Shown: piece after piece, positions 1 through 64,000 of the stretch
How the letters are laid out: each line of letters opens with the position of its first letter
Position numbering within the stretch: position 1 is the first letter of the stretch
NCBI GenBank assembly: GCA_017461665.1
Contig: JAFTXI010000031.1
Location: forward strand, 17,841-81,840
Length of the DNA: 64,000 bases
Source: Bacteroidales bacterium
GTDB taxonomy: Bacteria; Bacteroidota; Bacteroidia; Bacteroidales; F082
Reading direction: 5' to 3'
The notes under the pieces: model-generated
Seen by the model: only the letters and a program-made list of their open reading frames with translations
Database searches by the model: none
Told to the model about the DNA's origin: nothing
Made by a program: the position numbers and the translations under genes

Positions 1-917
1 TTAATTCAAAGCTCATAGCAATAATATTATTTTCAATTTCTTTGAATGTTTTTTCTCAAGAAAGTATAATTCAGAGCGATTCCTTAAAAAAGATTAACAG
101 AAATGTAGGTATCGTCATAGGGACAGAAGCCTCATTATACGCAGGCTCGATGACGGGATTATATTATCTTTGGTATGCCGATTATCCCCAGTCGTCGTTT
201 CATTTTTTTAACGACAATGCTGAATGGTTGCAGATGGACAAAGCTGGACACGCAACATCAGCTTATCACGTAGGTTTAATTGGTTATGAGGCACTTCGAC
301 TTGCAGGCTACGACGAAAAACATTCCATTTTATATGGCGGACCTTTAGGATTTGTCTTCCTTACGACAGTAGAAGTTTTCGATGGATTATCTGACGGATG
401 GGGGTTCTCGTGGGGCGACATAACAGCAAACGCCTTGGGAGCAGGATTATTTATGGGACAACAAGCGCTTTGGCACGAACAAAGAATCTCGATGAAATAT
501 TCTTATCACAACACGCAATTTCCGCAATATCGTCCCGACTTGCTCGGAAGCACGCTCCCTGAAAAAATGTTAAAAGATTATAACGGACAAACTATTTGGC
601 TTTCTTTTAACATAAAATCGCTGTTTCTGAGTAATAAAAGTAAGTTCCCTTCCTGGATTAACCTCGCCTTAGGTTATAGCGGCGACGGGATGACAGGTGC
701 GTTCTATAATGCAAATCAATATAATGGAATAGATATTCCTAATTTCGACAGAACAAGACAATTTATTCTCTCTCCCGACATCGATTTGACAAGAATCCCC
801 GTTGATAATAAATTCCTGAAAACAACGTTGAAAGTATTAAGTTTTATTAAAATTCCTATGCCGGCAATAATGTTGGATAGTCAAGGGACATTCACATGGC
901 ATTGGTTATATTTTTAA
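1..917 (+). CDS. DUF2279 (YfiM-like) exported protein, 5' end outside window
   Basis: The reading frame is open to the left edge. Upstream of the first in-window start candidate (TTG at 42) it already encodes a hydrophobic signal-peptide core ending in FSQES, so the true start lies outside and the gene is partial. The mature part carries DKAGHATSAYHVG followed by glycine-rich hydrophobic segments and a WGFSWGDITANALGAG stretch, the pattern of DUF2279/YfiM proteins, a family with no established function. It ends HWLYF, an aromatic C-terminus as in outer-membrane or periplasmic proteins. I infer an envelope location. Family call fairly sure, role unknown. Confidence 0.7.
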   Translation, partial: NSKLIAIILFSISLNVFSQESIIQSDSLKKINRNVGIVIGTEASLYAGSMTGLYYLWYADYPQSSFHFFNDNAEWLQMDKAGHATSAYHVGLIGYEALRLAGYDEKHSILYGGPLGFVFLTTVEVFDGLSDGWGFSWGDITANALGAGLFMGQQALWHEQRISMKYSYHNTQFPQYRPDLLGSTLPEKMLKDYNGQTIWLSFNIKSLFLSNKSKFPSWINLALGYSGDGMTGAFYNANQYNGIDIPNFDRTRQFILSPDIDLTRIPVDNKFLKTTLKVLSFIKIPMPAIMLDSQGTFTWHWLYF

Positions 918-929
918 CATTATTTTAAT

Positions 930-937
930 TATATTTG
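930..937 (+). promoter_or_regulatory. -7 element TATATTTG
   Basis: Matches Bacteroidetes TAnnTTTG and lies 15 nt before the ATG at 953. It overlaps the alternative TTG start at 935, which argues for the ATG. Confidence 0.6.
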
Positions 938-952
938 CACAAATTTATCAGT

Positions 953-1363
953 ATGAAAAAAGTAGTTAGAATTATTGCAGTATCAGTATTATTTTTCTTA
1001 ATCAGCTGTGGTAGCAACAGTGAAAAATCAAGATTATCGTTCGACAAGGGCCTCGACTATCTTTATTGCTCTCAATTTGAAGAAGCCATTGAACATTTCG
1101 ACAAAGCCATTAAATTGGACGACGCCAACTTTGAAGCATATTTCTACCGCGGCTGCGCTAAATACAATATCTTTCAGAAAGATGATGCTTTGCAAGACTA
1201 TCTAAAAACCATAGAATTAAATCCTGATTATTTACAAGCCTACTTCAATATTGGTTTGTATTACAGAAGCATCAACGACTACGATATGGCTTGTTACTAT
1301 TTCAAAATAGCTGAAGCCAAGGGAAGACCAAACATGGAAGATTACACAAAACACTGTCGTTAA
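953..1363 (+). CDS. TPR lipoprotein
   Basis: Begins MKKVVRII with a hydrophobic stretch and the lipobox LISC (Cys about residue 19), so a lipoprotein. The rest is three tetratricopeptide repeats: FDKGLDYLYCSQFEEAIEHF, then FEAYFYRGCAKYNIFQKDDA, then LQAYFNIGLYYRSINDYDMA. TPRs are protein-binding scaffolds; no catalytic residues are visible. An upstream TTG at 935 would add six residues ahead of the signal but sits in the -7 element, so ATG 953 is preferred. The stop overlaps the next start in TAATG, suggesting co-transcription with the HAD phosphatase. Confidence 0.75.
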   Translation: MKKVVRIIAVSVLFFLISCGSNSEKSRLSFDKGLDYLYCSQFEEAIEHFDKAIKLDDANFEAYFYRGCAKYNIFQKDDALQDYLKTIELNPDYLQAYFNIGLYYRSINDYDMACYYFKIAEAKGRPNMEDYTKHCR

Positions 1364-1992
1364 TGATTAACACCATTATTTGGGATTGGAACGGAACTCT
1401 GTTAGACGACCTTGAATTATCACTCAGTGCGACTAATTCATTGTTGAGAGACAGAGGACTACCGACGTTAAGCGTTGAGAGATATAAGAATATCTTTAAA
1501 TTTCCTGTCATAGATTATTACACAGAAGCTGGATTCGATTTCAACGCGGAACCTTTTGAGACTCCAGCGAAACAATATATGGATTTGTATCATGCTGGCG
1601 AACACGAAACCAAATTGTTTCCAGATGTGGTCAAGACATTATCTTCATTGAAAGAGAAAGGCTATCGACAAATCGTACTCTCTGCAATGGAGGACAGCAA
1701 CTTAAAAAATATGATAAAAAACGCTGGAATATCACATTATTTCGATGGTATATTCGGCATTAAAGACGACTTCGCAAGAGAGAAAATAAGTCTCGGCAAA
1801 CAGATAACCAAAGACTTAGAATTAAATTCAGAAGAATGTGTCATGATTGGCGATACATTGCACGATGCTGAAGTCGCCGACGCTTGCGGCTTCAATTGCG
1901 TCTTATATACACAAGGTCACGTGTCAAAGAAAAGACTTGAAACAAAAGGAGTTAGAACTATCGACAGGCTTGAAGAACTATTATCATTCTAA
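1363..1992 (+). CDS. HAD-superfamily phosphatase (phosphoglycolate phosphatase-like)
   Basis: Motif I is WDWNGTLLDD near the N-terminus (nucleophile Asp and general acid/base Asp around residues 8 and 10, the second replaced by Asn: D-x-N-G-T). Motif II is VLSAMEDSN, with Ser in LSA. The motif III Lys lies in the KEKIS region and motif IV is MIGDTLHDAEVADACG. Length (209 aa) fits the Gph/PGP-like subgroup, which hydrolyses small phosphate monoesters in the cytosol. The Asn at the second position of motif I differs from canonical DxDGT and may lower or change activity. The 3' end overlaps the convergent MORN gene by 9 nt. Confidence 0.8.
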   Translation: MINTIIWDWNGTLLDDLELSLSATNSLLRDRGLPTLSVERYKNIFKFPVIDYYTEAGFDFNAEPFETPAKQYMDLYHAGEHETKLFPDVVKTLSSLKEKGYRQIVLSAMEDSNLKNMIKNAGISHYFDGIFGIKDDFAREKISLGKQITKDLELNSEECVMIGDTLHDAEVADACGFNCVLYTQGHVSKKRLETKGVRTIDRLEELLSF

Positions 1993-2673
1993 GATAAAGT
2001 TATCTACGGAGATAATATTTTCCTCCATATCGTATGTCGTCCACTCTCCTACTTTTCTACCGAGAACGAAATTTCCCGATTCTTTAGCGACACCGTTAGG
2101 ATAATAAGAAACATAACTTCCATCAAGTTCGTCGTTCTTATAAAATGCCTTCACCATAGGGCGACCGTTGTCGTAATATTTATTAAATACACCATTCTTT
2201 ATTCCGTCAACATATTCAATTTCTTCTATCACAATCTGAGTCACAGGAGAATACGCCAATGTCTTTCCAACTACAACACCATTGTCATAATTTTCCTCCA
2301 AAATAAGAACAGAACTTTCCTCACTGAAATATTCCCATTTCTCATGTTTTTTCTTATCTAAATATTTACCTTTTGCAATAATATTTCCATTAGGAGAATA
2401 AAGCTCGGCCTCAGAGATTTTAGAATTTTTAACATATTGATTTTTTGCTATCAGCTTACCGTCTTCAGAATAATAAAGAAAAGTTCCTATTGGTTCATTG
2501 TTCTTAAATTCACCTTCATATCTTACTTTTCCATTCTGATGAAAGTCAATCCATTTTCCCTGACGACGTCCTTGTTTATCAGTTTTGTTGTAATCATTTT
2601 GAGCGTTCAGATTTATATTAATACAAAACAAGAATGTTAATGAAAGTGCTAATAATCTTAATAATTTATTCAT
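1984..2673 (-). CDS. MORN-repeat (YwqK-type) exported protein
   Basis: Signal peptide MNKLLRLLALSLTFLF..NAQN, then about six MORN-like repeats of the form G.W..Y..NG....EG.Y.N (for example QGRRQGKWIDFHQNGKVRYE, IGTFLYYSEDGKLIAKNQY, NGVFNKYYDNGRPMVKAFYK, DGSYVSYYPNGVAKESGNF). Databases often call this YwqK-family antitoxin, but nothing here is a toxin-antitoxin locus, and a periplasmic or surface beta-repeat protein is the safer reading. Its own -7 element lies at 2693-2700. Convergent with the HAD gene. Confidence 0.7.
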   Translation of the reverse strand: MNKLLRLLALSLTFLFCININLNAQNDYNKTDKQGRRQGKWIDFHQNGKVRYEGEFKNNEPIGTFLYYSEDGKLIAKNQYVKNSKISEAELYSPNGNIIAKGKYLDKKKHEKWEYFSEESSVLILEENYDNGVVVGKTLAYSPVTQIVIEEIEYVDGIKNGVFNKYYDNGRPMVKAFYKNDELDGSYVSYYPNGVAKESGNFVLGRKVGEWTTYDMEENIISVDNFILE

Positions 2674-2692
2674 GGTTTTATTATTTTTTTTG

Positions 2693-2700
2693 CAAAGTTA
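2693..2700 (-). promoter_or_regulatory. -7 element TAACTTTG
   Basis: Reverse complement of CAAAGTTA, 20 nt upstream of the MORN gene start; back to back with the recR promoter. Confidence 0.6.
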
Positions 2701-2720
2701 AAATGTTTTAAGAATTAACG

Positions 2721-2728
2721 TATCTTTG
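2721..2728 (+). promoter_or_regulatory. -7 element TATCTTTG for recR
   Basis: Exact TAnnTTTG match 20 nt before the recR ATG. Confidence 0.65.
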
Positions 2729-2748
2729 CAGAAAAAGTTGTTTCATAT

Positions 2749-3354
2749 ATGGCAGAATATTCTTCAATATTATTAGAAAAAGCAGTTGACGAATTATCTA
2801 AATTACCGGGGATTGGAAAGAAGACAGCCTTGCGACTTGCATTGCATCTTTTAGGTGAGGATAAAATCAAAACCGAGCAGTTGTCCAAATCGTTGATTGA
2901 CATGAGGAATAATATTGTATTATGCAAACGCTGCTATAACATAAGCGACGAACCTACATGCTCAATATGTACCAACCCAAAACGCGATGAAAGCACTATA
3001 TGCGTCGTCGCCGATATGAGAGACGTACTCGCCATCGAACGCACCTGTTCCTTCAACGGTATTTATCATGTTTTAGGAGGAATTATCAACCCCATTGAAG
3101 GAATATCACCAAACGACTTAAGAATCAATGAATTGTTAGAGAGGACTTTGAAAGAAGACATTAAAGAAATCATTTTGGCTTTACCAGCTACCATCGAAGG
3201 AGATACTACAAACTATTATCTTTCGAGAGTGTTAAAAGATTTTAACGGAACCATTTCAACAATTGCCAAAGGAATTTCTGTCGGTGATGCATTGGAATAT
3301 GCCGACGAAGTGACCTTAGGAAGATCTATAGCTAACAGAATACCATATAAATAA
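2749..3354 (+). CDS. recR: Recombination mediator RecR
   Basis: 201 aa, the normal RecR length. Order: N-terminal helix-hairpin-helix LPGIGKKTALRLALHLL, a zinc finger CKRCYNISDEPTCSIC (four cysteines), then a Toprim domain ICVVADMRDVLAIERT with the GGIINPIEGISPNDLRI stretch and the C-terminal LPATIEGDTTNYYLSR. RecR works with RecO/RecF to load RecA at gaps. Start ATG 2749 follows a clear -7 element. Monocistronic: an inverted AT-rich word array follows the stop. Confidence 0.95.
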   Translation: MAEYSSILLEKAVDELSKLPGIGKKTALRLALHLLGEDKIKTEQLSKSLIDMRNNIVLCKRCYNISDEPTCSICTNPKRDESTICVVADMRDVLAIERTCSFNGIYHVLGGIINPIEGISPNDLRINELLERTLKEDIKEIILALPATIEGDTTNYYLSRVLKDFNGTISTIAKGISVGDALEYADEVTLGRSIANRIPYK

Positions 3355-3356
3355 TT

Positions 3357-3419
3357 CATAATTTACAATTCATAATTCACAATTAATTATGCATTATAAA
3401 TATGAATTATGAATTAATA
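3357..3419. repeat. Palindromic word array (AATTCATAATT words)
   Basis: Tandem degenerate words AATTCATAATT / TACAATTCATAATTCACAA are followed by the inverted words ATGAATTATGAATTAAT, so the transcript can fold on itself. It lies between recR (+) and a leftward small gene and probably ends transcription in both directions. Confidence 0.6.
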
Positions 3420-3671
3420 TTAGGAGTTATTTATTTCGTCGAAATCAAAGAGTTCCAACTGATTCTCGGTGAGATATAGTTCTTGTGGAACTTCATATTC
3501 ATAATTAGAGATAAAACGCTCGATGCTTTTCTTAATTAATTTTATCGGCGTCGTTCTTCTCGCCTTACAATAATTTTTAATAGACTTGTATTGACCGGAA
3601 GTTAATTTAAAAGTCACAGAATGATATTTATAATTTCTGCGTCTTTTCTTCTTATTTCTCAGATTTGACAT
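3420..3671 (-). CDS. Small basic RHH-like conserved protein
   Basis: 83 aa. The N-terminus is very basic (NLRNKKKRRRNYKYHS). Then VTFKLTSGQYKSIKNYCKARRTTPIKLIKKSIERFI has the strand-helix-helix rhythm of a ribbon-helix-helix DNA-binding fold, and the tail is acidic (LTENQLELFDFDEINNS). I infer a small DNA-binding regulator. No toxin partner is adjacent, and I cannot assign a target. A REP-like palindrome follows upstream of its start. Confidence 0.6.
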   Translation of the reverse strand: MSNLRNKKKRRRNYKYHSVTFKLTSGQYKSIKNYCKARRTTPIKLIKKSIERFISNYEYEVPQELYLTENQLELFDFDEINNS

Positions 3672-3696
3672 TTACTTAATTATTATTATGAAAAGT

Positions 3697-3717
3697 GTGG
3701 CGTATGCGATACGCCAC
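3697..3717. repeat. REP-like palindrome GTGGCGTAT-GCG-ATACGCCAC
   Basis: Perfect 9-bp stem with a 3-nt loop. The same CGTATGCGATAC core recurs at 17187 and 52274. Sits between the RHH-like gene start and the glmM stop. Confidence 0.75.
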
Positions 3718-3728
3718 TACTTTATGAA

Positions 3729-5099
3729 TTATAAACTATCTTTTATCATCTGAGCAAAGCGTTCAGCTTCAGTCTCTGTTTTACCTTCTGAATAAATTCT
3801 GATAATTGGCTCGGTGTTAGACTTGCGAAGATGTACCCAACCTTCTTCAAAATCGATTTTAACTCCATCGATGGTTGTGACTTTTTCGTCTTTAAATTTA
3901 TCGGCTATTTTAGATAAAATCTCATCAACATTTGTTGTTGCATCTAATTGAATCTTATTTTTTGACATATGATAAATTGGGAATTTATCTTTCAAGTCTG
4001 AGCATGTACATTGAGATTCACAGAGATATGTTAAGAAAAGACCTACGCCTACGAGTGCATCGCGACCATAATGCAACTCTGGATAAATAATACCACCATT
4101 ACCTTCGCCTCCTATCACAGCATTAACTTCTTTCATCTTTTCTACCACGTTAACCTCGCCAACAGCTGCTGCGTAATATTCTGCACCAAATTGTTGAGTA
4201 ACGTCACGGAGAGCACGCGTTGAAGAAAGATTTGAAACGGTGTTACCTTTTTTATGTTGTAAAATATAAGAAGCCACAGCTACGAGAGTGTATTCTTCAC
4301 CAAACATCTTGCCTTTTTCATTGATGAAAGCAAGACGATCAACGTCAGGGTCAACAACGATAGCTAAATCAGCACCGACTTCTTTAACTTTTGCGCAAGT
4401 ATCAACCAAGTGAGCTGCAAGAGGTTCCGGATTATGAGCGAACTCACCGGACACTTCACAATTAAGTTCAACAATTTCATTGACACCTAACTTTCTGAGC
4501 AACATTGGAATTGCGATACCACCTGTAGAATTGACAGCATCTACAACGACTTTGAGATTCGCTTTCTTTATAACATCAACATTCACAAGAGGAAGTTTGC
4601 AAACCATATCTACGTGACGTTCAATCCAATCGTTTTCGTAAGTATAAGTACCAATCTCATCAATATTTGAGAACTCATAGTCGTCGGCAGCAGCTTTTTC
4701 GAGCAGCCATTCACCGTCTTGTTTTGAGATAAATTCTCCTTTGTTATTCAATAACTTAAGAGCGTTCCATTCTCTTGGATTATGACTTGCAGTAATGATA
4801 ACACCGCCATCGGCTTTCATCTCAGTAACAGCGACTTCCACAGTAGGAGTTGTGCTTAGACCAATGTCGATAACATTAGCGCCCATTGACTGCAAACTAC
4901 CGCAGACCAATTGATTGACCATAGTTCCGGAAAGACGGCCATCACGGCCTACAACAATGCGAGGACGAGAAACGCCAGAACGACGAATTAAACAGATAAA
5001 TGAAGCTGTAAGTTTAACAATATCAATCGGAGTTAGTCCCGAATCGGGCTTTCCGCCTATTGTTCCGCGAAAACCAGAAATAGATTTAATTAATGGCAT
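3729..5099 (-). CDS. glmM: Phosphoglucosamine/phosphohexose mutase
   Basis: Alpha-D-phosphohexomutase, 456 aa. The phospho-serine loop is GGVIITASHNPREWNALK (Ser about 105), the Mg loop is VDPDVDRLAF, the substrate loop is GGEGNGGIIYPELHYGRDA, and the C-terminal phosphate-binding loop is RKSNTEPIIRIYSEG. Length and the FRGTIGGKPDSGLTP start fit the Bacteroidales GlmM-type enzyme, which makes glucosamine-1-phosphate for UDP-GlcNAc. Phosphomannomutase activity cannot be excluded. The ATG at 5099 is chosen because the longer start at 5129 would run through the -7 element at 5118-5125. Confidence 0.85.
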   Translation of the reverse strand: MPLIKSISGFRGTIGGKPDSGLTPIDIVKLTASFICLIRRSGVSRPRIVVGRDGRLSGTMVNQLVCGSLQSMGANVIDIGLSTTPTVEVAVTEMKADGGVIITASHNPREWNALKLLNNKGEFISKQDGEWLLEKAAADDYEFSNIDEIGTYTYENDWIERHVDMVCKLPLVNVDVIKKANLKVVVDAVNSTGGIAIPMLLRKLGVNEIVELNCEVSGEFAHNPEPLAAHLVDTCAKVKEVGADLAIVVDPDVDRLAFINEKGKMFGEEYTLVAVASYILQHKKGNTVSNLSSTRALRDVTQQFGAEYYAAAVGEVNVVEKMKEVNAVIGGEGNGGIIYPELHYGRDALVGVGLFLTYLCESQCTCSDLKDKFPIYHMSKNKIQLDATTNVDEILSKIADKFKDEKVTTIDGVKIDFEEGWVHLRKSNTEPIIRIYSEGKTETEAERFAQMIKDSL

Positions 5100-5117
5100 A
5101 ATGACTATATTTTTTTG

Positions 5118-5125
5118 CAAATATA
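5118..5125 (-). promoter_or_regulatory. -7 element TATATTTG for glmM
   Basis: Reverse complement of CAAATATA, about 19 nt upstream of the chosen ATG. Confidence 0.65.
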
Positions 5126-5138
5126 ACACAGATTTTTT

Positions 5139-5146
5139 TAAATTTG
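5139..5146 (+). promoter_or_regulatory. -7 element TAAATTTG for the TPR gene
   Basis: Ends 12 nt before ATG 5159, so the mRNA leader must be only a few nucleotides. Divergent from the glmM promoter. Confidence 0.6.
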
Positions 5147-5158
5147 CAAAAAAAAAGC

Positions 5159-6583
5159 ATGGGATTTGACAATGATAATTTTTTAGATGATTATGAAATC
5201 AAAGAACTGATCGAACGATTTGAAAATCAGTTGGAAAATGACAGATTATCGTTCTTTGATGCTGACGAATTGAATATTATCATTGATTATTACATCCAAA
5301 ATGACGAGTTAGAGAAAGTCAACGTAGTTTCAAAATTGGCGGAAAGATTTCATTCCGACAGTCCTTTATTCAATACAATCATGGCAAAGAGGTATCTTTC
5401 AGTCCAAGATGCCGAAAACGCAATAAAATATCTTGAAGAGAATGAGTATACCTCCCAAGATCCCGATTTCTACGTGAATCTTGGATATTGTCTTTCTCTT
5501 CTAAACAAACACAAAGAATCTATAATTGCTTACAAAAAAGCTGTAAAGTTATTTGATAAAGATTGTTTCGAAGATATATTTAGCTCTATTGGCATTGAAT
5601 ATATGCTTATCAAAGAGTATGAAAAAGCCATTTTATATTTAAAAAAAGGATTGGTAGCTTGTCCCGACATCGCAGAACAATACTTTGAAATTGCAAACTG
5701 TTATTTCTTTCTTGACAAGGGTGAAGATGCAATAGAATTTTTCAAAAATGAAGTTGACAAGAAACCTTTCAATATAGATGCGTGGATGAATCTCGGCAAC
5801 TGTTATCTCAGGCTTCATCTCTTGGAAAAAGCGATAGAACAATATGAATATGTACTTGCAATAGATCAACACCACAAGACAGCATACGTTCATATAGCAT
5901 CGATTCTCAACGAGCTGGATAGATACCAAGACACTATCGAAACAGTAGAAGAAGCTTTTAGAAACAAAGTTGAGAAACCAATATTATATTGTTTATACGG
6001 TGAAGCTTTGGCAAAGACAGGAAATAAATTAGATGCTGTGTCTAACTTCAAGAAAGCCATTGAGATGGATGAGAACACAGCGGAGGCTTACGCCGGAATA
6101 GCATTTATTTTCTGCGAAGAAGAAAACCACGAGTCTGCAATCAAATTTTTAAAACATGCCATAAAACTTGCACCATACAACACTGACTATCTTTTTGTTA
6201 TGGTTGAACAATATAATAAGTTAGGTAAATATAAGAGTTCACTTAAATATCTTAAAGAGATAGAAGAAATAGCACCATACGAAGTCAGTTTGTATATTGC
6301 CTACATGGAGGTTTATATCATGTTGGACGATGTAAGAAAGGCTGTCAAATCTATTGAAAAAGGTCTGAAACTACTTGGAAGAGAACCTGCCTTGCTTTAC
6401 AGAATATCGTTTATCAGCTTCGTAAATGAAGAATACGAATTAGGTATCAATTATTTAGAAGAAGCTCTCAGCATTGATTACGAAGGCGTCCAAGAGTTCA
6501 TCGACTTCGATCCAAACTTTGTCTTAAATGATGAAAATATAGTTAATCTAATTAATGAATATAAAACGAAAAACAACAAGTAA
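5159..6583 (+). CDS. TPR-repeat protein
   Basis: About 474 aa with no signal peptide, so cytosolic. Acidic N-terminus (GFDNDNFLDDYEIKELIERF), then at least ten TPR units, e.g. DAWMNLGNCYLRLHLLEKAI, TAYVHIASILNELDRYQDTI, AEAYAGIAFIFCEEENHESA. No enzymatic domain. ATG 5159 is preferred over TTG 5144, which lies inside the promoter. The gene ends 13 nt before the DUF368 transporter, so they probably share a transcript. Role unknown beyond protein scaffolding. Confidence 0.75.
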   Translation: MGFDNDNFLDDYEIKELIERFENQLENDRLSFFDADELNIIIDYYIQNDELEKVNVVSKLAERFHSDSPLFNTIMAKRYLSVQDAENAIKYLEENEYTSQDPDFYVNLGYCLSLLNKHKESIIAYKKAVKLFDKDCFEDIFSSIGIEYMLIKEYEKAILYLKKGLVACPDIAEQYFEIANCYFFLDKGEDAIEFFKNEVDKKPFNIDAWMNLGNCYLRLHLLEKAIEQYEYVLAIDQHHKTAYVHIASILNELDRYQDTIETVEEAFRNKVEKPILYCLYGEALAKTGNKLDAVSNFKKAIEMDENTAEAYAGIAFIFCEEENHESAIKFLKHAIKLAPYNTDYLFVMVEQYNKLGKYKSSLKYLKEIEEIAPYEVSLYIAYMEVYIMLDDVRKAVKSIEKGLKLLGREPALLYRISFISFVNEEYELGINYLEEALSIDYEGVQEFIDFDPNFVLNDENIVNLINEYKTKNNK

Positions 6584-6596
6584 TTAAAAATCAAAA

Positions 6597-7490
6597 ATGA
6601 GTCAGTACATTGCAAATTTCTTAAAAGGAATCGGAGTTGGTTCCGCCAACGTAATCCCTGGAGTATCAGGTGGTACTATCGCATTAATAACAGGTATCTT
6701 TGAACGCTTAATAGATGCGTTCAAATCGTTTAACATGACAGCACTAAAGTTGCTTTTTAAAGGCGACATCAAAGGTCTTATCAAACACACCGATTTTTGG
6801 TTTCTATTGTCGGTAGGTTGTGGCGTATTAGTAGCAATATTAACAATTGCGAGAATATTTGAATTTTTATTCGCAGAATATCCAATCTATCTATGGTCGT
6901 TCTTCTTCGGAATGATTTTGGCATCAGTCTATTATGTCGGTGTCACAATAGAAAAATGGAATTGGAATGTTGTTTTGGCCTTTATTATTGGAACTGGTAT
7001 CGCTTTATTCGTCGCATTCGGCACGCCTGCTCAAGAAAACAGTAACTTTGTTTATTTAATTATCTGTGGCGCTGTTGCAACATGCAGCATGATTCTCCCA
7101 GGATTGTCGGGTTCGTTCGTTTTAGTCTTAATGGGTAACTATCAACTCATTATGATTGACGCTGTCAACGACTTAAATCTTAAGATATTATTGCCAGTCG
7201 TTTTAGGTGGCGTTGTCGGCCTCCTCGCCTTCTCTCACCTTCTTTCTTGGATTATTAAAAATTATCGCGACTTAACTATCGCTGTATTAACAGGTTTCAT
7301 ACTCGGAAGTATGCCAATCATCTATCCTTGGAAAAATGACGTGATAACTTATTTTGGCAGCGAAGCTAAAGTGACAGGTTACGAATATTATTTCCCTGAA
7401 ATGAATATGGATTTTGCTATCGCATTGGTAATTATGCTCATTGGCGCTGCAATAATTATTCTCACTGAAAAAATGGCTAAAGGTAAATAA
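6597..7490 (+). CDS. DUF368 membrane protein (polyprenyl-phosphate transporter type)
   Basis: 297 aa, eight or more hydrophobic segments. The hallmark duplicated motif is present as GVGSANVIPGVSGGTIALITGIFE near residues 11-34 and again as ATCSMILPGLSGSFVLVLMGNY in the middle. DUF368 proteins (PopT) have been shown in other bacteria to recycle undecaprenyl phosphate across the inner membrane, alongside DedA/UptA; that function is transferred by family. It lies between a TPR gene and aroE, followed by a long word-array hairpin that probably ends transcription. Confidence 0.85.
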   Translation: MSQYIANFLKGIGVGSANVIPGVSGGTIALITGIFERLIDAFKSFNMTALKLLFKGDIKGLIKHTDFWFLLSVGCGVLVAILTIARIFEFLFAEYPIYLWSFFFGMILASVYYVGVTIEKWNWNVVLAFIIGTGIALFVAFGTPAQENSNFVYLIICGAVATCSMILPGLSGSFVLVLMGNYQLIMIDAVNDLNLKILLPVVLGGVVGLLAFSHLLSWIIKNYRDLTIAVLTGFILGSMPIIYPWKNDVITYFGSEAKVTGYEYYFPEMNMDFAIALVIMLIGAAIIILTEKMAKGK

Positions 7491-7497
7491 AAAAAAA

Positions 7498-7574
7498 CTG
7501 AGAATCTGAGAATCTGAGAATCTGAAAAACTCAAAAAAATTCTCAGGTTCTCAGGTTCTCAAATTCTCAATTTC
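7498..7574 (+). terminator. Word-array hairpin, left arm CTGAGAAT x3, right arm TTCTCAGG x2
   Basis: CTGAGAAT words (7498-7525) are followed by inverted words ATTCTCAGGTTCTCAGG.. (7539-7574). In RNA about 22 bp pair continuously, with G-U at the two T/C differences. Located between DUF368 and aroE. Acts as a strong hairpin; whether it terminates or protects mRNA is inference. Confidence 0.6.
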
Positions 7575-7582
7575 AATAAAAA

Positions 7583-8326
7583 ATGTTTGGTTTAATCGGT
7601 AAAAAACTCGGTCATTCTTTTTCAAGGGATTTTTTTACCGATTTTTTTAGTAAAAACAAATTTAATCATTCATACCAAAACATTGAAATTGAGAATATTG
7701 AGGATATAATTCCCTTTATAAAAGAAAACAAAAACTTAAAAGGTTTTAACGTAACAATACCTTACAAAGAATCTATAATTCCATTTCTTGACAGAATAGA
7801 CGAAACAGCAAAAAATGTTGGAGCTGTTAATACCGTCAAAATTGAAAAAAAAGGAACATTGTCTGGATTCAACACTGATGTTATTGGATTTGAAAAATTA
7901 CTTGAAGATACAATAAGACTACGAGACTACGAGACTACGAGTAAAGAAGCCTTAATTTTTGGAAGCGGTGGAGCTTCAAAAGCTGTTCAATACGTTTTAA
8001 GAAAGAAAAATATTCCGTTTAAAGTTGTGACAAGAAATTGCAAGACGCGTCATGACATCGGATATTCAGAAATCAACGACAGAGGTTTTTATCCATATTC
8101 ACTGATTATCAACACTACACCAGTAGGAATGTTTCCTAATGTTAATGAATGTTTAGAACTTCCCTACTCTACAATAGAGAAACACAACGTCTTTATAGAT
8201 TTAATTTACAATCCATTAGAGACATTATTTTTAAAGAAAGCAAAATTGCACGGAGCAACAACATATAACGGCTTGAAAATGTTACATGAACAAGCAAAAG
8301 CCTCTTGGAATATTTGGAATAATTAA
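7583..8326 (+). CDS. aroE: Shikimate dehydrogenase
   Basis: 247 aa. N-terminal substrate domain FGLIGKKLGHSFSRDFF, then GFNVTIPYKE with the catalytic Lys, and VGAVNTVKI. The nucleotide domain has ALIFGSGGASKAVQYVL, a GSGGAS dinucleotide loop, then INTTPVGMFPN and the C-terminal GLKMLHEQAKASW. Reduces 3-dehydroshikimate to shikimate with NADPH. Odd feature: three exact copies of the 8-bp unit GACTACGA (7917-7940) encode RLRDYETT just before the nucleotide-binding strand, so a change in copy number would shift the frame. Confidence 0.92.
   Translation: MFGLIGKKLGHSFSRDFFTDFFSKNKFNHSYQNIEIENIEDIIPFIKENKNLKGFNVTIPYKESIIPFLDRIDETAKNVGAVNTVKIEKKGTLSGFNTDVIGFEKLLEDTIRLRDYETTSKEALIFGSGGASKAVQYVLRKKNIPFKVVTRNCKTRHDIGYSEINDRGFYPYSLIINTTPVGMFPNVNECLELPYSTIEKHNVFIDLIYNPLETLFLKKAKLHGATTYNGLKMLHEQAKASWNIWNN
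7917..7940 (+). repeat. 8-bp tandem repeat GACTACGA x3 inside aroE
   Basis: Three perfect units. The period is not a multiple of three, but three units (24 bp) keep the frame. Confidence 0.9.
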
Positions 8327-8349
8327 CATTTAACAATTTAAAATTAACA

Positions 8350-10482
8350 ATGGATTTCAGCAAACAGATAGCAACAGAATTTTCTGTAACCCAAACAATT
8401 GCGACTAACGTAATCAATCTTTTAAAGGAAGGATGTACAGTTCCTTTCATCGCGCGTTATAGAAAAGAGATGACAAACACAATGAACGAAGAAGTTGTTG
8501 CGGCAATTCAAAAGAGGATTGAACAGTTGGAGGAATTGGAGAAGAGAAAAGAATCGGTGCTGAGGTCTATTGCCGAACAAGACAAACTTACTCCGGAATT
8601 GGAGAATAGTATTAAGAATGCCAAGACTTTACAAGATGTTGAAGATATATATCTTCCATACAAGCCAAAACGTAAGACGAGAGCCGAGATTGCGCGTCAG
8701 AAAGGATTGGAGCCATTAGCGAAAATCATTATGTCGCAAAACCGCGACGATGTTGAAGCGCTTGCCGAGAAATATATCGACAAGGAGAAAGGTGTTGAAA
8801 ACGCTAAGGACGCTTTAAAAGGAGCCTGCGACATCATGGCAGAATGGGTTTCTGAAAATATCAAAGGACGTAATCTCATTCGTAAGATATATCATAAAGA
8901 AGGAGTTATCTCGTCGACCATAGTGAAAGGCAAAGACGAAGAAGCCAAGACATACCAGCAATATTTTGATTGGAAGGAATCTATTGCCGAGACACCTTCG
9001 CACCGATTGTTAGCGATGTTTCGTGCCGAGGCTGAAGGTTTACTTAAAGTGGAACTGAAAATCAATGATGAAGAGGCGTTAAAGACTCTCGACAATATTT
9101 TTATCAAGGCAGACAACTCATCAACCGATTTGGTTCAAGATGCTATCGATGATGCATGGAAGCGACTTTTAGAGCCTTCATTAGAAACAGAGATTCGCAC
9201 TTTGTATAAAGAAAAAGCTGATGAAGTCGCCGTAAAAGTTTTTGCGGAGAATTTGAGACAGCTTTTATTGGCGGCACCACTTGGACAGAAACGCGTGCTT
9301 GCCTTAGACCCGGGATTTAGAACAGGATGCAAAGTCGTAATTCTCAATGAATACGGAGCCTTGCTACATAACGAGACTATATACCCTCACCCACCACAAA
9401 ACGAGGTGCGTCAAGCAACAAATAAGATTCGTTCTCTCGTCAATGCATATAAGATAGAAGTCATCGCAATAGGAAACGGGACGGCTGGCCGCGAAACAGA
9501 AGATTTCATCAGAGGAATTAGATTCGACCGCGACATAATCGCCGTCATGGTTAACGAAAGCGGCGCTTCAATATATTCCGCCTCTAAAGTGGCGCGTGAC
9601 GAGTTTCCGGAATACGACATCACGGTGAGAGGCGCCGTCAGCATCGGTCGTCGTCTCATGGACCCTCTCGCCGAATTAGTTAAGATAGATCCAAAGTCGA
9701 TTGGTGTTGGACAATATCAACATGATGTAAATCAGAAGCTTTTAAATGAAGAACTCGGTCATGTTGTTGAAAGTTGCGTCAATGCTGTAGGTGTAGAATT
9801 GAATACTGCAAGCGAGCAACTTCTCTCCTACGTCAGTGGCGTCGGTCCGCAGATAGCGAGCAACATAGTAAAATATCGTAACGAGAACGGCGGATTCAAG
9901 AGCCGTAAGCAACTGTTGAAAGTGCCGCGTCTCGGAGAAAAAGCCTTCGAGCAATGCGCAGGATTCCTGAGGATTCATGGCGCAGAACAGCCTTTAGACG
10001 CAAGTGCCGTTCACCCAGAAAGTTATCATATTGTTGAGAAAATGGCTAAGAAACTTAATGTTGAAGTCAACGACCTCATTGGAAATAAAGAGCTTATAGC
10101 CAAAATAAATCCTAAAGAATTTATCGAAAAAGACTTCGGCATTGAGACTATCAACGATATTATTAATGAGTTGGAAAAACCTGGTCGCGACCCGAGAAAA
10201 ACATTTGAACTTTTTGAATTTAATAAAGACATTCGTAGCATTAATGATTTGAAAGTTGGAATGCAATTGGTTGGTATCGTGACAAATATCACTGCATTCG
10301 GATGCTTCGTGGATGTCGGCGTTCATCAAGATGGACTTGTTCACATTAGCCAGATGTCAAATCAGTTTATCAAAGATCCTAACGAAATTGTAAAACTCAA
10401 TCAAAAAGTAAGAGTTACAGTGACTGAAGTTGATGTTGAGAGAAAGAGAATAAGCTTAAGCATGAAAATTATGAGATTGTAA
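8350..10482 (+). CDS. tex: Tex-family RNA-binding transcription accessory protein
   Basis: 710 aa. N-terminal helical part with VPFIARYRKEMT, then the YqgF-like RNase H fold (LALDPGFRTGCKVVILNEYG; AIGNGTAGRETEDF). It continues with VNESGASIYSASKVARDEFPEYD, a helix-hairpin-helix region SGVGPQIASNIVKYRNENGGF, and a C-terminal S1 domain VGMQLVGIVTNITAFGCFVDVGVHQDGLVHIS. Full-length for the Tex family, which binds nucleic acid and affects transcription and RNA turnover. Starts 23 nt after aroE, possibly as part of the same operon. Confidence 0.93.
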   Translation: MDFSKQIATEFSVTQTIATNVINLLKEGCTVPFIARYRKEMTNTMNEEVVAAIQKRIEQLEELEKRKESVLRSIAEQDKLTPELENSIKNAKTLQDVEDIYLPYKPKRKTRAEIARQKGLEPLAKIIMSQNRDDVEALAEKYIDKEKGVENAKDALKGACDIMAEWVSENIKGRNLIRKIYHKEGVISSTIVKGKDEEAKTYQQYFDWKESIAETPSHRLLAMFRAEAEGLLKVELKINDEEALKTLDNIFIKADNSSTDLVQDAIDDAWKRLLEPSLETEIRTLYKEKADEVAVKVFAENLRQLLLAAPLGQKRVLALDPGFRTGCKVVILNEYGALLHNETIYPHPPQNEVRQATNKIRSLVNAYKIEVIAIGNGTAGRETEDFIRGIRFDRDIIAVMVNESGASIYSASKVARDEFPEYDITVRGAVSIGRRLMDPLAELVKIDPKSIGVGQYQHDVNQKLLNEELGHVVESCVNAVGVELNTASEQLLSYVSGVGPQIASNIVKYRNENGGFKSRKQLLKVPRLGEKAFEQCAGFLRIHGAEQPLDASAVHPESYHIVEKMAKKLNVEVNDLIGNKELIAKINPKEFIEKDFGIETINDIINELEKPGRDPRKTFELFEFNKDIRSINDLKVGMQLVGIVTNITAFGCFVDVGVHQDGLVHISQMSNQFIKDPNEIVKLNQKVRVTVTEVDVERKRISLSMKIMRL

Positions 10483-10514
10483 TAATTTATTAAATAAATA
10501 GACGTTATACTATC

Positions 10515-11309
10515 ATGAAAAAGATATTTACATTATTAATATTAGGATTGCTTCTTGCTGTTATATCTACAGATATTAAAGCTCAGATAGTTAAAGGCGA
10601 AGGGTTTTTAGGATTCAATTTGTCGCAAGTCGATGGTGACGAAGCTTTTGGATACAAAAAAATAGGACTCCATGCTGGATTAGGAGCTTTGGTTCCAATT
10701 TATCAGAAGAACAACTTCAATATCGACTTCTCTTTAGAAGTTGCCTTCAGTCAAAAAGGTGCGCATCAAAGACAGATATATAACGGCGCAGACGGTATTA
10801 CAGGTGAATATGATTTATACATGAATTATTTTGAGGTACCTGTATTGATATATTTCACTGACAAACAGATAACGTCATTTGGTATCGGTGCTTCATACGG
10901 AAGACTTGTTGGCTTAAAAGAATACGAACACGGTAATCTTACTGATGTAAATCTCAGTTACACGGGCGTTGACAAATATAGTCTTAACGATTTCTGCATT
11001 TTAGCGGACTTAAAATTTAGGATCTATGAGAGATTAAAATTAGGAGTGAGATTCCAATATTCTATGGCAAAAATCAGAACACGACCTTTCTACCTATCTA
11101 ATGGTCAACCAGACTGCCCTCGCGACCAATACAACAATGTCATAACAGCCAGACTGATATATGTCATTAACGAAGACAGAAGCCAATATCTTTATGACGA
11201 ATACGAGTTTCATGGCGACAACCCAAGAATACATCAAAAGACCATTGATAAGAAGCTCAAGAAGTTAAGAAAACAAGAAGAAAGAGAGGAGAGAAAAAAG
11301 AATAAATAA
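10515..11309 (+). CDS. Outer-membrane beta-barrel protein with charged tail
   Basis: 264 aa. Signal peptide MKKIFTLLILGLLLAVISTDIKAQ, then a PorT/OMP-beta-barrel-like pattern of amphipathic strands (EGFLGFNLSQVDGDEAFGYKKIGLHAGLGALVPIY, FNIDFSLEVAFSQKGAH, MNYFEVPVLIYFT, LKLGVRFQYSMAKI). The last 25 residues are almost all Lys/Arg/Glu (KKLKKLRKQEEREERKKNK), an unusual extension after the barrel that should lie in the periplasm. No specific ligand can be named. No -7 element is obvious in the 32 nt after tex, so it may be co-transcribed. Confidence 0.7.
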   Translation: MKKIFTLLILGLLLAVISTDIKAQIVKGEGFLGFNLSQVDGDEAFGYKKIGLHAGLGALVPIYQKNNFNIDFSLEVAFSQKGAHQRQIYNGADGITGEYDLYMNYFEVPVLIYFTDKQITSFGIGASYGRLVGLKEYEHGNLTDVNLSYTGVDKYSLNDFCILADLKFRIYERLKLGVRFQYSMAKIRTRPFYLSNGQPDCPRDQYNNVITARLIYVINEDRSQYLYDEYEFHGDNPRIHQKTIDKKLKKLRKQEEREERKKNK

Positions 11310-11314
11310 GGTAT

Positions 11315-11340
11315 AAAAAAGGGACGTGGCATCACGTCCC
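11315..11340 (-). terminator. Rho-independent terminator GGGACGTG-GCAT-CACGTCCC
   Basis: 8-bp perfect stem at 11321-11340. On the minus strand it is followed by six T (11315-11320), so it fits as the end of the DPP III-fusion gene; on the plus strand only a weak T tract follows. Confidence 0.8.
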
Positions 11341-11349
11341 TTAATTGTA

Positions 11350-13953
11350 TCATTCAACTACTGTCACAATCTCTTTTAGCTCCTTGATGGTCTTTTTATG
11401 ACCTTCGTAATCTACATAACCAAGACCTTCGAGCAACAACTCGACATTGCGTCCCGATTTCAGGAATTCACTCACAGTATTATAAACACAATATTCTGTT
11501 GCGATACCGCTGACAACAACATCTTTGTTTGCATAGTCTTTCAAAGCAATGCCATTTGAGTTTACAGCTTCAAAACCTGAATATTGCTCTTCATCTTGTT
11601 TGCAGCCCTTACGGAAAATATTGCGTGCAGGATCTGGACGATTTGCAGGATTTTCCACCTTTGTATAGAACGACTCGTGAATTGCGCCGCCGCGTGTTCC
11701 TTCAACGCAGTGTGATGGCCATATTCCACCAAAATCTTTGAACGAACTGTGATTTGCTGGATGGCAGTCAGTGATATATATTACTTCCTGCTCTGGATGT
11801 GCGTTGATATATTTAACTACTTCTTCTACGGCTTCTTCTGCATTGCCGCAAGCCAAAGAACCATCGATAAAGTCATAAAGCATGTCAACGACGAGATGTG
11901 TTGGAGCAGCATGATTTTCTTTCAAGAAACTATATCTCTTTCCATAATCCAAATGTTGTTGTACGAAATCTGTTGGATAATTAACAACATAATCAACGAC
12001 TTTACCATTCTTTTCTATAGGAACGATTTCCGGATTGATAAATCCGCCGTAAGGTTTGAGGTTCAAACCGTCGTAACGTTCTTTTACTTCTTTATGTAAG
12101 ACAGGATCTACTTTAACAGCGTATGTCTCAATAAGTTTCTTACCGGCTTCGTAGTCACCTTCAGATTTAATGCGTTGAATCTCTGCGAGAAGTTCGCCAA
12201 ACAATCCTCTTAATTTTTCATAATCGTTGATAACGAAATATGTCTTTCCGTCTTTGACAATCTTTTCAATTACATTTTCAGCCTTACCTTTTTCATAGCA
12301 CCATTCAGAAATAAGCTTACGATCTTGCATGTGTGATTCTGTCACATTTTTTCCAAGTTCAATACGCGAGAGTTGACTCATCAAACCGTTACGGATAAAG
12401 TTTGCGTAAGCTGCTTTATATGCTTCCATATCAGGCATAATGCCAAGTTCAACCATCTTAGGATCGGCGCAATAATAAAGACCGAACAAATCGGCGCGTG
12501 ATTCTTCAAGAGCTGAGTTGTATTCTTTCAACGCGTTAGGTTGTGTCGTTGGTAAAAGTTGTCCTGAACCATGACCGAGACATTCATGTAAGTCAGTATG
12601 AACTACATCAGCATGGGAACCATATTTCTTACAAAGATCTATTTCTTCTTGTGAATAAGCGAACTCCGCCAAGACGCTCTTAGGAGATTCCTGAGCAGCC
12701 TTATCGTAGGCGTCCATCAAGTTTGTGATTGTAACTGATTTAGAACCATAGTCCTTACGAATCCAGTCGGCGTTAGGAAGGTTGATTCCGATTGGAGGTG
12801 CTGGAAAACAATCGCCGGCTAAGGTAGTGACGATGATACCTTTAGCAGTAACGCCTTTACATTCTTTCTTCTTGAAACGTTCATCGACAGGAGAATTATC
12901 TTCGAACCATTGAGCATTCTGACTGATGATAGAAGAACGTTTTGTTGCTTCTAAGTCCTTGAAATTCACCACTGCTTCCCAAGTAGCTTTCATTCCCATT
13001 GGATCGCCATAGTCTTCAATGAAACCGTTGACATAGTCTATCATTGAGACAGAATCTTGTACCCAAGCGATATTATATTCGTCCCAAATGTTGAGGTCGC
13101 CGGTTTTATAGTAATTAATTAATAAATTGGTATAATTACGTTGAGCCTCGTTTTCAGCTACCGCATTAGCTTTTTCCAACCAATAGATAATCTGGTCGAT
13201 AGCTTCTCCATAAAGTCCACCTGATTTATAAACGTCTTCATAAATCTTTCCGTTTTCTTTTACGAGTTTTGAATTTAAACCGTAAGAGATAGGAGTTGCG
13301 TCATTAGGAACTCTCTGAGCATCATAGAAGTTTTCCACTTCTTCTTTTGAGATATCGCCTTTATAGAAATTGACAGCAGAATTTTTGATGATGTCGTCTT
13401 CCCCATTGCGGCGTGTCTTATATAATTCCTCATCGAAAATCACAGGAGTGATGAATGTCAAGAACTCTTCCACTGTCTCATTCTCAGCGAGAGGCAGTTG
13501 TGAAGAATCTGAGTTTTTAACCAATTCAGCGAAATATTCTTGAGATATTTCCGGGAAGAATTTATCTTCCGCGTAATGATGATGGATACCGTTGCTGAAG
13601 AACACGCGTTTAGCGTAGGTAAGGAAATTCTTGAACTCGCTTGAGTTACGGTCTCCTTTGTAAGAATTTAGGATAGCTTCGTTTGTCTTACGGACGGTGA
13701 GGTTATACTTAAAATTCTGATCTGCGAGAATGTCGCGACCACATTTAGCAGCCTCACCAAGATAATAAAGGTATTCCTTCTGTTGGAGAGAAAGGTTTTC
13801 CCATTCCGGGATTTGGTAACGCATGATCTTAATATCAGCGAACTCATCGACGAGATATTTGAAATTCTTCTCGTCATTCTTTGCTTGTTGGTCTGATGTA
13901 TTACAGCTGAATAACAGACCGATAACACTTAAGCCCATAATAAACTTTTTCAT
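11350..13953 (-). CDS. Dipeptidyl-peptidase III lipoprotein fused to nicotinamidase domain
   Basis: 867 aa against about 670-700 for bacterial DPP III. Lipobox LLFSC (Cys17). M49 zinc site HECLGH (456-461) and EESRAD (483-488), with the usual GDCFPAPPIGINLP region before it. After about residue 680 a second domain begins: HLVVDMLYDF (Asp690), ITDCHPANHSSF (metal ligands Asp729, His731, His735), WPSHCVEGTRGG, FRKG (Lys782) and IATEYCVYNT (Cys822). These are the Asp-Lys-Cys triad and metal site of PncA-type nicotinamidases. Both halves look catalytically intact. The lipid signal would carry the amidase outside the cytoplasm, which is unusual. Own promoter at 13978-13985. Confidence 0.88.
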   Translation of the reverse strand: MKKFIMGLSVIGLLFSCNTSDQQAKNDEKNFKYLVDEFADIKIMRYQIPEWENLSLQQKEYLYYLGEAAKCGRDILADQNFKYNLTVRKTNEAILNSYKGDRNSSEFKNFLTYAKRVFFSNGIHHHYAEDKFFPEISQEYFAELVKNSDSSQLPLAENETVEEFLTFITPVIFDEELYKTRRNGEDDIIKNSAVNFYKGDISKEEVENFYDAQRVPNDATPISYGLNSKLVKENGKIYEDVYKSGGLYGEAIDQIIYWLEKANAVAENEAQRNYTNLLINYYKTGDLNIWDEYNIAWVQDSVSMIDYVNGFIEDYGDPMGMKATWEAVVNFKDLEATKRSSIISQNAQWFEDNSPVDERFKKKECKGVTAKGIIVTTLAGDCFPAPPIGINLPNADWIRKDYGSKSVTITNLMDAYDKAAQESPKSVLAEFAYSQEEIDLCKKYGSHADVVHTDLHECLGHGSGQLLPTTQPNALKEYNSALEESRADLFGLYYCADPKMVELGIMPDMEAYKAAYANFIRNGLMSQLSRIELGKNVTESHMQDRKLISEWCYEKGKAENVIEKIVKDGKTYFVINDYEKLRGLFGELLAEIQRIKSEGDYEAGKKLIETYAVKVDPVLHKEVKERYDGLNLKPYGGFINPEIVPIEKNGKVVDYVVNYPTDFVQQHLDYGKRYSFLKENHAAPTHLVVDMLYDFIDGSLACGNAEEAVEEVVKYINAHPEQEVIYITDCHPANHSSFKDFGGIWPSHCVEGTRGGAIHESFYTKVENPANRPDPARNIFRKGCKQDEEQYSGFEAVNSNGIALKDYANKDVVVSGIATEYCVYNTVSEFLKSGRNVELLLEGLGYVDYEGHKKTIKELKEIVTVVE

Positions 13954-13977
13954 TACGATATAATTTTAATTGATTTG

Positions 13978-13985
13978 CAAATGTA
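13978..13985 (-). promoter_or_regulatory. -7 element TACATTTG
   Basis: Reverse complement of CAAATGTA, 24 nt upstream of the DPP III-fusion start. Confidence 0.6.
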
Positions 13986-13995
13986 GTGTTTTTTT

Positions 13996-14115
13996 TAGTT
14001 TTGGAGTTATGGAGTTTTGAAGTTTTGAAGATTTGAAGTTATGAAGTTTTGGAGTCACTCCACTACTGCACAACTCAATTACTGCACAACTCAATTACTG
14101 CATAACTCCACCACA
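13996..14115. repeat. Palindromic word array (GGAGTTATG / CATAACTCC words)
   Basis: Words GGAGTTATGGAGTTTTGAAG on the left are followed by ACTGCACAACTCAATT words on the right, ending GCATAACTCC. The arms are imperfect inverted partners, e.g. GGAGTTATG at 14003 against CATAACTCC near 14102-14110. Confidence 0.55.
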
Positions 14116-14257
14116 AAATTACAACTATCAACATCCTTTTGTCAAGTGTTTTACAATATAATATTCTTATTTTAACTATTTTTAACGTAATGTTAATGAA
14201 ATTAAGAAATGTTTGTTAATTTGTGTTAACAACGATTTTAAGATTGAGATTTTAATA

Positions 14258-14265
14258 TTATCTTT
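14258..14265 (+). promoter_or_regulatory. -7 element TATCTTTG upstream of the 6S-like RNA
   Basis: Exact TAnnTTTG match about 90 nt before the first stem of the RNA; the only strong rightward -7 element in this 580-nt gap. Confidence 0.45.
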
Positions 14266-14350
14266 GCAAATATTTTTAAAACATTTGTATTATGTAAAAC
14301 GTTGAATGACATATAATTTTCAAAATAGTGTTTACTATTTGTTCGGCATT

Positions 14351-14503
14351 TGCTCCTAAAACCTGAGAAATTTTACAAGCATAACATTACGACGAATGAG
14401 TAAAAAACACCTATGCACTTTTTAAGCGTGGGCGGTTTGTTTCGTAATGTTAGGTAATCTCAGGACCTTGGAGTATGGATTTGAATCGTCCATGCTTTTT
14501 TTT
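14351..14503 (+). ncRNA. Long-hairpin structured RNA, 6S-like candidate
   Basis: Nested complementary blocks: CTCC (14353-56) with GGAG (14470-73), CCTGAGA (14362-68) with TCTCAGG (14458-64), and AACATTACGA (14383-92) with TCGTAATGTT (14442-51). A roughly 49-nt apical part contains ACACCTATGCAC and GCGTGGGCGG. The result is one rod with internal bulges, followed at 14473-14503 by a terminator hairpin and eight T. A long rod with a bubble is the hallmark of 6S RNA, and a Bacteroidetes form (6S-Flavo) is known; I cannot align to it here. Structure well supported, identity tentative. Confidence 0.55.
14473..14503 (+). terminator. Terminator of the 6S-like RNA
   Basis: GTATGGA (14473-79) pairs with TCCATGC (14489-95), then T8 at 14496-14503. 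Confidence 0.75.
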
Positions 14504-14536
14504 ATATGTCGTTACGATTTAGAAGAGAGAAACGAG

Positions 14537-14725
14537 ATGAGGTCAAACATTCACATAGGACTGATTATCAGAGACGAGTTGCGTCGTCAGAAGAAAAGCA
14601 ACCGCTGGTTTGCCGAGCAGCTCTGTGTGAATATACGCACCGTGAACAAGATTTTTCTCAAAGACATAATAGACAGCGAGCAGCTGTTGTGCTTGGTGTC
14701 AAGGCGAGAACTACGACGCAGCTGA
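14537..14725 (+). pseudogene. Truncated XRE-type helix-turn-helix protein
   Basis: MRSNIHIGLIIRDELRRQ, then RWFAEQLCVNIRTVNKIF and IDSEQLL, match the start of the common Bacteroidales small HTH regulators (NIHIG..I...L....R...WFA..L....VYKIF). In intact members the helix set continues with a hydrophobic second half; here it turns into SRRELRRS and stops at 62 aa. I read it as a remnant broken at about 14690. Sits 34 nt after the RNA terminator. Confidence 0.5.
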
Positions 14726-14765
14726 ATCAAGTACTGTTTATCAACGTGCTACAGCAATATGCAAA

Positions 14766-14897
14766 ATGCACAAAGCTCGTGTGCGTGCTAACAATTACTA
14801 TTGGAATAAATTGTATCGCAAGTTGGAACTTGAAGGCATCGCAAAAGAGGAAGCAGAGAAGCAGATGAAACAATCGTCTAACAACATAAATTGCTAA
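14766..14897 (+). CDS. Unrecognised small ORF immediately before the CXXX maturase
   Basis: The frame is open from 14673 after a TAG at 14670. The first ATG (14766) gives 43 aa: MHKARVRANNYYWNKLYRK, then a Glu/Lys-rich helix LELEGIAKEEAEKQMKQ and the end SSNNINC. Its stop lies 3 nt before the maturase TTG in the same frame, so translation could be coupled. It shows no C-x-x-x repeats and is therefore not an obvious CXXX precursor. It may be the tail of a gene fused to the HTH remnant by deletion. Low confidence that it is expressed. Confidence 0.3.
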   Translation: MHKARVRANNYYWNKLYRKLELEGIAKEEAEKQMKQSSNNINC

Positions 14898-14900
14898 GTC

Positions 14901-15884
14901 TTGTTACAATATTTAATAATTCAGTTGGACGATACAAGCACTTCGTATTGTCATTATTCAAACAATAAAAAAGAAAGTCGCTTAATTTCTGTTGAGGATT
15001 TAAAGAAAGGTATTCTCTTCGCCATGAAGGAAAACCTTATGATTCAATTTGTTTATCCTGATTTTGAACTGCCACAAGAATATAAAGAAGTGATAAACAC
15101 AATAGATCATAGTGATATTGTCTCCTCGCAATGTAAAGACGAAGTTCTAAGAAACAATGCGGACATAATTATTTTTAACAATTGGAAAGAGTCAGAGTCA
15201 TACAAAATTAAAGAAGATGGTATTTATGTGATTCGTACATCCAAATCTGAATTGTTTGAAAATCACTCATTGTTAAGCAAAATTCTTCCTATAGCAAAAC
15301 GTATCAATGTCGTTATAACTAATATTGACAGTTTTGATGAAAATGATTTCGAGAAATATAAAGAGATTTTGTCATCTTTGTCAAAAGAAACAGAAGAACT
15401 TTATGTTGATGGAAAAACTCCGCAATTGAATCTTTTGACTGACAGAATGATGTTGGACAAAATGAACAACTGTAATTCTGGAGACGAAAACATCACTCTT
15501 GCTCCTGACGGAAAATTCTATGTTTGTCCGGCATTTTATCTTACAGATGACGATGAAGATTATGGTTTGGGAAAATCCAAATTTTCAATTGGCGATTTGG
15601 AGAATGGATTGGATATAAAAAATTCACAGCTTTATAAATTGTCGTACGCTCCTATCTGCCGCAATTGCGATGCTTATCAATGTAAGAGATGCGTTTGGTT
15701 AAATAGAAAAACGACTTACGAACTCAACACTCCAGGTCACGAACAATGTGTCGTTTCTCATTTGGAACGTAATGAAAGCCGTGAGTTGTTAGTGAATATC
15801 CGTAAGCACGGAATGTTTCTTCCTGAAAAAGAAATAAAGGAAATCAGTTATTTAGATCCTTTTGATGTTCGAAAAGAATGGTAA
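14901..15884 (+). CDS. CXXX repeat peptide maturase (SPASM-type)
   Basis: 327 aa. Starts MLQYLIIQLDDTSTSYCHY; no ATG is available near this point and the family begins with this text, so TTG 14901 is taken as the start. Cysteines at 191, 209 (G-x4-C), 253, 256, 261, 264 and 283 form a SPASM-like Fe-S region (APICRNCDAYQCKRCVW). No CxxxCxxC radical-SAM motif is visible in the N-terminal half. The family is annotated as maturase of Cys-x-x-x repeat peptides in Bacteroidetes; the chemistry is not established to my knowledge. Followed by its usual small partner and then tatAC. Confidence 0.75.
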   Translation: MLQYLIIQLDDTSTSYCHYSNNKKESRLISVEDLKKGILFAMKENLMIQFVYPDFELPQEYKEVINTIDHSDIVSSQCKDEVLRNNADIIIFNNWKESESYKIKEDGIYVIRTSKSELFENHSLLSKILPIAKRINVVITNIDSFDENDFEKYKEILSSLSKETEELYVDGKTPQLNLLTDRMMLDKMNNCNSGDENITLAPDGKFYVCPAFYLTDDDEDYGLGKSKFSIGDLENGLDIKNSQLYKLSYAPICRNCDAYQCKRCVWLNRKTTYELNTPGHEQCVVSHLERNESRELLVNIRKHGMFLPEKEIKEISYLDPFDVRKEW

Positions 15885-15898
15885 AAAATATAAATTAT

Positions 15899-16177
15899 AT
15901 GAGCAAAAGATTAATTGGTTCTGTTACAGAACAAGAAAAGAATGAGATTCAAACTTTGTTTGAACGCAGAAACGGCTTGAACGAATTAGCCATGATATTA
16001 ACAGCTGAAAACGACGCTCTTTACGAAAAGCTCGTGAAAGATATGGGCGAAACAGGAACTAAATTCCAAAACTGGTGGGATACTATGTCGCAGAAATATC
16101 AATGGGAAAGCAGTCCTAATGGCAATTGGGAAATCAACTTCGAGACTTGCGAAATATATTTGGTAACCAACGAATAG
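15899..16177 (+). CDS. CXXX repeat peptide modification system protein
   Basis: 92 aa from ATG 15899 (a GTG-like upstream start at 15878 would overlap the maturase by 7 nt). Sequence [20 protein letters not shown], then helical, then [14 protein letters not shown] and an ending of [16 protein letters not shown]. Small, soluble, no signal peptide. It matches my memory of the small partner protein encoded beside CXXX peptide maturases. Its role (peptide recognition or partner) is unknown. tatA begins 8 nt after its stop, so the four genes likely form one operon. Confidence 0.65.
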
Positions 16178-16185
16178 TCAATGCC

Positions 16186-16395
16186 ATGAAACTCTTGATG
16201 ATTGGAGGAACAGAGATAATATTTATTATCGTTTTAGTTTTATTACTTTTCGGAGGCAAGAAAATTCCAGAGTTGATGCGTGGATTGGGACAAGGCGTCA
16301 AAAGTTTTAAAGATGGAATGAATGATATGTCTGGTTCTCAGAGCAATGATGATAATAATGTTGTAAATGACAAAAAAGAAAAACAAGACGAATAA
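16186..16395 (+). CDS. tatA: Twin-arginine translocase TatA/TatE subunit
   Basis: 69 aa. Short N-terminal membrane helix [25 protein letters not shown], then the amphipathic helix [17 protein letters not shown] and a hydrophilic Asp/Asn/Lys tail, the textbook TatA order including the FGGKKIPEL hinge. ATG 16186 is chosen because further N-terminal extension would precede the membrane helix with an atypical leader. Overlaps tatC by 29 nt if that gene starts at 16367. Confidence 0.9.
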
Positions 16396-17185
16396 TGAAG
16401 AAAAAATGACTTTCTGGGAACACGTAGAAGTTCTCAGAAAAGTCATTTTTCGTTGTTTAGCGATATGGTTGGGTTGTGCCATTGCCGCCTTTGTTTTTAA
16501 AGATAAAATCTTTAGCATATTGTTTGCCCCATCAAAATCAGACTTTGTTTTGTATGATATTTTATGTTTGATATCACATAAAACGAATGTGGAAGTATTA
16601 TGTCCAAGAAGTTTTGAAATCGACTTTATCAATACTCAATTAGCATCTCAATTCATGACGCATTTGTCGGTCTCGATGTGGTTGGGCGTGGTGGCAGCGA
16701 TGCCGTATCTTATATATCAACTATATGGTTTCGTCAGTCCGGCTTTGTACGACAACGAGAAACGTTATTCGTATTCTCTTATATTTTGTTCAGTGATACT
16801 TTTTGCTTGCGGCGTATTATTAAATTATTTTGTGATATTTCCGTTCTCTTTCAGATTCTTAAGCACATATCAAGTGTCCTCGGAGGTTGTGAATCAAATC
16901 GCTCTGTCGTCGTATATTTCAACATTTTTTATGTTGTCATTAATGATAGGGATTGTATTTGAGATTCCTATTTTAGCTTATTTCCTTGCTAAGTTGGATT
17001 TGATAAATGCTGAAATAATGCGTAAATATAGGAAACATGCATTTATTGTAATCTGCATAATAGCAGCGATAATTACCCCAACGGCAGATATATTTACATT
17101 AATGTTAGTCGCCTTGCCGATAGCGTTTCTGTATGAGTTAAGTATAACTATAGTCAAAAGAGTTCAAAAACATAGAAGAAGTTAA
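16367..17185 (+). CDS. tatC: Twin-arginine translocase TatC
   Basis: 272 aa, six hydrophobic segments. Signature [16 protein letters not shown] (the E-x-L-R-x-R region that binds the twin-arginine signal), [14 protein letters not shown] in the first periplasmic/cytosolic loop region, and [28 protein letters not shown] near the end. The second ATG at 16406 (MTFWEH) would remove a Lys/Asn-rich leader and the overlap with tatA; either is possible. With tatA it forms a minimal Tat system that exports folded proteins. Confidence 0.92.
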
Positions 17186-17186
17186 G

Positions 17187-17207
17187 GGGACGTATGCGAT
17201 ACATCCC
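17187..17207. repeat. REP-like palindrome GGGACGTAT-GCG-ATACATCCC
   Basis: Nine-bp stem with one G-T type mismatch, 2 nt after the tatC stop. Same core as 3697 and 52274. Could end transcription of tatC and of the convergent nucleotidase gene. Confidence 0.7.
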
Positions 17208-18130
17208 TATATTTTCTTCAATGGCGAATTGGAACTATATGGAACCTTGCCCGATGGAACGACTTTGCTGGAACTTTCCAAGTGTATGTCTTGGTCGTCG
17301 AAGAAGATATGAGCGCCGAAAGCTTTGAGAACTTTGTCTTTCGGCATTCCTCCAAGGAAATACACCTCATTGACATAAACGCCCCATTTCTTCAATGTGT
17401 TGATGACTCTCATGTGAGCCGGCGCACTGCGTGACGAGACAATCGCCAATCTCAGCGGAGAGAGTTCTACCGTCACAGGAAGACATTCTTGTATCTTCGA
17501 TAACTTCTTCAATAACTTAGCAAAAGGTCCTTCCTGCAAAGGAATGTCTTTATTCTCCTTCTCATATTTGCTGAACGAGTCGATTCCTTCTTTCTTATAT
17601 CGTAATTCTGAGTCTTCATTGAACAGAACGGCATCAGCATCAAAGGCTATCCTTACTACATTAGATGCAGGATTAAATTCCTTAGGCGGCTCGTAAATGA
17701 CAGCGGCTGCACAGTTGCTATGAGCATCGACGACAGCCTGAACGCTGTTCTCATCTTTCGACAAAAACAAGTCAACACCAAAAGCATCAATATAAGGTGA
17801 TATAGGCTCGCCTCCAGAGAAAGCCAATCTCGTTATGTCGAGTTCATATTTCTCAATAGATTTCAAGATTCTCAATCCTGTCTCAGGACTGTTACGCGAC
17901 ATAACAACGACTTCAACGACAGGTTTATGTGCCTGCTTGTTAAGTTCCAAAAGACTTTTAACTAAATAAAAAGCGGTTCCTTTCTCCAATGGAACGTCTT
18001 GGTTCTTGTCTTGATATTCTCTATATTTCTTAACACCTTCTTTTTCAAAGATGTCGTTTTCAGCTTCGAGATCAAACAAGGCTCGCGCCGTAACACCAAC
18101 TACTAATACTTCTGAAAGATCGATACTCAT
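17207..18130 (-). CDS. Cytosolic 5'-nucleotidase I-like protein
   Basis: 307 aa. Internal duplication: VGVTARALFDLEAENDIFEKEGVKKYREYQ near the start and VRIAFDADAVLFNEDSELRYKKEGIDSFSKYE in the middle, both followed by a P-L-x-x-G block (VPLEKGTAFYLVKSLL / IPLQEGPFAKLLKKL). Also present are EVVVMSRNSPETGLRIL, FLGGMPKDKVLKAFGAHIFFDDQ and SSRSAPAHMRVI. This is the pattern of the eukaryote-like cN-I (NT5C1) family found in bacteria, which dephosphorylates nucleoside monophosphates. Specificity not predictable. Spaced 67 nt from pepT by a word array. Confidence 0.8.
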   Translation of the reverse strand: MSIDLSEVLVVGVTARALFDLEAENDIFEKEGVKKYREYQDKNQDVPLEKGTAFYLVKSLLELNKQAHKPVVEVVVMSRNSPETGLRILKSIEKYELDITRLAFSGGEPISPYIDAFGVDLFLSKDENSVQAVVDAHSNCAAAVIYEPPKEFNPASNVVRIAFDADAVLFNEDSELRYKKEGIDSFSKYEKENKDIPLQEGPFAKLLKKLSKIQECLPVTVELSPLRLAIVSSRSAPAHMRVINTLKKWGVYVNEVYFLGGMPKDKVLKAFGAHIFFDDQDIHLESSSKVVPSGKVPYSSNSPLKKI

Positions 18131-18137
18131 GTTTTAT

Positions 18138-18193
18138 GTTTAAGGATTAAGGTTTAAGGATTAAAGTTCTGAAAAATATCCTTAAACTTTAAG
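18138..18193. repeat. Palindromic word array (GTTTAAGGATTAAG x2 / ATCCTTAAAC)
   Basis: Two 14-15 bp units (18138-18166) are followed by the exact inverted partner ATCCTTAAAC at about 18177-18187. Lies between pepT and the nucleotidase gene. Confidence 0.65.
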
Positions 18194-18197
18194 CAAA

Positions 18198-19415
18198 TCA
18201 CTCTGCAAATAATTTAACAATATTCAAGATTACTTCTGAGGCTTTCTCCATACTTTCCAATGGAACATATTCATATTTTCCATGGAAGTTGTGTCCGCCG
18301 GCAAAGATGTTAGGACATGGCAACCCCATGAAACTGAGATTTGCTCCGTCGGTACCACCGCGTATTGGTTGTACTTTTGGCTTGATACCTGCCATCTCAA
18401 TGGCTTTGATAGCTTTCTCTACAATAAAATAATGCGGCTCAACTTCCTGACGCATATTGTAATATTGATGCTTAACATCAACAGTAACAGCACCATTATA
18501 TTTTTTATTCAAGAACTCACCGATAGAAACAATCAAAGACTTCTTTTCTTCGAACTTGGCTATGTCATGGTCACGGATAATGTATTGCATTGAAGTCTCT
18601 TCCACTGTTCCCTTGATATCTGTGAGATGATAGAAACCTTCGTAACCACAAGTAAATTCAGGACGTTGGTCAACAGGAAGCATTGCGTTAAATTCCATCG
18701 CAATCTGCATTGAATTTACCATCTTACCTTTTGCATAGCCAGGATGTATGTTAGCTCCTTGGATGTGAATCTTCGCGACGGCGGCGTTGAAATTCTCGTA
18801 TTCCAACTCCCCTATCTCGCCGCCGTCGATGGTGTACGCATATTTAGCACCAAATTTCTTCACATCAAATTTTGCAACACCACGACCTATCTCTTCATCA
18901 GGAGTGAAACCTATCTTAATCTCGCCATGTCTAACCTCTGGATGTTCCATAAGATATTGAGCGGCAAACATGATAGCAGCAACACCGCCTTTATCGTCGG
19001 CTCCTAATAATGTGGTTCCGTCTGTGGTAATCATCGTCTTGCCGATATAATTCTGCATCTCAGGAAAGTCTGAAACTTTCAAAACGATGTCCTTTTCAGC
19101 GTTAAGCATAATATCTCCACCTTGATAATTCTCAATGATTTGAGGCTTTATGTCAGCTCCAGAAGCATCTGGTGATGTATCGACATGAGCTATAAATCCT
19201 ATCGCTGGCACATCAGCATCGATGTTTGAAGGTATTGTCGCCATGACATAACCGAACTCATCTAATTCAGCTTTGATTCCCATTGCTTCAAGTTCATCGC
19301 GTAACATTCTCAATAAGTTGAATTGCCTTTCTGAACTTGGCTGCGTCTCTGATTCCGGATCTGACATAGTATCGACAGAGACATATCTTAAAAATTTATC
19401 TAATAATTTTTCCAT
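18198..19415 (-). CDS. pepT: Peptidase T (tripeptide aminopeptidase)
   Basis: 405 aa, M20 family. Begins LLDKFLRYVSVDTMSDPESETQPSS. The metal site includes GFIAHVDTSPD (His, Asp), GADDKGGVAAIMFA (bridging Asp), GFTPDEEIGRG (catalytic Glu and metal Glu), YTIDGGEIG, and the C-terminal GGTDGANLSFMGLPCPNIFAGGHNFHG. These residues and the length fit PepT, which removes the N-terminal residue of tripeptides in the cytosol. It lies next to an OPT-type oligopeptide transporter, a sensible pairing of peptide import and hydrolysis. Confidence 0.93.
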   Translation of the reverse strand: MEKLLDKFLRYVSVDTMSDPESETQPSSERQFNLLRMLRDELEAMGIKAELDEFGYVMATIPSNIDADVPAIGFIAHVDTSPDASGADIKPQIIENYQGGDIMLNAEKDIVLKVSDFPEMQNYIGKTMITTDGTTLLGADDKGGVAAIMFAAQYLMEHPEVRHGEIKIGFTPDEEIGRGVAKFDVKKFGAKYAYTIDGGEIGELEYENFNAAVAKIHIQGANIHPGYAKGKMVNSMQIAMEFNAMLPVDQRPEFTCGYEGFYHLTDIKGTVEETSMQYIIRDHDIAKFEEKKSLIVSIGEFLNKKYNGAVTVDVKHQYYNMRQEVEPHYFIVEKAIKAIEMAGIKPKVQPIRGGTDGANLSFMGLPCPNIFAGGHNFHGKYEYVPLESMEKASEVILNIVKLFAE

Positions 19416-19437
19416 TGTGTTTTAATATTTATTCTTC

Positions 19438-19487
19438 AGAGACGCAGCAATGTGTGTTTATATAACAGGATACATTGATACGTCTCT
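19438..19487. repeat. REP-like palindrome AGAGACG...CGTCTCT
   Basis: AGAGACG (19438-44) pairs with CGTCTCT (19481-87) and CAATG with CATTG inside. It is followed by the word ATTGTTAACTGTTAATTC that runs into the OPT stop codon. Confidence 0.65.
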
Positions 19488-19500
19488 ACATTGTTAACTG

Positions 19501-21510
19501 TTAATTCTCAATTTTTGCTCTTTTTGAATCCCAAATCATATATGCAATGATTGCAATATACATTACCAACGCTACCAATGAAGCCCAAGGTGTTTGTGCG
19601 AATGCTGTTCCATCGGCAGTTCTTACGATTAAGTCAACGTTAGCGAACTTCAAGATTGCACTAACGACACCCATCAAGGCGCCACCGGCGATGAACCCAG
19701 AAGCGATGAGTGTACCTCTGTTGTTGCGTGCGTTATTGAGATTTTCATCTTTGCTACGAGTACTTACAAACCATGAAATCGCGCCACCTATCAATAAAGG
19801 TATATTGAGGTCTATTGGGATAAACATTCCGAGTGCGAAAGGAAGTGCCGGTATCTTTGCAAATGTGAGTATCAATGCAATGACAGCACCGATTCCGTAT
19901 AACAACCAAGGCGCGCTACCACCTGACATCATCGGCTCGATAACCGCCGACATCGCATTTGCCTGAGGAGCGACCAATGCATCGTCGCCAACAAAACCGT
20001 ATGCTTTATTCAAAACCATAATGACGCCTGCGACTGTCGCTGCTGCCACAGCAACGCCGACGAACTTCCAAATCTCTTGGTTTCTCGGTGTCGTGCCAAT
20101 CCAATAACCTACTTTCAAGTCGGTGATGAAAGCACCAGCTACAGCTAAGGCTGTACAGACAACGCCACCGATGATAAGCGCTGCTGTCATTCCCATCGCT
20201 CCACTCAATCCGGCTGCCACCATAACCAAAGAAGCTAATATCAAGGTCATAAGTGTCATGCCACTGACAGGATTTGAACCTACGATAGCAATTGCATTGG
20301 CTGCAACTGTGGTGAACAAGAACGAAATAACGGCAACGACTAAGATACCGACGAGTGCGTGTTTTACATTATGAACGACACCAAACCAGAAGAACAAGAA
20401 CGTAATAATCAAAACGACGATGATTCCAATCACGACGAATTTCATCGAGAGGTCGCGTTGTGTGCGTTCTTCTTTCTCAGCGTTTTTCTTTCCTTTGAAC
20501 TCATTGGCTGCCAATCGAACAGAGGATTTTATCACACCCCAAGACTTGATGATACTTACGACGCCAGCCATGGCAATACCGCCGATACCGATATGACGTG
20601 CATATTCTTTAAATATCATCTCCGGTTCCATCTGTCCTATAGTCATCGTGATACCAGAATTCATCAGGTCTATCACTTCATTGCCCCAGAAAAGATTCAT
20701 TCCAGGAATGATAACAAACCAAACTAATATTGAACCACAGCATATTATGAATGCATATTTCAATCCGATGATATAACCGAGACCAAGAACTGCAGCGCCG
20801 ACATTTACCTTAAACATAAGTTTTGCACTATCAGCGACGGCTTGTCCCCATATCATCACTTTTGTAGATAATGTCTCGGTCCACAATCCGAATGTTGAGA
20901 CACAGAAATCGTAAAGTCCGCCTATCAAACCACTTACGACCAACAAGAGAGAATCTTTTCCTTTCTTTTGTCCGCTTACTAAAACCTGTGTCGTAGCTGT
21001 TGCTTCAGGGAACGGGAACTTTCCATGTTGTTCTTTGACGAAATATTTTCTAAAAGGAATTAAAAAAAGTATTCCGAGGATACCGCCCAAGAGCGATGCG
21101 AGGAATACTTGCATATAATTGATTTCTATTTCGTAGCCCTTACCTTGTAATATATATAAGGCAGGTAATGTGAATATTGCACCTGCGACCACACCGCCAG
21201 AGCAGCCACCGATAGACTGGATGATAACGTTTTGAGATAGAGCGTCGTTTTTCTTCGCCACGCCCGACAATCCAATCGCGATGATAGCAATAGGAATAGC
21301 TGCTTCAAAAACCTGTCCCACTTTAAGACCAAGATAAGCAGCTGCTGCCGAGAATAAAACCGTCATCAGAAGACCTATCGTCACCGACCAAATAGTCACC
21401 TCTTTATATTTCTTATCTGCTGATAAGATAGGTTTATAAACCTCACCCGGAGCCAACTCGCGCTGAGCATTTTCCGGCAAACTCATGTTTTCATTGTCGA
21501 TTTTTTCCAT
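19501..21510 (-). CDS. OPT family oligopeptide transporter
   Basis: 669 aa, about 14-16 hydrophobic segments. N-terminal cytosolic part ELAPGEVYKPILSADKKYKEVTIWSVTIG, then AAAAYLGLKVGQVFEAAIPIAIIAIG. Also FPEATATTQVLVSGQKKGKDS, VGSNPVSGMTLMTLI, and the late AQANAMSAVIEPMMSGGSAPWLLYGIGA. These match prokaryotic OPT proteins, proton-driven importers of oligopeptides (some members move metal chelates). Own -7 element at 21536-21543. Divided from pepT by a REP-like palindrome, so possibly a separate transcript. Confidence 0.88.
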   Translation of the reverse strand: MEKIDNENMSLPENAQRELAPGEVYKPILSADKKYKEVTIWSVTIGLLMTVLFSAAAAYLGLKVGQVFEAAIPIAIIAIGLSGVAKKNDALSQNVIIQSIGGCSGGVVAGAIFTLPALYILQGKGYEIEINYMQVFLASLLGGILGILFLIPFRKYFVKEQHGKFPFPEATATTQVLVSGQKKGKDSLLLVVSGLIGGLYDFCVSTFGLWTETLSTKVMIWGQAVADSAKLMFKVNVGAAVLGLGYIIGLKYAFIICCGSILVWFVIIPGMNLFWGNEVIDLMNSGITMTIGQMEPEMIFKEYARHIGIGGIAMAGVVSIIKSWGVIKSSVRLAANEFKGKKNAEKEERTQRDLSMKFVVIGIIVVLIITFLFFWFGVVHNVKHALVGILVVAVISFLFTTVAANAIAIVGSNPVSGMTLMTLILASLVMVAAGLSGAMGMTAALIIGGVVCTALAVAGAFITDLKVGYWIGTTPRNQEIWKFVGVAVAAATVAGVIMVLNKAYGFVGDDALVAPQANAMSAVIEPMMSGGSAPWLLYGIGAVIALILTFAKIPALPFALGMFIPIDLNIPLLIGGAISWFVSTRSKDENLNNARNNRGTLIASGFIAGGALMGVVSAILKFANVDLIVRTADGTAFAQTPWASLVALVMYIAIIAYMIWDSKRAKIEN

Positions 21511-21535
21511 AATAAATACTATTTAATTCTGTAGG

Positions 21536-21543
21536 CAAACTTA
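21536..21543 (-). promoter_or_regulatory. -7 element TAAGTTTG
   Basis: Reverse complement of CAAACTTA, 25 nt upstream of the OPT start. Confidence 0.55.
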
Positions 21544-21601
21544 CAATATTTTAAAAGATAAAGCAAGGACTTTTTTCTTAATAATTATTAACAACATAAG
21601 T

Positions 21602-21642
21602 AAAATCTCCCAGAAATTTTGATTATTTTTCCAGGAGATTTT
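21602..21642 (-). terminator. Hairpin AAAATCTCC...GGAGATTTT
   Basis: Nine-bp perfect stem 30 nt beyond the stop of the transglutaminase-like gene, with the T-rich side leaving leftward. Likely end of the four-gene envelope cluster. Confidence 0.6.
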
Positions 21643-21672
21643 GACATTAACTTATGATATTTAAAAAAATAC

Positions 21673-23184
21673 TTAATAACGTTTTAATTTATTCAACTGA
21701 ATAACCGACAATTTAACATCTTGATATTTTGGCATTGACATTCCGACACTCGCTCCGTAATATGTTGGGTCACAAACCATATATTTTCCGTCTTCAAGAT
21801 GCAAGTAAGAACCGCTCACTTCTTCCGGCAATTTAACAGCTGTCGCAATATGACCTGGATAATCTAACAAAACCACATCAAGACCAAGCAGTTTTCTAAC
21901 CAAATATGAAAACAAAATAGAGTTATCCTCACAATCGCTATACGGATAATATAAGGTTTCCTCGCAAAACATTGGCTTTTCATAACCGAATTGTTCTCCG
22001 TCTGTTTTATAATTGCAAGTCGCGTAAATGAAATCCAGAAGATAGTTTGTTGCGTCAACATACGACATCTCGTTTATCTGAGATTTCAAAGGACCTAATA
22101 ACGAGTTATTAATCTCGTCACTCATTTCTGCATTAGCATAGACTTGCATCTCTGTATGAGGATAATTGTCGTAGAAGTCTATATCCTCCAAATTAACCTT
22201 CACATTTATTTCACCAAAATCTTCTGTCGATAGTGTGATTGTTTTAATATTATTTCTCAATCTCAATGGTTTATTGAAACTTAAATCAATATTTGACATA
22301 CAATTCTGCATCAAGTTATCATAAGTGAATATTGAAGAACAGCTCATTATTTCATTTGGTTTTGCTGTAAAGACATAATACCTATCATTTTCAGAAGTCA
22401 AATATGAACGTTTGTATACAATCTGTTTAACAGCAATCAAAGCTATCAAATCATCATCACTTCTCGCTATTTTAGCCTTATAACCCAACTGATTAAGCAT
22501 GAACACCATATATACCAGCTGCTCGTTAGGTTTATATGGAAACATAGTTTGCGCAGTTTGTGAAATAAACAGATACAAGCCGTAATCATTTATATTTTGG
22601 CTAATCGCTATTTTTTTCATCTGATATGCCATATTAGAATAAGCGTCAGAAGAGAATTTATTCCATAGAGCTGCGACATCCTTTTCCGATGTGCCAGACA
22701 GTCTTATTTCAGAAAAATTGTCAATAACATCCAAGGTAATCTTAGAGTTAAAGAAGTCAACGGAAAAACTAGAGTTATTGTTGATTGAAGAAACATCAAC
22801 ATTCACCTCACTGCCATCAGCAACTACATTAGTTTCATCTTGCGGAGAAGATGCCGCTCTTTCAATTACTTTTTCCACTACAACTTCCATTTCACCTTGT
22901 TGCGAATCATCTGGTTTTGCCACAGGAACTGACTTAGGTTTAGGTTCAGATTCTGGTTCTTCGCCGAGAAATACCGAATATTCTTTCCAAGACTTTTCAA
23001 GATAAGAAGCAAAGCTCTTATTTATAGAATCTTGAAAACTAATATAATCTGACTTAGATTTATTTTTGAAATCCGTATAGTTTTGATTCTGTTTTTCTAT
23101 ATACCTCTTATACTCATCATTTTGAGCAAAAGAAGAAAAAATAATTACACAAAAAGTTAATGTTAATAACAACTTGTTTTTCAT
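21673..23184 (-). CDS. Exported transglutaminase-like protein
   Basis: About 503 aa from ATG 23184 (MKNKLLLTLTFCVIIFSSFAQN signal); a 9-residue longer start would precede the signal. A charged coiled N-terminus and a Pro/Glu linker come first (GEEPESEPKPKSVPVAKP). The C-terminal third has the Cys-His-Asp triad of transglutaminase-like folds: PYSDCEDNSILFSYLVRKLLG, then YPGHIATAVKLPEE, then YMVCDPTYYGASVG. Such domains act as peptidases or protein-modifying enzymes. Last gene of a cluster with two lipoproteins and a DUF5683-like protein, suggesting work on envelope proteins. Substrate unknown. Confidence 0.7.
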   Translation of the reverse strand: MKNKLLLTLTFCVIIFSSFAQNDEYKRYIEKQNQNYTDFKNKSKSDYISFQDSINKSFASYLEKSWKEYSVFLGEEPESEPKPKSVPVAKPDDSQQGEMEVVVEKVIERAASSPQDETNVVADGSEVNVDVSSINNNSSFSVDFFNSKITLDVIDNFSEIRLSGTSEKDVAALWNKFSSDAYSNMAYQMKKIAISQNINDYGLYLFISQTAQTMFPYKPNEQLVYMVFMLNQLGYKAKIARSDDDLIALIAVKQIVYKRSYLTSENDRYYVFTAKPNEIMSCSSIFTYDNLMQNCMSNIDLSFNKPLRLRNNIKTITLSTEDFGEINVKVNLEDIDFYDNYPHTEMQVYANAEMSDEINNSLLGPLKSQINEMSYVDATNYLLDFIYATCNYKTDGEQFGYEKPMFCEETLYYPYSDCEDNSILFSYLVRKLLGLDVVLLDYPGHIATAVKLPEEVSGSYLHLEDGKYMVCDPTYYGASVGMSMPKYQDVKLSVIQLNKLKRY

Positions 23185-23219
23185 GACAATTTGTATTTCA
23201 TATTGAGACATTTTTTAAT

Positions 23220-23272
23220 GAGACGTGCCAATCACACCTTGTTAATTTTTATTGGTGTGATCGACGCGTCTC
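23220..23272. repeat. REP-like palindrome GAGACG..AATCACACC..GGTGTGAT..CGTCTC
   Basis: Two nested stems: GAGACG/CGTCTC (outer) and ATCACACC/GGTGTGAT (inner), in the 95-nt gap between the carboxypeptidase-like lipoprotein and the transglutaminase gene. Confidence 0.7.
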
Positions 23273-23279
23273 TACGGGA

Positions 23280-23606
23280 TTAATAATTTTTCTTTTTCAT
23301 TGTTATTGTCACCTGTGATGTTTCGGCGGCAATTACATTAACGGTCTTCATATTTGTCTCATAACTGTTTTTCTGCACTGTCAGGGAATATTGTCGTGCG
23401 TCCAATTCTTCAAAAATGAATTTCCCGTCGTATGACGTCGTCACATTTTTTCCGCCGGGAGACAATTGTACCGAGACGTGTTCCAAAGGTTCGTTGGTAT
23501 TATAATCCAATACCGTTCCTTCAATGGTTCCGAACATATCGTATCCTATTGGGTTACAAGAGAAAAGCGACAAAACGATTACAGATAATGCCAATAATTT
23601 TTTCAT
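23280..23606 (-). CDS. Small lipoprotein with carboxypeptidase-regulatory-like domain
   Basis: 108 aa. Lipobox LSLFSC (Cys17), then a single beta-sandwich domain: GTIEGTVLDYNTNEPLEHVSVQL, YDGKFIFEELDARQYSLTVQK, TVNVIAAETSQVTITMKKK. This is the CarboxypepD_reg fold usual at the N-terminus of TonB receptors, here standing alone as a lipoprotein. Starts 3 nt after the DUF5683-like gene, so co-transcribed and probably co-translated. Function unknown; I infer a binding module at the membrane. Confidence 0.75.
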   Translation of the reverse strand: MKKLLALSVIVLSLFSCNPIGYDMFGTIEGTVLDYNTNEPLEHVSVQLSPGGKNVTTSYDGKFIFEELDARQYSLTVQKNSYETNMKTVNVIAAETSQVTITMKKKNY

Positions 23607-23609
23607 GTG

Positions 23610-24398
23610 TTAGAATTTAAAGTTTAAAGCTATACCTGTTGAATTAAGGTCTGAATAAGGAGTTACAGAGACATTATGTCCGTAGAGCACATGCTGTTCG
23701 CCTTTTGCAGCGATGCCGTCAATGACGTTCCACAGATATACAGCCACAGCACCAACTATAGACACGTTACGCACTGTAGTCCAGGTGTTTGCGTTTTTAG
23801 TATATTGATATTTCAATGAAGAGTTATGTGTAGAGCCAATCTTGTTGACATTAGAAGCCACCATACATTGGGAAAACACGGCGCCACCGATAAAGACAAT
23901 CTCGCCAGCTATGAAGCAAACACCTTTGTTTGTCTGACCTTTTTTAATCTGCGCCATGCCGGGAATGAAAGCACTAGCAGAAAAAGGATATTTATCTGTG
24001 ATTGTGACATCGTCAAAAGAATATGCAGGATTCTTTGCTGTCTGCACCAAGATATAAACCTTATATAATCCAGGTTGCAATTGCTCATAATATTCACTGA
24101 TAATACGAGCTTTCACTATAAGGTTATCTTGTCCGGACACAGAGATATTATCTCCGGCTATGTTGATATTAGTCTCGGCTCCTGTTGCCAAATTTCTACG
24201 TTCTAATATTTGTTTCACAGCCTTTTCTCTTGCATTAGAACGGTCGTAGCCGGTTGCTGTAACGACTTCGAGATAAGATACCGAAGATTCTTCAAAATAT
24301 CCTTCTGTCCATTTTGGTTTTTGCTGCTGAGCAAATATACTTTGCCCAATCAATAGAAAGAGCAAAGTACATGCAAATGAAGAAATAAATCTTTTCAT
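23610..24398 (-). CDS. Exported protein with LPP20-like and DUF5683-like parts
   Basis: 262 aa. Signal MKRFISSFACTLLFLLIGQSIFAQ. Residues about 30-115 (KPKWTEGYFEESSVSYLEVV..SNAREKAVKQILERRNLATG) resemble the LPP20/FlgT-N type domain. The second half, AFIPGMAQIKKGQTNKGVCFIAGEIVFIGGAVF and IVGAVAVYLWNVIDGIAAKG, has the PGxxQ-x-KG-x-x-KG pattern and two membrane helices of DUF5683. Two nt after the LPP20-like lipoprotein gene. Probably an inner-membrane or envelope component acting with its neighbours. Confidence 0.65.
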   Translation of the reverse strand: MKRFISSFACTLLFLLIGQSIFAQQQKPKWTEGYFEESSVSYLEVVTATGYDRSNAREKAVKQILERRNLATGAETNINIAGDNISVSGQDNLIVKARIISEYYEQLQPGLYKVYILVQTAKNPAYSFDDVTITDKYPFSASAFIPGMAQIKKGQTNKGVCFIAGEIVFIGGAVFSQCMVASNVNKIGSTHNSSLKYQYTKNANTWTTVRNVSIVGAVAVYLWNVIDGIAAKGEQHVLYGHNVSVTPYSDLNSTGIALNFKF

Positions 24399-24400
24399 TA

Positions 24401-25009
24401 TTATTTATTTTCAGATTTATATTGTTCAAATGATTTGGTCATTTGTTCTCTATACTTCATTTCATTAAAACCGATTTTCATTTTTTCATCTTCAGAAAGA
24501 ACGTCATTAACGGCGCTACTTACTTTTTCTGACAAATCTACTTTTGAAATTTGAATAGCAACATAGCACTCAATATGACCATCTTCACCAACAGCACCAA
24601 AACGTTGACATACGGCTCTTGTATCATTTACAACTACATCTATAATTTGGTCGCCAGCCATTGTAACTTTTCTTTCAATGTCATTACCTTGGTTATTTCC
24701 AATGGTTTGTGAATAATTGCTTACCATACCTTTATAAGCATGTTTAATTTTCATACGAACTTGTTCTTGTGCATTTTGTAAAGCCCATTTAAGCAATTCG
24801 CCTTTTTGGTTCATTGAACCTCTGAAAATACCTGTTGCAGCAAATTCAGTATCAGTATCATAAACTGTACAAGGTACTTCAAACACTTCACCAAATGGAT
24901 TGACACCGCTGTTGTTTTTATTGTCAACAACTGCTTTAGAGGTTCCACCGCATGATGTGAATGCTACAGCTAAAGCTATAACTGCTAATGATAATAATGT
25001 TTTTTTCAT
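24401..25009 (-). CDS. LPP20-like lipoprotein
   Basis: 202 aa. Lipobox AVAFTSC (Cys20), a short Asn-rich linker, then a single alpha/beta domain TVYDTDTEFAATGIFRGSMN, LKWALQNAQEQVRMKIKHAY, ERKVTMAGDQIIDVVVNDTRAVC, IECYVAIQISKVDLSEKV. Such domains occur in LPP20 and FlgT-N type envelope proteins. First gene of the leftward cluster of four. The 107 nt upstream lead to the tandem structured elements at 25.1-25.55 kb, so those may control it. Confidence 0.65.
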   Translation of the reverse strand: MKKTLLSLAVIALAVAFTSCGGTSKAVVDNKNNSGVNPFGEVFEVPCTVYDTDTEFAATGIFRGSMNQKGELLKWALQNAQEQVRMKIKHAYKGMVSNYSQTIGNNQGNDIERKVTMAGDQIIDVVVNDTRAVCQRFGAVGEDGHIECYVAIQISKVDLSEKVSSAVNDVLSEDEKMKIGFNEMKYREQMTKSFEQYKSENK

Positions 25010-25115
25010 TTTTCTTTGCTCTTGTTATATCCCATTAGAGCCCTTCGGTTTTGAATTATTAATTTTAATTAGGTTTATTATTATTTTCAATTCAGTTTTC
25101 AATTTTCAATTCATA

Positions 25116-25280
25116 AAAAAAGCGTGAACCAAACTCAATGTTTCGTTGTCAAGGCATCGATACCTAAACACTACATGAGTTCAGTCCACGCTAAAGCACG
25201 CAGACGTTCCCGCTTTACTCTTGTGGGTGTTTGAAGGTGTCGAAGTTTCAAAGACAAGATCTAAGCAAAACGCTTTTTCC
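25116..25280 (-). ncRNA. Structured RNA element, copy A (strand inferred)
   Basis: Pairs visible: AGCGTG (25122-27) with CACGCT (25188-93), AACTCA (25133-38) with TGAGTT (25177-82), and the hairpin AGGCATCGATACCT (25153-66). The element ends are also complementary (AAAAAGCGT with ACGCTTTTT), competing with the first stem for the same strand. The distal half shares CGCTTTACTC, GTGTCGAAGTTTC and AAGACAAG with copy B. Read leftward it ends CACGCTTTTTTT, terminator-like. A leftward promoter (25627-34) lies upstream of both copies. Strand choice is inference. Confidence 0.5.
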
Positions 25281-25368
25281 TTTTTCAATATGTTTTATAT
25301 TTCATCAATCTATCATAAGCATTATTTTTTCACATTTTCAACTTTCAGTTTTCAATTTTCAATTCATA

Positions 25369-25551
25369 AAAAAAGCGTGAACTTGAACTCATCATTTGTC
25401 TTTGAGGTCTTCGACTACCCACCCTTCAAATAATTGAGTAAAGCCCACGCTAAAACAGCGCAGGCGTTCTCGCTTTACTCCTGAGGGGTGATTTTGCTTG
25501 AAAGTGTCGAAGTTTCGAAGACAAGGTCAAAGCTAAAACGCTTTTTTATAT
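25369..25551 (-). ncRNA. Structured RNA element, copy B (strand inferred)
   Basis: Same plan as copy A with different bases in paired positions: AGCGTG (25375-80) with CACGCT (25446-51), ACTCA (25388-92) with TGAGT (25436-40), and a GGTCTTCGACTACC-type hairpin (25407-20). Ends AAAAAAGCGT/ACGCTTTTTT again pair. The 37 nt leading into the element are identical to those before copy A (25094 and 25347), showing a duplication of about 253 nt period. Confidence 0.5.
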
Positions 25552-25563
25552 GTTGTTAATTGT

Positions 25564-25580
25564 GCGTAAAATAATTACGC
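25564..25580. repeat. Small hairpin GCGTAA-AATAA-TTACGC
   Basis: Perfect 6-bp stem between the leftward promoter and structured copy B. Confidence 0.5.
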
Positions 25581-25626
25581 TAATTCTTCATAGGCTCTAT
25601 ATTTTATTACTACATTTTTATTTTTG

Positions 25627-25634
25627 CAAATATA
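25627..25634 (-). promoter_or_regulatory. -7 element TATATTTG for the structured-element transcript
   Basis: Reverse complement of CAAATATA, with TTTTG about 17 nt further upstream (25652-56). Points leftward into copies B and A and then the LPP20-like operon. Confidence 0.55.
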
Positions 25635-25689
25635 TGATATTTTTTTTAACTCAAAATTTTTATTTGGTTAATTTTAGTCATGTATAATA

Positions 25690-26853
25690 TCAACCAAAAA
25701 CATCTTTCATCTGCATTAAAGCTTTCTCGACGACAGAACGCGGACATGCGAGATTCACTCTCATACAGCATTCGCCATCTTTACCAAAGAGATTTCCGGA
25801 ATTAAGTCCTAAGCCAGCCTCGTGAATCATCTTCCTATTCAGTTCTTCGTCGCTGTAACCATAGTCTTTGAAATTCAACCAAATCATATATGTAGCCTCT
25901 GTCTCATGAATCCTGACCTTAGGCATTTCCTTACGAATAAAATCTGTAGCGAAGTCAATATTACCTTTTATATAATTAATGAGTTGCGAATGCCATTCGT
26001 CGCCTTTCTCCATTGCAGCTTTGGTAGCAATCTTACCGAAGATATTTCCAAGATCTGATTCCGTAGAATGAACATAATCAACAAATTTGTTTCGCAATTT
26101 TTCGTTCGGTATGATAACGGTAGATGTAGCCATTCCCGCGAGGTTGAACGTCTTACTTGCTGCATGAGCGGTAATGCTGTTATGGGCAAATTCTTCCGAC
26201 AGAGAAGCAAATGGCGTATGTTTAAAACCAGGCATAACAAGGTCGCAATGAATCTCATCGGAAAAAACCAAGACATTGTTTCTCATACAAATCTCTCCTA
26301 ATCTAAGGAGTTCCTCTTTCTTCCATGACCTTCCAACTGGATTGTGAGGATTACACAAAATCAACATCTTAGCCGTCTTCGCCTGTTTCTCCAATAAATC
26401 ATAATCCATCACAAAACCATCTTCAGTGTCGATAAGCGTATTTTGCACGAGCTTTCGATTATGATTATTCACAGCATAGAAAAATGGATGATAAACCGGT
26501 GGTTGAATAATTATCTCGTCACCTTCGTTTGTCAGTCCCATCACTGCCATGTTAAAAGCACTGACAACTCCTGGAGTAAAAGCCATCCATTCTTTTTTCG
26601 TCTTCCATTGATGGTGACGTTCAATCCATTGCGCAATAGATTCGTAATACTCATCTTCGCGAAACGTGTAACCATAAACATCGCCTTTCGCTCTCTCGAT
26701 GACAGCTTCCCGAATAAAATCGGCAGTAGGAAAATCCATATCGGCGACCCACATAGGAATGACATCGGCTTTTCCAAAGACATCTTCTCTCTTATCGTAT
26801 TTAACACATTCAGTATTTCTACGATCAATAACTTTATCAAAATCGTATATCAT
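25690..26853 (-). CDS. MalY/PatB-type PLP-dependent C-S lyase
   Basis: 387 aa, fold-type I aminotransferase. Begins YDFDKVIDRRNTECVKYD, then PMWVADMDFPTADFI, the family hallmark. CNPHNPVGRSW carries the substrate Asn, VFSDEIHCDLVMPG the PLP Asp, and SITAHAASKTFNLAGMATS the PLP Lys (SKTFN). C-terminal YMIWLNFKDYG and NLACPRS (Arg that binds carboxylate). These enzymes split cystathionine or cysteine to pyruvate, ammonia and a thiol; the annotation aminotransferase is common but lyase is likelier. Stands alone. Confidence 0.88.
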   Translation of the reverse strand: MIYDFDKVIDRRNTECVKYDKREDVFGKADVIPMWVADMDFPTADFIREAVIERAKGDVYGYTFREDEYYESIAQWIERHHQWKTKKEWMAFTPGVVSAFNMAVMGLTNEGDEIIIQPPVYHPFFYAVNNHNRKLVQNTLIDTEDGFVMDYDLLEKQAKTAKMLILCNPHNPVGRSWKKEELLRLGEICMRNNVLVFSDEIHCDLVMPGFKHTPFASLSEEFAHNSITAHAASKTFNLAGMATSTVIIPNEKLRNKFVDYVHSTESDLGNIFGKIATKAAMEKGDEWHSQLINYIKGNIDFATDFIRKEMPKVRIHETEATYMIWLNFKDYGYSDEELNRKMIHEAGLGLNSGNLFGKDGECCMRVNLACPRSVVEKALMQMKDVFG

Positions 26854-26950
26854 ATCTTAATTTTTATTTGCAAATATGACACTTTATTTTCATTATTTAC
26901 GTTAAAATCTTAAAAAAAGTTAAAACCATTTTTTGACAGAAAATTAATAT

Positions 26951-26958
26951 TAAATTTG
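26951..26958 (+). promoter_or_regulatory. -7 element TAAATTTG for the TonB receptor
   Basis: Exact TAnnTTTG match 25 nt before ATG 26984. Confidence 0.65.
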
Positions 26959-26983
26959 CAAAAAATTATGGAATTAATCATAT

Positions 26984-29317
26984 ATGAAAAACAAAATATT
27001 TTTTCTTCTGCTTATCATTATTTTTTGCTCGAACCTGACCTTTGCTCAAGGTAAAGGCGGCATTAAAGGAATCGTGAGAGACGCCAATACCAAAGAAACG
27101 CTGAGTGGAGTGACTATACTCGTCGAGTCTCTAAAGACAGGAACAAGTACCGATAGAAACGGACATTACAAATTATCATTAAAAGAAGGCTCTTACACAT
27201 TGACATTTTCCTTCGTGGGATATATTTCTGAAACCAAAGAAGTTAGCATCAACGACATATACAAAACTATAGATATTTCACTAAAAGCCGACAATAAGAT
27301 GCTTGACGAAGTCGTGATTTCAAGCACTCGTAAAGACGCCAACGTCAGAGACTTCAAGATGAGCGTTCAAAGCATCGACATGATGAGAATCAAGAAGATT
27401 CCTTCTCTCATGGGAGAAGTCGATGTGATAAAGTCGATTCAGCTCTTACCTGGAGTTCACGCTGCTTCTGAAGGTTCTTCTGGTTTCAGCGTGCGCGGCG
27501 GCAATCCCGACCAAAACCTTATTTTATTAGACGATGTCCCAATCTACAACGCTTCTCATTTCATGGGATTTTTCTCTGTCTTTAACAACGACGTCATAAA
27601 AGATGCTACATTATATAAAGGTGACATTCCTGCCATATACGACAGTCGTCTTTCCTCAGTATTGGACATCAAGACATTAGACGAAATTCCTTATAAATTC
27701 AATATGCAAGGAGGCATTGGATTATTAACAAGTCGTTTGACTTTGAATATGCCTTTCAATAAAGGTAGAAGCGCCTTGTTAGTTGGAGGTCGAATCACTT
27801 ACGGAGGTATATTGGCTTGTAATCTAATAAAAAGTCTAAGAGGTAACTCTTTGTATTTCTACGACTTCAATGCAAAGATAATGCACACCATCAACGACAA
27901 AAACAGAATCTTCGTATCGACTTATCTCGGCGATGACATCCTCGGCGTTGATTCTTTGATGACAATGAAATACGGAAACAAAAACGTCACAACTCGATGG
28001 AACCATATTTTTAACGACAAGCTAACTTCCAATTTATCATTGTTTTATACAAATTACAGATATGACATAGGCGTTCAGATGGATCCTTACGATTTTCATA
28101 TCATAGCTGGAATTGAAGACTTGGCTGCAAAATATGATTTCACATATCTGATGAATGAGAATGTATCTTCTCGTTTCGGAGCCTCAGCAACATTTCATCA
28201 ATATGGACAAGGAAGATTAGAGGACAAAACCGGAGCCATCGCTGCTTTCATGGGTGTCGATCCGGATGATGAAGTGATACGTAAAGCTTTAGAATATTCT
28301 TTGTATTTTAGCAACGACCATAAATTAGGACCTTTATTTTCAATACGATACGGATTACGTCTTTCAATGTTTCAAAATATAGGTAAAGAAACATTTTTCC
28401 TCTTCAACGACAATCATGAATGTTACGACCAAGTCGATTATGCCTCTGGAAAAATTTTCAATACGGAAATAAACTTAGAACCGCGACTTGCTGCCATGTA
28501 TCAAATCAACGAGTTCTCTTCCATCAAGGCGTCATACGGAAGGACAGTACAATATGCACAGCTCGCAAGCAACGCTACAGCCGGTATTCCTTTCGATATG
28601 TGGTTTCCGACAAGTCCCAACATCGAGCCACAGAAATGTGACCAATTTTCAATAGGTTATTTCAGAAACTTCTTAAACAACGAGATTGAAACATCGGTAG
28701 AATTATTTTACAAAAACATACACAATGTCATTGATTTCGCCGACAACGCTACTTTGATCGGCAACTTATATATCGACGGCGAAGTGAGAGCCGGCAAAGG
28801 ATACGCTTACGGAGCTGAGTTATTATTAAGGAAAAACTTCGGCGATTTCTCAGGCTGGATTTCTTATACCTACAGTAAATCAATGAGAAGGATACCGGGA
28901 ATCAATTACGACAGAGAATATGTCTCTCCTTACGACAGACCTCATAATTTGAATATTGTACTCAATTACGCATTCAACAAACGTTTCGATGTCTCTGCAA
29001 CTTGGGTATATAACACTGGTCAACCCGTCACCTACCCTTGCGGCAAATACACCGTCGATGGAATAACATACGCCGTATATAACGGAAGAAACAACAGTCG
29101 CTACCCCGACTATCACCGTTTAGATTTGTCTGCGACAATAAAATGCAAAGACAGACATAAGAATTGGAAAGGCGAATGGAACTTCTCTATCTACAATGCC
29201 TACGGACGCAAAAACACTTGGGCGGTCCTCTTCCTCCCAGAAGGCGAACATATCTCGACAACGAAAGTCTCGCTCTTCTCTTTCATTCCTTCAGCAACAT
29301 ATAACTTTAAATTCTAA
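26984..29317 (+). CDS. TonB-dependent receptor with carboxypeptidase-like N-domain
   Basis: 777 aa. Signal MKNKIFFLLLIIIFCSNLTFAQ, then a CarboxypepD_reg domain (KGIVRDANTKETLSGVTILV..SYTLTFSFVGY, about 27-105). The plug follows: VDVIKSIQLLPGVHAASEGSSGFSVRGGNPDQNLILLDDVPIYN. The barrel ends in FSFIPSATYNFKF with terminal Phe. Belongs to the group partnered with DUF4249 lipoproteins rather than SusC/SusD. Imports a ligand across the outer membrane with TonB energy; ligand not predictable. The DUF4249 gene follows after 5 nt. Confidence 0.9.
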   Translation: MKNKIFFLLLIIIFCSNLTFAQGKGGIKGIVRDANTKETLSGVTILVESLKTGTSTDRNGHYKLSLKEGSYTLTFSFVGYISETKEVSINDIYKTIDISLKADNKMLDEVVISSTRKDANVRDFKMSVQSIDMMRIKKIPSLMGEVDVIKSIQLLPGVHAASEGSSGFSVRGGNPDQNLILLDDVPIYNASHFMGFFSVFNNDVIKDATLYKGDIPAIYDSRLSSVLDIKTLDEIPYKFNMQGGIGLLTSRLTLNMPFNKGRSALLVGGRITYGGILACNLIKSLRGNSLYFYDFNAKIMHTINDKNRIFVSTYLGDDILGVDSLMTMKYGNKNVTTRWNHIFNDKLTSNLSLFYTNYRYDIGVQMDPYDFHIIAGIEDLAAKYDFTYLMNENVSSRFGASATFHQYGQGRLEDKTGAIAAFMGVDPDDEVIRKALEYSLYFSNDHKLGPLFSIRYGLRLSMFQNIGKETFFLFNDNHECYDQVDYASGKIFNTEINLEPRLAAMYQINEFSSIKASYGRTVQYAQLASNATAGIPFDMWFPTSPNIEPQKCDQFSIGYFRNFLNNEIETSVELFYKNIHNVIDFADNATLIGNLYIDGEVRAGKGYAYGAELLLRKNFGDFSGWISYTYSKSMRRIPGINYDREYVSPYDRPHNLNIVLNYAFNKRFDVSATWVYNTGQPVTYPCGKYTVDGITYAVYNGRNNSRYPDYHRLDLSATIKCKDRHKNWKGEWNFSIYNAYGRKNTWAVLFLPEGEHISTTKVSLFSFIPSATYNFKF

Positions 29318-29322
29318 CGACT

Positions 29323-30246
29323 ATGAGAAAGTATTATACCTTATTAGTATCAGCATTTATCGCTTCCATAATTTTCACTTCATGTATAGATGAAGACTTT
29401 AAAATTGACGTTCCTGAAGGTGAACGTCTTGTCGGAATAAACGGTTATTTTACAACAGAATACAAGAAACACGAAATAGTAATTAGCAAAACCGCCGACT
29501 TTTATTCAGACGAAGAAATAGAAATGATTTCTGGAGCAGAAGTCTTTATTCATGATGGCACAGATACAATTTATTTTGAAGAGACAGAAAACAAAGGACA
29601 CTATCAAACTATTGACTCTGTTGCTGGTATAATTGGCAAGACATATCTTCTCGATGTAACTTTTGTCGATAACGAAGGCGAACACAAGTTCTTTTCAGAA
29701 TCAAAGATAAGAGAAAACACTCCACAAATTGATTCTATGGCGATTAAGAAAGTATCTAATAATTTCTTTCCGGGTGTCAATGATACGGCTGTAAATCTTT
29801 ATCCATACTTTCAAACCGTCAACGACCCTGAGACAAACTATTTAATTAATATAGTTGTCAACGACACTACATATTATGGCATTTCTTTTCTCGAATTCAA
29901 GACATTGTCTTTGAAGGGTTTGTCGGGAATGTATTTCAACGGACCAGAGATGGTTAGTAAGATTGGTGAACAAAGCATACATACAATAGAAACCATATCA
30001 TACTATGATGATGAAACAGGTTATTCGTATGGATGGCCTATGATTAACAAAGGTGACAAAATCACAGTACTTCTTTACAGCATCACGCCAGAATTTATGA
30101 AGTATTATAGCGATGTTCTTTTTAGTTTTGGAAGCAACCCTATGATGGGAACGCCATATAATGTGAGTACAAACATACAACCATTTGGTAAGGCTGTAGG
30201 CTTTTTTGGGACCGCGTCTGTAGTATCGGCAAGCATTATTTATTGA
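29323..30246 (+). CDS. DUF4249 lipoprotein, receptor partner
   Basis: 307 aa. Lipobox IIFTSC (Cys21), then IDVPEGERLVGINGYFTTEYKKHEIVISKTADF and EMISGAEVFIHDGTDTIYFEE, the N-terminal Ig-like pattern of DUF4249. The late part has ITPEFMKYYSDVLFSFGSNPM and the ending NIQPFGKAVGFFGTASVVSASI. Found regularly next to TonB receptors in Bacteroidetes, as here, and presumed to be a surface lid or ligand binder. Co-transcribed with the receptor. Confidence 0.88.
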   Translation: MRKYYTLLVSAFIASIIFTSCIDEDFKIDVPEGERLVGINGYFTTEYKKHEIVISKTADFYSDEEIEMISGAEVFIHDGTDTIYFEETENKGHYQTIDSVAGIIGKTYLLDVTFVDNEGEHKFFSESKIRENTPQIDSMAIKKVSNNFFPGVNDTAVNLYPYFQTVNDPETNYLINIVVNDTTYYGISFLEFKTLSLKGLSGMYFNGPEMVSKIGEQSIHTIETISYYDDETGYSYGWPMINKGDKITVLLYSITPEFMKYYSDVLFSFGSNPMMGTPYNVSTNIQPFGKAVGFFGTASVVSASIIY

Positions 30247-30312
30247 TTTTCATAGCATAAAAAATATTTTAAAAAAAGTTAATTTTTATGTTGTAAGAAA
30301 GGAAATAAATTG

Positions 30313-30320
30313 TATCTTTG
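30313..30320 (+). promoter_or_regulatory. -7 element TATCTTTG for tRNA-Tyr
   Basis: Exact match 34 nt before the tRNA 5' end. Confidence 0.6.
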
Positions 30321-30354
30321 CAGCGTCTTTTAAGGCATAGTTCTTAGAATTCTT

Positions 30355-30436
30355 GGGGGAGTCGCATAGTGGCAATTGCAACAGACTGTAAATCTGTCCT
30401 CGGATGAGTTCGGTGGTTCGAGTCCACCCTCCCCCA
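30355..30436 (+). tRNA. tRNA-Tyr (GTA)
   Basis: 82 nt. Acceptor GGGGGAG pairs with CTCCCCC, discriminator A. Anticodon arm CAGA-CTGTAAA-TCTG with anticodon GTA, long variable arm (class II, typical of bacterial tRNA-Tyr), T arm GGTGG-TTCGAGT-CCACC. CCA is not encoded. Confidence 0.95.
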
Positions 30437-30442
30437 CAAAAA

Positions 30443-30470
30443 AGCACTTCAGAAATGAGGTGCTTTTTTT
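30443..30470 (+). terminator. Terminator AGCACTTCA-GAAA-TGAGGTGCT-T7
   Basis: Nine-bp stem with a GAAA tetraloop and T run, 6 nt after tRNA-Tyr. The next promoter begins 2 nt after the T run. Confidence 0.9.
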
Positions 30471-30471
30471 G

Positions 30472-30479
30472 TATCTTTG
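30472..30479 (+). promoter_or_regulatory. -7 element TATCTTTG for the histidine kinase
   Basis: Exact match 23 nt before ATG 30503, so the kinase starts there and not at the GTG-like codon inside the tRNA. Confidence 0.65.
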
Positions 30480-30502
30480 CACTTGATAATAAATTTCATT
30501 CC

Positions 30503-32947
30503 ATGAGAGAAAATCGCCAATACGAAAGTCGCGTAAAAAGAAACGCAGTGATAATTTATCTGCTCGCCGCTGTACTATGTACCGGAATGATTTATTATAT
30601 GATTAACCTTAAAATCTCCATAGACCAACAAAAAGACAACATCAATAAAAACGAAGAAATACTGAGTCTCACCAACGAACTTATAGAAAACGTGAACGAA
30701 GCTCAGACTTACGCAAATCTCTACACTCATTCTACAAATAAGAAACATATACATAATTTTAACAATACATTATCTGAGATTTCCAATCTAAACGATTCCA
30801 TTAATTTATTGTGTAACGACAACATTAATAAAAACACATTAGGCGAAATCGTAAATCTTTTAAAAAAGAAAGAACAGATTGTCAACGAGATAAACATCCA
30901 ACTCAATTCTTTCAATCCATATAAGGAAATTTATTCCATCTTAGAAAACTATCAACATAAACCAAAAACCACAGCTGTTCAGACAACAACACAAGACACA
31001 ATAATTTATCTTCCTGAGAAAAAAGGGTTTTTCAAAAGACTTGGCAACGTTTTCTCACCAGACAAATCGCTCGACAGTTTAGTATTAGTCTCTAAAACCA
31101 CCATCGACACTTTAACAAACGAGGACGAAAGTTATGAACTGATTAACGAATTACAACTTTCTACCGAGAAAGGAAGAAAAGAATATGTAAAACAGATTAA
31201 ACTCGTTGAGAAACAATACAACGACCTAATTCTTTCTGACAATCAAATATCTAAAGAAATATCAGATTTACTGATAATATTACACAAACAGACTTTAGAC
31301 TCCGTCATGAAGGAAATCGAGAACAGCGAATATCTCATCAACAGAAACATAAATCTTTCCATATTACTTGCAACAATAGCTTTATTAATAATTTTAACAT
31401 TCATATTCTTAATTTTTTATGATGTCAAGAAAGTTCTCGCTGCAAGAAAAGCAACCGAAGAAGCCCAAAAACGTACAGAAGAAATTATGGAAAGTCGTCA
31501 CAATTTACTTCTCTCTGTCTCTCACGACGTAAAGGCTCCGCTATCTTCAATATTAGGATATTTGGAACTTATGCAGTTGGAAAATAAAGACAACAACGAC
31601 AAACAGAAACTTTCTTCAATGAAAAATTCTGCCGAACATATTCTTTCTCTCCTCACCAACTTATTGAATTTCTCTCGTTTAGACCAAGGAAAAGAATCAC
31701 CAATCATTTCCGATTTTAACATAAAAAAACTCTGCGACGAGATAAGTTTGATGTTTTCTCCTTTGGCAAACGACAAACATCTACATTTTATTTACGAGAA
31801 TAATTTAAAAGACAACACTACCATAAAATCCGATGCTCTCAAGACAAAACAAATCGTAAGCAACTTATTATCAAATGCAATAAAATATACCAAGGAAGGA
31901 AGCATTTTATTTAAGATTGACAATAACGAAAAGGAAATTATCTTTGATATCAAAGACGAAGGCATTGGTATTCCGCAAGATAAATTGGACGAGATTTTCA
32001 GACCGTTTAGCAGAATCGACAATAAGGAAAGTCTTATCGAAGGAAATGGCTTCGGGCTTTTCGTCGTTAAAGGTTTGATTGAATTGTTAGATGGAAATAT
32101 TGAAGTTGAATCTGAGTTGAACAAAGGCTCTCATTTTACTGTCAGAATTCCTGTCGAATTTGTAGAATGCAAGGAACAATCTACTGAAAACGAGACCATA
32201 TACGAATTAAAAACTACAAAAACTCAAAACATCTTGGTTATTGATGACGACAACACGCTTCTTGCCGTAATAGAATCCATGTTGAAGAGAATAGGTTGCT
32301 CTTGCGACATTTGTCAATCATCGATAGATTTTGAAAAATATTGCAATGATTTAATCGGATATGACTTTATTTTAACAGACCGAGAGATGGGAGCTTTCAG
32401 CGGTCTCGATGTCTTAAAGAAAATTAAGAATATTGATCCTGAGAAGAGAGTTATCTTAATGACAGCGCGCTCTGAATATAACAATGAGACTGCTCTGCAA
32501 AAAGGATTTGACGGTTATCTTAGGAAACCATTTTCTCTCAATGATTTAGTTAAGATGTTTAATACCAACATCACCACTTCGAAAAATAGTGTTATGTCAA
32601 AATATCAAGAAGATTTCCCTGAATTATGCCAAATGTTTGACAACGACGACGAATCTATTGAGAACATCTTAAAAGTTTTTATAGAAAATACTTCGGATAA
32701 CTTAATTATTTTTAATGAAATAATTGATAGCGGCAATTTCGATGAAGCCGTTAATCTTTGTCACAAGATGCGTCCAATGTTCATGCAATTAAATCAGAAG
32801 GAAGCAGCAGATTTCTTGTGTAAGATGGACGCGTTAAGAGGTAAAGACGCGTCATCGTTTCCAGAATGGAAAGAAGAATCTATCAAGTTTATGAATGATG
32901 CCGACGATTTAATCTCTCTAATTTCAGAGAAATACGATATTGAATAG
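30503..32947 (+). CDS. Hybrid sensor histidine kinase with receiver and Hpt domains
   Basis: 814 aa. TM1 about 15-37 (VIIYLLAAVLCTGMIYYMINL), a helical periplasmic sensor of about 240 aa, TM2 about 283-305 (LSILLATIALLIILTFIFLI). HisKA SVSHDVKAPLSSILGYL (His341). HATPase N box NLLSNAIKYTKEG, G1 DEGIGIPQDKLDEIF, G2 GNGFGLFVVKGL. Receiver NILVIDDDN with TDREMGAFSG (Asp626) and Lys in YLRKPF. C-terminal Hpt LCHKMRPMFMQL (His754). So a full internal phosphorelay. It meets the sigma-54 regulator tail to tail with 1 nt between stops. Confidence 0.9.
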   Translation: MRENRQYESRVKRNAVIIYLLAAVLCTGMIYYMINLKISIDQQKDNINKNEEILSLTNELIENVNEAQTYANLYTHSTNKKHIHNFNNTLSEISNLNDSINLLCNDNINKNTLGEIVNLLKKKEQIVNEINIQLNSFNPYKEIYSILENYQHKPKTTAVQTTTQDTIIYLPEKKGFFKRLGNVFSPDKSLDSLVLVSKTTIDTLTNEDESYELINELQLSTEKGRKEYVKQIKLVEKQYNDLILSDNQISKEISDLLIILHKQTLDSVMKEIENSEYLINRNINLSILLATIALLIILTFIFLIFYDVKKVLAARKATEEAQKRTEEIMESRHNLLLSVSHDVKAPLSSILGYLELMQLENKDNNDKQKLSSMKNSAEHILSLLTNLLNFSRLDQGKESPIISDFNIKKLCDEISLMFSPLANDKHLHFIYENNLKDNTTIKSDALKTKQIVSNLLSNAIKYTKEGSILFKIDNNEKEIIFDIKDEGIGIPQDKLDEIFRPFSRIDNKESLIEGNGFGLFVVKGLIELLDGNIEVESELNKGSHFTVRIPVEFVECKEQSTENETIYELKTTKTQNILVIDDDNTLLAVIESMLKRIGCSCDICQSSIDFEKYCNDLIGYDFILTDREMGAFSGLDVLKKIKNIDPEKRVILMTARSEYNNETALQKGFDGYLRKPFSLNDLVKMFNTNITTSKNSVMSKYQEDFPELCQMFDNDDESIENILKVFIENTSDNLIIFNEIIDSGNFDEAVNLCHKMRPMFMQLNQKEAADFLCKMDALRGKDASSFPEWKEESIKFMNDADDLISLISEKYDIE

Positions 32948-32948
32948 A

Positions 32949-34325
32949 TTATAATTCAATACCATACAAATGCATTTTATTATATAGTGTCTTTCTGTCA
33001 ATCTGAAGCAGCTTGGCAGCAATCGTTTTATTTCCACGCGCATGATTCAAAGCCGCAATAATTTGTTCTTTCTCGTTTCCTCTATTTAAAGCCCAATCTT
33101 TTACTTCTTCGTTTCTCACTTCTGCCACAGATGTCTGCACTTTAACATTTTTATGAAACTCCGGAAGATTATCCACATTTAAAATATTATCCTGTGCAAA
33201 CAATACCGATCGACGTATTACATTACGAAGTTCACGAAGATTGCCTAACCATGATTGCTGTTTTAAGACAGACAAAGCTTCTGCTGAAATTTTATCCACA
33301 TGTTTATCTAACTCCTCATTAGCCTGAGCTATAAAATGATAGCAGAACTCTTCAATGTCTTCCATTCTCTCGCGAAGCGGCGGCACATTAACAGAAAACT
33401 CGTTTATTCTGTGATATAAATCTTGACGGAATCTACCCTCTTCTATAGCTTTTTCTAAATCTTCATTTGTTGCTGCAATAATTCTGACATCAACTTTTAT
33501 ATCCGAAGCAGAACCTACAGGTCTAACCATCTGTTCTTGAAGAGCGCGAAGCAATTGTTTTTGAACCTCATACGACAGATTCCCAACCTCATCTAAGAAG
33601 ACTGTACCACCATTAGCAGCGACAAAGACACCTGTCTTGTCCGACACTGCCGAGGTAAAAGAACCTTTCTTATGTCCGAACAATTCCGAAGGAGCCAATT
33701 CCATGGAGAGACTTCCACAATCAACGGCGACAAAAGGCTCCGATTTTCTATTACTTTTCTCGTGAATCATTCTCGCGATATATTCTTTTCCTGTGCCGCT
33801 CTCTCCCAAAATCAAAACCGACATTTTCGTAGGAGCCACCAAATCAATATGAGAATAAAGACGCTGCATCACAGAGCTTCTACCCTTTACCACCTTATTC
33901 TTCTTTAGATTAGAATTATCCGTCAGCTTGGGTTTATCATTATTACTTTCATTTATCGCTGGCTTACTCGTCAACGCCAAGTCTATCTTTTGTTGTAATA
34001 TCGTGGGATTTATTGGTTTCTGAAGATAATCAAAAGCTCCAAGCTTCATTGCCGAAACAGCAGTCTGGACATCGGAATAACTTGTCATAATAATGAATGG
34101 TGTCATTATTTTATTCTCTCTCAACCAAGTAAGTAAAATAATTCCATCGCTGTCAGGCAGACGCAAATCACTAAGAATCAAATCAAAAGAATTATTCAGA
34201 AGCTCTGTCTTAGCTAATTCGACTTTCGATATCCAAATAGTTTTCCAAGATTTTTTGTCGAACCATGTCTTAAGCATCGTACCAAAAGTTACGTCATCTT
34301 CAACGATTAGAATATGTTTTCCCAT
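32949..34325 (-). CDS. Sigma-54-dependent response regulator (NtrC family)
   Basis: 458 aa from ATG 34325 (MGKHILIVEDDVTFG). The receiver Asp lies in LILSDLRLPDSDG and Lys in DYLQKPINP. AAA+ domain: GESGTGKEYIARMIHE (Walker A), KGSFTSAVSDKTGVFVAANGGTVFLDEVG (Walker B; GSFTSA in place of the usual GAFTGA), RQDLYHRINEFSVNVPPLRER. C-terminal Fis-type HTH IIAALNHARGNKTIAAKLLQIDRKTLYNKM. It activates promoters used by RNA polymerase with sigma-54. Convergent with the hybrid kinase, its probable partner. Own promoter at 34352-34359. Confidence 0.92.
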   Translation of the reverse strand: MGKHILIVEDDVTFGTMLKTWFDKKSWKTIWISKVELAKTELLNNSFDLILSDLRLPDSDGIILLTWLRENKIMTPFIIMTSYSDVQTAVSAMKLGAFDYLQKPINPTILQQKIDLALTSKPAINESNNDKPKLTDNSNLKKNKVVKGRSSVMQRLYSHIDLVAPTKMSVLILGESGTGKEYIARMIHEKSNRKSEPFVAVDCGSLSMELAPSELFGHKKGSFTSAVSDKTGVFVAANGGTVFLDEVGNLSYEVQKQLLRALQEQMVRPVGSASDIKVDVRIIAATNEDLEKAIEEGRFRQDLYHRINEFSVNVPPLRERMEDIEEFCYHFIAQANEELDKHVDKISAEALSVLKQQSWLGNLRELRNVIRRSVLFAQDNILNVDNLPEFHKNVKVQTSVAEVRNEEVKDWALNRGNEKEQIIAALNHARGNKTIAAKLLQIDRKTLYNKMHLYGIEL

Positions 34326-34351
34326 GATTAATTTGTTACAAAATACAATCG

Positions 34352-34359
34352 CAAATTTA
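34352..34359 (-). promoter_or_regulatory. -7 element TAAATTTG
   Basis: Reverse complement of CAAATTTA, 26 nt upstream of the response-regulator ATG; supports the internal start over the longer frame. Confidence 0.6.
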
Positions 34360-34393
34360 ATGATTATTTCATAAATATGATGTGTAAATAAAT

Positions 34394-34423
34394 AAAAAAA
34401 ATCCGGCATCGAGCGATACCGGA
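34394..34423 (-). terminator. Terminator TCCGGTATCGC..GATGCCGGA-T8
   Basis: Strong stem at 34402-34423 read leftward into eight T; ends the coiled-coil lipoprotein gene. A near-copy follows the paralogue at 35539. Confidence 0.85.
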
Positions 34424-34449
34424 CGTTGAAAATGAAACGGGCAGAATAA

Positions 34450-35301
34450 TTATTTGGTTGAGATTACCAAATATTTTGTTACACTCCAAAATTGTTCTGG
34501 ATTTGTGATTTGGAGTACGTTTGTTGTTTCTGTTTTGTTGATAGTATAAGAACTCATTGGATGGCTGGAAAGAACAACTACTTTTTTAGCTTCGATTGTA
34601 ATTTCGTTTAAGTCACGTTTATCTGATTTAGTGAACATTTCTGTTGGAACATTTTCTCTCAAGATATATTTAGATGTTAATATTCCATTTTCTTTAAGAG
34701 ATTTTTTGTTAGCAGCTATATAATACACTGTATTCATTTCTGCAACTTGTTCAGAGATAATTTGATTCTTAGCATCGTTATCGGCGTTAACCTTTGCAAG
34801 GTCAGAGTTAAGGTTTTCTACTCTTGTGTTGAGACCTACTATTTGGGTATCTCTTTCATTCAACTGAACTTGCAATGAGTCAATAACTTTCGTTTTTTCT
34901 TCAATCTGATTTTGTAATTTTTTTATTGTAGCGCGTAATTCCTTATTACTTCTATTTGAATTTTGTAAGACTTTGTTCAAAGAATCCAATTTTGCATTGT
35001 TTTGTGCCATGGCTTCTTTAATTTGAATTAATTGAGAATTAAGTTGCTCTCTTTGAGCTACATTTTCGTTGTTCATAAGAAGAAGACCTTCTGCTTCGCG
35101 AAGTGCTTGCAAGTTATTTTCGACGTCTGCAATAACACCCAAAGCATTATTATATTCTCTTTCAATATTCTGATTTTCAACAACTGCTGCTTCTTTTTCT
35201 GCTAATAATTGTTGGTACTTCTTTGATTTCTCCACGCATGAAGTGGTTAATAATCCTGCTGCTAAAGCAACTACTAAAATTTTACTAAATGATCTTTTCA
35301 T
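34450..35301 (-). CDS. Coiled-coil lipoprotein, paralogue 1
   Basis: 283 aa. Signal MKRSFSKILVVALAAGLLTTSC (lipobox LTTSC), then the VEKSKKYQQLLAEKEAAVVENQNIEREYNNALGVI block and a coiled coil to about residue 190 (NKELRATIKKLQNQIEEKTKVIDSLQVQLNERD..). The C-terminal globular part TVYYIAANKKSLKENGILTSKYILRENVPTEMFTKSDKR ends FWSVTKYLVISTK. Closely similar over its whole length to the next gene. Likely anchored to a membrane and extended into the periplasm. Function unknown. Confidence 0.7.
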   Translation of the reverse strand: MKRSFSKILVVALAAGLLTTSCVEKSKKYQQLLAEKEAAVVENQNIEREYNNALGVIADVENNLQALREAEGLLLMNNENVAQREQLNSQLIQIKEAMAQNNAKLDSLNKVLQNSNRSNKELRATIKKLQNQIEEKTKVIDSLQVQLNERDTQIVGLNTRVENLNSDLAKVNADNDAKNQIISEQVAEMNTVYYIAANKKSLKENGILTSKYILRENVPTEMFTKSDKRDLNEITIEAKKVVVLSSHPMSSYTINKTETTNVLQITNPEQFWSVTKYLVISTK

Positions 35302-35530
35302 AACGTATAATAATAATTTGTTAATATTTTTTAATTAACTTAGGTCAATTAACATACCACAATAAAACAATGTCTTCACATTATAACAAAGCATCACATT
35401 ATCAATTCATTATCAGATATATCAACAATAAATACATTTAAGAACAAAAAAATAATTGTAGAATTTTTCCACAATTACACACAACAATACACAAAGTGTA
35501 GATGAATTTGAGATTCTCTATACGTATAAA
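35302..35530. other. Gap between the coiled-coil lipoprotein paralogues
   Basis: AT-rich; I see no exact leftward TAnnTTTG element, no ORF and no repeat apart from the terminator at its right end. Confidence 0.4.
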
Positions 35531-35560
35531 AAAGAAAATCCGGCATCAGGCGACACCGGA
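35531..35560 (-). terminator. Terminator TCCGGTGTCGCC..GATGCCGGA
   Basis: Stem at 35539-35560 read leftward into a T-rich tract. Matches the terminator at 34402 except in loop and paired positions, so gene and terminator were duplicated together. Confidence 0.8.
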
Positions 35561-35589
35561 CTTTCATAATATTGAAAACGAGCAGAAAA

Positions 35590-36435
35590 TTATTTGGTAA
35601 TAGCGACCAAATATTTTGTTACACTCCAGAATAATTCTGGGTTTGTTATTTGTAACACAGTTTGATTATCATTCTTTACTATTGTGTATGATTCAAGTGG
35701 ATGAGCTGAGAGGACCTTAACTTTCTTAGCGTCGAAAGCGATTTCAGAAACTTCGCGTTTGTCAACTTTTGTGAAAGCTTCCGCTGGAACTTCGCTTCTC
35801 AGGATATATTTTGATGTTAAGATACCGCTTTCTTTCAATTGTTTCTTAGAAGCACCGATGTAATAAACAGTATTCATTTCAAGAATTTGGTCTGCGATCA
35901 AACGGCTTTGTTCATCGTTCTTAGCATTAGCTACGTTAAGATCTTGATTTAAGTTTTCAACTTTTGTATTCAAACCTGCAATTTCTTGATCTTTTTGAGC
36001 GATTTGTTCTTGCATTTGAGCGATTGTAGCTTCTTTCTCAGCTAATTGAGCTTGTAATTTCTTGATTGTGTTACGGAGATATGATCTATCTTTGTTTGAT
36101 TTTTCCAAAACTGATGACAATGAATCTAATCTTGCGCGATCATTTGCCATTTTTTCTTTGATTTGGATTAATTCTGAGTTGAGTTGATCTCTTTGTGTGT
36201 TGTTTTCATTTTTCATCAACATTAAACCTTCTGCATCGCGGATTGCGCTGAGGTTGTTTTCAACGTCACTGATAATTCCAAGAGCTGCGTTGTATTCTCT
36301 TTCGATGTTTTGGTTTTCAAGAACTACAGCATCTTTCTCTGCCATTAATTGTTGATACTTCTTTGATTTCTCTACGCATGAGCTTAACATGAAAGCTACT
36401 AATGCTACTGATAAAATTGTTAAAGTTTTTTTCAT
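35590..36435 (-). CDS. Coiled-coil lipoprotein, paralogue 2
   Basis: 281 aa with the same plan as its neighbour: lipobox VAFMLSSC, SVEKSKKYQQLMAEKDAVVLENQNIEREYNAALGII-type N-block, central coiled coil (KDRSYLRNTIKKLQAQLAEKEATIAQMQEQIAQKD), and C-terminal TVYYIGASKKQLKESGILTSKYILRSEVPAEAF..FWSVTKYLVAITK. Roughly two thirds identical to the other copy by eye. A leftward promoter candidate (36554-36561) leaves an mRNA leader of about 110 nt. Function unknown. Confidence 0.7.
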   Translation of the reverse strand: MKKTLTILSVALVAFMLSSCVEKSKKYQQLMAEKDAVVLENQNIEREYNAALGIISDVENNLSAIRDAEGLMLMKNENNTQRDQLNSELIQIKEKMANDRARLDSLSSVLEKSNKDRSYLRNTIKKLQAQLAEKEATIAQMQEQIAQKDQEIAGLNTKVENLNQDLNVANAKNDEQSRLIADQILEMNTVYYIGASKKQLKESGILTSKYILRSEVPAEAFTKVDKREVSEIAFDAKKVKVLSAHPLESYTIVKNDNQTVLQITNPELFWSVTKYLVAITK

Positions 36436-36553
36436 TATTATAATTTTTTAATAGTTAGTGTTTCATTTTCAATATTTTTAAATCTAATTTTATACCAAAA
36501 CACGATTTCTGCCTTTATTTATTTCAATCGTCTGAAAATCAAATTAGACTCGG

Positions 36554-36561
36554 CAAATTTA
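36554..36561 (-). promoter_or_regulatory. -7 element TAAATTTG for the coiled-coil lipoproteins
   Basis: Reverse complement of CAAATTTA, about 119 nt upstream of the start, implying a long leader. Confidence 0.45.
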
Positions 36562-36639
36562 AGAATTTTTTTCAAATACACAATACATACAATGTAGATT
36601 TTTCCACATAATTCCACAATAACATACGTGGAATTTTGT

Positions 36640-36647
36640 TAAATTTG
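36640..36647 (+). promoter_or_regulatory. -7 element TAAATTTG for the MATE gene
   Basis: Exact match 17 nt before the GTG start at 36665. A small hairpin TTCCAC...GTGGAA (36612-36633) precedes it. Confidence 0.6.
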
Positions 36648-36664
36648 CGGAAAAGATAAAAATC

Positions 36665-37954
36665 GTGAATCGTTCAATATTAAAGTTAGCTATACCAAAC
36701 ATTATCAGCAATATAACAATCCCTCTCTTAGGATTGGTTGATATGATTTTAATGGGACATTTGGAATCGGCAACATATATCGGAGCCATCGCACTCGGTG
36801 GAACAATATTCAGCGTTCTATATTCTTTCTTCAGTTTCTTAAGAGCCGGCACAACAGGTTTCACCGCACAAGCTCTTGGAAGCAACAACACAACGGAGAT
36901 TATTTATTCTCTCTACAGAGCTGTCTGTATCGGTATACCTATTACATTAATAATACTTATGCTTCAAACGCCGATTGCAAAACTTAGCGCCCTTTTACTT
37001 GATGGCAGCGACGAAGTAAAAGCATTGGCAATGAATTATTTCTACGTTAGAATATGGGCTGCACCACCCAACATCCTCCTCTATTGTCTCAATGGGTGGT
37101 TCGTTGGAATGCAAAATACAAAAATTCCAATGTTCATAGCTATATTAGTTAATGTAATGAATATTATCTTTAGCGTTATTTTTGTATTACTTCTAAATCA
37201 GAACGTTACAGGTGTAGCTCTCGGAACAGTATTAGCTCAATATTGCGGTCTTCTTCTCGCTATCGTATTGTTAATAAAAAATTACAAATCCTATTTTGTT
37301 AAAATTAATAAAGAAATACTTTTCGATTTAAGCAAGATAAAACACTTCTTTAAAATCAACAGTGACTTAATGATTAGAAGTTTTCTCCTAATAATAAGTA
37401 TCGCTTTTTTTACAAACCAATCAGCAAAACTTGGAGATAATATATTGGCAATCAACATGATTTTGTTACAATCATTTTATATTTTCTCTTATTTCACCGA
37501 TGGTTTCGCTTACGCAGGTGAGGCTTTAGTTGGAAAATTCGTTGGTTCAAAAGACAAAAAAAATCTATCAAAAGTCATTAGATTGCTATTATTATGGGGA
37601 TTCTCTATAAGTATCCCATTTACAATTCTTTACGCAATTTTCCCTTCAACCTGTGTAAAAATAATCTCTGACAACCCGAACATACTCACAGATGTTAAAC
37701 CTTATTACATCTACATGATTCTTATCCCTATAATTACATTCGCTGCATTCATTTGGGACGGAATATATATAGGAGCAACGGCCTCTAAAGCAATAAGAAA
37801 CACCATGATTATCGCAAGTATCTTTGTCTTCCTTCCAGCATGGTATATACTAACGCCCCACTTTGGAAACCATGGATTATGGATCTCTTTCCTTTGCTTC
37901 ATGATTGCAAGAGGATTATCGATGAGTTTGATGGCAAAGAAAAATATTATATAA
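36665..37954 (+). CDS. MATE-family multidrug efflux protein
   Basis: 429 aa, 12 hydrophobic segments in two halves. N-terminal ILKLAIPNIISNITIPLLGLVDMILMGHL is the MATE start pattern. Also GAIALGGTIFSVLYSFFSFLRAGTTGFTAQALG and, in the second half, INMILLQSFYIFSYFTDGFAYAGEALVGKFVG. Exports cationic drugs or metabolites using a proton or sodium gradient; substrate unknown. GTG start (36665). The nuclease-like gene begins 1 nt after the stop, so a shared transcript. Confidence 0.9.
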   Translation: MNRSILKLAIPNIISNITIPLLGLVDMILMGHLESATYIGAIALGGTIFSVLYSFFSFLRAGTTGFTAQALGSNNTTEIIYSLYRAVCIGIPITLIILMLQTPIAKLSALLLDGSDEVKALAMNYFYVRIWAAPPNILLYCLNGWFVGMQNTKIPMFIAILVNVMNIIFSVIFVLLLNQNVTGVALGTVLAQYCGLLLAIVLLIKNYKSYFVKINKEILFDLSKIKHFFKINSDLMIRSFLLIISIAFFTNQSAKLGDNILAINMILLQSFYIFSYFTDGFAYAGEALVGKFVGSKDKKNLSKVIRLLLLWGFSISIPFTILYAIFPSTCVKIISDNPNILTDVKPYYIYMILIPIITFAAFIWDGIYIGATASKAIRNTMIIASIFVFLPAWYILTPHFGNHGLWISFLCFMIARGLSMSLMAKKNII

Positions 37955-37955
37955 A

Positions 37956-39374
37956 ATGTTAAAATTCAATAATATGCATATTATTTCAAAATCTACATAT
38001 ATAAAAGGTGAACAATGTGTCAAGGCTCTATACATGTATAAGAAGCACCCATATTTACGCGACAAACTTAGCATAGAGAAAAGAGCCAAATTCAAAAGAG
38101 GAACCGACGTTGGAGTTTTAGCTAGAACATATTTCCCAGGTGGTGTCAATATGACACCAGCAAGTCCTTCCCTATTTGGAAAAATGTTCGAGAAAACAAT
38201 GCAGAACCTTAACAATCCCAACATCAACGTGATGTATGAAGCTATCTTCATCTACAACGATACTCTTATCATGCTTGACATTTTGGTCAGAGACGGCGAC
38301 AAGTGGAGAGCCATAGAAGTAAAAAGTTCATTGTCGTTAAGCGAAACTTATTATCAAGACGCTGCACTTCAATATTACGTACTTGATGGATGTAAAGTCC
38401 CGATAAGCGATATGCAACTTATGTATGTTAATGAGAATTATGTAAAAGAACACGACATTGACATAAACAAACTATTCGTATTCAAATCGGTTAAAGAATA
38501 TGCAATACAACAGTTACAAGAGATTGACAAAAAAGTTAATTTTTTTAAAGAAATAACGAACCTAAATAATGCTCCAAGAATCAATATAGGCACTCAATGT
38601 TTCAGACCCTATACATGCGAATTTCTAGGTCATTGCTGGAAAAGAGTTCCAAACGACAGTTTCCTAAAAACGACAGCTTTGAGTGATGAAGAAATGTTCT
38701 CAATTTATAACAATGGAACACAAGACAATTTCAGATTCAAGAAATTACTAAATCCTTTATCATTGGGAATGAATCAGATTGACGCATTAGAACAAGACAC
38801 ATTTTACATAAATTATAAAACTTTCTACAACACCATTGGCAAGAAAACAGATTCCATTGCTTTTCTTAACTTATTGTTTTACAGACCTGCTATACCTATT
38901 TTAGACGGACACAAACCTTATCAAGAAATAATCTTGGCATTTTCAATATTGTCAAATCAAGATGATGAAACCATCTATTGGGACTGTTTTAACGATTATT
39001 CCAAGATGGAGGAAGGTTTGAATCTCTTAACAGAAATACTCAAGCGTTTTGAAAAGGTAGTGTACTTTTCTGCACAGAATATCAATAGTTTAATGAACAG
39101 ATACAAGATTTTAGAATCGAAAGAAATCAGTTTTAAAATTATCAATCTTAAAGATGTATTGAAAGAATCAGATTTCTACAACAAAAAGACAAAATTTGAT
39201 TTTTCGTTGAAGACCATCTACGAAGGAATATTTCCATCTGAAGAGATTTTCGAACACAGCAGAATCATACTTAATGCCACAAGCGACAATGAGTTAGAGA
39301 GATGTTTGGTACGTGACGACATGGAAATGGAGAACAAATATCTCCAAAAAACGTACAAACACCTTATCGGATAA
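37956..39374 (+). CDS. Cas4/AddB-like Fe-S PD-(D/E)XK nuclease, DUF2779-like
   Basis: 472 aa; a second ATG at 37974 (MHIISKSTYIKGEQC) is also possible. N-terminal part ISKSTYIKGEQCVKALYMYK with one Cys, then MYEAIFIYNDTLIMLDILVRDGDKWRAIEVKSS (D..ExK nuclease core), then QDAALQYYVL. Three more cysteines in IGTQCFRPYTCEFLGHCW complete a likely four-Cys Fe-S site, as in Cas4 and AddB. The C-terminal half (YINYKTFYNTIG, PILDGHKPYQEIILAFSIL) fits DUF2779, an exonuclease-like fold. No cas genes nearby. Probably a DNA end-processing enzyme; partner unknown. Confidence 0.65.
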   Translation: MLKFNNMHIISKSTYIKGEQCVKALYMYKKHPYLRDKLSIEKRAKFKRGTDVGVLARTYFPGGVNMTPASPSLFGKMFEKTMQNLNNPNINVMYEAIFIYNDTLIMLDILVRDGDKWRAIEVKSSLSLSETYYQDAALQYYVLDGCKVPISDMQLMYVNENYVKEHDIDINKLFVFKSVKEYAIQQLQEIDKKVNFFKEITNLNNAPRINIGTQCFRPYTCEFLGHCWKRVPNDSFLKTTALSDEEMFSIYNNGTQDNFRFKKLLNPLSLGMNQIDALEQDTFYINYKTFYNTIGKKTDSIAFLNLLFYRPAIPILDGHKPYQEIILAFSILSNQDDETIYWDCFNDYSKMEEGLNLLTEILKRFEKVVYFSAQNINSLMNRYKILESKEISFKIINLKDVLKESDFYNKKTKFDFSLKTIYEGIFPSEEIFEHSRIILNATSDNELERCLVRDDMEMENKYLQKTYKHLIG

Positions 39375-39446
39375 TTTATTGATTTATAACATTTTAAAAA
39401 TCAGACAAAAGTTATCAACAATTATTCAACAATTATAATTTTGTTG

Positions 39447-39454
39447 TAACTTTG
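39447..39454 (+). promoter_or_regulatory. -7 element TAACTTTG for dnaB
   Basis: Ends only 4 nt before the ATG, so the mRNA should start at or very near the start codon (leaderless). Confidence 0.55.
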
Positions 39455-39458
39455 AGGC

Positions 39459-40997
39459 ATGAATAACGAGAATATAAATTATAGAAAGACAGGATTTGGC
39501 AGAAGTAAAGCCAGCATTTCATCTAATGAAATTTTAGCAAGTCAGGGACGCGTTCCTCCACAAGCTATAGATTTGGAAGAAGTCGTTCTTGGAGCGATGA
39601 TGCTTGAAAAAGGAGCAGTGAATGCTGTTATAGACATTTTAACACCTGAGGTTTTCTACAAGGAAACACATCAGATGATTTTCACTGCCATAAAAGATTT
39701 ATTTGCAAAATCAGAACCCATTGATATTCTGACTGTAACAAATCAGTTAAAGAGTTCTGGAAATTTAGAAGTCGTTGGTGGACCTTATTATATATCACAA
39801 CTGACAAATCGCGTTGTGAGTTCAGCTAATATCGAATTCCATGCTCGTATTATTTTACAGAAATACATTCAACGTCAATTGATTGTAATTTCTTCTGATA
39901 TAATAAAAGAAGCATACGAAGACACCACTGACGTCTTTGACTTATTAGACAAGGCAGAACACAATCTCTTCCAGATAAGCGAGAACAACTTAAAAAGGAA
40001 CCACGATCAAATGCCAGACTTGGTCAGCATGGCTATTGCCGATATCGACAAGGCGCGTAATAGCGGTTCAGAGTTGAGAGGCGTGCCTTCTGGTTATACC
40101 GAGTTAGACAGAATCACACAAGGCTGGCAGAAGTCAGACCTCATCATCTTGGCAGCTCGTCCAAGTATGGGTAAGACAGCATTCGCTCTCAACTTAGCTC
40201 GTAATGCTGCCGTCGATTTCAACAAACCAATCGCGTTCTTCTCATTGGAAATGTCGTCAGTTCAATTGGTTACACGTCTTATCTCTACCGAGACATCTTT
40301 AACAGCCGACAAATTAAGAACAGGTAATTTGGCTGATTACGAATGGGAGCAACTCAATAATATGGTATCGCCTCTCGTCAACGCTAAGATTTTCATTGAC
40401 GATACTGCCCAGTTGTCTATCTTCGACCTCAGAGCCAAGTGTCGCCGCTTGAAACAACAACACGATATTCAGATGATTTTCATCGATTATCTCCAATTGA
40501 TGACAGCTAAAGGCGACAAGGGAGGAACACGTGAACAGGAAATCAGTAACATCAGCCGTTCATTGAAGAGTCTCGCTAAGGAATTGGACGTTCCAGTATT
40601 GGCACTTTCACAGTTGAGTCGTAGTGTTGAATCGCGTCCAGGTTCCAAGAAACCTATACTCTCAGACCTTCGTGAATCTGGAGCCATCGAACAAGACGCC
40701 GACATGGTTCTTTTCATCTATCGTCCGGAATATTACGGACTTAGCGAAGAGGAAGGAGAATCGACAAAAGGTAAAGCTATCATCAACATCGCAAAACACC
40801 GTAATGGTAAATTAGGCGATGTCAATCTAAAATTCGTTGGACAATATGCACGTTTTGAAGATATCGTCGAGAGTTATGGAGCTGCACCTGATAGCGATTT
40901 CTCTCCGAATTCTAATTTCACTCCAAACACAAACTTTGACGCGCCACAGACTATGGTTATACCATCAAGAATGAACGACGATTTTGCAGGAGCATAA
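39459..40997 (+). CDS. dnaB: Replicative DNA helicase DnaB
   Basis: 512 aa. N-terminal primase-binding domain RVPPQAIDLEEVVLGAMMLEKGAVN, then the RecA-like helicase with GVPSGYTELDRITQGWQKSDLIILAARPSMGKTAFAL (Walker A), FFSLEMSSVQLVTRLIS, MIFIDYLQLM (Walker B), LSQLSRSVESRPGSKKPILSDLRESGAIEQDAD and the arginine-finger region KHRNGKLGDVNLKF. The Asn/Pro-rich tail SPNSNFTPNTNFD is low complexity. Hexameric helicase of the replication fork. Confidence 0.96.
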   Translation: MNNENINYRKTGFGRSKASISSNEILASQGRVPPQAIDLEEVVLGAMMLEKGAVNAVIDILTPEVFYKETHQMIFTAIKDLFAKSEPIDILTVTNQLKSSGNLEVVGGPYYISQLTNRVVSSANIEFHARIILQKYIQRQLIVISSDIIKEAYEDTTDVFDLLDKAEHNLFQISENNLKRNHDQMPDLVSMAIADIDKARNSGSELRGVPSGYTELDRITQGWQKSDLIILAARPSMGKTAFALNLARNAAVDFNKPIAFFSLEMSSVQLVTRLISTETSLTADKLRTGNLADYEWEQLNNMVSPLVNAKIFIDDTAQLSIFDLRAKCRRLKQQHDIQMIFIDYLQLMTAKGDKGGTREQEISNISRSLKSLAKELDVPVLALSQLSRSVESRPGSKKPILSDLRESGAIEQDADMVLFIYRPEYYGLSEEEGESTKGKAIINIAKHRNGKLGDVNLKFVGQYARFEDIVESYGAAPDSDFSPNSNFTPNTNFDAPQTMVIPSRMNDDFAGA

Positions 40998-41004
40998 AAA
41001 AAAT

Positions 41005-41045
41005 AAAAAAACTGCCTCACTTTGAAAAGTCTGGCAGTTTTTTTT
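41005..41045. terminator. Bidirectional terminator AAACTGCC...GGCAGTTT
   Basis: AAACTGCC (41009-16) pairs with GGCAGTTT (41033-40) with an inner ACTT/AAGT. T run on the right and A run on the left serve both dnaB and the leftward EF-hand gene. Confidence 0.85.
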
Positions 41046-41066
41046 ATGAATTCGTAATATAAATTC

Positions 41067-43316
41067 TTATTCAGCTATAACAGCTTCATCAACCTCAATC
41101 TGCTCTATATTAAGGCTGTCGGAGACAGCTTCTTCAACAACTTCTACCTTATTATATCTTGGAAGCGGTGATTTCACTTTAGGGTTAATATATGACAAAA
41201 CGTTGAAAATCCATAAGGCTCCGACTGTCAATGCTATCACGCCAAAAGTGATGAGACATTTTTGCCATGTCTTTAAGCCTTTCTTAGCGAATGGGTCGTT
41301 GAGTTTCATCTTAGGATATTTAGCGACATCCGTCAATGTCTCGCCGAATGGAATGCTTATCTTCGACACCGCGTTGACAGCCCAGCCGTTAGCGTTAAGT
41401 AATGGAGCAATATTTCTGCGGCGCAGCTTAAGCCAAGCCATCACCATAGCCGGTCCCGAGATGACGACGATGATTCCCACAAACAACATAATAAGTTGCC
41501 ACCAGTTCAAGGCGAACAAACCTTTGAAGATACTTGCCAATGCTGTTCCTATCATACCGACAGCCATTCCTATTGCAGCGAAGATACCTGCAAACTTGGC
41601 GATATCGAACGGAGGTGCTGCAGCTGCTGCTTTGGCTTCTTCGGCTGTTTTAGTCGGGGCAGCGTTGATGTTGGCAGTAGCGTTTGCCATCATCTTGGCA
41701 TCTTTCTCGGCAGCGCTCTTGTTAATGAGGTTCTCTATTGCCGTTGCCATCCTACGATATGGTGACCAAAACGACTGTGAGATATTTATTGGATTATCGA
41801 CTATTTTAGTTATCACGGCATCCCACTCCAAACCACTGTTGTCGTAGAAAACGCCATTCTTACCTACCGACAATTCACCTATATCACCAACTGTCACTGC
41901 TGCAGCGATTTGCATTTTACCGGCTTTAGTCTTTGTAGTACAATCGCAATAGACGAGATACATTCCACTTGCTCCAGCCGCTGCACTATGTTTTCCTGTG
42001 TCGTTAACCTTCATACAGAACTTACATTCTCTTTGGTCGATAATGAGAGTACCACATTGGAAGATAGATTTCACTTTTTTATCTTTATCATAAAAGTCGT
42101 TGAAAGTGACGAAGTTCTTAAGCAATTTATAGAAATCGCGATAGATATGTAAGAATTTATCCACCATGTCAATATTATCCGACTCCTCTTTTAAGGCTGC
42201 ATCTTGTGCCACCAAATCAAGAAGTTCTGCTTTCTTATCCTGAGCGAGATAGTTTCTCATCGCATCTATGCCGAGAGCTTCCACAGCGACGCCAGCTTTA
42301 GAGTTCTTCCATGAGATATAAGCAGAGAATTTTGCTGCTATAGCATTCCAATCTTCTTCTGTGATATTATCTTTTGAAGCATCTAAGGCGTTGTCTTTTA
42401 TTATATTGAAGTATTTTTCCCAAGCAGGATTGATTGCAGCATTAAGGTTAAGTTCCGATTTTCCTGTTATATGAGTCAATGGATATGCAGCAATTTCGTT
42501 ACTTTTTGTAGAGAGGTTTTCTGCACTTATAGCATCAATTTGAGATGTCTGTATATCTAAAGAAGCTGTGCTATTTGGCGAGAATGCAGCCAACTTTGAA
42601 CGCATAAAATAGTCTCTTATTTTCGCATCTAAAGCATTGTAAGCCTCAATGATAGCGTCTGTTTTATCACCGTATATTGCTTCAACTTTCGATTCACTCC
42701 AAGCTAAATAATCGTTGATGTTTTTATAGAAAGACTCTATCTGGTCTGTGCCAATACCCAAAACGCCACTTCTGTCAGCAAGGCCGCCCACGCTTGAGAT
42801 TATCGCTGCTATTGTTGACTTTATCTCTGCATTATCGGAAGAAGCCTCTGTGATAATACCATCGCCATTGAAACGCGTCTTTGCAAAGATAGCAGTGATG
42901 TCTGCTGTGTCGGCTATAGAAATAAGATTACCTTCTTTACCGAGATTTTCAAGTATTTGCTTTGCCGAAGAATAGAGTTTCTTTCCATTGGCATCATCAG
43001 TGTTAATATTGTTGATGTCGATAAAATCTTCTCCTTTGAGTATTAGGTCTTTATCTTTCAATGTCGACATTATCCATTCAGACACTTTGATGACATCGTT
43101 GATACGAAGTTTGCCATCGCCGTCACAGTCCATATATTTCAGGCTCTTTTCATCAATCTCAAGACCTGTTGTTGGACATGAAAGCACAGTCCACATCTTT
43201 GGATCAAGCTCTGAGAGATGTGCGACATCTTCACCCGACTTGATTCTTACTCGAGCTGAACCTCCTATATTTACGAAGTTCCACTTGTATTTTTTTTCTT
43301 TACTAATGAGTGCCAT
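41067..43316 (-). CDS. Large membrane protein with EF-hand-type N-domain
   Basis: 749 aa, not a family I recognise. N-terminus: KYKWNFVNIGGSARVRIKSGEDVAHLSELDPKMW, then a canonical EF-hand loop DCDGDGKLRIND (residues 63-74) and a weaker FNGDGIITEAS around 150. A long helical soluble region follows, then a small Cys-containing domain (QCGTLIIDQRECKFCMKV..YLVYCDC). An Ala-rich linker leads to two membrane regions at about 575-640 and 690-718. The acidic tail is AVSDSLNIEQIEVDEAVIAE. No secretion signal, so the N-domain is probably cytosolic. A calcium-responsive role is inference. Confidence 0.55.
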   Translation of the reverse strand: MALISKEKKYKWNFVNIGGSARVRIKSGEDVAHLSELDPKMWTVLSCPTTGLEIDEKSLKYMDCDGDGKLRINDVIKVSEWIMSTLKDKDLILKGEDFIDINNINTDDANGKKLYSSAKQILENLGKEGNLISIADTADITAIFAKTRFNGDGIITEASSDNAEIKSTIAAIISSVGGLADRSGVLGIGTDQIESFYKNINDYLAWSESKVEAIYGDKTDAIIEAYNALDAKIRDYFMRSKLAAFSPNSTASLDIQTSQIDAISAENLSTKSNEIAAYPLTHITGKSELNLNAAINPAWEKYFNIIKDNALDASKDNITEEDWNAIAAKFSAYISWKNSKAGVAVEALGIDAMRNYLAQDKKAELLDLVAQDAALKEESDNIDMVDKFLHIYRDFYKLLKNFVTFNDFYDKDKKVKSIFQCGTLIIDQRECKFCMKVNDTGKHSAAAGASGMYLVYCDCTTKTKAGKMQIAAAVTVGDIGELSVGKNGVFYDNSGLEWDAVITKIVDNPINISQSFWSPYRRMATAIENLINKSAAEKDAKMMANATANINAAPTKTAEEAKAAAAAPPFDIAKFAGIFAAIGMAVGMIGTALASIFKGLFALNWWQLIMLFVGIIVVISGPAMVMAWLKLRRRNIAPLLNANGWAVNAVSKISIPFGETLTDVAKYPKMKLNDPFAKKGLKTWQKCLITFGVIALTVGALWIFNVLSYINPKVKSPLPRYNKVEVVEEAVSDSLNIEQIEVDEAVIAE

Positions 43317-43359
43317 AATGTTATATTTTAATTATTATAGTTCTATATCAAAATCATTC

Positions 43360-43812
43360 TTAATCTTCATCATCGGTAAGATTATCCAGAAACTCTTCTT
43401 CCCAGTTGTCGGGGATACCTTCCGCCCATTCTTCGTCGTAGTAGTCCTCGCCTACCAAACGTTTGTCTTCTTCAACATCTATCTCCGGTCCGACGAAGAC
43501 CTGTTTCATCGACAAAGCCGGTATTGGAAACATCTGACCTTCCTCTCCTGTAGAGATGGCTATTCCAATCTCGTCGGAATGAAGCTCGCTCATCCAACCA
43601 ACAAACTCAGCTATGTTCATATTCGTTACATTATATCCTTCCCAGTCTTCACTTGCATTTTCAAGAGCTTCTTTTTCGCTGCTCCACACCGGTATGAAAG
43701 AGTTCTCATTGCCATCTTCCACCATTGCAAAAAGTCCAGGCTTAGCTTCCAAAAGCCATAACATGTCATTTTCTTTTACCTCTTTAATAAAGGCACCTAA
43801 TATATTCATCAT
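43360..43812 (-). CDS. Acidic DUF2750-like protein
   Basis: 150 aa. NDMLWLLEAKPGLFAMVEDGNENSFIPVWSSEKEA, then FVGWMSELHSDEIGIAISTGEEGQMFPIPAL match the layout of DUF2750 (a W-L start, an L/IPVW-x-x-x-E block, then a V/I-x-x-P end). The C-terminus is very acidic (EEDKRLVGEDYYDEEW..DDED). Cytosolic, function unknown. Start 44 nt upstream of the EF-hand gene in the same direction, so possibly an operon. Confidence 0.55.
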   Translation of the reverse strand: MMNILGAFIKEVKENDMLWLLEAKPGLFAMVEDGNENSFIPVWSSEKEALENASEDWEGYNVTNMNIAEFVGWMSELHSDEIGIAISTGEEGQMFPIPALSMKQVFVGPEIDVEEDKRLVGEDYYDEEWAEGIPDNWEEEFLDNLTDDED

Positions 43813-43842
43813 ATTTTAAAGTTTAAAGTTTTTTTTGAAGTT

Positions 43843-43873
43843 CTTAATTCCTCATTCCTAATTCCTAATTAAT
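43843..43873. repeat. Word array TTCCTCATTCCTAATTCC
   Basis: Four ATTCCTAA-type words abut the stop codon of the ABC-F gene. Same word as the inverted repeats at 46414/46853 and the in-gene copy at 60630. Confidence 0.7.
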
Positions 43874-45748
43874 TTCATCAAGTTCAAGCCATCGGATTTC
43901 TTTCTCGTCGATGAGTTCATTTATCTCACTGATTCGTTTTCCCATTTTCTCCAACTCTTGATAATCTAATTGTTCCTGCATTTTAGCTGTCAGTTCTTCT
44001 TTCTCCGATTCCAAGGCCGCTATCTCGTCAGTCAGTTGTTCGTATTCTTTTTGTTCTTTATATGTTCTTTTCTTTTTACGTTCCGATGCCGGTTTTTCAA
44101 CACGTATCTCTTGTTTCTGAGCAGCTTGTTCTCTTCTCTCCTCCTTGTTTTTCTCTTCTAAATAATCGTGATACTGAGAATAGTTACCCATAAATCCCTT
44201 TACCTTGCCGTCGCCTTCAAACACGAAAAGTTGATCGACTGTCTGATCTAAGAAGAATCTGTCGTGCGACACTACCAAAAGACATCCTTTATAAGTCTGA
44301 AGGAAATCTTCCAATTTTTGTAATGTCAGCAAGTCTAAATCGTTGGTAGGCTCGTCGAGTATCAGGAAGTTAGGATTGGAAACCAATACGGTAAGAAGAT
44401 AAAGTCGTCTTTTCTCTCCACCGCTCAACAGCGACACAAGCTGACGATGCATTGAATAGGGAAACATGAAATGAGCGAGAAGCTGATCGGCAGAATATGT
44501 CTTATTCTTTCCATAATGAATCACTTCCGCAATATCCTTTATCGTTTCTAATACTGTCTTACGTTCATCGAATTTAATTCCTTTCTGAGTATAATAACCA
44601 TAGACGACGGTCTGTCCCGTGACGATTGTTCCTTTATCGGGATTCTCGTTGCCGGTAATCATATTGAGGAATGTCGATTTTCCTATTCCGTTTTTACCAA
44701 TAATTCCAATGCGTTCACCTTTTTTAAAGATATAGTCGAAGTCTTTGAGAATTGTCATCTCGCCGTACGACTTCGACACTCTGTCCATCTCGAGTATCTT
44801 ACCACCAAGACGCTGCATATCTGCTCCGAATTGCAGTTCGCTGTTGTCGCGACGCATCTTAGCTTTTTCCTGAAGGTCGTAGAAAGCGTCGATGCGAGCC
44901 TTCGCCTTTCCTGTTCGAGCCTGTGGCGTGCTGCGCATCCATTCTAACTCATGTTTAAAAAGCTGCCCTGCTCGCTCAGCAGCGATACATTTGTTCTCCT
45001 CCCTCTCGCGACTCTTCCTCACATAATAATCGTAATTTCCATTATGTGTGTACATAGTTCCTTGATAAAGTTCAAAAATCTTATTACACACTCTGTCAAG
45101 GAAATAACGATCGTGAGTCACCATAAACAAAGTCTTTGTCGATTGAGTCAGATATTTCTCTAACCACTCAATCATTCCCATATCAAGATGGTTAGTAGGC
45201 TCGTCCAAGAACAAAATATCTGGATCGTCGAGGAGCACCAAAGCGAGAGCCAAGCGTTTCACTTGACCTCCCGACAATGTCCCTATCTTTTGTGTTAAGT
45301 CGGTGATTTCAAATGTATAGAGAAGCTGTTTCAGACGTTGTTCGTACGACCATGCTTGGAGAGCGTCCATCTGAGAGATTGCGTCTTCCAATTCTTTTTT
45401 GGTAGAAATATTATCGTCATCGACATGATTCAACAAGGCGTTTTCATAACGTTGTATCACATTCATAATATCGGTATGACCTGTGGAAATCACTTCTTGA
45501 ATGGTTAGTTCCGAGTCAAACTGAGGGAGCTGTTCAAGATAACCTATTCTGATATTTTCGTTATAAGCTATTGAGCCTTTGTCGCTTTCTTCCTTACCGA
45601 CAAGAATCTTCATCATCGTCGATTTGCCTGTTCCATTGGCTGCAACTAAAGCCGTCTTCTCCCCTTTCTCGATTCCGAAACTGATATTTTCAAATAACAG
45701 TTTATCGCTAAAAGCCTTTGATATATTGTCGATAGAGATATAATTCAT
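43865..45748 (-). CDS. ABC-F family ATPase (Uup/EttA-like)
   Basis: 627 aa. Two ABC domains without membrane helices: Walker A AANGTGKSTMM and GKNGIGKSTFL, signatures LSGGQVKRL and LSGGEKRRL, Walker B ILFLDEPTNHLDM and FLILDEPTNDLDL. The linker has the ABC-F arm and KARIDAFYDLQEKA. The C-terminus is a charged coiled coil (RKKKRTYKEQKEYEQLTDEIAALESEKEEL), which points to the Uup branch. ABC-F proteins act on ribosomes or, for Uup, on DNA and ribosome quality. Own -7 element at 45765-45772. Confidence 0.92.
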   Translation of the reverse strand: MNYISIDNISKAFSDKLLFENISFGIEKGEKTALVAANGTGKSTMMKILVGKEESDKGSIAYNENIRIGYLEQLPQFDSELTIQEVISTGHTDIMNVIQRYENALLNHVDDDNISTKKELEDAISQMDALQAWSYEQRLKQLLYTFEITDLTQKIGTLSGGQVKRLALALVLLDDPDILFLDEPTNHLDMGMIEWLEKYLTQSTKTLFMVTHDRYFLDRVCNKIFELYQGTMYTHNGNYDYYVRKSREREENKCIAAERAGQLFKHELEWMRSTPQARTGKAKARIDAFYDLQEKAKMRRDNSELQFGADMQRLGGKILEMDRVSKSYGEMTILKDFDYIFKKGERIGIIGKNGIGKSTFLNMITGNENPDKGTIVTGQTVVYGYYTQKGIKFDERKTVLETIKDIAEVIHYGKNKTYSADQLLAHFMFPYSMHRQLVSLLSGGEKRRLYLLTVLVSNPNFLILDEPTNDLDLLTLQKLEDFLQTYKGCLLVVSHDRFFLDQTVDQLFVFEGDGKVKGFMGNYSQYHDYLEEKNKEERREQAAQKQEIRVEKPASERKKKRTYKEQKEYEQLTDEIAALESEKEELTAKMQEQLDYQELEKMGKRISEINELIDEKEIRWLELDEIN

Positions 45749-45764
45749 CGTAAAAGTATTTTGG

Positions 45765-45772
45765 CAAAGATA
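45765..45772 (-). promoter_or_regulatory. -7 element TATCTTTG for the ABC-F gene
   Basis: Reverse complement of CAAAGATA, 16 nt upstream of the ATG. Confidence 0.6.
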
Positions 45773-45864
45773 GTAAAATGACTAATGACATACGACTAAT
45801 AACGAAAGTTTTTTTTGAAGAAAATAAAATATTTTTGATACTTAATTTATCGTGTTTTATGTTG

Positions 45865-45872
45865 TATCTTTG
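45865..45872 (+). promoter_or_regulatory. -7 element TATCTTTG for the chromate transporters
   Basis: Exact match 17 nt before ATG 45890. Confidence 0.6.
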
Positions 45873-45889
45873 CGTTTCAAAATAAAGAC

Positions 45890-46462
45890 ATGAAGATTTG
45901 TTGGCAACTATTTATCACTTTTTTAAATATTGGAGCGTTCACTCTTGGTGGCGGTTATGCCATGCTCGACATGATTGAACGAGCCGTCGTCAAGAAACGT
46001 AAATGGATTGACAGCGATGAGTTTTGGGATTCCATCGCTGTGGTTCAGACTCTTCCTGGAGTTTTTGCCGTCAACTGCGCTCTTTACGTAGGATATAAAA
46101 TCAAGGGCACAAAAGGAGCTGTCGCTTCCTGTCTTGGAGCTATAATTCCGTCCATCGTGATAATGTTACTCATCGCCATGTTCTTCACCGATTACAAAGA
46201 CAACCCGACAATAGAGAAGATATTCAAAGGCATACGACCATGTGTTGTAGCTTTGATACTCTCGCCTTCCATAAAAATGTGTATCACGGCAAAAGTCAAT
46301 TGGAAGACCGCTATCATTCCTATTGCTACCGTATTCCTAATATGGTGGTGCAAAATATCACCAGCCTACATCATCTTATTGGCAATAATATTATGCGTTT
46401 CTCACGCCATTATAATTAGGAATGAGGGATTAGGAATTAGGAATTATAAGAAAAAAACTTAA
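45890..46462 (+). CDS. Chromate transporter, short form, first of pair
   Basis: 190 aa, a single CHR domain: FLNIGAFTLGGGYAMLDMIERAVVKKRKWIDSDEF, then VVQTLPGVFAVNCALYVGYKIKG, and PCVVALILSPSIKM. Short CHR proteins work as pairs that form one six-plus-six helix transporter. The last 17 residues (IIIRNEGLGIRNYKKKT) are encoded by an AATTAGGAATGAGG word repeat (46414-46446). The natural C-terminus was therefore probably altered when that repeat arrived. The partner half is at 46889, after an interposed gene. Confidence 0.85.
   Translation: MKICWQLFITFLNIGAFTLGGGYAMLDMIERAVVKKRKWIDSDEFWDSIAVVQTLPGVFAVNCALYVGYKIKGTKGAVASCLGAIIPSIVIMLLIAMFFTDYKDNPTIEKIFKGIRPCVVALILSPSIKMCITAKVNWKTAIIPIATVFLIWWCKISPAYIILLAIILCVSHAIIIRNEGLGIRNYKKKT
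46414..46446 (+). repeat. Left inverted repeat of the four-helix-bundle unit
   Basis: 32 nt starting AATTAGGAATGAGG; 31 of 32 positions match the reverse complement of 46853-46884. Lies inside the 3' end of the chromate transporter gene. Confidence 0.85.
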
Positions 46463-46487
46463 TTATTAATTTTAAAAACTTATTTTT

Positions 46488-46847
46488 ATGAAACCAAACA
46501 TTATTAAAGACAAAAGTAAATTGTTCGCTTTACGTGTAATTAAATTATGCAAATATTTATTTAATGATAAGAAAGAATTTGTAATGTCAAAGCAATTTCT
46601 ACGTGCAGGAACGAGTATCGGTGCCAATATTAATGAGGCAATATGTTCAATAAGCAAGAAAGAATTTCTATCAAAAATGTATATTTCATACAAAGAAGCC
46701 AATGAAAGTCAATATTGGCTTGAACTCCTAAAAGATGCAAATTATATTAGTGAAGAAGAATTCAATTCATTCAATTATGATTGCAACGAGATAATAAAAA
46801 TTCTATCTAGTATTACAAAATCAACAAGAGAAAATCTAAACTCATAA
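46488..46847 (+). CDS. Four-helix-bundle protein (23S rRNA intervening-sequence type)
   Basis: 119 aa. KSKLFALRVIKLCKYLFNDKKEFVMSKQFLRAGTSIGANINEAICSISKKEFLSKMYISYKEANESQYWLELL is the consensus of the S23/IVP family (F-A-x-x-V-I-x-L, Q-x-x-R-A-G-x-S-I-G-A-N-I-x-E-A, K-x-F-x-x-K, E-x-x-E-x-x-Y-W-L-x-L). Related proteins include Avd of diversity-generating retroelements; no reverse transcriptase is present here. The gene sits inside 32-bp inverted repeats between the two chromate half-transporters. Molecular role unknown; nucleic-acid binding is suggested for relatives. Confidence 0.88.
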   Translation: MKPNIIKDKSKLFALRVIKLCKYLFNDKKEFVMSKQFLRAGTSIGANINEAICSISKKEFLSKMYISYKEANESQYWLELLKDANYISEEEFNSFNYDCNEIIKILSSITKSTRENLNS

Positions 46848-46852
46848 CAATC

Positions 46853-46884
46853 AATTCCTAATTCCTAATTCCTCATTCCTAATT
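46853..46884 (+). repeat. Right inverted repeat of the four-helix-bundle unit
   Basis: AATTCCTAATTCCTAATTCC.. ending CATTCCTAATT; partner of 46414-46445 with one mismatch. Ends 4 nt before the second chromate gene start. Confidence 0.85.
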
Positions 46885-46888
46885 AATC

Positions 46889-47428
46889 ATGATATATTTA
46901 CAACTATTTTGGGTTTATTTAAAAATCGGCATCTTGGGTTTTGGAGGCGGCTATGCCATGCTTTCGATGATACAGTTTGAAGTCGTGGAGAAGCACAGTT
47001 GGATGACGATGAGCGAGTTTGCTGATGTCGTCGCCATGTCGCAGATGACACCTGGACCAATCTCTATCAACTGCGCCACTTACGTCGGCTATCAAGTCGG
47101 AGGAATCTTCGGCTCCTTGTTAGCATCATTCGCTATAGTATTTCCATCCTTGATTTTACTATATTTTGTATTAAGATTTTTGTTTAAGAACAAGGATAAC
47201 TTCATCATAAAGACGACTTTGAAGAATATGAAACTCTTTATCGCAGGCTTAATTTTTGCCGCTGCCATGATGATGATGAACAGATCCAACTTCAGCGATT
47301 TCGGTTGGGGAGAAAACAACTTCAGTGTGATAATATGCGCCATCACATTCATAGCGGTGTTCTTCTTCAAAGTCAACCCTATGATAATGATAGCGCTTTC
47401 TGGCTTAGCAGGATTTCTTTTATTTTAA
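46889..47428 (+). CDS. Chromate transporter, short form, second of pair
   Basis: 179 aa, single CHR domain: FWVYLKIGILGFGGGYAMLSMIQFEVVEKHSWMTMSEFADVVAMSQMTPGPISINCATYVGYQVGG, then LKNMKLFIAGLIFAAAMMMM. Pairs with the half at 45890. Broader CHR roles include chromate and sulfate-like anion efflux; the true substrate here is unknown. The stop overlaps the convergent ABC permease stop by 4 nt. Confidence 0.87.
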   Translation: MIYLQLFWVYLKIGILGFGGGYAMLSMIQFEVVEKHSWMTMSEFADVVAMSQMTPGPISINCATYVGYQVGGIFGSLLASFAIVFPSLILLYFVLRFLFKNKDNFIIKTTLKNMKLFIAGLIFAAAMMMMNRSNFSDFGWGENNFSVIICAITFIAVFFFKVNPMIMIALSGLAGFLLF

Positions 47429-49833
47429 ATAACCTCCACTGGATTTTCGTTTGCAGATTTCAGTGAACGCAGCGTCACTATGGCTGCTGTGACCATCATC
47501 ACTACGGCGAATGTCAAGACGTAAACCCATAATGGCATAGAGATTCTGTTGGCAAATTGTTCTAACCATCGTGAGCTGATGAACCAGGCGAAAGGCGCTG
47601 CCACAACAAAACACAAGGCGACGATGAGGGCGTAGCGTTTAACGAACATCGCGACAACATTCTCTGTGGTGGCTCCATAAACCTTACGGATAGCAATCTC
47701 ACGACGACGATGCTGCGTCTCGAAAAGAACAATGCCAAAAACTCCCATCAAAGCAATGACAATAGCTATCAAGGCGAAAATCCCAATCAATATAGTCTGT
47801 TTCTTAACATCGCCGTAGATACGTTTCAAATTATCGTCTAAAAACTCCACCTCCGGTTCATCAGCATTAGGAGCGACTTCCTTAACAACTTTCTTGATAT
47901 AACTGCTTAACGCCTCAATGTCGGCATTATTATGAGTGCGAAGATAGAAGCATTTATAATTATCAGAACAATAATAGGCTGAGTTAACATGACCATCTTT
48001 CAAAGAGAGATTATAAACGTTATCGACAACACCTTTTATCTCATAGCCCTCATCAGTAAAATCACCGATACTCAAGCCAACTCCTTTATTCACATGCGAG
48101 TTTATCAACACATCTTTATTGACAATTCGCAACCCCTCTCCGTCCAAAATGGACATTCTGAAAAACTCTGGAAGATTGTAGCGCACATACCATACATTAA
48201 TCAAATATGATTCGTCGCCTATAATACGTCCGTTTATGCTGGAATAGTCTCCGAAGAATGAACTTAGAGATGCCGTAACTTCTTTAACGCTTGAATGTGA
48301 TTCTAATTTTTGTATCAATGTCTCGCCTTGGTTAGCAGGCACATCAGATTTAAACGTAAGCACATTTTCCTTATTCACACCAAGATCATATTTTATCATA
48401 TAACGATATTGTAAAAAGAAAACTGCGGTAACGATAATCAGCACCATAGAGACTATATACTGAATAGAGGTTAACACGGAGCGAATATTTCTTCCTGATT
48501 TTGAAAATGCAAATCCACCTTTAACTGCCATTGAAGCGTTGAATTTAGTTATATAAAAAGCTGGATAAACGGCTGCTACGACAGCAATCAGAATAGCAAT
48601 AATCAAGACAATTATTATCGTTATTATGTTTTCTGACAATGCAAGCGAGCAAGTGACGTAGTTCGAGATGAACGAATCTTTCAGTGCGAAGACAAGATAC
48701 AAAGCCAACATCAATGCGATGAACACCAAACCTACTGCTTCAAAAACGAAGTTCCAACGTAGCGTTCCCTGGCCTGCTCCGAACACCTTACTGATATTAA
48801 CAGACTTCATCCTGATAGGAACGAGAGCCATAAAGAAATTGACAAAATTGATAAACGCGACAATCACAATAACTAACGCTATCGCCACCATCACCAATGT
48901 CTGTGATATGCTATTGCCACTTACTTCAGTCTCGTAGTATAATTCGTCAAAAGAAATTAGACGTATCTCAAGAGCCATATTACCATCCACCTTTCCTGTA
49001 TTATTCTCTTTCATCTTTTCAAGTTCCTCTTCAAGCGAAGCCTTTTCTTCGTCAGTACCATAATGCTCCACATATTCTCTCGTCTGGATTATACACCATT
49101 CATAATATTGCTTCTGGAACATTTCTATAAATTTCTCTTCACACGATTCATCGGCAAGACGTACAATAACACGATAGTTCCAACTGTTGTTGGTCATGCC
49201 ATCTTTGCGTTCATCATTTAAGAAGATATGACGATTAGAAAGAGATGTGTTATCATCAAAATTTTCAAATATCGCGACTACGGTATATGGATTTTCAGGT
49301 ATTCCATTATCCATACTATCTCCACCTTCTGTATAAATCTGCGAGCCGACCTCCACACCCATAACTTTTGCAGCCGACTCAGAAACGATAACCGCATCTC
49401 GGACATTGAAGTCATTGATATTTCCCGATATTATATTAAAATCGAAGACTTCCGTGATTGTGTAATTACAATTAGTTATTCCGTATGGAAATTTCTCGTA
49501 GTAATAGTCGTTTATTTTAGCATAAACCTTTGTTGGGAACAGATAAGGTCTCATCGAAGCTATCGCCTCCACTTCAGGCATAATATCAGCCACTTCATAA
49601 CATAATGGGTTCGGACAATTTAACGACCATTTGTCGTTCCATCTTTGCAGCGCCGCAACGTAATAAGTTCGGTCTGAGTCTTTCAACGAACGGTTGTATG
49701 TCACGGAATAAATAACCTGCGACATGATTACATAAAAAGCTGCAAAAGCCAAAGTCAAACCAACGATGTTAAGAACCGAAGCCATCTTATAACGCTTCAA
49801 AGTCATCAAGAAATTTTTAAATGCTATCTTCAT
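47425..49833 (-). CDS. MacB/FtsX-type ABC transporter permease 2
   Basis: 802 aa. N-terminal membrane helix MASVLNIVGLTLAFAAFYVIMSQVIYS, a MacB-like periplasmic domain (to about 290), three helices around ALVIVIVAFINFVNFFMALVPIR, a second periplasmic domain, and a last helix set from TILIGIFALIAIVIALMGVFGIVLFETQHRRREIAIRKVYGATTENVVAMFVKRYALIVALCF (FtsX signature) to the end LKSANENPVEVI. Double-size permeases of this kind drive export or mechanical transmission with a MacB-like ATPase. Third gene of a leftward operon. Confidence 0.85.
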   Translation of the reverse strand: MKIAFKNFLMTLKRYKMASVLNIVGLTLAFAAFYVIMSQVIYSVTYNRSLKDSDRTYYVAALQRWNDKWSLNCPNPLCYEVADIMPEVEAIASMRPYLFPTKVYAKINDYYYEKFPYGITNCNYTITEVFDFNIISGNINDFNVRDAVIVSESAAKVMGVEVGSQIYTEGGDSMDNGIPENPYTVVAIFENFDDNTSLSNRHIFLNDERKDGMTNNSWNYRVIVRLADESCEEKFIEMFQKQYYEWCIIQTREYVEHYGTDEEKASLEEELEKMKENNTGKVDGNMALEIRLISFDELYYETEVSGNSISQTLVMVAIALVIVIVAFINFVNFFMALVPIRMKSVNISKVFGAGQGTLRWNFVFEAVGLVFIALMLALYLVFALKDSFISNYVTCSLALSENIITIIIVLIIAILIAVVAAVYPAFYITKFNASMAVKGGFAFSKSGRNIRSVLTSIQYIVSMVLIIVTAVFFLQYRYMIKYDLGVNKENVLTFKSDVPANQGETLIQKLESHSSVKEVTASLSSFFGDYSSINGRIIGDESYLINVWYVRYNLPEFFRMSILDGEGLRIVNKDVLINSHVNKGVGLSIGDFTDEGYEIKGVVDNVYNLSLKDGHVNSAYYCSDNYKCFYLRTHNNADIEALSSYIKKVVKEVAPNADEPEVEFLDDNLKRIYGDVKKQTILIGIFALIAIVIALMGVFGIVLFETQHRRREIAIRKVYGATTENVVAMFVKRYALIVALCFVVAAPFAWFISSRWLEQFANRISMPLWVYVLTFAVVMMVTAAIVTLRSLKSANENPVEVI

Positions 49834-49849
49834 TTTTCTCTTTTTTTGT

Positions 49850-49880
49850 CAACAGTCAACAGTCTGTCAACTGTCAATTG
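49850..49880. repeat. Word array GTCAACAGTCAACAGTC / GTCAACTGTCAATTGTTAAC
   Basis: Degenerate GTCAACAG and GTCAATTG words in the 52-nt gap between the two permease genes. Confidence 0.55.
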
Positions 49881-49885
49881 TTAAC

Positions 49886-52228
49886 TCATTCAACCTTTAT
49901 CATTTCTATTGGATTTGCGTTTGCAACTTTCCATGTGCGGATGATAAGAATGGAATATACTATAAGCAAGACAACAGCTGCACCGAAGATAAAAATCCAA
50001 CACGAGAGATTCGCTATCAGATCGGAATATACCGATATTGTTTCCAAATAATACTTTCCCGCAATATATGCAGCGATTATTCCTATCGCGACGGCTGGCA
50101 GAACTACATACGAAAGTTTAATACTTAAAATCTTCAGAAGCTCCCATACCGATGCACCACATACTTTACGAATTGCGACTTCCTTACGTCGCGATTGCAT
50201 TTCATTACCTAAATATCCGATTAAACCTATCAACGAAATTATCAAAGTTACCAAAGCTGCTATCAAGACAGTGTTGCGCAGATGACGGAGATATGCATAG
50301 TTGTCTTTCATCCTTTCGTTGAAAGTATAAAATTCATACTGCCAATCAGATGTATAATATTCGTCAATAACATCTTTTATCGTCTTGATATTCTCTTGCG
50401 AAAAGTCAGTCATTCGGATATTAAACGAAAACGTACTAACTCTGTTCTCATCTAAATACTCATTAAAAGGATGTATCACAAGTGGCTGTACCCAGCCGTC
50501 ACCCATCTGAAAGTCAGAAACGACACCAACGATTTCATAAGTACCTCCATCACCTTTTATAAATGTTTTGCCTATAGGACTATCTTCCCATCCGTAGTGT
50601 TCCACAAAGGCTTCATTAACAACAACTTTATTAGTAGCATCATTAGCTTTATAGTTACGACCTTCTTTTATATTCATCTGCATAGTCGGGATATAACGCT
50701 CATCAGCAATTTCCCAACGGCATGAGAAAAGCAGATTCCACTGAGCATCATAGACTGGATTGCCGGAATATCCCCAGATAGGAAAACCCAAAGAAATACC
50801 TACATCTTCAACACAAGTCAACTTCAGAAGTTCATCGCGTATAGTCAGTTGTGTCGATGTAGTTCCTGGAATATTTACAGTCATAATCTTGTCATATTTA
50901 TAACCGTGATCAGTCGTAAGGACGTAGTTAGACTGACGAGCCGTGATTCCGAGAAATATCACAATAGCCGTTGTAAGAGCTATTTGTAAAAAGAGAAGTA
51001 CTTTTTTCCACAAAGTTTTGTTTTCTTTACAACTTGAAAAGGCATATCGCAATTTAACAGACGAAAATATTGTCGCAGGAATAATCGATGCCACTAAAAA
51101 AGTAACGACACAAACCAAAGCCGGAATCCAGATTCGCTCTAAGGCGAACAAGATTTTCACATCATAAAACAACTGCGATATTTCTTTATTGAGAGCTAAG
51201 ATGATAAGAACCGACAATATTATTGCCGCAATCAAAATCCATAGAGTCTCGACAAGAAGCATAGCAAAAACATCACTTCTTTTTGCGCCATTACATCTAA
51301 GCATAGCGATAGTCTTGCTTCTTTCTGTCAGCGATGATAAGGTGAGTAACACAAAGTTGAGACACGCCATCAACATTGCAACCACTCCTATTGTTCCTAT
51401 CAAAATTGAAGTCTGTTTTACGTTTGATTTGAAGAATGTAGTCTTATCCAAAGGAAGAAAAACAAAACCGACTTGCCATCTTTCTACATAATCGCTATAT
51501 GAAGGATAATGTTTCACAAAATCATCCATCCATGCCTCGACCTCTGCAATATCACTTCCTTCATGTAATTTTATAAATGTAGGATAAGAATCATCGCCAG
51601 TCCAAATATTATCATCATTATAATTCATAAACTTCAGCACATCAAAGTCTCCTATTGTATTATTGACAGGAGGTGTATTAAACACGCCACCAACAACATA
51701 GCTTTTTTTCGTACTGGAAGAAATCTCTATCGTCATACCAAGAGGATCTTCATTGCCAAATAATTTATCCGACAATCTTTTAGAAATCAAGATTTTATTT
51801 GAAGCTCTACCCTCTTCCGACAAGACACGGGAGACATCGCCACTAATGATGCCGAAGTCCAATACTTTAAAGAAATCGCCGTTCACACTCAACATCGACA
51901 CATCGAAAGCATTTCCATTATGATTGATTTGTAGTAGATTATCGAAATAATGAGTTGCAGCTTCAATCTGCGGTATGTCGGCAGCCATTGCCTGCGCAAG
52001 AGGTTTGACCATCTGAGTATTGGCTTCGTTACCACTAAACTGAGGCGAGATCGTCCATACCTGGTATATTCTTTCTTTATCGGGGAAAAACTTGTTGTAA
52101 GATAATTTCAATCCAACGTATGAACATATCAGCAACGACACTATCAATCCCAACGACAACGACACAAGACGCGTCACTGTGTTGCCTCTGTTTTTCGACA
52201 GATACCGAAATGAATAATTTGCTGTCAT
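49886..52228 (-). CDS. MacB/FtsX-type ABC transporter permease 1
   Basis: 780 aa with the same layout as the neighbouring permease: SFRYLSKNRGNTVTRLVSLSLGLIVSLLICSYVGLKLSYNKFFPDKERIYQVW at the start and IGLIGYLGNEMQSRRKEVAIRKVCGASVWELLKILSIKLSYVVLPAVAIGIIAAYIAGKY near the end, closing WKVANANPIEMIKVE. The two permeases are distant paralogues and likely form a heterodimer with the ATPase at 52341. Substrate unknown; MacB relatives export peptides, toxins or lipoproteins. Confidence 0.85.
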   Translation of the reverse strand: MTANYSFRYLSKNRGNTVTRLVSLSLGLIVSLLICSYVGLKLSYNKFFPDKERIYQVWTISPQFSGNEANTQMVKPLAQAMAADIPQIEAATHYFDNLLQINHNGNAFDVSMLSVNGDFFKVLDFGIISGDVSRVLSEEGRASNKILISKRLSDKLFGNEDPLGMTIEISSSTKKSYVVGGVFNTPPVNNTIGDFDVLKFMNYNDDNIWTGDDSYPTFIKLHEGSDIAEVEAWMDDFVKHYPSYSDYVERWQVGFVFLPLDKTTFFKSNVKQTSILIGTIGVVAMLMACLNFVLLTLSSLTERSKTIAMLRCNGAKRSDVFAMLLVETLWILIAAIILSVLIILALNKEISQLFYDVKILFALERIWIPALVCVVTFLVASIIPATIFSSVKLRYAFSSCKENKTLWKKVLLFLQIALTTAIVIFLGITARQSNYVLTTDHGYKYDKIMTVNIPGTTSTQLTIRDELLKLTCVEDVGISLGFPIWGYSGNPVYDAQWNLLFSCRWEIADERYIPTMQMNIKEGRNYKANDATNKVVVNEAFVEHYGWEDSPIGKTFIKGDGGTYEIVGVVSDFQMGDGWVQPLVIHPFNEYLDENRVSTFSFNIRMTDFSQENIKTIKDVIDEYYTSDWQYEFYTFNERMKDNYAYLRHLRNTVLIAALVTLIISLIGLIGYLGNEMQSRRKEVAIRKVCGASVWELLKILSIKLSYVVLPAVAIGIIAAYIAGKYYLETISVYSDLIANLSCWIFIFGAAVVLLIVYSILIIRTWKVANANPIEMIKVE

Positions 52229-52273
52229 ATTTGTTATGAATTTAATAGTTAATTATTTTTCAATTTTCATTTA

Positions 52274-52298
52274 TAGGACGTATGCGATACATCCCTAC
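52274..52298. repeat. REP-like palindrome GGACGTAT-GCG-ATACATCC + CTAC
   Basis: Same core as 3697 and 17187. Directly followed by AATTGTAAATTG words (52299-52340) that run into the ATPase stop. Confidence 0.7.
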
Positions 52299-52340
52299 AA
52301 TTGTAAATTGTAAATTGTTAATTGTACATTGTTAATTGTC
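52299..52340. repeat. Word array AATTGTAAATTGTTAATTGTACATTG
   Basis: Five degenerate AATTGTTA/AATTGTAA words abutting the stop of the ABC ATPase gene. The closing stretch ATTGTACATTGT.AATTGTTAATTGTC recurs in direct orientation at 53310-53340. Confidence 0.7.
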
Positions 52341-53021
52341 TCACAGTCTATTCGTCACATCTGTCACAATCTTTCCATCGAAGAGGCAGATAGTTCTTGA
52401 GGCGAAGTTGGCGTCGTGTTGCGAGTGTGTCACCATGATGATGGTCGTTCCTTCTCTGTTGAGTTCTTGAAGAAGGCTCATCACTTCGAGACCGTTTTTG
52501 GAGTCTAAGTTACCCGTAGGCTCGTCGGCGAGGATGAGCTTAGGATTCGACACGAGAGCGCGAGCTATGGCGACGCGTTGCTGCTGTCCACCGGAGAGCT
52601 GCTGCGGGAAATGCTCGCTTCTGTGAGAGATATTCATCCTATCTAACATCTTGGCGACGCGTTCCTTACGCTCCGACGACTTCACTCCCATATAGATAAG
52701 AGGCAGCTCTACATTCTCCGACACCGTCAACTCGTCTATGAGGTTAAACGACTGAAACACAAATCCAATGTTACCCTTACGGAACATCGTCCTGTCTTTC
52801 TCCTTGAGGCCGCCCACCTCCTGTCCGAGCAGCGAATAAGAACCGCCGGTAGGATTATCCAACAATCCCAAAATGTTCAACAATGTTGATTTGCCACATC
52901 CCGAAGGACCCATAACAGCGACAAATTCACCTTCTTTAACTTCAAATGAAACACCATTCAGTGCAATAGTTTCTATCTCCTCTGTGAAGAAACTCTTTCT
53001 TAAATTTTCTACTTTTAACAT
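52341..53021 (-). CDS. MacB/LolD-type ABC transporter ATPase
   Basis: 226 aa from ATG 53021 ([28 protein letters not shown]); the longer frame runs through the REP palindrome and is unlikely. Walker [13 protein letters not shown] loop [15 protein letters not shown], signature [15 protein letters not shown], Walker [14 protein letters not shown] loop VTHSQHD. Typical of the MacB/LolD group that powers FtsX-type permeases. First gene of the operon with the two permeases. The promoter at 53128-53135 gives a leader of about 100 nt that contains the REP palindrome. Confidence 0.92.
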
Positions 53022-53047
53022 GATTCTAATTTTTTTAAGTCTATCCT

Positions 53048-53075
53048 GTAGAGACGCACGGCCGTGCGTCTTTAC
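53048..53075. repeat. REP-like palindrome GTAGAGACGCACGG/CCGTGCGTCTTTAC
   Basis: Fourteen-bp arms, 13 paired, no loop. In the untranslated leader of the ABC exporter operon. Confidence 0.8.
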
Positions 53076-53127
53076 GTGATATTCACACATTAATTTTCAA
53101 ATTTCTATTTTCAATTTATCATCGTGC

Positions 53128-53135
53128 CAAATATA
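53128..53135 (-). promoter_or_regulatory. -7 element TATATTTG for the ABC exporter operon
   Basis: Reverse complement of CAAATATA, about 107 nt upstream of the ATPase ATG. Confidence 0.55.
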
Positions 53136-53266
53136 TGCCATAATTCGATATAATTAGTTATCAAGCATTTAAAACTTTATCTTTAAAACAAGTGTAAAAA
53201 AATTAGACATACAGTGTAAAAAAAAGAGACAGTTTTTTAGAGGTCAGCAATTATTCTAATCAAAAT

Positions 53267-53290
53267 GTAGGGATACATTCATTGTATCCC
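53267..53290. repeat. REP-like palindrome GTAGGGATACA..TGTATCCCC
   Basis: GGGATACA pairs with TGTATCCC around a 5-nt loop. Followed by the AATTGTTA word array, as at 52274. Confidence 0.75.
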
Positions 53291-53295
53291 CACAT

Positions 53296-53339
53296 CATCA
53301 ATTGTTAACTGTAAATTGTACATTGTCAATTGTTAATTG
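53296..53339. repeat. Word array AATTGTTAACTGTAAATTG
   Basis: Same words and orientation as 52299-52340. Ends at the stop of the truncated receptor. Confidence 0.65.
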
Positions 53340-53905
53340 TCACTCTCCCGGTTTAACCATTCCATCGTCATAACCTCCGTTGCTGAGTGACTTCTGAACC
53401 TTCTTGAATGATTTTCCGTAATTGATTTTCCATGAAAGACCTAACGAGAGCATATTACCATTGTTCGCGGTCCAGTTGGTGTGTCTATATGGATGTATTT
53501 CCGAAAGTCTTTCTGTTTGATATTTAAAACCATCTTTATTGAACGGACACCACCATGTCAAGGTCACGTATAAATCCTTGTAGTTATATTGCGCGTAAAT
53601 ATCCTGCGACATCTCGCCATAATTTAAACTTTCACCATATAATGAGATGTGCGGAGTTATATCGAAGTCACAGCCTATATTAAAATTCTTCCAGACTGCC
53701 TGCACTTCAACATTGCTATAGAAATTGACGTTTTCATGATGGAAATCAACGCCTTTAGATTCATCTCTCCTCAAATTTCCACAGAGAGATATGTAAAGGA
53801 ACTTGAACAGTTTTCTCGTTCCAATTTCGGCATTGAGATATACGCTTCTGTAATAATCGCTGTTATGAGGCGAATTGATGAACAAGTCCAATTCTGGATT
53901 ATAAT
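53340..53905 (-). pseudogene. C-terminal fragment of an outer-membrane barrel receptor
   Basis: The frame from about SRYHYNPELDLFINSPHNSDYYRSVYLNAEIG to LSLGLSWKINYGKSFKKVQKSLSNGGYDDGMVKPGE reads as the last 190 or so residues of a TonB-type or OMP_b-brl_3 barrel: alternating aromatic strands and the usual tail of such proteins. Signal, plug and most strands are absent. The frame continues rightward into an IS-like inverted repeat (53906) and gives nonsense, so the gene was cut there. Not expected to be functional. Confidence 0.7.
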
Positions 53906-54220
53906 GATAACGTGAGTTCGATATAAAATAATTCATTAAAAATGAATAACATAACGATATTTTTTGTATCTTTAAAGTGCTAAAAAAAAGAACAATCGCT
54001 ATGTTATCCGACAGCAAAGTTATTGAAATTTTCTATATGGCAGACGACTTCTGCAATTTTTTTAATAAAACAGTTAAAAAACATTCTATCGAAGATGGTA
54101 AAAAGCATAGAGACAAGCTCCATCGCCTGCTTAGAATCTATCACCCTTACAGGCTTAATATGACCAATAAAAGATAATTGCCTGATTATACATTAGTTCT
54201 TATGTCGAACTCACGTTATC
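53906..54220 (+). mobile_element. IS982-like relic with 16-bp terminal inverted repeats
   Basis: GATAACGTGAGTTCGA (53906-21) is the exact reverse complement of 54205-54220, with further imperfect matching inward. Between them a 58-aa frame (54001-54177) begins LSDSKVIEIFYMADDFCNFF, then KHSIEDGKKHRDK, the start of Bacteroidetes IS982-family transposases (about 300 aa). It then goes out of family and stops. So an internally deleted insertion sequence of about 315 bp. It truncates the receptor on its left and the regulator pseudogene on its right. Confidence 0.6.
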
Positions 54221-55414
54221 TTAAAATATATAGGCAATTCCTACCAAATCACCAACAACATGGATAACGCCTTGGCTTATTATTATTAATCGTTGAAAGC
54301 TAACTCCAATAAAGCTAATTACATCGACATACAAAAAAAATATAGCTAAGATATTGCATAACAAAGGTGACAAAGATAGTGCATATCATCTACTGAAAGA
54401 TAATCTAAAAAAAACAGATATTCAAAATGTTTGCGATTCTTATTATTTTACCTTAGGAGAAATGTTTTATAAAGATAATATTTATGATTCTGCTATATAT
54501 TATCCTAAGAAAAGCATTGAGAGCGACTGCTATTACATCAGTTTTGCAAGCGCCAAAACTCTTTACGCACTATATGATTCTATTAACGACATTGGAAATA
54601 AAAATTATTATGGTGATTTTTACTTCGATTTAACGGAGGAAGAAATCAACAATAGTGTGAAAAGGAATTCTTTACAAAGATTGTATAATGAACATATAGA
54701 ACGAAGACTTCTTGATCGCGAAATCAGACAAAAGAAATTCTATACATTCGTAGTTCTCCCAATAATAACAACTATAATAATCATTTTCATTTACTTATTT
54801 ATCAAATACAGAAAAAGAGGCAACAGTCTCCGTATGCAGCTTTTAGACGAAAAAGATAATATTAAGAAAAAAGATTCTATCATTGACAACCTCAGATTTA
54901 ACAGTCCCTAATAGAAGGTAAAATCAGAAGCAAAAACGAAGAATTGAAAAAGAAGAACGAAATAATCAAATCGCAAGAATTGGAACTAATTGAGACAAGA
55001 AACAAAATCATAGATATAGACAAACCAGCCTAGATAAACGCTTTTCTTGAATCTGAAATATGTAAAAGAATTATATCGCAAAACAGAAATAGAATCTCTG
55101 CATTAGACAACAACGAGTTAAACATATTAATAAGAACCGCCGATTTCTATCTTAACAACTTCACCATTAGAATGAAAAGGAAATATCCCGAATTGAAAAA
55201 AGACGACATGCACTATCTTTGCCTATTATTACTAAGAATGGACAATTACCAAATTTCAATGTTACTTAACAAGAATCGTAAGACCATTTGGGATAGGATT
55301 AAAAATATCAGAAAAAGAATGAATCTTGATGAAGATGTCGAGATTTATAACGTTGTAATGGACACAATCACCCCAAACGCACCAACAACATCCAATAATA
55401 ATAATAGCCCTTGA
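54221..55414 (+). pseudogene. Decayed TPR/coiled-coil regulator (DUF6377-like)
   Basis: Reading through lesions gives TPR units (MDNALAYYY-SLKANSNKANYIDIQKKYS-DIA, KDSAYHLLKDNLK, NIYDSAIYY), a membrane helix FVVLPIITTIIIIFIYLFI, a coiled coil and a C-terminal HTH-like ELKKDDMHYLCLLLLRMDNYQISMLL. Lesions: TAA 54287, TAA 54347 with a frameshift near 54350, a frameshift near 54903, TAG 55031; the N-terminus is missing beyond the IS relic. The same architecture is intact in the gene at 63164-64000. Longest open pieces are 54354-54911 and 55172-55414. Confidence 0.75.
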
Positions 55415-55499
55415 AAAGATGGCGAACCGTAAAAAAACAACAAAAAATCGATTCTCCTTTCAAGGGCTGCTGAAAATCTGTTCTGCATGGGGAATGCAG
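55406..55499. repeat. Inverted repeat AGCCCTTGAAA/TTTCAAGGGCT plus hairpin CTGCAT/ATGCAG
   Basis: Perfect 11-bp arms at 55406-16 and 55458-68, the left arm covering the pseudogene stop. Then a 6-bp hairpin with loop GGGGA at 55483-99 followed by a weak T tract. Confidence 0.6.
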
Positions 55500-55535
55500 T
55501 AATTTTCGTCACAATTATTAATTAAAACCGACTGC

Positions 55536-55574
55536 AAAAATAATGTCACCTGAAATGACTCAGATGACATTATT
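55536..55574 (-). terminator. Terminator AATAATGTCA-CTGA..TCAG-TGACATTATT
   Basis: Fourteen paired bases with single-base bulges, read leftward into five T (55536-40). Ends the nitroreductase transcript. Confidence 0.8.
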
Positions 55575-55614
55575 AAGTTTTCGGTAAAAAATAACAAGTA
55601 TCCGTTTTCTAAAA

Positions 55615-56154
55615 TCAATATTGATTCCAGCTACTCATAACGTCTAATGGCTTCCTCACCTTCTCTCTCGTTGGAGCATCTGGATAACCAACACTGATTA
55701 ACAATGGAATACGTCTGTTTCTAACTCCGAGAATCTTCTTTATCTTCTTCTCGTCAAACCATCCAATGATGCATGTGCCAAGTCCTAAGTCTGTTGCCTG
55801 AAGACAAAACTGATTCACTGCAATGCCTAAGTCGAAGAGACAATAATCCTTATTCTTAATGATACTTCCTATCGACGACATAAAATTCTGCTTCTCCAGA
55901 ACAACAGCAACAATCACAGGACATTGATGCGTGAACTTATTCATTCCTAAGCCAATCGAACATTCTGCTATCTGTTCTTTCTTTTCAAAATCATCGACGA
56001 CGACAAACTTCCACGGCTGTGAATTATTCGCTGATGGCGACAATCTCGCAGTCTCCAAACATTGAATAAGTTTCTCTTTCTCAACAGCCTGATCTTTATA
56101 TTTTCTATCACTTTGTCTTATTTTTGCCAATTCGGCAAATCTTAAATTTTCCAT
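55615..56154 (-). CDS. Nitroreductase-family protein
   Basis: 179 aa. IRQSDRKYKDQAVEKEKLIQCLETARLSPSANNSQPWKFVVVDD is the FMN-binding N-terminus. The centre is CLFDLGIAVNQFCLQATDLGLGTCIIGWFDEKKI and the end RRIPLLISVGYPDAPTREKVRKPLD. Small single-domain type. Such flavoproteins reduce nitro compounds, quinones or flavins with NAD(P)H. Starts 9 nt after the glycosyltransferase stop, so probably co-transcribed, though a shared role is not evident. Confidence 0.88.
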   Translation of the reverse strand: MENLRFAELAKIRQSDRKYKDQAVEKEKLIQCLETARLSPSANNSQPWKFVVVDDFEKKEQIAECSIGLGMNKFTHQCPVIVAVVLEKQNFMSSIGSIIKNKDYCLFDLGIAVNQFCLQATDLGLGTCIIGWFDEKKIKKILGVRNRRIPLLISVGYPDAPTREKVRKPLDVMSSWNQY

Positions 56155-56163
56155 AATATATAC

Positions 56164-57216
56164 TTAAAAATTATTAACCTTTTTATAAATTTCTTTCAAT
56201 CCTTGAATGTGTTTTTTTATGGAGAATATCTTTCTGCATTCTTCACTCACAGTCTCTGCTATCAACTGATAATCTTCCAAATCAGACAAAATCTGACGGG
56301 TATTGTTCGTAAAATCTACAATATCGTTAGATTTATACAATGTCGCATATTTTCCATTAGATGTTATCTCCTTAATCATCTCGTCGTCATTAACAATGAC
56401 ATTAACACCTGAAATCATAGCTTGTATAACGGGCAGTGCAACAGCCTCATTATTGGAATGATATACAAAAGCATCAAGCTGACGCATAAAATCAACTGCG
56501 TTATCATGATGTCCAACGTATGTGATATAATTATCCAAACCATGAAGGAGATAATAATATTTACATTCGTCGAAATAAAAGTCGAACTCGTCTATCATCT
56601 CACCTGCCACCAAACAAGTAAAGTTACGCCCCGACTTTCTAAGTCGCTTCACCATTTTATAGACGCTCAACATATCGCGTTCGGGAGTGAAATCGCCGTA
56701 GGTCCCAATAAGATACCTGAAGTCGTCGATGAAATATTCGTCTCTCAACGATTTTGATTCCCTACTATCTAATCTCTCCATCGAGAATCCATGCAGAAGC
56801 TTGAAATGATTTTGAGGATTTAAGTTAAATTTTGACAGAAACTTATTTCTCTGAACATCAGTCTGAAATATTATTGAGCTAACATTGTTCAACACATATT
56901 TCATCATCATTTTAGACAAACCTCTGAGTTTATCGTGATAAGAATAACAGGAATAAATCACTTTGACATTCAAATACTTCGTAAGCAAAAGAGCGTAGAA
57001 AGCATCTATGAAATAATAAGTGTGAATTATATCTATCTTATTGTTAATCAAGAAATGTCTAATCTTCTTTATTATCGAGAGTTTATGCCATTTAAAATCG
57101 ACGTATTGGATTTCATAAAGTTGGAAGTCGTCTGATTTGAAATTGCTTCTGATGTCGAGTATCAGATCATCAATTTCTGAGAATGAAGGTTTAGTATGTA
57201 GATAGACGATTCGCAT
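56164..57216 (-). CDS. Glycosyltransferase (GT4-like, GT-B fold)
   Basis: 350 aa from ATG 57216 (MRIVYLHTKPSFSEIDDLI); the longer frame would run into the tRNA-Leu gene. N-terminal Rossmann half contains KIDIIHTYYFIDAFYALLLTKYLNVKVIYSCYSYHDK. The C-terminal half has IGTYGDFTPERDMLSVYKMVKRLRKSGRNFTCLVAGEM, YVGHHDNAVDFMRQLDAFVYHSNNEAVALPVIQAMISGVNVIVND, the E-x7-E type nucleotide-sugar site of GT4 (here EAVALPVIQA). Builds a glycan or glycolipid; acceptor unknown. Confidence 0.8.
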   Translation of the reverse strand: MRIVYLHTKPSFSEIDDLILDIRSNFKSDDFQLYEIQYVDFKWHKLSIIKKIRHFLINNKIDIIHTYYFIDAFYALLLTKYLNVKVIYSCYSYHDKLRGLSKMMMKYVLNNVSSIIFQTDVQRNKFLSKFNLNPQNHFKLLHGFSMERLDSRESKSLRDEYFIDDFRYLIGTYGDFTPERDMLSVYKMVKRLRKSGRNFTCLVAGEMIDEFDFYFDECKYYYLLHGLDNYITYVGHHDNAVDFMRQLDAFVYHSNNEAVALPVIQAMISGVNVIVNDDEMIKEITSNGKYATLYKSNDIVDFTNNTRQILSDLEDYQLIAETVSEECRKIFSIKKHIQGLKEIYKKVNNF

Positions 57217-57256
57217 ATATAGAAACAAAAAAATCCAGTTTAAAACCGGATTGCAG

Positions 57257-57340
57257 TGCCCATGAGAAGACTCGAACTTCCAAGAGCTTAAGCTCACTAC
57301 ACCCTGAATGTAGCGTGTTTACCAATTTCACCACATGGGC
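57257..57340 (-). tRNA. tRNA-Leu (CAG)
   Basis: 84 nt. Acceptor GCCCATG/CATGGGC, discriminator A. Anticodon arm CTACA-TTCAGGG-TGTAG gives CAG. Long variable arm (class II) and T arm GGAAG-TTCGAGT-CTTCT. Confidence 0.93.
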
Positions 57341-57360
57341 TTTAAGCTATTGGTTTTTTG

Positions 57361-57444
57361 TGCCCAGGACAAGAGTCGAACTTGCACGACGCATTCGTCA
57401 CCACCCCCTCAAAGTGGCGTGTCTACCAATTTCACCACCTGGGC
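57361..57444 (-). tRNA. tRNA-Leu (GAG)
   Basis: 84 nt. Acceptor GCCCAGG/CCTGGGC, discriminator A. Anticodon arm CCACT-TTGAGGG-GGTGG gives GAG. Long variable arm and T arm GCAAG-TTCGACT-CTTGT. Twenty nt upstream of the CAG gene on the same strand, sharing one promoter. Confidence 0.93.
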
Positions 57445-57456
57445 TTTAAAGTGATG

Positions 57457-57464
57457 CAAAGATA
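57457..57464 (-). promoter_or_regulatory. -7 element TATCTTTG for the tRNA-Leu pair
   Basis: Reverse complement of CAAAGATA, 13 nt upstream of tRNA-Leu(GAG). Confidence 0.65.
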
Positions 57465-57535
57465 CATCTTTTTTCTTTCGATGTAACACCTCTCATCACT
57501 TTTTTTTGATTTTTTTAAAAATATTTTATAACTAC

Positions 57536-59185
57536 TTAATACTTAATAAATTTCACAACTTGATTTTGTTCTTCTCCATTGATTTTAACAAGATACAAAC
57601 CTTGGTTCAATTCTGTTAATAACGACTTTAATTCTGCGACATTATCGCTACTAATTTCATTATTATACAACAACTTACCTATTTGATTAAATACTTTCAC
57701 ATTCGATTTTCCTTCAAAATTTATATCAAGATTCACTTCTCCGTTGGAAGGATTTGGAAAGATTGAAATGAGAGAATTTATCACAAGATCGTCATTTTCT
57801 TCAACTGAGAGAGATTCAAATGCAGCCAAAAAATCAGGAATTCCATATCCATATTCATTGTCGGGATTTGAAAATCTGTCCGAATGTCGACGCAAAGTTT
57901 CTCTAATCGCTTCAGGTTTGAGATGTTTGTTAGCCTGCCAGAAACATGTAAGCATACCGGCGAGTACCGGACAAGAGAACGAAGTTCCCGATCCATCATA
58001 ATAACTATCGCCACCCGGAGAAGCTACTGTCACACCATAGCCGTGAGCCATTACGTCGGGTTTGATTCTTCCGTCGTAGCTCGGTCCTATCGAACTGAAA
58101 TAAGCTCTTTCGCCATCAGCACCGACAGCTCCTATTGTGAAGACATTCTCGCCATCGGCAGGCGCGCTTATATAAGGAAAACTGTTTGCGCCTTCATTGC
58201 CGGCTGAAGTGACGCACATAATTCCACGTGAGCAAGCTATTTCCGAACCTATCGTGATGATACAAGTCTCACCATCTAAATCTTCATAAACGTGATCCCA
58301 TTGAGAATCGTCGAAGGTGATATATCCCAAAGAAGTACTTATCACATCAACGCCAAGACTATCTAAATATTCAGCTGCCGAAACCCAGTTATATTCCTCG
58401 ATGACATTCTCAGTGTTCACGTCTTCTGTCCTACACAAAAAATAAGACGCGAGAGGTGCTGTTCCGACATATTTTCCGGGAACGTTGCCAGCCATCAGAC
58501 TCAAGCATGATGTTCCGTGAGAAGAATCAGAATAGACGATACCGTTTTTATATACATAGTCGCGCGTACCAAGAAGACGTCCGTTGTCGCGCATATCTGC
58601 GAAAGCCTCGTGACCATCGACGTCTAAATAACCACCGTCGCAGACTCCAATCCACATGCCTTGTCCTTGATAACCCATCTCATGCAGAGCGATTCCGTTC
58701 AGCTGCTCAATCTGAGGCAAGGCATAACCATAGTCAGTATCGCGAAGAGATTTAGAATCAAGAGGTTTATAACTCTCGTTTGAGAAATATGACTTCTCCT
58801 TTATCATCTGTTTAAACTCGTCATCTTCCATCAAACGAGTCGTCTGTACGAAAGGTAGCGATGCAATCTCGTCAAGAATCGAGTTGTTCTCAACCAAGAC
58901 AGAGACTCCATTCAACCATTTTGAAGGATGAAGAATTTCCGCTCCACATTCGGCAACAGCCTGAATATAAGATGGATTTACAGGAATGTCGTATGCATCG
59001 ATGGCGATGCCATAATCCAAGCGTCGTTGAATTGAACGTTCACTCAGAAACTCCTCCGGTTTGTCGATAGAATAAGGAGAATTGTTTTTGTCTTTAAATT
59101 GAATCCAATACTTGTCGGGAGCAATCTGCGCGCTCATCGTGCAATAAAATCCCAACATAATTAATAAGGTAAATAGTCTTTTCAT
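57536..59185 (-). CDS. Subtilisin-like serine protease with T9SS sorting domain
   Basis: 549 aa. Signal [20 protein letters not shown], inhibitor-like pro-region ([32 protein letters not shown]). The S8 catalytic set is Asp183 (GVCDGGY), His223 ([14 protein letters not shown]), Asn330 (SAGNEGAN) and Ser402 ([14 protein letters not shown]). C-terminal type-A sorting domain from about 470 ([43 protein letters not shown]). Exported by Sec, then the type IX system, to the surface or medium. Own promoter 59206-59213. Confidence 0.93.
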
Positions 59186-59205
59186 CTTTGTAAAATTTAT
59201 TTCTG

Positions 59206-59213
59206 CAAATTTA
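59206..59213 (-). promoter_or_regulatory. -7 element TAAATTTG for the subtilase
   Basis: Reverse complement of CAAATTTA, 20 nt upstream of the ATG. Confidence 0.6.
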
Positions 59214-59283
59214 CGATTTATACGTTAGAAAATAAAGATAAATTTTCTTTTGTTAGACATTTAACAACTCCATATATTTTTAG

Positions 59284-59291
59284 TATTTTTG
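59284..59291 (+). promoter_or_regulatory. -7 element TATTTTTG for trmD
   Basis: TAnnTTTG match 14 nt before ATG 59306. Confidence 0.55.
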
Positions 59292-59305
59292 CGAAAAAAT
59301 TTAAG

Positions 59306-59995
59306 ATGAGGATAGACATAATCACAATCTTTCCGGAGATGTTTGAAGGACCTTTCACCGAGTCGATTATCAAGAGAGCGATTCAGAAAGGCATCGTTGA
59401 GATTCATCTGCATAATCTCAGAGACTACAGTAACGACAAGCACAATCGCGTTGACGACTATGCTTTCTCATCGGGAGCCGGAATGGTGATGATGATAGAA
59501 CCCGTCGACAATTGCATCAGTCATCTTAAATCGGAAAGAAACTACGACGAAGTCATATATATGAGTCCTGACGGAGAGTTGTTGACTCAGCCGCTTGCCA
59601 ACCGCATGTCGCTCTATGAGAACATCATTATTTTATGCGGACACTACAAAGGCATCGACGAGAGGATTAGGGAACATCTAATCACCAAGGAGATTTCCAT
59701 TGGCGACTATGTCTTGTCGGGAGGAGAATTAGGAGCGGCAGTCTTGACCGACAGTATCGTTCGTTTGATTCCCGGAGTTTTAAACGACGAGACTTCAGCT
59801 TTAAGCGACTCGTTTCAGAGCGGATTGGTATCGCCGCCGGTATATACGAGGCCGAGAGAATACAAGGGATGGGCAGTTCCGGAGGTACTTTTATCGGGCA
59901 ACGACAAGCTCATAAATGATTGGAAATTACAGCAGGCTATGGAAAGAACGAAGGTCAGGAGACCAGAGATGTACGAAATTTTGAAAAAAAAATAA
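59306..59995 (+). CDS. trmD: tRNA (guanine-N1)-methyltransferase
   Basis: 229 aa. [25 protein letters not shown] start, [26 protein letters not shown], the trefoil-knot SAM site [51 protein letters not shown], and [24 protein letters not shown]. Adds m1G at position 37 of tRNAs with G36, preventing frameshifting. rplS follows in the same direction, a conserved neighbourhood, though a separate promoter lies between them. Confidence 0.96.
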
Positions 59996-60023
59996 ATAGT
60001 GTAATTTGTATCTAAAAAATTCC

Positions 60024-60031
60024 TATATTTG
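60024..60031 (+). promoter_or_regulatory. -7 element TATATTTG for rplS
   Basis: Exact match 48 nt before the rplS ATG. Confidence 0.6.
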
Positions 60032-60078
60032 CACACTTTTTTAAAGGAAGAATAAAGAACAAGAAAATAATATCAGAA

Positions 60079-60438
60079 ATGAAGAACGCGTTAATTCAAT
60101 TTGTTGAAGATCAAGTTAAGGTTAAGGATTTTCCACAGTTTAAAGCTGGTGACACAATCACTGTAACTTACAGAATCGTAGAAGGTAACAAGGAACGTTT
60201 ACAAAAATTCCAAGGCGTAGTTTTACAACGCGCAAGTGAAGGTTCACATGCAACTTTCACAGTTAGAAAAATTTCGGGCAATGTTGGTGTAGAAAGAATC
60301 TTCCCTATCTCATCACCTATGATCGAAAGCATCGAAAGAAACAAAGAAGGTGCAGTTAGAAGAGCACGTATTTACTACCTCAGAGGTCTACGTGGTAAGA
60401 AAGCTCGTATTAAAGAAGCAGCTCGTAAAAGCAAATAA
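60079..60438 (+). CDS. rplS: 50S ribosomal protein L19
   Basis: 119 aa. FKAGDTITVTYRIVEGNKERLQKFQGVVLQRASEGSHATFTVRKISGNVGVERIFPISSPMIESIERNKEGAVRRARIYYLRGLRGKKARIKE is the L19 consensus over its full length. Structural protein at the 30S-50S interface. Strong terminator follows. Confidence 0.97.
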   Translation: MKNALIQFVEDQVKVKDFPQFKAGDTITVTYRIVEGNKERLQKFQGVVLQRASEGSHATFTVRKISGNVGVERIFPISSPMIESIERNKEGAVRRARIYYLRGLRGKKARIKEAARKSK

Positions 60439-60461
60439 TAATTCTTTGATAAAAACTAAAA

Positions 60462-60494
60462 AAAACAGCGTGAAAATCTTCACGCTGTTTTTTT
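60462..60494. terminator. Terminator AACAGCGTGAA..TTCACGCTGTT
   Basis: Eleven or more bp perfect stem with loop AATC, flanked by A run on the left and T8 on the right; ends rplS. Confidence 0.92.
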
Positions 60495-60497
60495 ATG

Positions 60498-60600
60498 AGT
60501 CACCGAGTCACCAAGTCAATAAGTCTATGAGTCTATAAGTCTATGAGTCTATAAGTTTTTGAGATTCTAAAATTCTAAAGTTCTAAAATTCTAAAGTTCT
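60498..60600. repeat. Word arrays AAGTCTATGAGTCTAT x2 and ATTCTAAAGTTCTAAA x2
   Basis: After GAGTCACC words come two exact 16-bp units at 60521-36 and 60537-52, then four ATTCTAAA/GTTCTAAA words up to the stop of the next gene. Confidence 0.8.
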
Positions 60601-62140
60601 ACTTCACCCACTTCCCTGTCTCAACACACTTCATTCCTAATTCCTCATTCCTAATTCCCAATTTCCAGATATACGTTCCCGAGTTCCATTTTGAAGCGTC
60701 TATACTTGTAACGTCGTCGGTGATTTCCTGCTCATGGACTTTTCTTCCTTGCATATCATAAACTGACAAAGTTGCATTACGCAAGCCGGTTCTTATATTC
60801 ATAACATCTCCGCCTGGATTAGGATAAGCCACAGCGAGTTTTAAACCATGAGCGTGAGCTTCTTCGATGTTAACAAATGCTGATGCCGGGAATTTTACGA
60901 TACAAGGAAAGAGTTGATAATCTTTTGAAACAACTCCTGTTACTATAATATCATCTGATTCAGTACAATATATATGATCAAAATAATGTAGATATTTCTC
61001 CTCAATCTCATAATACCATTCGTTTAGTTTATTAAGATTTTCGTCAAATTTCACTATATATAACTTACATTCATAATTAATAGGATCTTGCGAAAAATCG
61101 TCGAAGTCATACATCCCCATTCCATAAATATCCCCATTTTGCGAATAGCACAAATAATTACCCAATCCAATTTGGTTATATATGTCATCAGGTGTATCAG
61201 TACATTGTAGGAATTTAACTTTCATGTCTGTCTTATCTAATTTTACCACTGAAATTTCATGTTTGGCTTCAGGATGTCCCAATGAACAAATTCCGTATAT
61301 CACACCATCGTTTGGATTTTGACTGTAAAGCGCAGGTTTAAAAAATCCCCAATAATTCATTTCACTTTCTCTCTCATACAAAACAGTATCTATGATATTG
61401 AATGATTCATCTAACACATATTGACAATGCCACGGATTATCATTCAAACCACACATGACATTATATTGTGTACTGTCCTCATTAAATGTATAGCATACAG
61501 TTGAAAGATGATCATAATTAAGTTCCTCACAATCTATCCATTTCTCTACAATAACATTGCAATTGGGATCTAATTTCAAAAATATCACTTTCCCGTAATA
61601 TGGATAACCTCCGGGTATAACCCAACTTGAATATGTATAGGAGATGGTTCTAAAGCCATTCGCATCGATTAATGGTGGCTTACAACTAATAATATTGGCA
61701 GTCATAGGTTCTTTAAAATCAGCCGACCAGATTTCTCTAAATTCTGTCATTGTAAAGTCAGACAAAAGATGTGAGTGTAACATCTTGACACAATTGCGAT
61801 CTGCTCCAATACAATGCATAAATACGTTTACAGTGTCATTCCAAACATCAAGAACTATGTCGTTTAATATGTAATCATCATCAATATCAATATCAATCTC
61901 ATTTATAATAACTCCGTCAGAGTTAAACTCTATTATTGTTGCGTCTTCTTTGGATTTACAATAATTATGGTAATTATACATAGATACTATATAGTTACCA
62001 TCGTCTGTTTCTATCAAATTGGCAAATGTTAATACGTCATCGCTATAGTCAGGGAACAAACACCAACTGTGTTCGAGATCTTGTGACATTAAAACAGATG
62101 ACATTACCCATACAATTATTGATATAAATATTTTCTTCAT
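60599..62140 (-). CDS. Secreted protein with T9SS C-terminal sorting domain
   Basis: 513 aa. Signal MKKIFISIIVWVMSSVLMSQ. The body is beta-rich and of no enzyme family I recognise (repeated short blocks such as DGNYIVSMYNYHNY, FLKLDPNCNVIVEKW, VVKLDKTDMKVKFLQ suggest propeller-like repeats). C-terminal sorting domain LKLAVAYPNPGGDVMNIRTG..LSVYDMQGRKVHEQEI..WNSGTYIWKL. Between the usual Y-x-W-K-L strand and the last strand (ETGKWVK) about ten residues, GIRNEELGMK, are encoded by an ATTCCTAA-word repeat (60630-60665). Exported by the type IX system if the domain tolerates this. Confidence 0.8.
   Translation of the reverse strand: MKKIFISIIVWVMSSVLMSQDLEHSWCLFPDYSDDVLTFANLIETDDGNYIVSMYNYHNYCKSKEDATIIEFNSDGVIINEIDIDIDDDYILNDIVLDVWNDTVNVFMHCIGADRNCVKMLHSHLLSDFTMTEFREIWSADFKEPMTANIISCKPPLIDANGFRTISYTYSSWVIPGGYPYYGKVIFLKLDPNCNVIVEKWIDCEELNYDHLSTVCYTFNEDSTQYNVMCGLNDNPWHCQYVLDESFNIIDTVLYERESEMNYWGFFKPALYSQNPNDGVIYGICSLGHPEAKHEISVVKLDKTDMKVKFLQCTDTPDDIYNQIGLGNYLCYSQNGDIYGMGMYDFDDFSQDPINYECKLYIVKFDENLNKLNEWYYEIEEKYLHYFDHIYCTESDDIIVTGVVSKDYQLFPCIVKFPASAFVNIEEAHAHGLKLAVAYPNPGGDVMNIRTGLRNATLSVYDMQGRKVHEQEITDDVTSIDASKWNSGTYIWKLGIRNEELGMKCVETGKWVK
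60630..60665. repeat. Word repeat ATTCCTAATTCCTCATTCC inside coding sequence
   Basis: Same words as 43843 and 46414/46853, read in frame as GIRNEELGM in the T9SS sorting domain. Confidence 0.75.
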
Positions 62141-62171
62141 AATGTCTTAATTTGTAGTACAAGCTTATCCT

Positions 62172-62462
62172 TTAAATGGTATCGAACTGAATGTCTGATT
62201 TTGGAAGAGATGTAAAACTATGGCAATAGTTTAATGTGTTTTCCCAAAGTACGACAGCATCATCGTATGACATTGTCTCGTTCGACTTCTCTCCATTTTC
62301 ATGTTTTTTAATCATATCTAAAAAAGATACTACTTTACTCTCTGTTTCTGACATTCTGTTTTCTGTTACAGGAGCATTTGTTTGTGGTTTATTTGTTTCT
62401 TCGTCCTTCTTGCATGATGCCATCACCAACAGCATACATGCGAATAATAAAGTTTTTTTCAT
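62172..62462 (-). CDS. Small lipoprotein
   Basis: 96 aa. MKKTLLFACMLLVMASCKKDEETNKPQ: lipobox VMASC (Cys17) followed by the Lys/Asp/Glu-rich linker that favours surface export in Bacteroidetes. The rest (RMSETESKVVSFLDMIKKHENGEKS, MSYDDAVVLWENTLNYCHSF) is helical with no known domain. Start 32 nt upstream of the T9SS protein gene, so likely co-transcribed with it. Confidence 0.7.
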   Translation of the reverse strand: MKKTLLFACMLLVMASCKKDEETNKPQTNAPVTENRMSETESKVVSFLDMIKKHENGEKSNETMSYDDAVVLWENTLNYCHSFTSLPKSDIQFDTI

Positions 62463-62551
62463 ACTTTTAAAAATTTAATTTGTTATTTGTTTTGAACTAT
62501 TCTTAATTTTCGAAACGCAATAATATTACATCTCCATAGGACAAGGTACGG

Positions 62552-62610
62552 CGCTTCGACAGGCTCAGCGACCGAGACAAACTCAGCGCTTCGACAAGCT
62601 CAGCGACCGA
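62552..62610. repeat. GC-rich direct repeat CGCTTCGACARGCTCAGCGACCGA x2
   Basis: Two 24-bp copies (62552-75 and 62587-610) with one difference and 11 nt between them. Strikingly GC-rich against its surroundings. CGCTTCGACAAGCTCAG-type repeats are widespread intergenic elements in many bacteria. The rest of the 214-nt gap holds no ORF. Confidence 0.85.
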
Positions 62611-62676
62611 AGTCAAAGTCAGAGTCGAAGTTATTGTCCGTTGTCTGTTGACTCTACAACTTTCCATTTTCAGTTT

Positions 62677-63048
62677 TCAATTTTCAACTCTAAAATATCC
62701 GTAATACTGCTCACCGTTACTTAAAGTGATGTCCATTCTGTAGTAGCCGGCATCGTCTATAATAAAGGTAGCATAATCGGGTGTTGAAAAGACATTCTCT
62801 CTGTCAATGTAAACACCGTTAGAATCCTTAATAATAATGTGTGCAATTCCCACATTATCGTTAAAGGTAATTGTTAGAGTGTGACCTGTAATGTCAGCCG
62901 AGATGGCTTCGGAACGAAATTCGGTACCATTAATTGTACCTTCTTTTACAGCTAAAACATCTACTCCTTCTTTTGAGGAATTCTCTTTCGCTCCAAGTAC
63001 AAATCCAAATTGGAGCATGGCAAATAGGAAAATGACTAATCTTTTCAT
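62677..63048 (-). CDS. DUF3244 exported protein
   Basis: 123 aa. Signal MKRLVIFLFAMLQFGFVLGAKE. A single beta-sandwich domain ISADITGHTLTITFNDNVGIAHIIIKDSNGVYIDRENVFSTPDYATFIIDDAGYYRMDITLSNGEQYYGYFRVEN, the DUF3244 pattern. These small proteins often sit beside TPR/coiled-coil regulators in Bacteroidales, as here, with 115 nt between them. Own -7 element at 63083-63090. Function unknown. Confidence 0.8.
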   Translation of the reverse strand: MKRLVIFLFAMLQFGFVLGAKENSSKEGVDVLAVKEGTINGTEFRSEAISADITGHTLTITFNDNVGIAHIIIKDSNGVYIDRENVFSTPDYATFIIDDAGYYRMDITLSNGEQYYGYFRVEN

Positions 63049-63082
63049 GAGCGATAAGTTTTGTGTTCATTTAATTTTCGCA

Positions 63083-63090
63083 CAAAAGTA
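63083..63090 (-). promoter_or_regulatory. -7 element TACTTTTG for the DUF3244 gene
   Basis: Reverse complement of CAAAAGTA, 35 nt upstream of the ATG. Confidence 0.5.
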
Positions 63091-63163
63091 ATACGCCATG
63101 AAATATATGTCAAGCGGAAAATATCGGACTTAAATATAATAACAACTTAATAATCAGGTTAAA

Positions 63164-64000
63164 TCACAACAATTCCATAATTTTTTTATGAATATTTTCC
63201 TTATTTGATATACCTAAAATAGCTGTTATTTTATTTTTTCTTTTTCGTATAGCATCGTATGTTAATCCAAACAAAGCAGCAATCTGCTTATCGTTAAGGT
63301 TTATTATAGTTAAACACAGATAATATATATCTTCTTTTTTCAGCGATGGATATTTAGTTGAAATGTTCTTAAAGAAGTTGCCTAAATGTAAATTGGCAGA
63401 TTGCAACAACATTACAAAATCTTCATGTCTGAGTGTTTGTAGCTCTGATATATCTTTGCCGGACTTTGACAGTTCGTTGATGTTATTTAGAATCTTCGCA
63501 CATATTTCAGACTGGCAATATTCCTTAAAATTATCTTTTCGGTCTTCAACGCTGCTTTTCAGTTCTGCAATCTCTTGCTGATAAGTTCTGATTTCTTCTT
63601 CTTTTTTCTGTAATTCTATATTTTTTCTTTTAATCTTTCCTTCTATAAATGAATATCTAAACTCGTTATCTCTAATATACTTTTCTTTTTCATTTATTTC
63701 TTTTGACAAATTATCATTATGTCTTTTATACTTATACCTTACAAATATTAATAATGATGCAACTACAACAAAAGCACTCAGACCTATTGCAATTTCTTGT
63801 CTTCTTATTTTTGCTTTAGCTATGCTTCTTTCTCTTTCATTTTTTCTTTTCTTATAATTGTCGTAGAGAACCTGAAGCTGTTTGTTATCTACTTCCTTAT
63901 TAACATAATCTTTAAACAATCTTAATGATATGTTGTCGTAATAATTCCTCTTTTCATAGTCTCCTATCGAATCATAGATTGCAGACAATTTTGTCACGTA
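63164..64000 (-). CDS. TPR/transmembrane/coiled-coil regulator, 5' end outside window
   Basis: The frame is open through the right edge, so the N-terminus (probably signal and TPR repeats) is missing. Visible: the end of a TPR (AIYDSIGDYEKRNYYD), a helical linker, a membrane helix IAIGLSAFVVVASLLIFV about residue 70-90, a long coiled coil (KEINEKEKYIRDNEFRYSF..KKEEEIRTYQQEIAELKSSV), and a C-terminal HTH-like region (TKYPSLKKEDIYYLCLTIINLNDKQIAALFGLTYDAIRKRKNKI). Such proteins are thought to be membrane-bound transcription regulators. The pseudogene at 54221 is a broken relative. Confidence 0.75.
   Translation of the reverse strand, partial: YVTKLSAIYDSIGDYEKRNYYDNISLRLFKDYVNKEVDNKQLQVLYDNYKKRKNERERSIAKAKIRRQEIAIGLSAFVVVASLLIFVRYKYKRHNDNLSKEINEKEKYIRDNEFRYSFIEGKIKRKNIELQKKEEEIRTYQQEIAELKSSVEDRKDNFKEYCQSEICAKILNNINELSKSGKDISELQTLRHEDFVMLLQSANLHLGNFFKNISTKYPSLKKEDIYYLCLTIINLNDKQIAALFGLTYDAIRKRKNKITAILGISNKENIHKKIMELL

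What the first reader, a model, noticed from the sequence alone, without database searches (positions are those of the whole stretch)
25094..25634. Tandem structured element with mutually exclusive pairings upstream of an envelope operon
Two copies about 253 nt apart share a plan but differ in sequence inside stems: ACTCA/TGAGT and an AGG..CCT-type hairpin keep pairing while bases change. In each copy the leftward 3' end CACGCTTTTTTT can pair either with an internal AGCGTG (a terminator-like fold) or with the 5' end AAAAAAGCGT. That is the logic of a switch. A further possible long-range pair also covaries (AAACAC with GTGTTT in A; CACCC with GGGTG in B). A leftward promoter sits at 25627-34 and the LPP20-like operon lies beyond. 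Pairings are seen; strand and regulation are inferred. A known family such as Bacteroidales-1 RNA should be tested first.
Basis: partly seen in the sequence, partly recalled or inferred. Interest (0 to 1): 0.82.

Follow-up and report, generated by a model that had tools for sequence, protein, structure and literature searches.

The report
New switch-like RNA leader of Bacteroidota
In front of many genes for exported proteins in Bacteroidota lies a folded RNA leader, not matched by the Rfam library, that can form two competing shapes, one of which looks like a transcription stop signal; what switches it is still unknown.

Summary
The two copies (minus strand, 25115-25279 and 25368-25547) belong to a structured RNA family with no Rfam 15 match. 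A covariance model found it in 95 of 99 genomes of the window's genus (that of Candidatus Limimorpha), 100 of 295 Bacteroidales genomes and other orders, with up to 26 matches per genome. It lies in 5' leaders: behind a Bacteroidota-type promoter motif and, in 106 of 114 cases, before a same-strand gene; 90 of those 106 look exported by my heuristic, against 161 of 545 other ORFs. Helices covary. Another helix reaches past the U-run as a pseudoknot. A one- to six-codon ORF opens 102 of 120 leaders. I read it as a bistable attenuator. No transcript, trigger or regulation was shown; predicted energies favour the non-terminating state in 95 of 96. It is not Bacteroidales-1 RNA or FopS, and hardly a MITE.

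The parts
25652..25655 (-). -33 element TTTG of the Bacteroidota-type promoter
   Evidence: sequence; promoter type recalled (TTTG / TAnnTTTG)
25627..25634 (-). -7 element TATATTTG; the same motif is enriched 61-120 nt upstream of homologues
25580..25591 (-). mini-ORF of copy B: ATG AAG AAT TAG
25564..25580 (-). small hairpin P0 of copy B (GCGTAATTATTTTACGC)
25368..25547 (-). copy B of the structured element (R1 match, 134.5 bits)
25539..25547 (-). P1 5' strand of copy B (AAAAAAGCG)
25436..25450 (-). apical strand GCGTGGGCTTTACTC of copy B, shared by P5 (antiterminator-like) and T (terminator-like) helices
25375..25393 (-). 3' strand of helix T in copy B (GATGAGTTCAAGTTCACGC)
25368..25374 (-). 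U-run of copy B
25305..25316 (-). mini-ORF of copy A: ATG ATA GAT TGA
25115..25279 (-). copy A of the structured element (R1 match, 91 bits)
25176..25192 (-). apical strand of copy A (AGCGTGGACTGAACTCA), 5' side of helix T
25122..25137 (-). 3' side of helix T in copy A (TGAGTTTGGTTCACGC)
25115..25121 (-). U-run of copy A
24401..25009 (-). first gene behind the leader: 202-aa predicted lipoprotein
14322..14502 (+). third, divergent copy (45 bits) with start-stop ORF ATG TAA at 14292-14297 and TATCTTTG at 14259-14266

Best explanation
A cis-acting, bistable leader RNA (attenuator type) of mostly exported-protein genes. SHOWN by comparison: the element follows a promoter motif, precedes same-strand genes mostly for exported-looking proteins, has a covarying fold (helices P1-P5) and a coevolving alternative helix T. 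T joins the 3' strand of P5 to the 3' end, which also holds the 3' strand of P1, so T excludes both. In the Bacteroidales-type set T is followed by a U-run. INFERRED: P1+P5 is the read-through (ON) state and T plus U-run the terminated (OFF) state; once RNA polymerase has passed the U-run, segment b downstream pairs with segment a and crosses P1 as a pseudoknot that blocks T. Some signal, perhaps linked to translation of the tiny ORF at the 5' end, shifts the balance. In the window two such elements stand in series in a leader of about 610 nt from the inferred start; no TAnnTTTG motif lies between them (read).
For: Fold: 36 pairs on a 34-sequence alignment made from sequence alone, 95.8% of cells paired (slid controls 37-55%), 22 pairs with changes on both sides, 0 of 500 shuffles as high (the structure is the RNAalifold fold of the same sequences, less 4 of its 40 pairs). 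Tree-aware null: 5 column pairs above all null values, in P2, P3 and P4. T: own apical/3' pairs total -1673 kcal/mol against -1511 (sd 15) when permuted, 0 of 200 as good, over 98 distinct elements; 0 of 200 also for 18 of the 19 loci of the phylum search; own pair beats the mean swap in 89 of 98 and 16 of 18 (relatedness not corrected). Pseudoknot: exact 5-nt complement downstream in 58 of 114, swap control 4.6% (relatedness not corrected). Position: 106 of 114 downstream genes on the same strand, 90 of these exported-like against 161 of 545 other ORFs; 81 of 104 promoter-motif occurrences in 115 upstream regions lie at -120 to -61, with no such peak on the other strand. U-run: at least 6 T in the 8 nt after the stem in 107 of 114. 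Mini-ORF: 102 of 120 have GC[CT]NATG, all 102 with an in-frame stop after one to six codons, 62 of them ATG-NNN-stop.
Against: The P1-P5 fold is on average 20.5 kcal/mol better than the T state and T wins in 1 of 96, so a terminator needs a kinetic or bound-factor explanation. In the loci of the phylum search the U-run is often short or broken: at least 6 T of 8 in 7 of 15 scored, so termination cannot be the mechanism everywhere. With a looser criterion (6 pairs, G-U allowed) the a:b helix is much less distinct: 77 of 118 against 0.38 by swap, 9 of 18 against 0.35; 92 of 111 against 74 by shuffle. The terminator scan called no leftward site, its loops being limited to 3-8 nt. 16 of the 106 same-strand genes are not clearly exported, and 8 of 114 genes point the other way. 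195 of 295 order genomes had no match at E up to 0.001. No RNA data.
Confidence: 0.6

Rival explanations
1. A leader RNA bound by a protein or small molecule that acts on translation, stability or localisation of exported-protein mRNAs; the T helix and U-run are secondary or only a processing signal.
For: The P1-P5 fold is the stable one; in the phylum-search loci the U-run is often broken while T persists and a gene usually follows; targets share an address but no domain (mean column identity 5%; the commonest Pfam families match 6 of 92).
Against: The T partners coevolve, and at least 6 T of 8 after the stem in 107 of 114 elements is hard to explain without termination.
Confidence: 0.22
2. 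A family of independently transcribed small RNAs (promoter, about 250-nt RNA, terminator) that act in trans; neighbouring genes are read-through or chance.
For: Own promoter motif and terminator-like 3' end; many paralogues per genome, as with the FopS sRNAs of Bacteroides (PMC11697453, passages).
Against: 106 of 114 downstream genes in the same direction, 75 of the 106 starting 19-107 nt behind the element, enriched for exported products; conserved pairing with a segment beyond the U-run.
Confidence: 0.12
3. A mobile DNA hairpin (MITE-like or recombination site) that lands before genes.
For: Imperfect palindrome; multi-copy; at some syntenic sites a nearly constant leader is followed by different genes; a few near-identical pairs exist, e.g. 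G175:C66, where element and gene are duplicated together.
Against: Most matches to the window copy are only about 70% identical; compensatory changes in stems; promoter motif upstream and one orientation relative to genes; no match in 50,697 phage records or in 72,556 plasmid records, one query each. Target duplications were not searched for.
Confidence: 0.04

Closest known systems
Transcription attenuators and riboswitch-type leaders with terminator/antiterminator helices
   Same: 5' leader position, two exclusive helices sharing a strand, U-run after one of them
   Different: trigger unknown; up to 26 matches per genome before unrelated, mostly exported-protein genes; a pseudoknot partner lies beyond the U-run; the other fold is far more stable than the terminator
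DUF805b RNA (RF02914, Rfam cis-reg motif of 35 nt)
   Same: found in some of the same leaders, about 30 nt after the element (L215 above its cut-off; L084 and L229 below it)
   Different: separate module: its two matches above the cut-off in the own genome do not adjoin a clear element
FopS sRNAs of Bacteroides (PMC11697453, passages)
   Same: multi-copy RNA family in the order, canonical promoter, Rho-independent 3' end
   Different: short, single-stranded 5' part plus one hairpin; trans-acting; deposited in Rfam per the paper, yet no Rfam match to our element
Bacteroidales-1 RNA (RF01693, PMC2864571, passages)
   Same: structured RNA of Bacteroidales
   Different: no match to either copy at E up to 10
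Two-codon minigenes such as lambda bar (recalled, no call)
   Same: ATG-codon-stop ORFs
   Different: here near the 5' end of a structured leader, second codon free (16 kinds among 62)

Membership tests
Rfam 15 families in general | score above a family's gathering cut-off | tested here: not met
   window gathering scan: only 3 tRNAs; 25000-25700 at E up to 10: best IS009 17.6 bits, cut-off 117; 14200-14600, best 16.4 bits; 19 and 14 loci at E up to 1 list no match over the element; 18 loci at gathering likewise
Bacteroidales-1 RNA RF01693 | covariance-model match | tested here: not met
   that RF01693 is among the 4227 models is assumed
Flavo-1 RF01705 | covariance-model match in relatives from other orders | tested here: not met
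   none of 19 loci at E up to 1
Intrinsic-terminator attenuator | stable hairpin directly before a U-run | tested here: met
   helix T: median 12 apical bases paired to the 3' end (111 elements), hairpin median -27 kcal/mol (96 elements); at least 6 T of 8 in 107 of 114. In the phylum-search loci only 7 of 15 scored
Intrinsic-terminator attenuator | competing antiterminator sharing a strand, both conserved | tested here: met
   P5 counted, T permutation test
Intrinsic-terminator attenuator | regulated termination in vivo or in vitro | not testable with these tools
   no RNA data
Riboswitch | binds a small ligand | not testable with these tools
   no ligand suggested by the mixed target genes
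MITE | near-identical dispersed copies | tested here: not met
   most matches about 70% identical; a few near-identical pairs exist (G175:C66)
MITE | target-site duplications | not tested
   no call made
FopS sRNA | single-stranded 5' seed plus single terminator hairpin | tested here: not met
   five-helix fold; definition from passages of PMC11697453

The most novel reading that the evidence does not exclude
A Bacteroidota-wide RNA regulon of the exported proteome: one switch RNA, copied up to about 26 times per genome, in which a minimal start-stop ORF near the 5' end reports translation (or envelope) state and a strand exchange between P1/P5 and T decides whether the exported-protein gene behind it is transcribed; the downstream pseudoknot locks the ON state.
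Probability: 0.25. Interest if true: 0.92.

Novelty: new variant of a known kind. Interest (0 to 1): 0.78.

Why it matters
Bacteroidota dominate many gut communities, and few of their cis-regulatory RNAs are known. A leader RNA found in 95 of 99 genomes of one genus and in 69 of 183 genera sampled from the order, often in several copies before surface and lipoprotein genes, would define a large unseen regulon and give a direct handle on how these bacteria control what they export. The two competing helices make clear, mutable predictions.

Tried and rejected
Considered and rejected: a MITE or recombination cassette (see rivals); a known Rfam family; FopS; a plain terminator, because P1 and P5 are conserved as well; carriage on phages or plasmids (no match, one query each). 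The first idea that P1 and the downstream pairing exclude each other was dropped: they cross, so they can coexist as a pseudoknot; it is T that excludes P1, P5 and a:b.

Led nowhere or weak: the loose a:b criterion; the small hairpin P0 has only a mean fold z of -0.87; the means printed are spoilt by three elements with placeholder energies, so I use its listing and the repeat. In one search two of 18 rows of the phylum set (L256, L257) had the 3' end mis-anchored and were left in. The set labelled 'outside Bacteroidales' in that script holds loci from the phylum search, of which L249, L250 and L264 are of the same order; L250 dropped out, so 16 of the 18 are from other orders. Permutation and swap tests do not correct for relatedness. 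The sigma-70-type scan lists 8 sites in 24950-25720 (3.1 expected), several upstream of copy A, but that promoter type is not the Bacteroidota one.

Rows used: the 122 elements are the sense matches in L107-L225 plus the two main window copies; antisense rows, two matches cut off at a locus end (L136, L184), the third window copy and the whole-genome loci were left out. One search used 115 of 122, 114, 120, 96 non-redundant of 120, 136 of 141 (122 plus 19), 96 of 111 evaluated. One search scanned 92 proteins: the window gene and 91 of the 104 other same-strand genes; 13 were left out, among them five without an export signal (L177, L165, L151, L119, L207) and two unclear (L178, L148); only the first 25 of 43 families are shown. 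The exported-protein call is my own hydrophobicity and lipobox heuristic, not SignalP; gene starts come from an ORF caller of mine.

Literature: searches showed no description of this element in what I saw of the held open-access library; passages were read in PMC11697453, PMC8040213, PMC2864571 and PMC9723704, other papers only as listings. PMC8040213 has 3161 candidate RNAs of human microbiomes, some palindromic and mostly in Bacteroidetes, and PMC9723704 mentions 64 structured 5' regions; their supplements were not read (cap of zero), so overlap with one of those lists is not excluded.

Full report
WHAT IS THERE. The region 25010-25689 separates two leftward genes. It holds two copies of one element on the minus strand, with identical 39-nt 3' flanks 253 nt apart. 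Both fold better than shuffles; so does the plus strand, for copy B even better. In the own genome a DNA search finds only these two clear copies; searched over 100 genomes, the own one included, 28 have a match at E up to 0.01, mostly at about 70% identity, among them a third place in the own genome. From 34 of these sequences I made an alignment (A1), a consensus fold and a covariance model R1 of 179 positions.

HOW WIDE. R1 finds 10 places at E below 0.01 in the own genome, a match in 95 of 99 genomes of the genus at E up to 0.01, with up to 23 each, in 100 of 295 genomes drawn evenly from the order at E up to 0.001, and in 36 of 395 drawn from the phylum at E up to 0.0001, 32 of the 36 from other orders of the class. 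In named records, at E up to 0.001, a MAG labelled Alistipes senegalensis has 26 matches, Alistipes sp. dk3624 4, Millionella massiliensis 2 and Candidatus Limimorpha caballi 12. The window's genus is that of Limimorpha: G101, same genus, has a contig of the same length and match positions as JAGHUX010000007.1.

FOLD. P1 joins the 5' A-run-GCG to the 3' CGC-U-run; P2, P3, P4 and P5 form a long imperfect hairpin. Counting 36 pairs on the sequence-based alignment: 95.8% of cells paired, 22 pairs with changes on both sides, covariation score 0.424 against 0.195 for shuffles and at most 0.137 for slid partners. The structure came from the same sequences (RNAalifold, less 4 of 40 pairs), which favours it against the slid versions. 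P1 itself varies little (one pair with a change on both sides). In a tree-aware test of my own on 96 diverse elements, 5 column pairs exceeded every value of 12 null alignments, three in P2 and one each in P3 and P4; the next (E about 0.17) is the fourth pair of P2, and the one after (E about 1.6) lies in register with P4 but pairs in only 66% of rows.

THE ALTERNATIVE HELIX. This holds across the family: the about 19 nt before the U-run pair with the apical strand (mostly GCGTGGGCTTTACTC) by different solutions, e.g. GAGTTTTGTCCGCGC, AGTAAAGCC, AAGCCCACGC, GTCCCACGT. In the loci of the phylum search, where the apical strand varies more, the partners vary with it (e.g. L251 CTATACT with AGTATAG; L259 GTAAC with GTTAT). 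Permuting partners never reached the observed energy in 200 trials, both for 98 distinct elements and for 18 of 19 phylum-search loci, 16 of them from other orders; relatedness is not corrected for. The apical strand is also the 3' strand of P5, and the 3' end is also the 3' strand of P1, so T excludes P5 and P1. T stands directly before the U-run: at least 6 T of 8 in 107 of 114 elements, but in only 7 of 15 scored phylum-search loci. That is terminator/antiterminator architecture. Against a simple reading, the P1-P5 state is on average 20.5 kcal/mol better, and T wins only in copy A of the window, 1 of 96.

BEYOND THE U-RUN. The 5 nt just before the (N)CGC-U-run have an exact complement within about 60 nt downstream in 58 of 114 elements, against 4.6% (at most 9.9%) when downstream parts are swapped between elements and 3.2 of 114 when they are shuffled. 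Types change together: TGTCC with GGACA, GTGCC with GGCAC, GTCCC with GGGAC, GCACC with GGTGC. This helix crosses P1, hence a pseudoknot, and excludes T. In 12 of the 58 a third segment repeats the first one shortly after, before the start codon. Looser criteria show a weaker excess.

THE 5' PART. Of 104 TAnnTTTG occurrences in 115 upstream regions, 81 lie at -120 to -61 on the element strand; the other strand has 42 without such a peak. In 102 of 120 elements a GC[CT]NATG follows; where the promoter motif was found too (74), the ATG lies 25-28 nt behind it in 34. All 102 have an in-frame stop after one to six codons (3 are bare ATG-stop, 62 are ATG-NNN-stop with 16 different middle codons). 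Within five codons behind the ATG a stop occurs in 100 of 102 in frame, against 17 and 26 in the other two frames, and 42% of shuffled tails have none in ten codons. The sequences are related, so these are not independent events; 18 of 120 lack the motif. Both main window copies have three-codon versions; the third has ATG TAA. In reading I did not see this ORF in the relatives from other orders, where the promoter motif often lies close to P1.

GENES BEHIND IT. Of 122 elements (two of them window copies before the same gene), 114 have a downstream ORF of at least 70 aa in view, 106 of them on the same strand, 75 of these starting 19-107 nt behind the element by my ORF caller; 90 of the 106 carry a signal peptide or lipobox by my heuristic, while among 545 other ORFs of the same loci 161 do. 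Pfam on 92 of these proteins (13 left out) gives BspA-type LRR (6), PEGA (6), resolvase (3) and scattered others: subtilase, peptidase C10, BACON, beta-barrels, but also helicase-type domains: no common pathway, mostly a common address. At two syntenic sites the leader is kept while the gene behind it differs between species.

JUDGEMENT. That this is a real, conserved, structured leader RNA family with no match in Rfam 15 I hold at about 0.95. That it works by a terminator/antiterminator switch I hold at about 0.6; a translational or protein-bound leader is the main rival. Strand and regulation are inferred from anatomy; no transcript was observed.

Noticed in passing
window 14322-14502 (+), downstream from 14537: Third, divergent copy with promoter motif and a bare ATG-TAA; the short ORF behind it looks like a small helix-turn-helix protein rather than an exported one (my reading, no search made).
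   Followed up: partly
L215:2834-2869 (-), L084:1438-1472 (-), L229:1710-1746 (+): The Rfam DUF805b motif sits about 30 nt behind the element in some leaders, as a second module; above its cut-off only in L215.
   Followed up: partly
L029, L033, L035 and L024, L030, L041, L042: At two chromosomal sites (flanking genes named by eye: ATPase and valyl-tRNA synthetase; epimerase-type) the leader is conserved but the gene behind it differs between species, as if genes were swapped behind the leader.
   Followed up: no
L166, L172, L224: Three copies precede what reads as a serine recombinase gene instead of an exported protein, in MAGs titled Tannerella, Tannerellaceae and Bacteroidales; possibly on mobile elements.
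   Followed up: no
L129:1730-2200 and L151:2622-3103: In a Rikenella MAG and in Millionella the element starts about 150-190 nt behind the RNase P RNA gene.
   Followed up: no
L115: A copy in a contig labelled Synergistales bacterium MS502-76; mislabelling, contamination or transfer could not be told apart (its genome was not held).
   Followed up: partly
window 25010-25060: Before the start codon lies CCGAAGGGCTCTAATGGGATATAAC; 15 of 122 homologous leaders have a CCGATGNGCCGATGG-like stretch there, unexplained.
   Followed up: no
G175:C66 (L239): Two near-identical units of element plus exported-protein gene in tandem, 1.1 kb apart.
   Followed up: no
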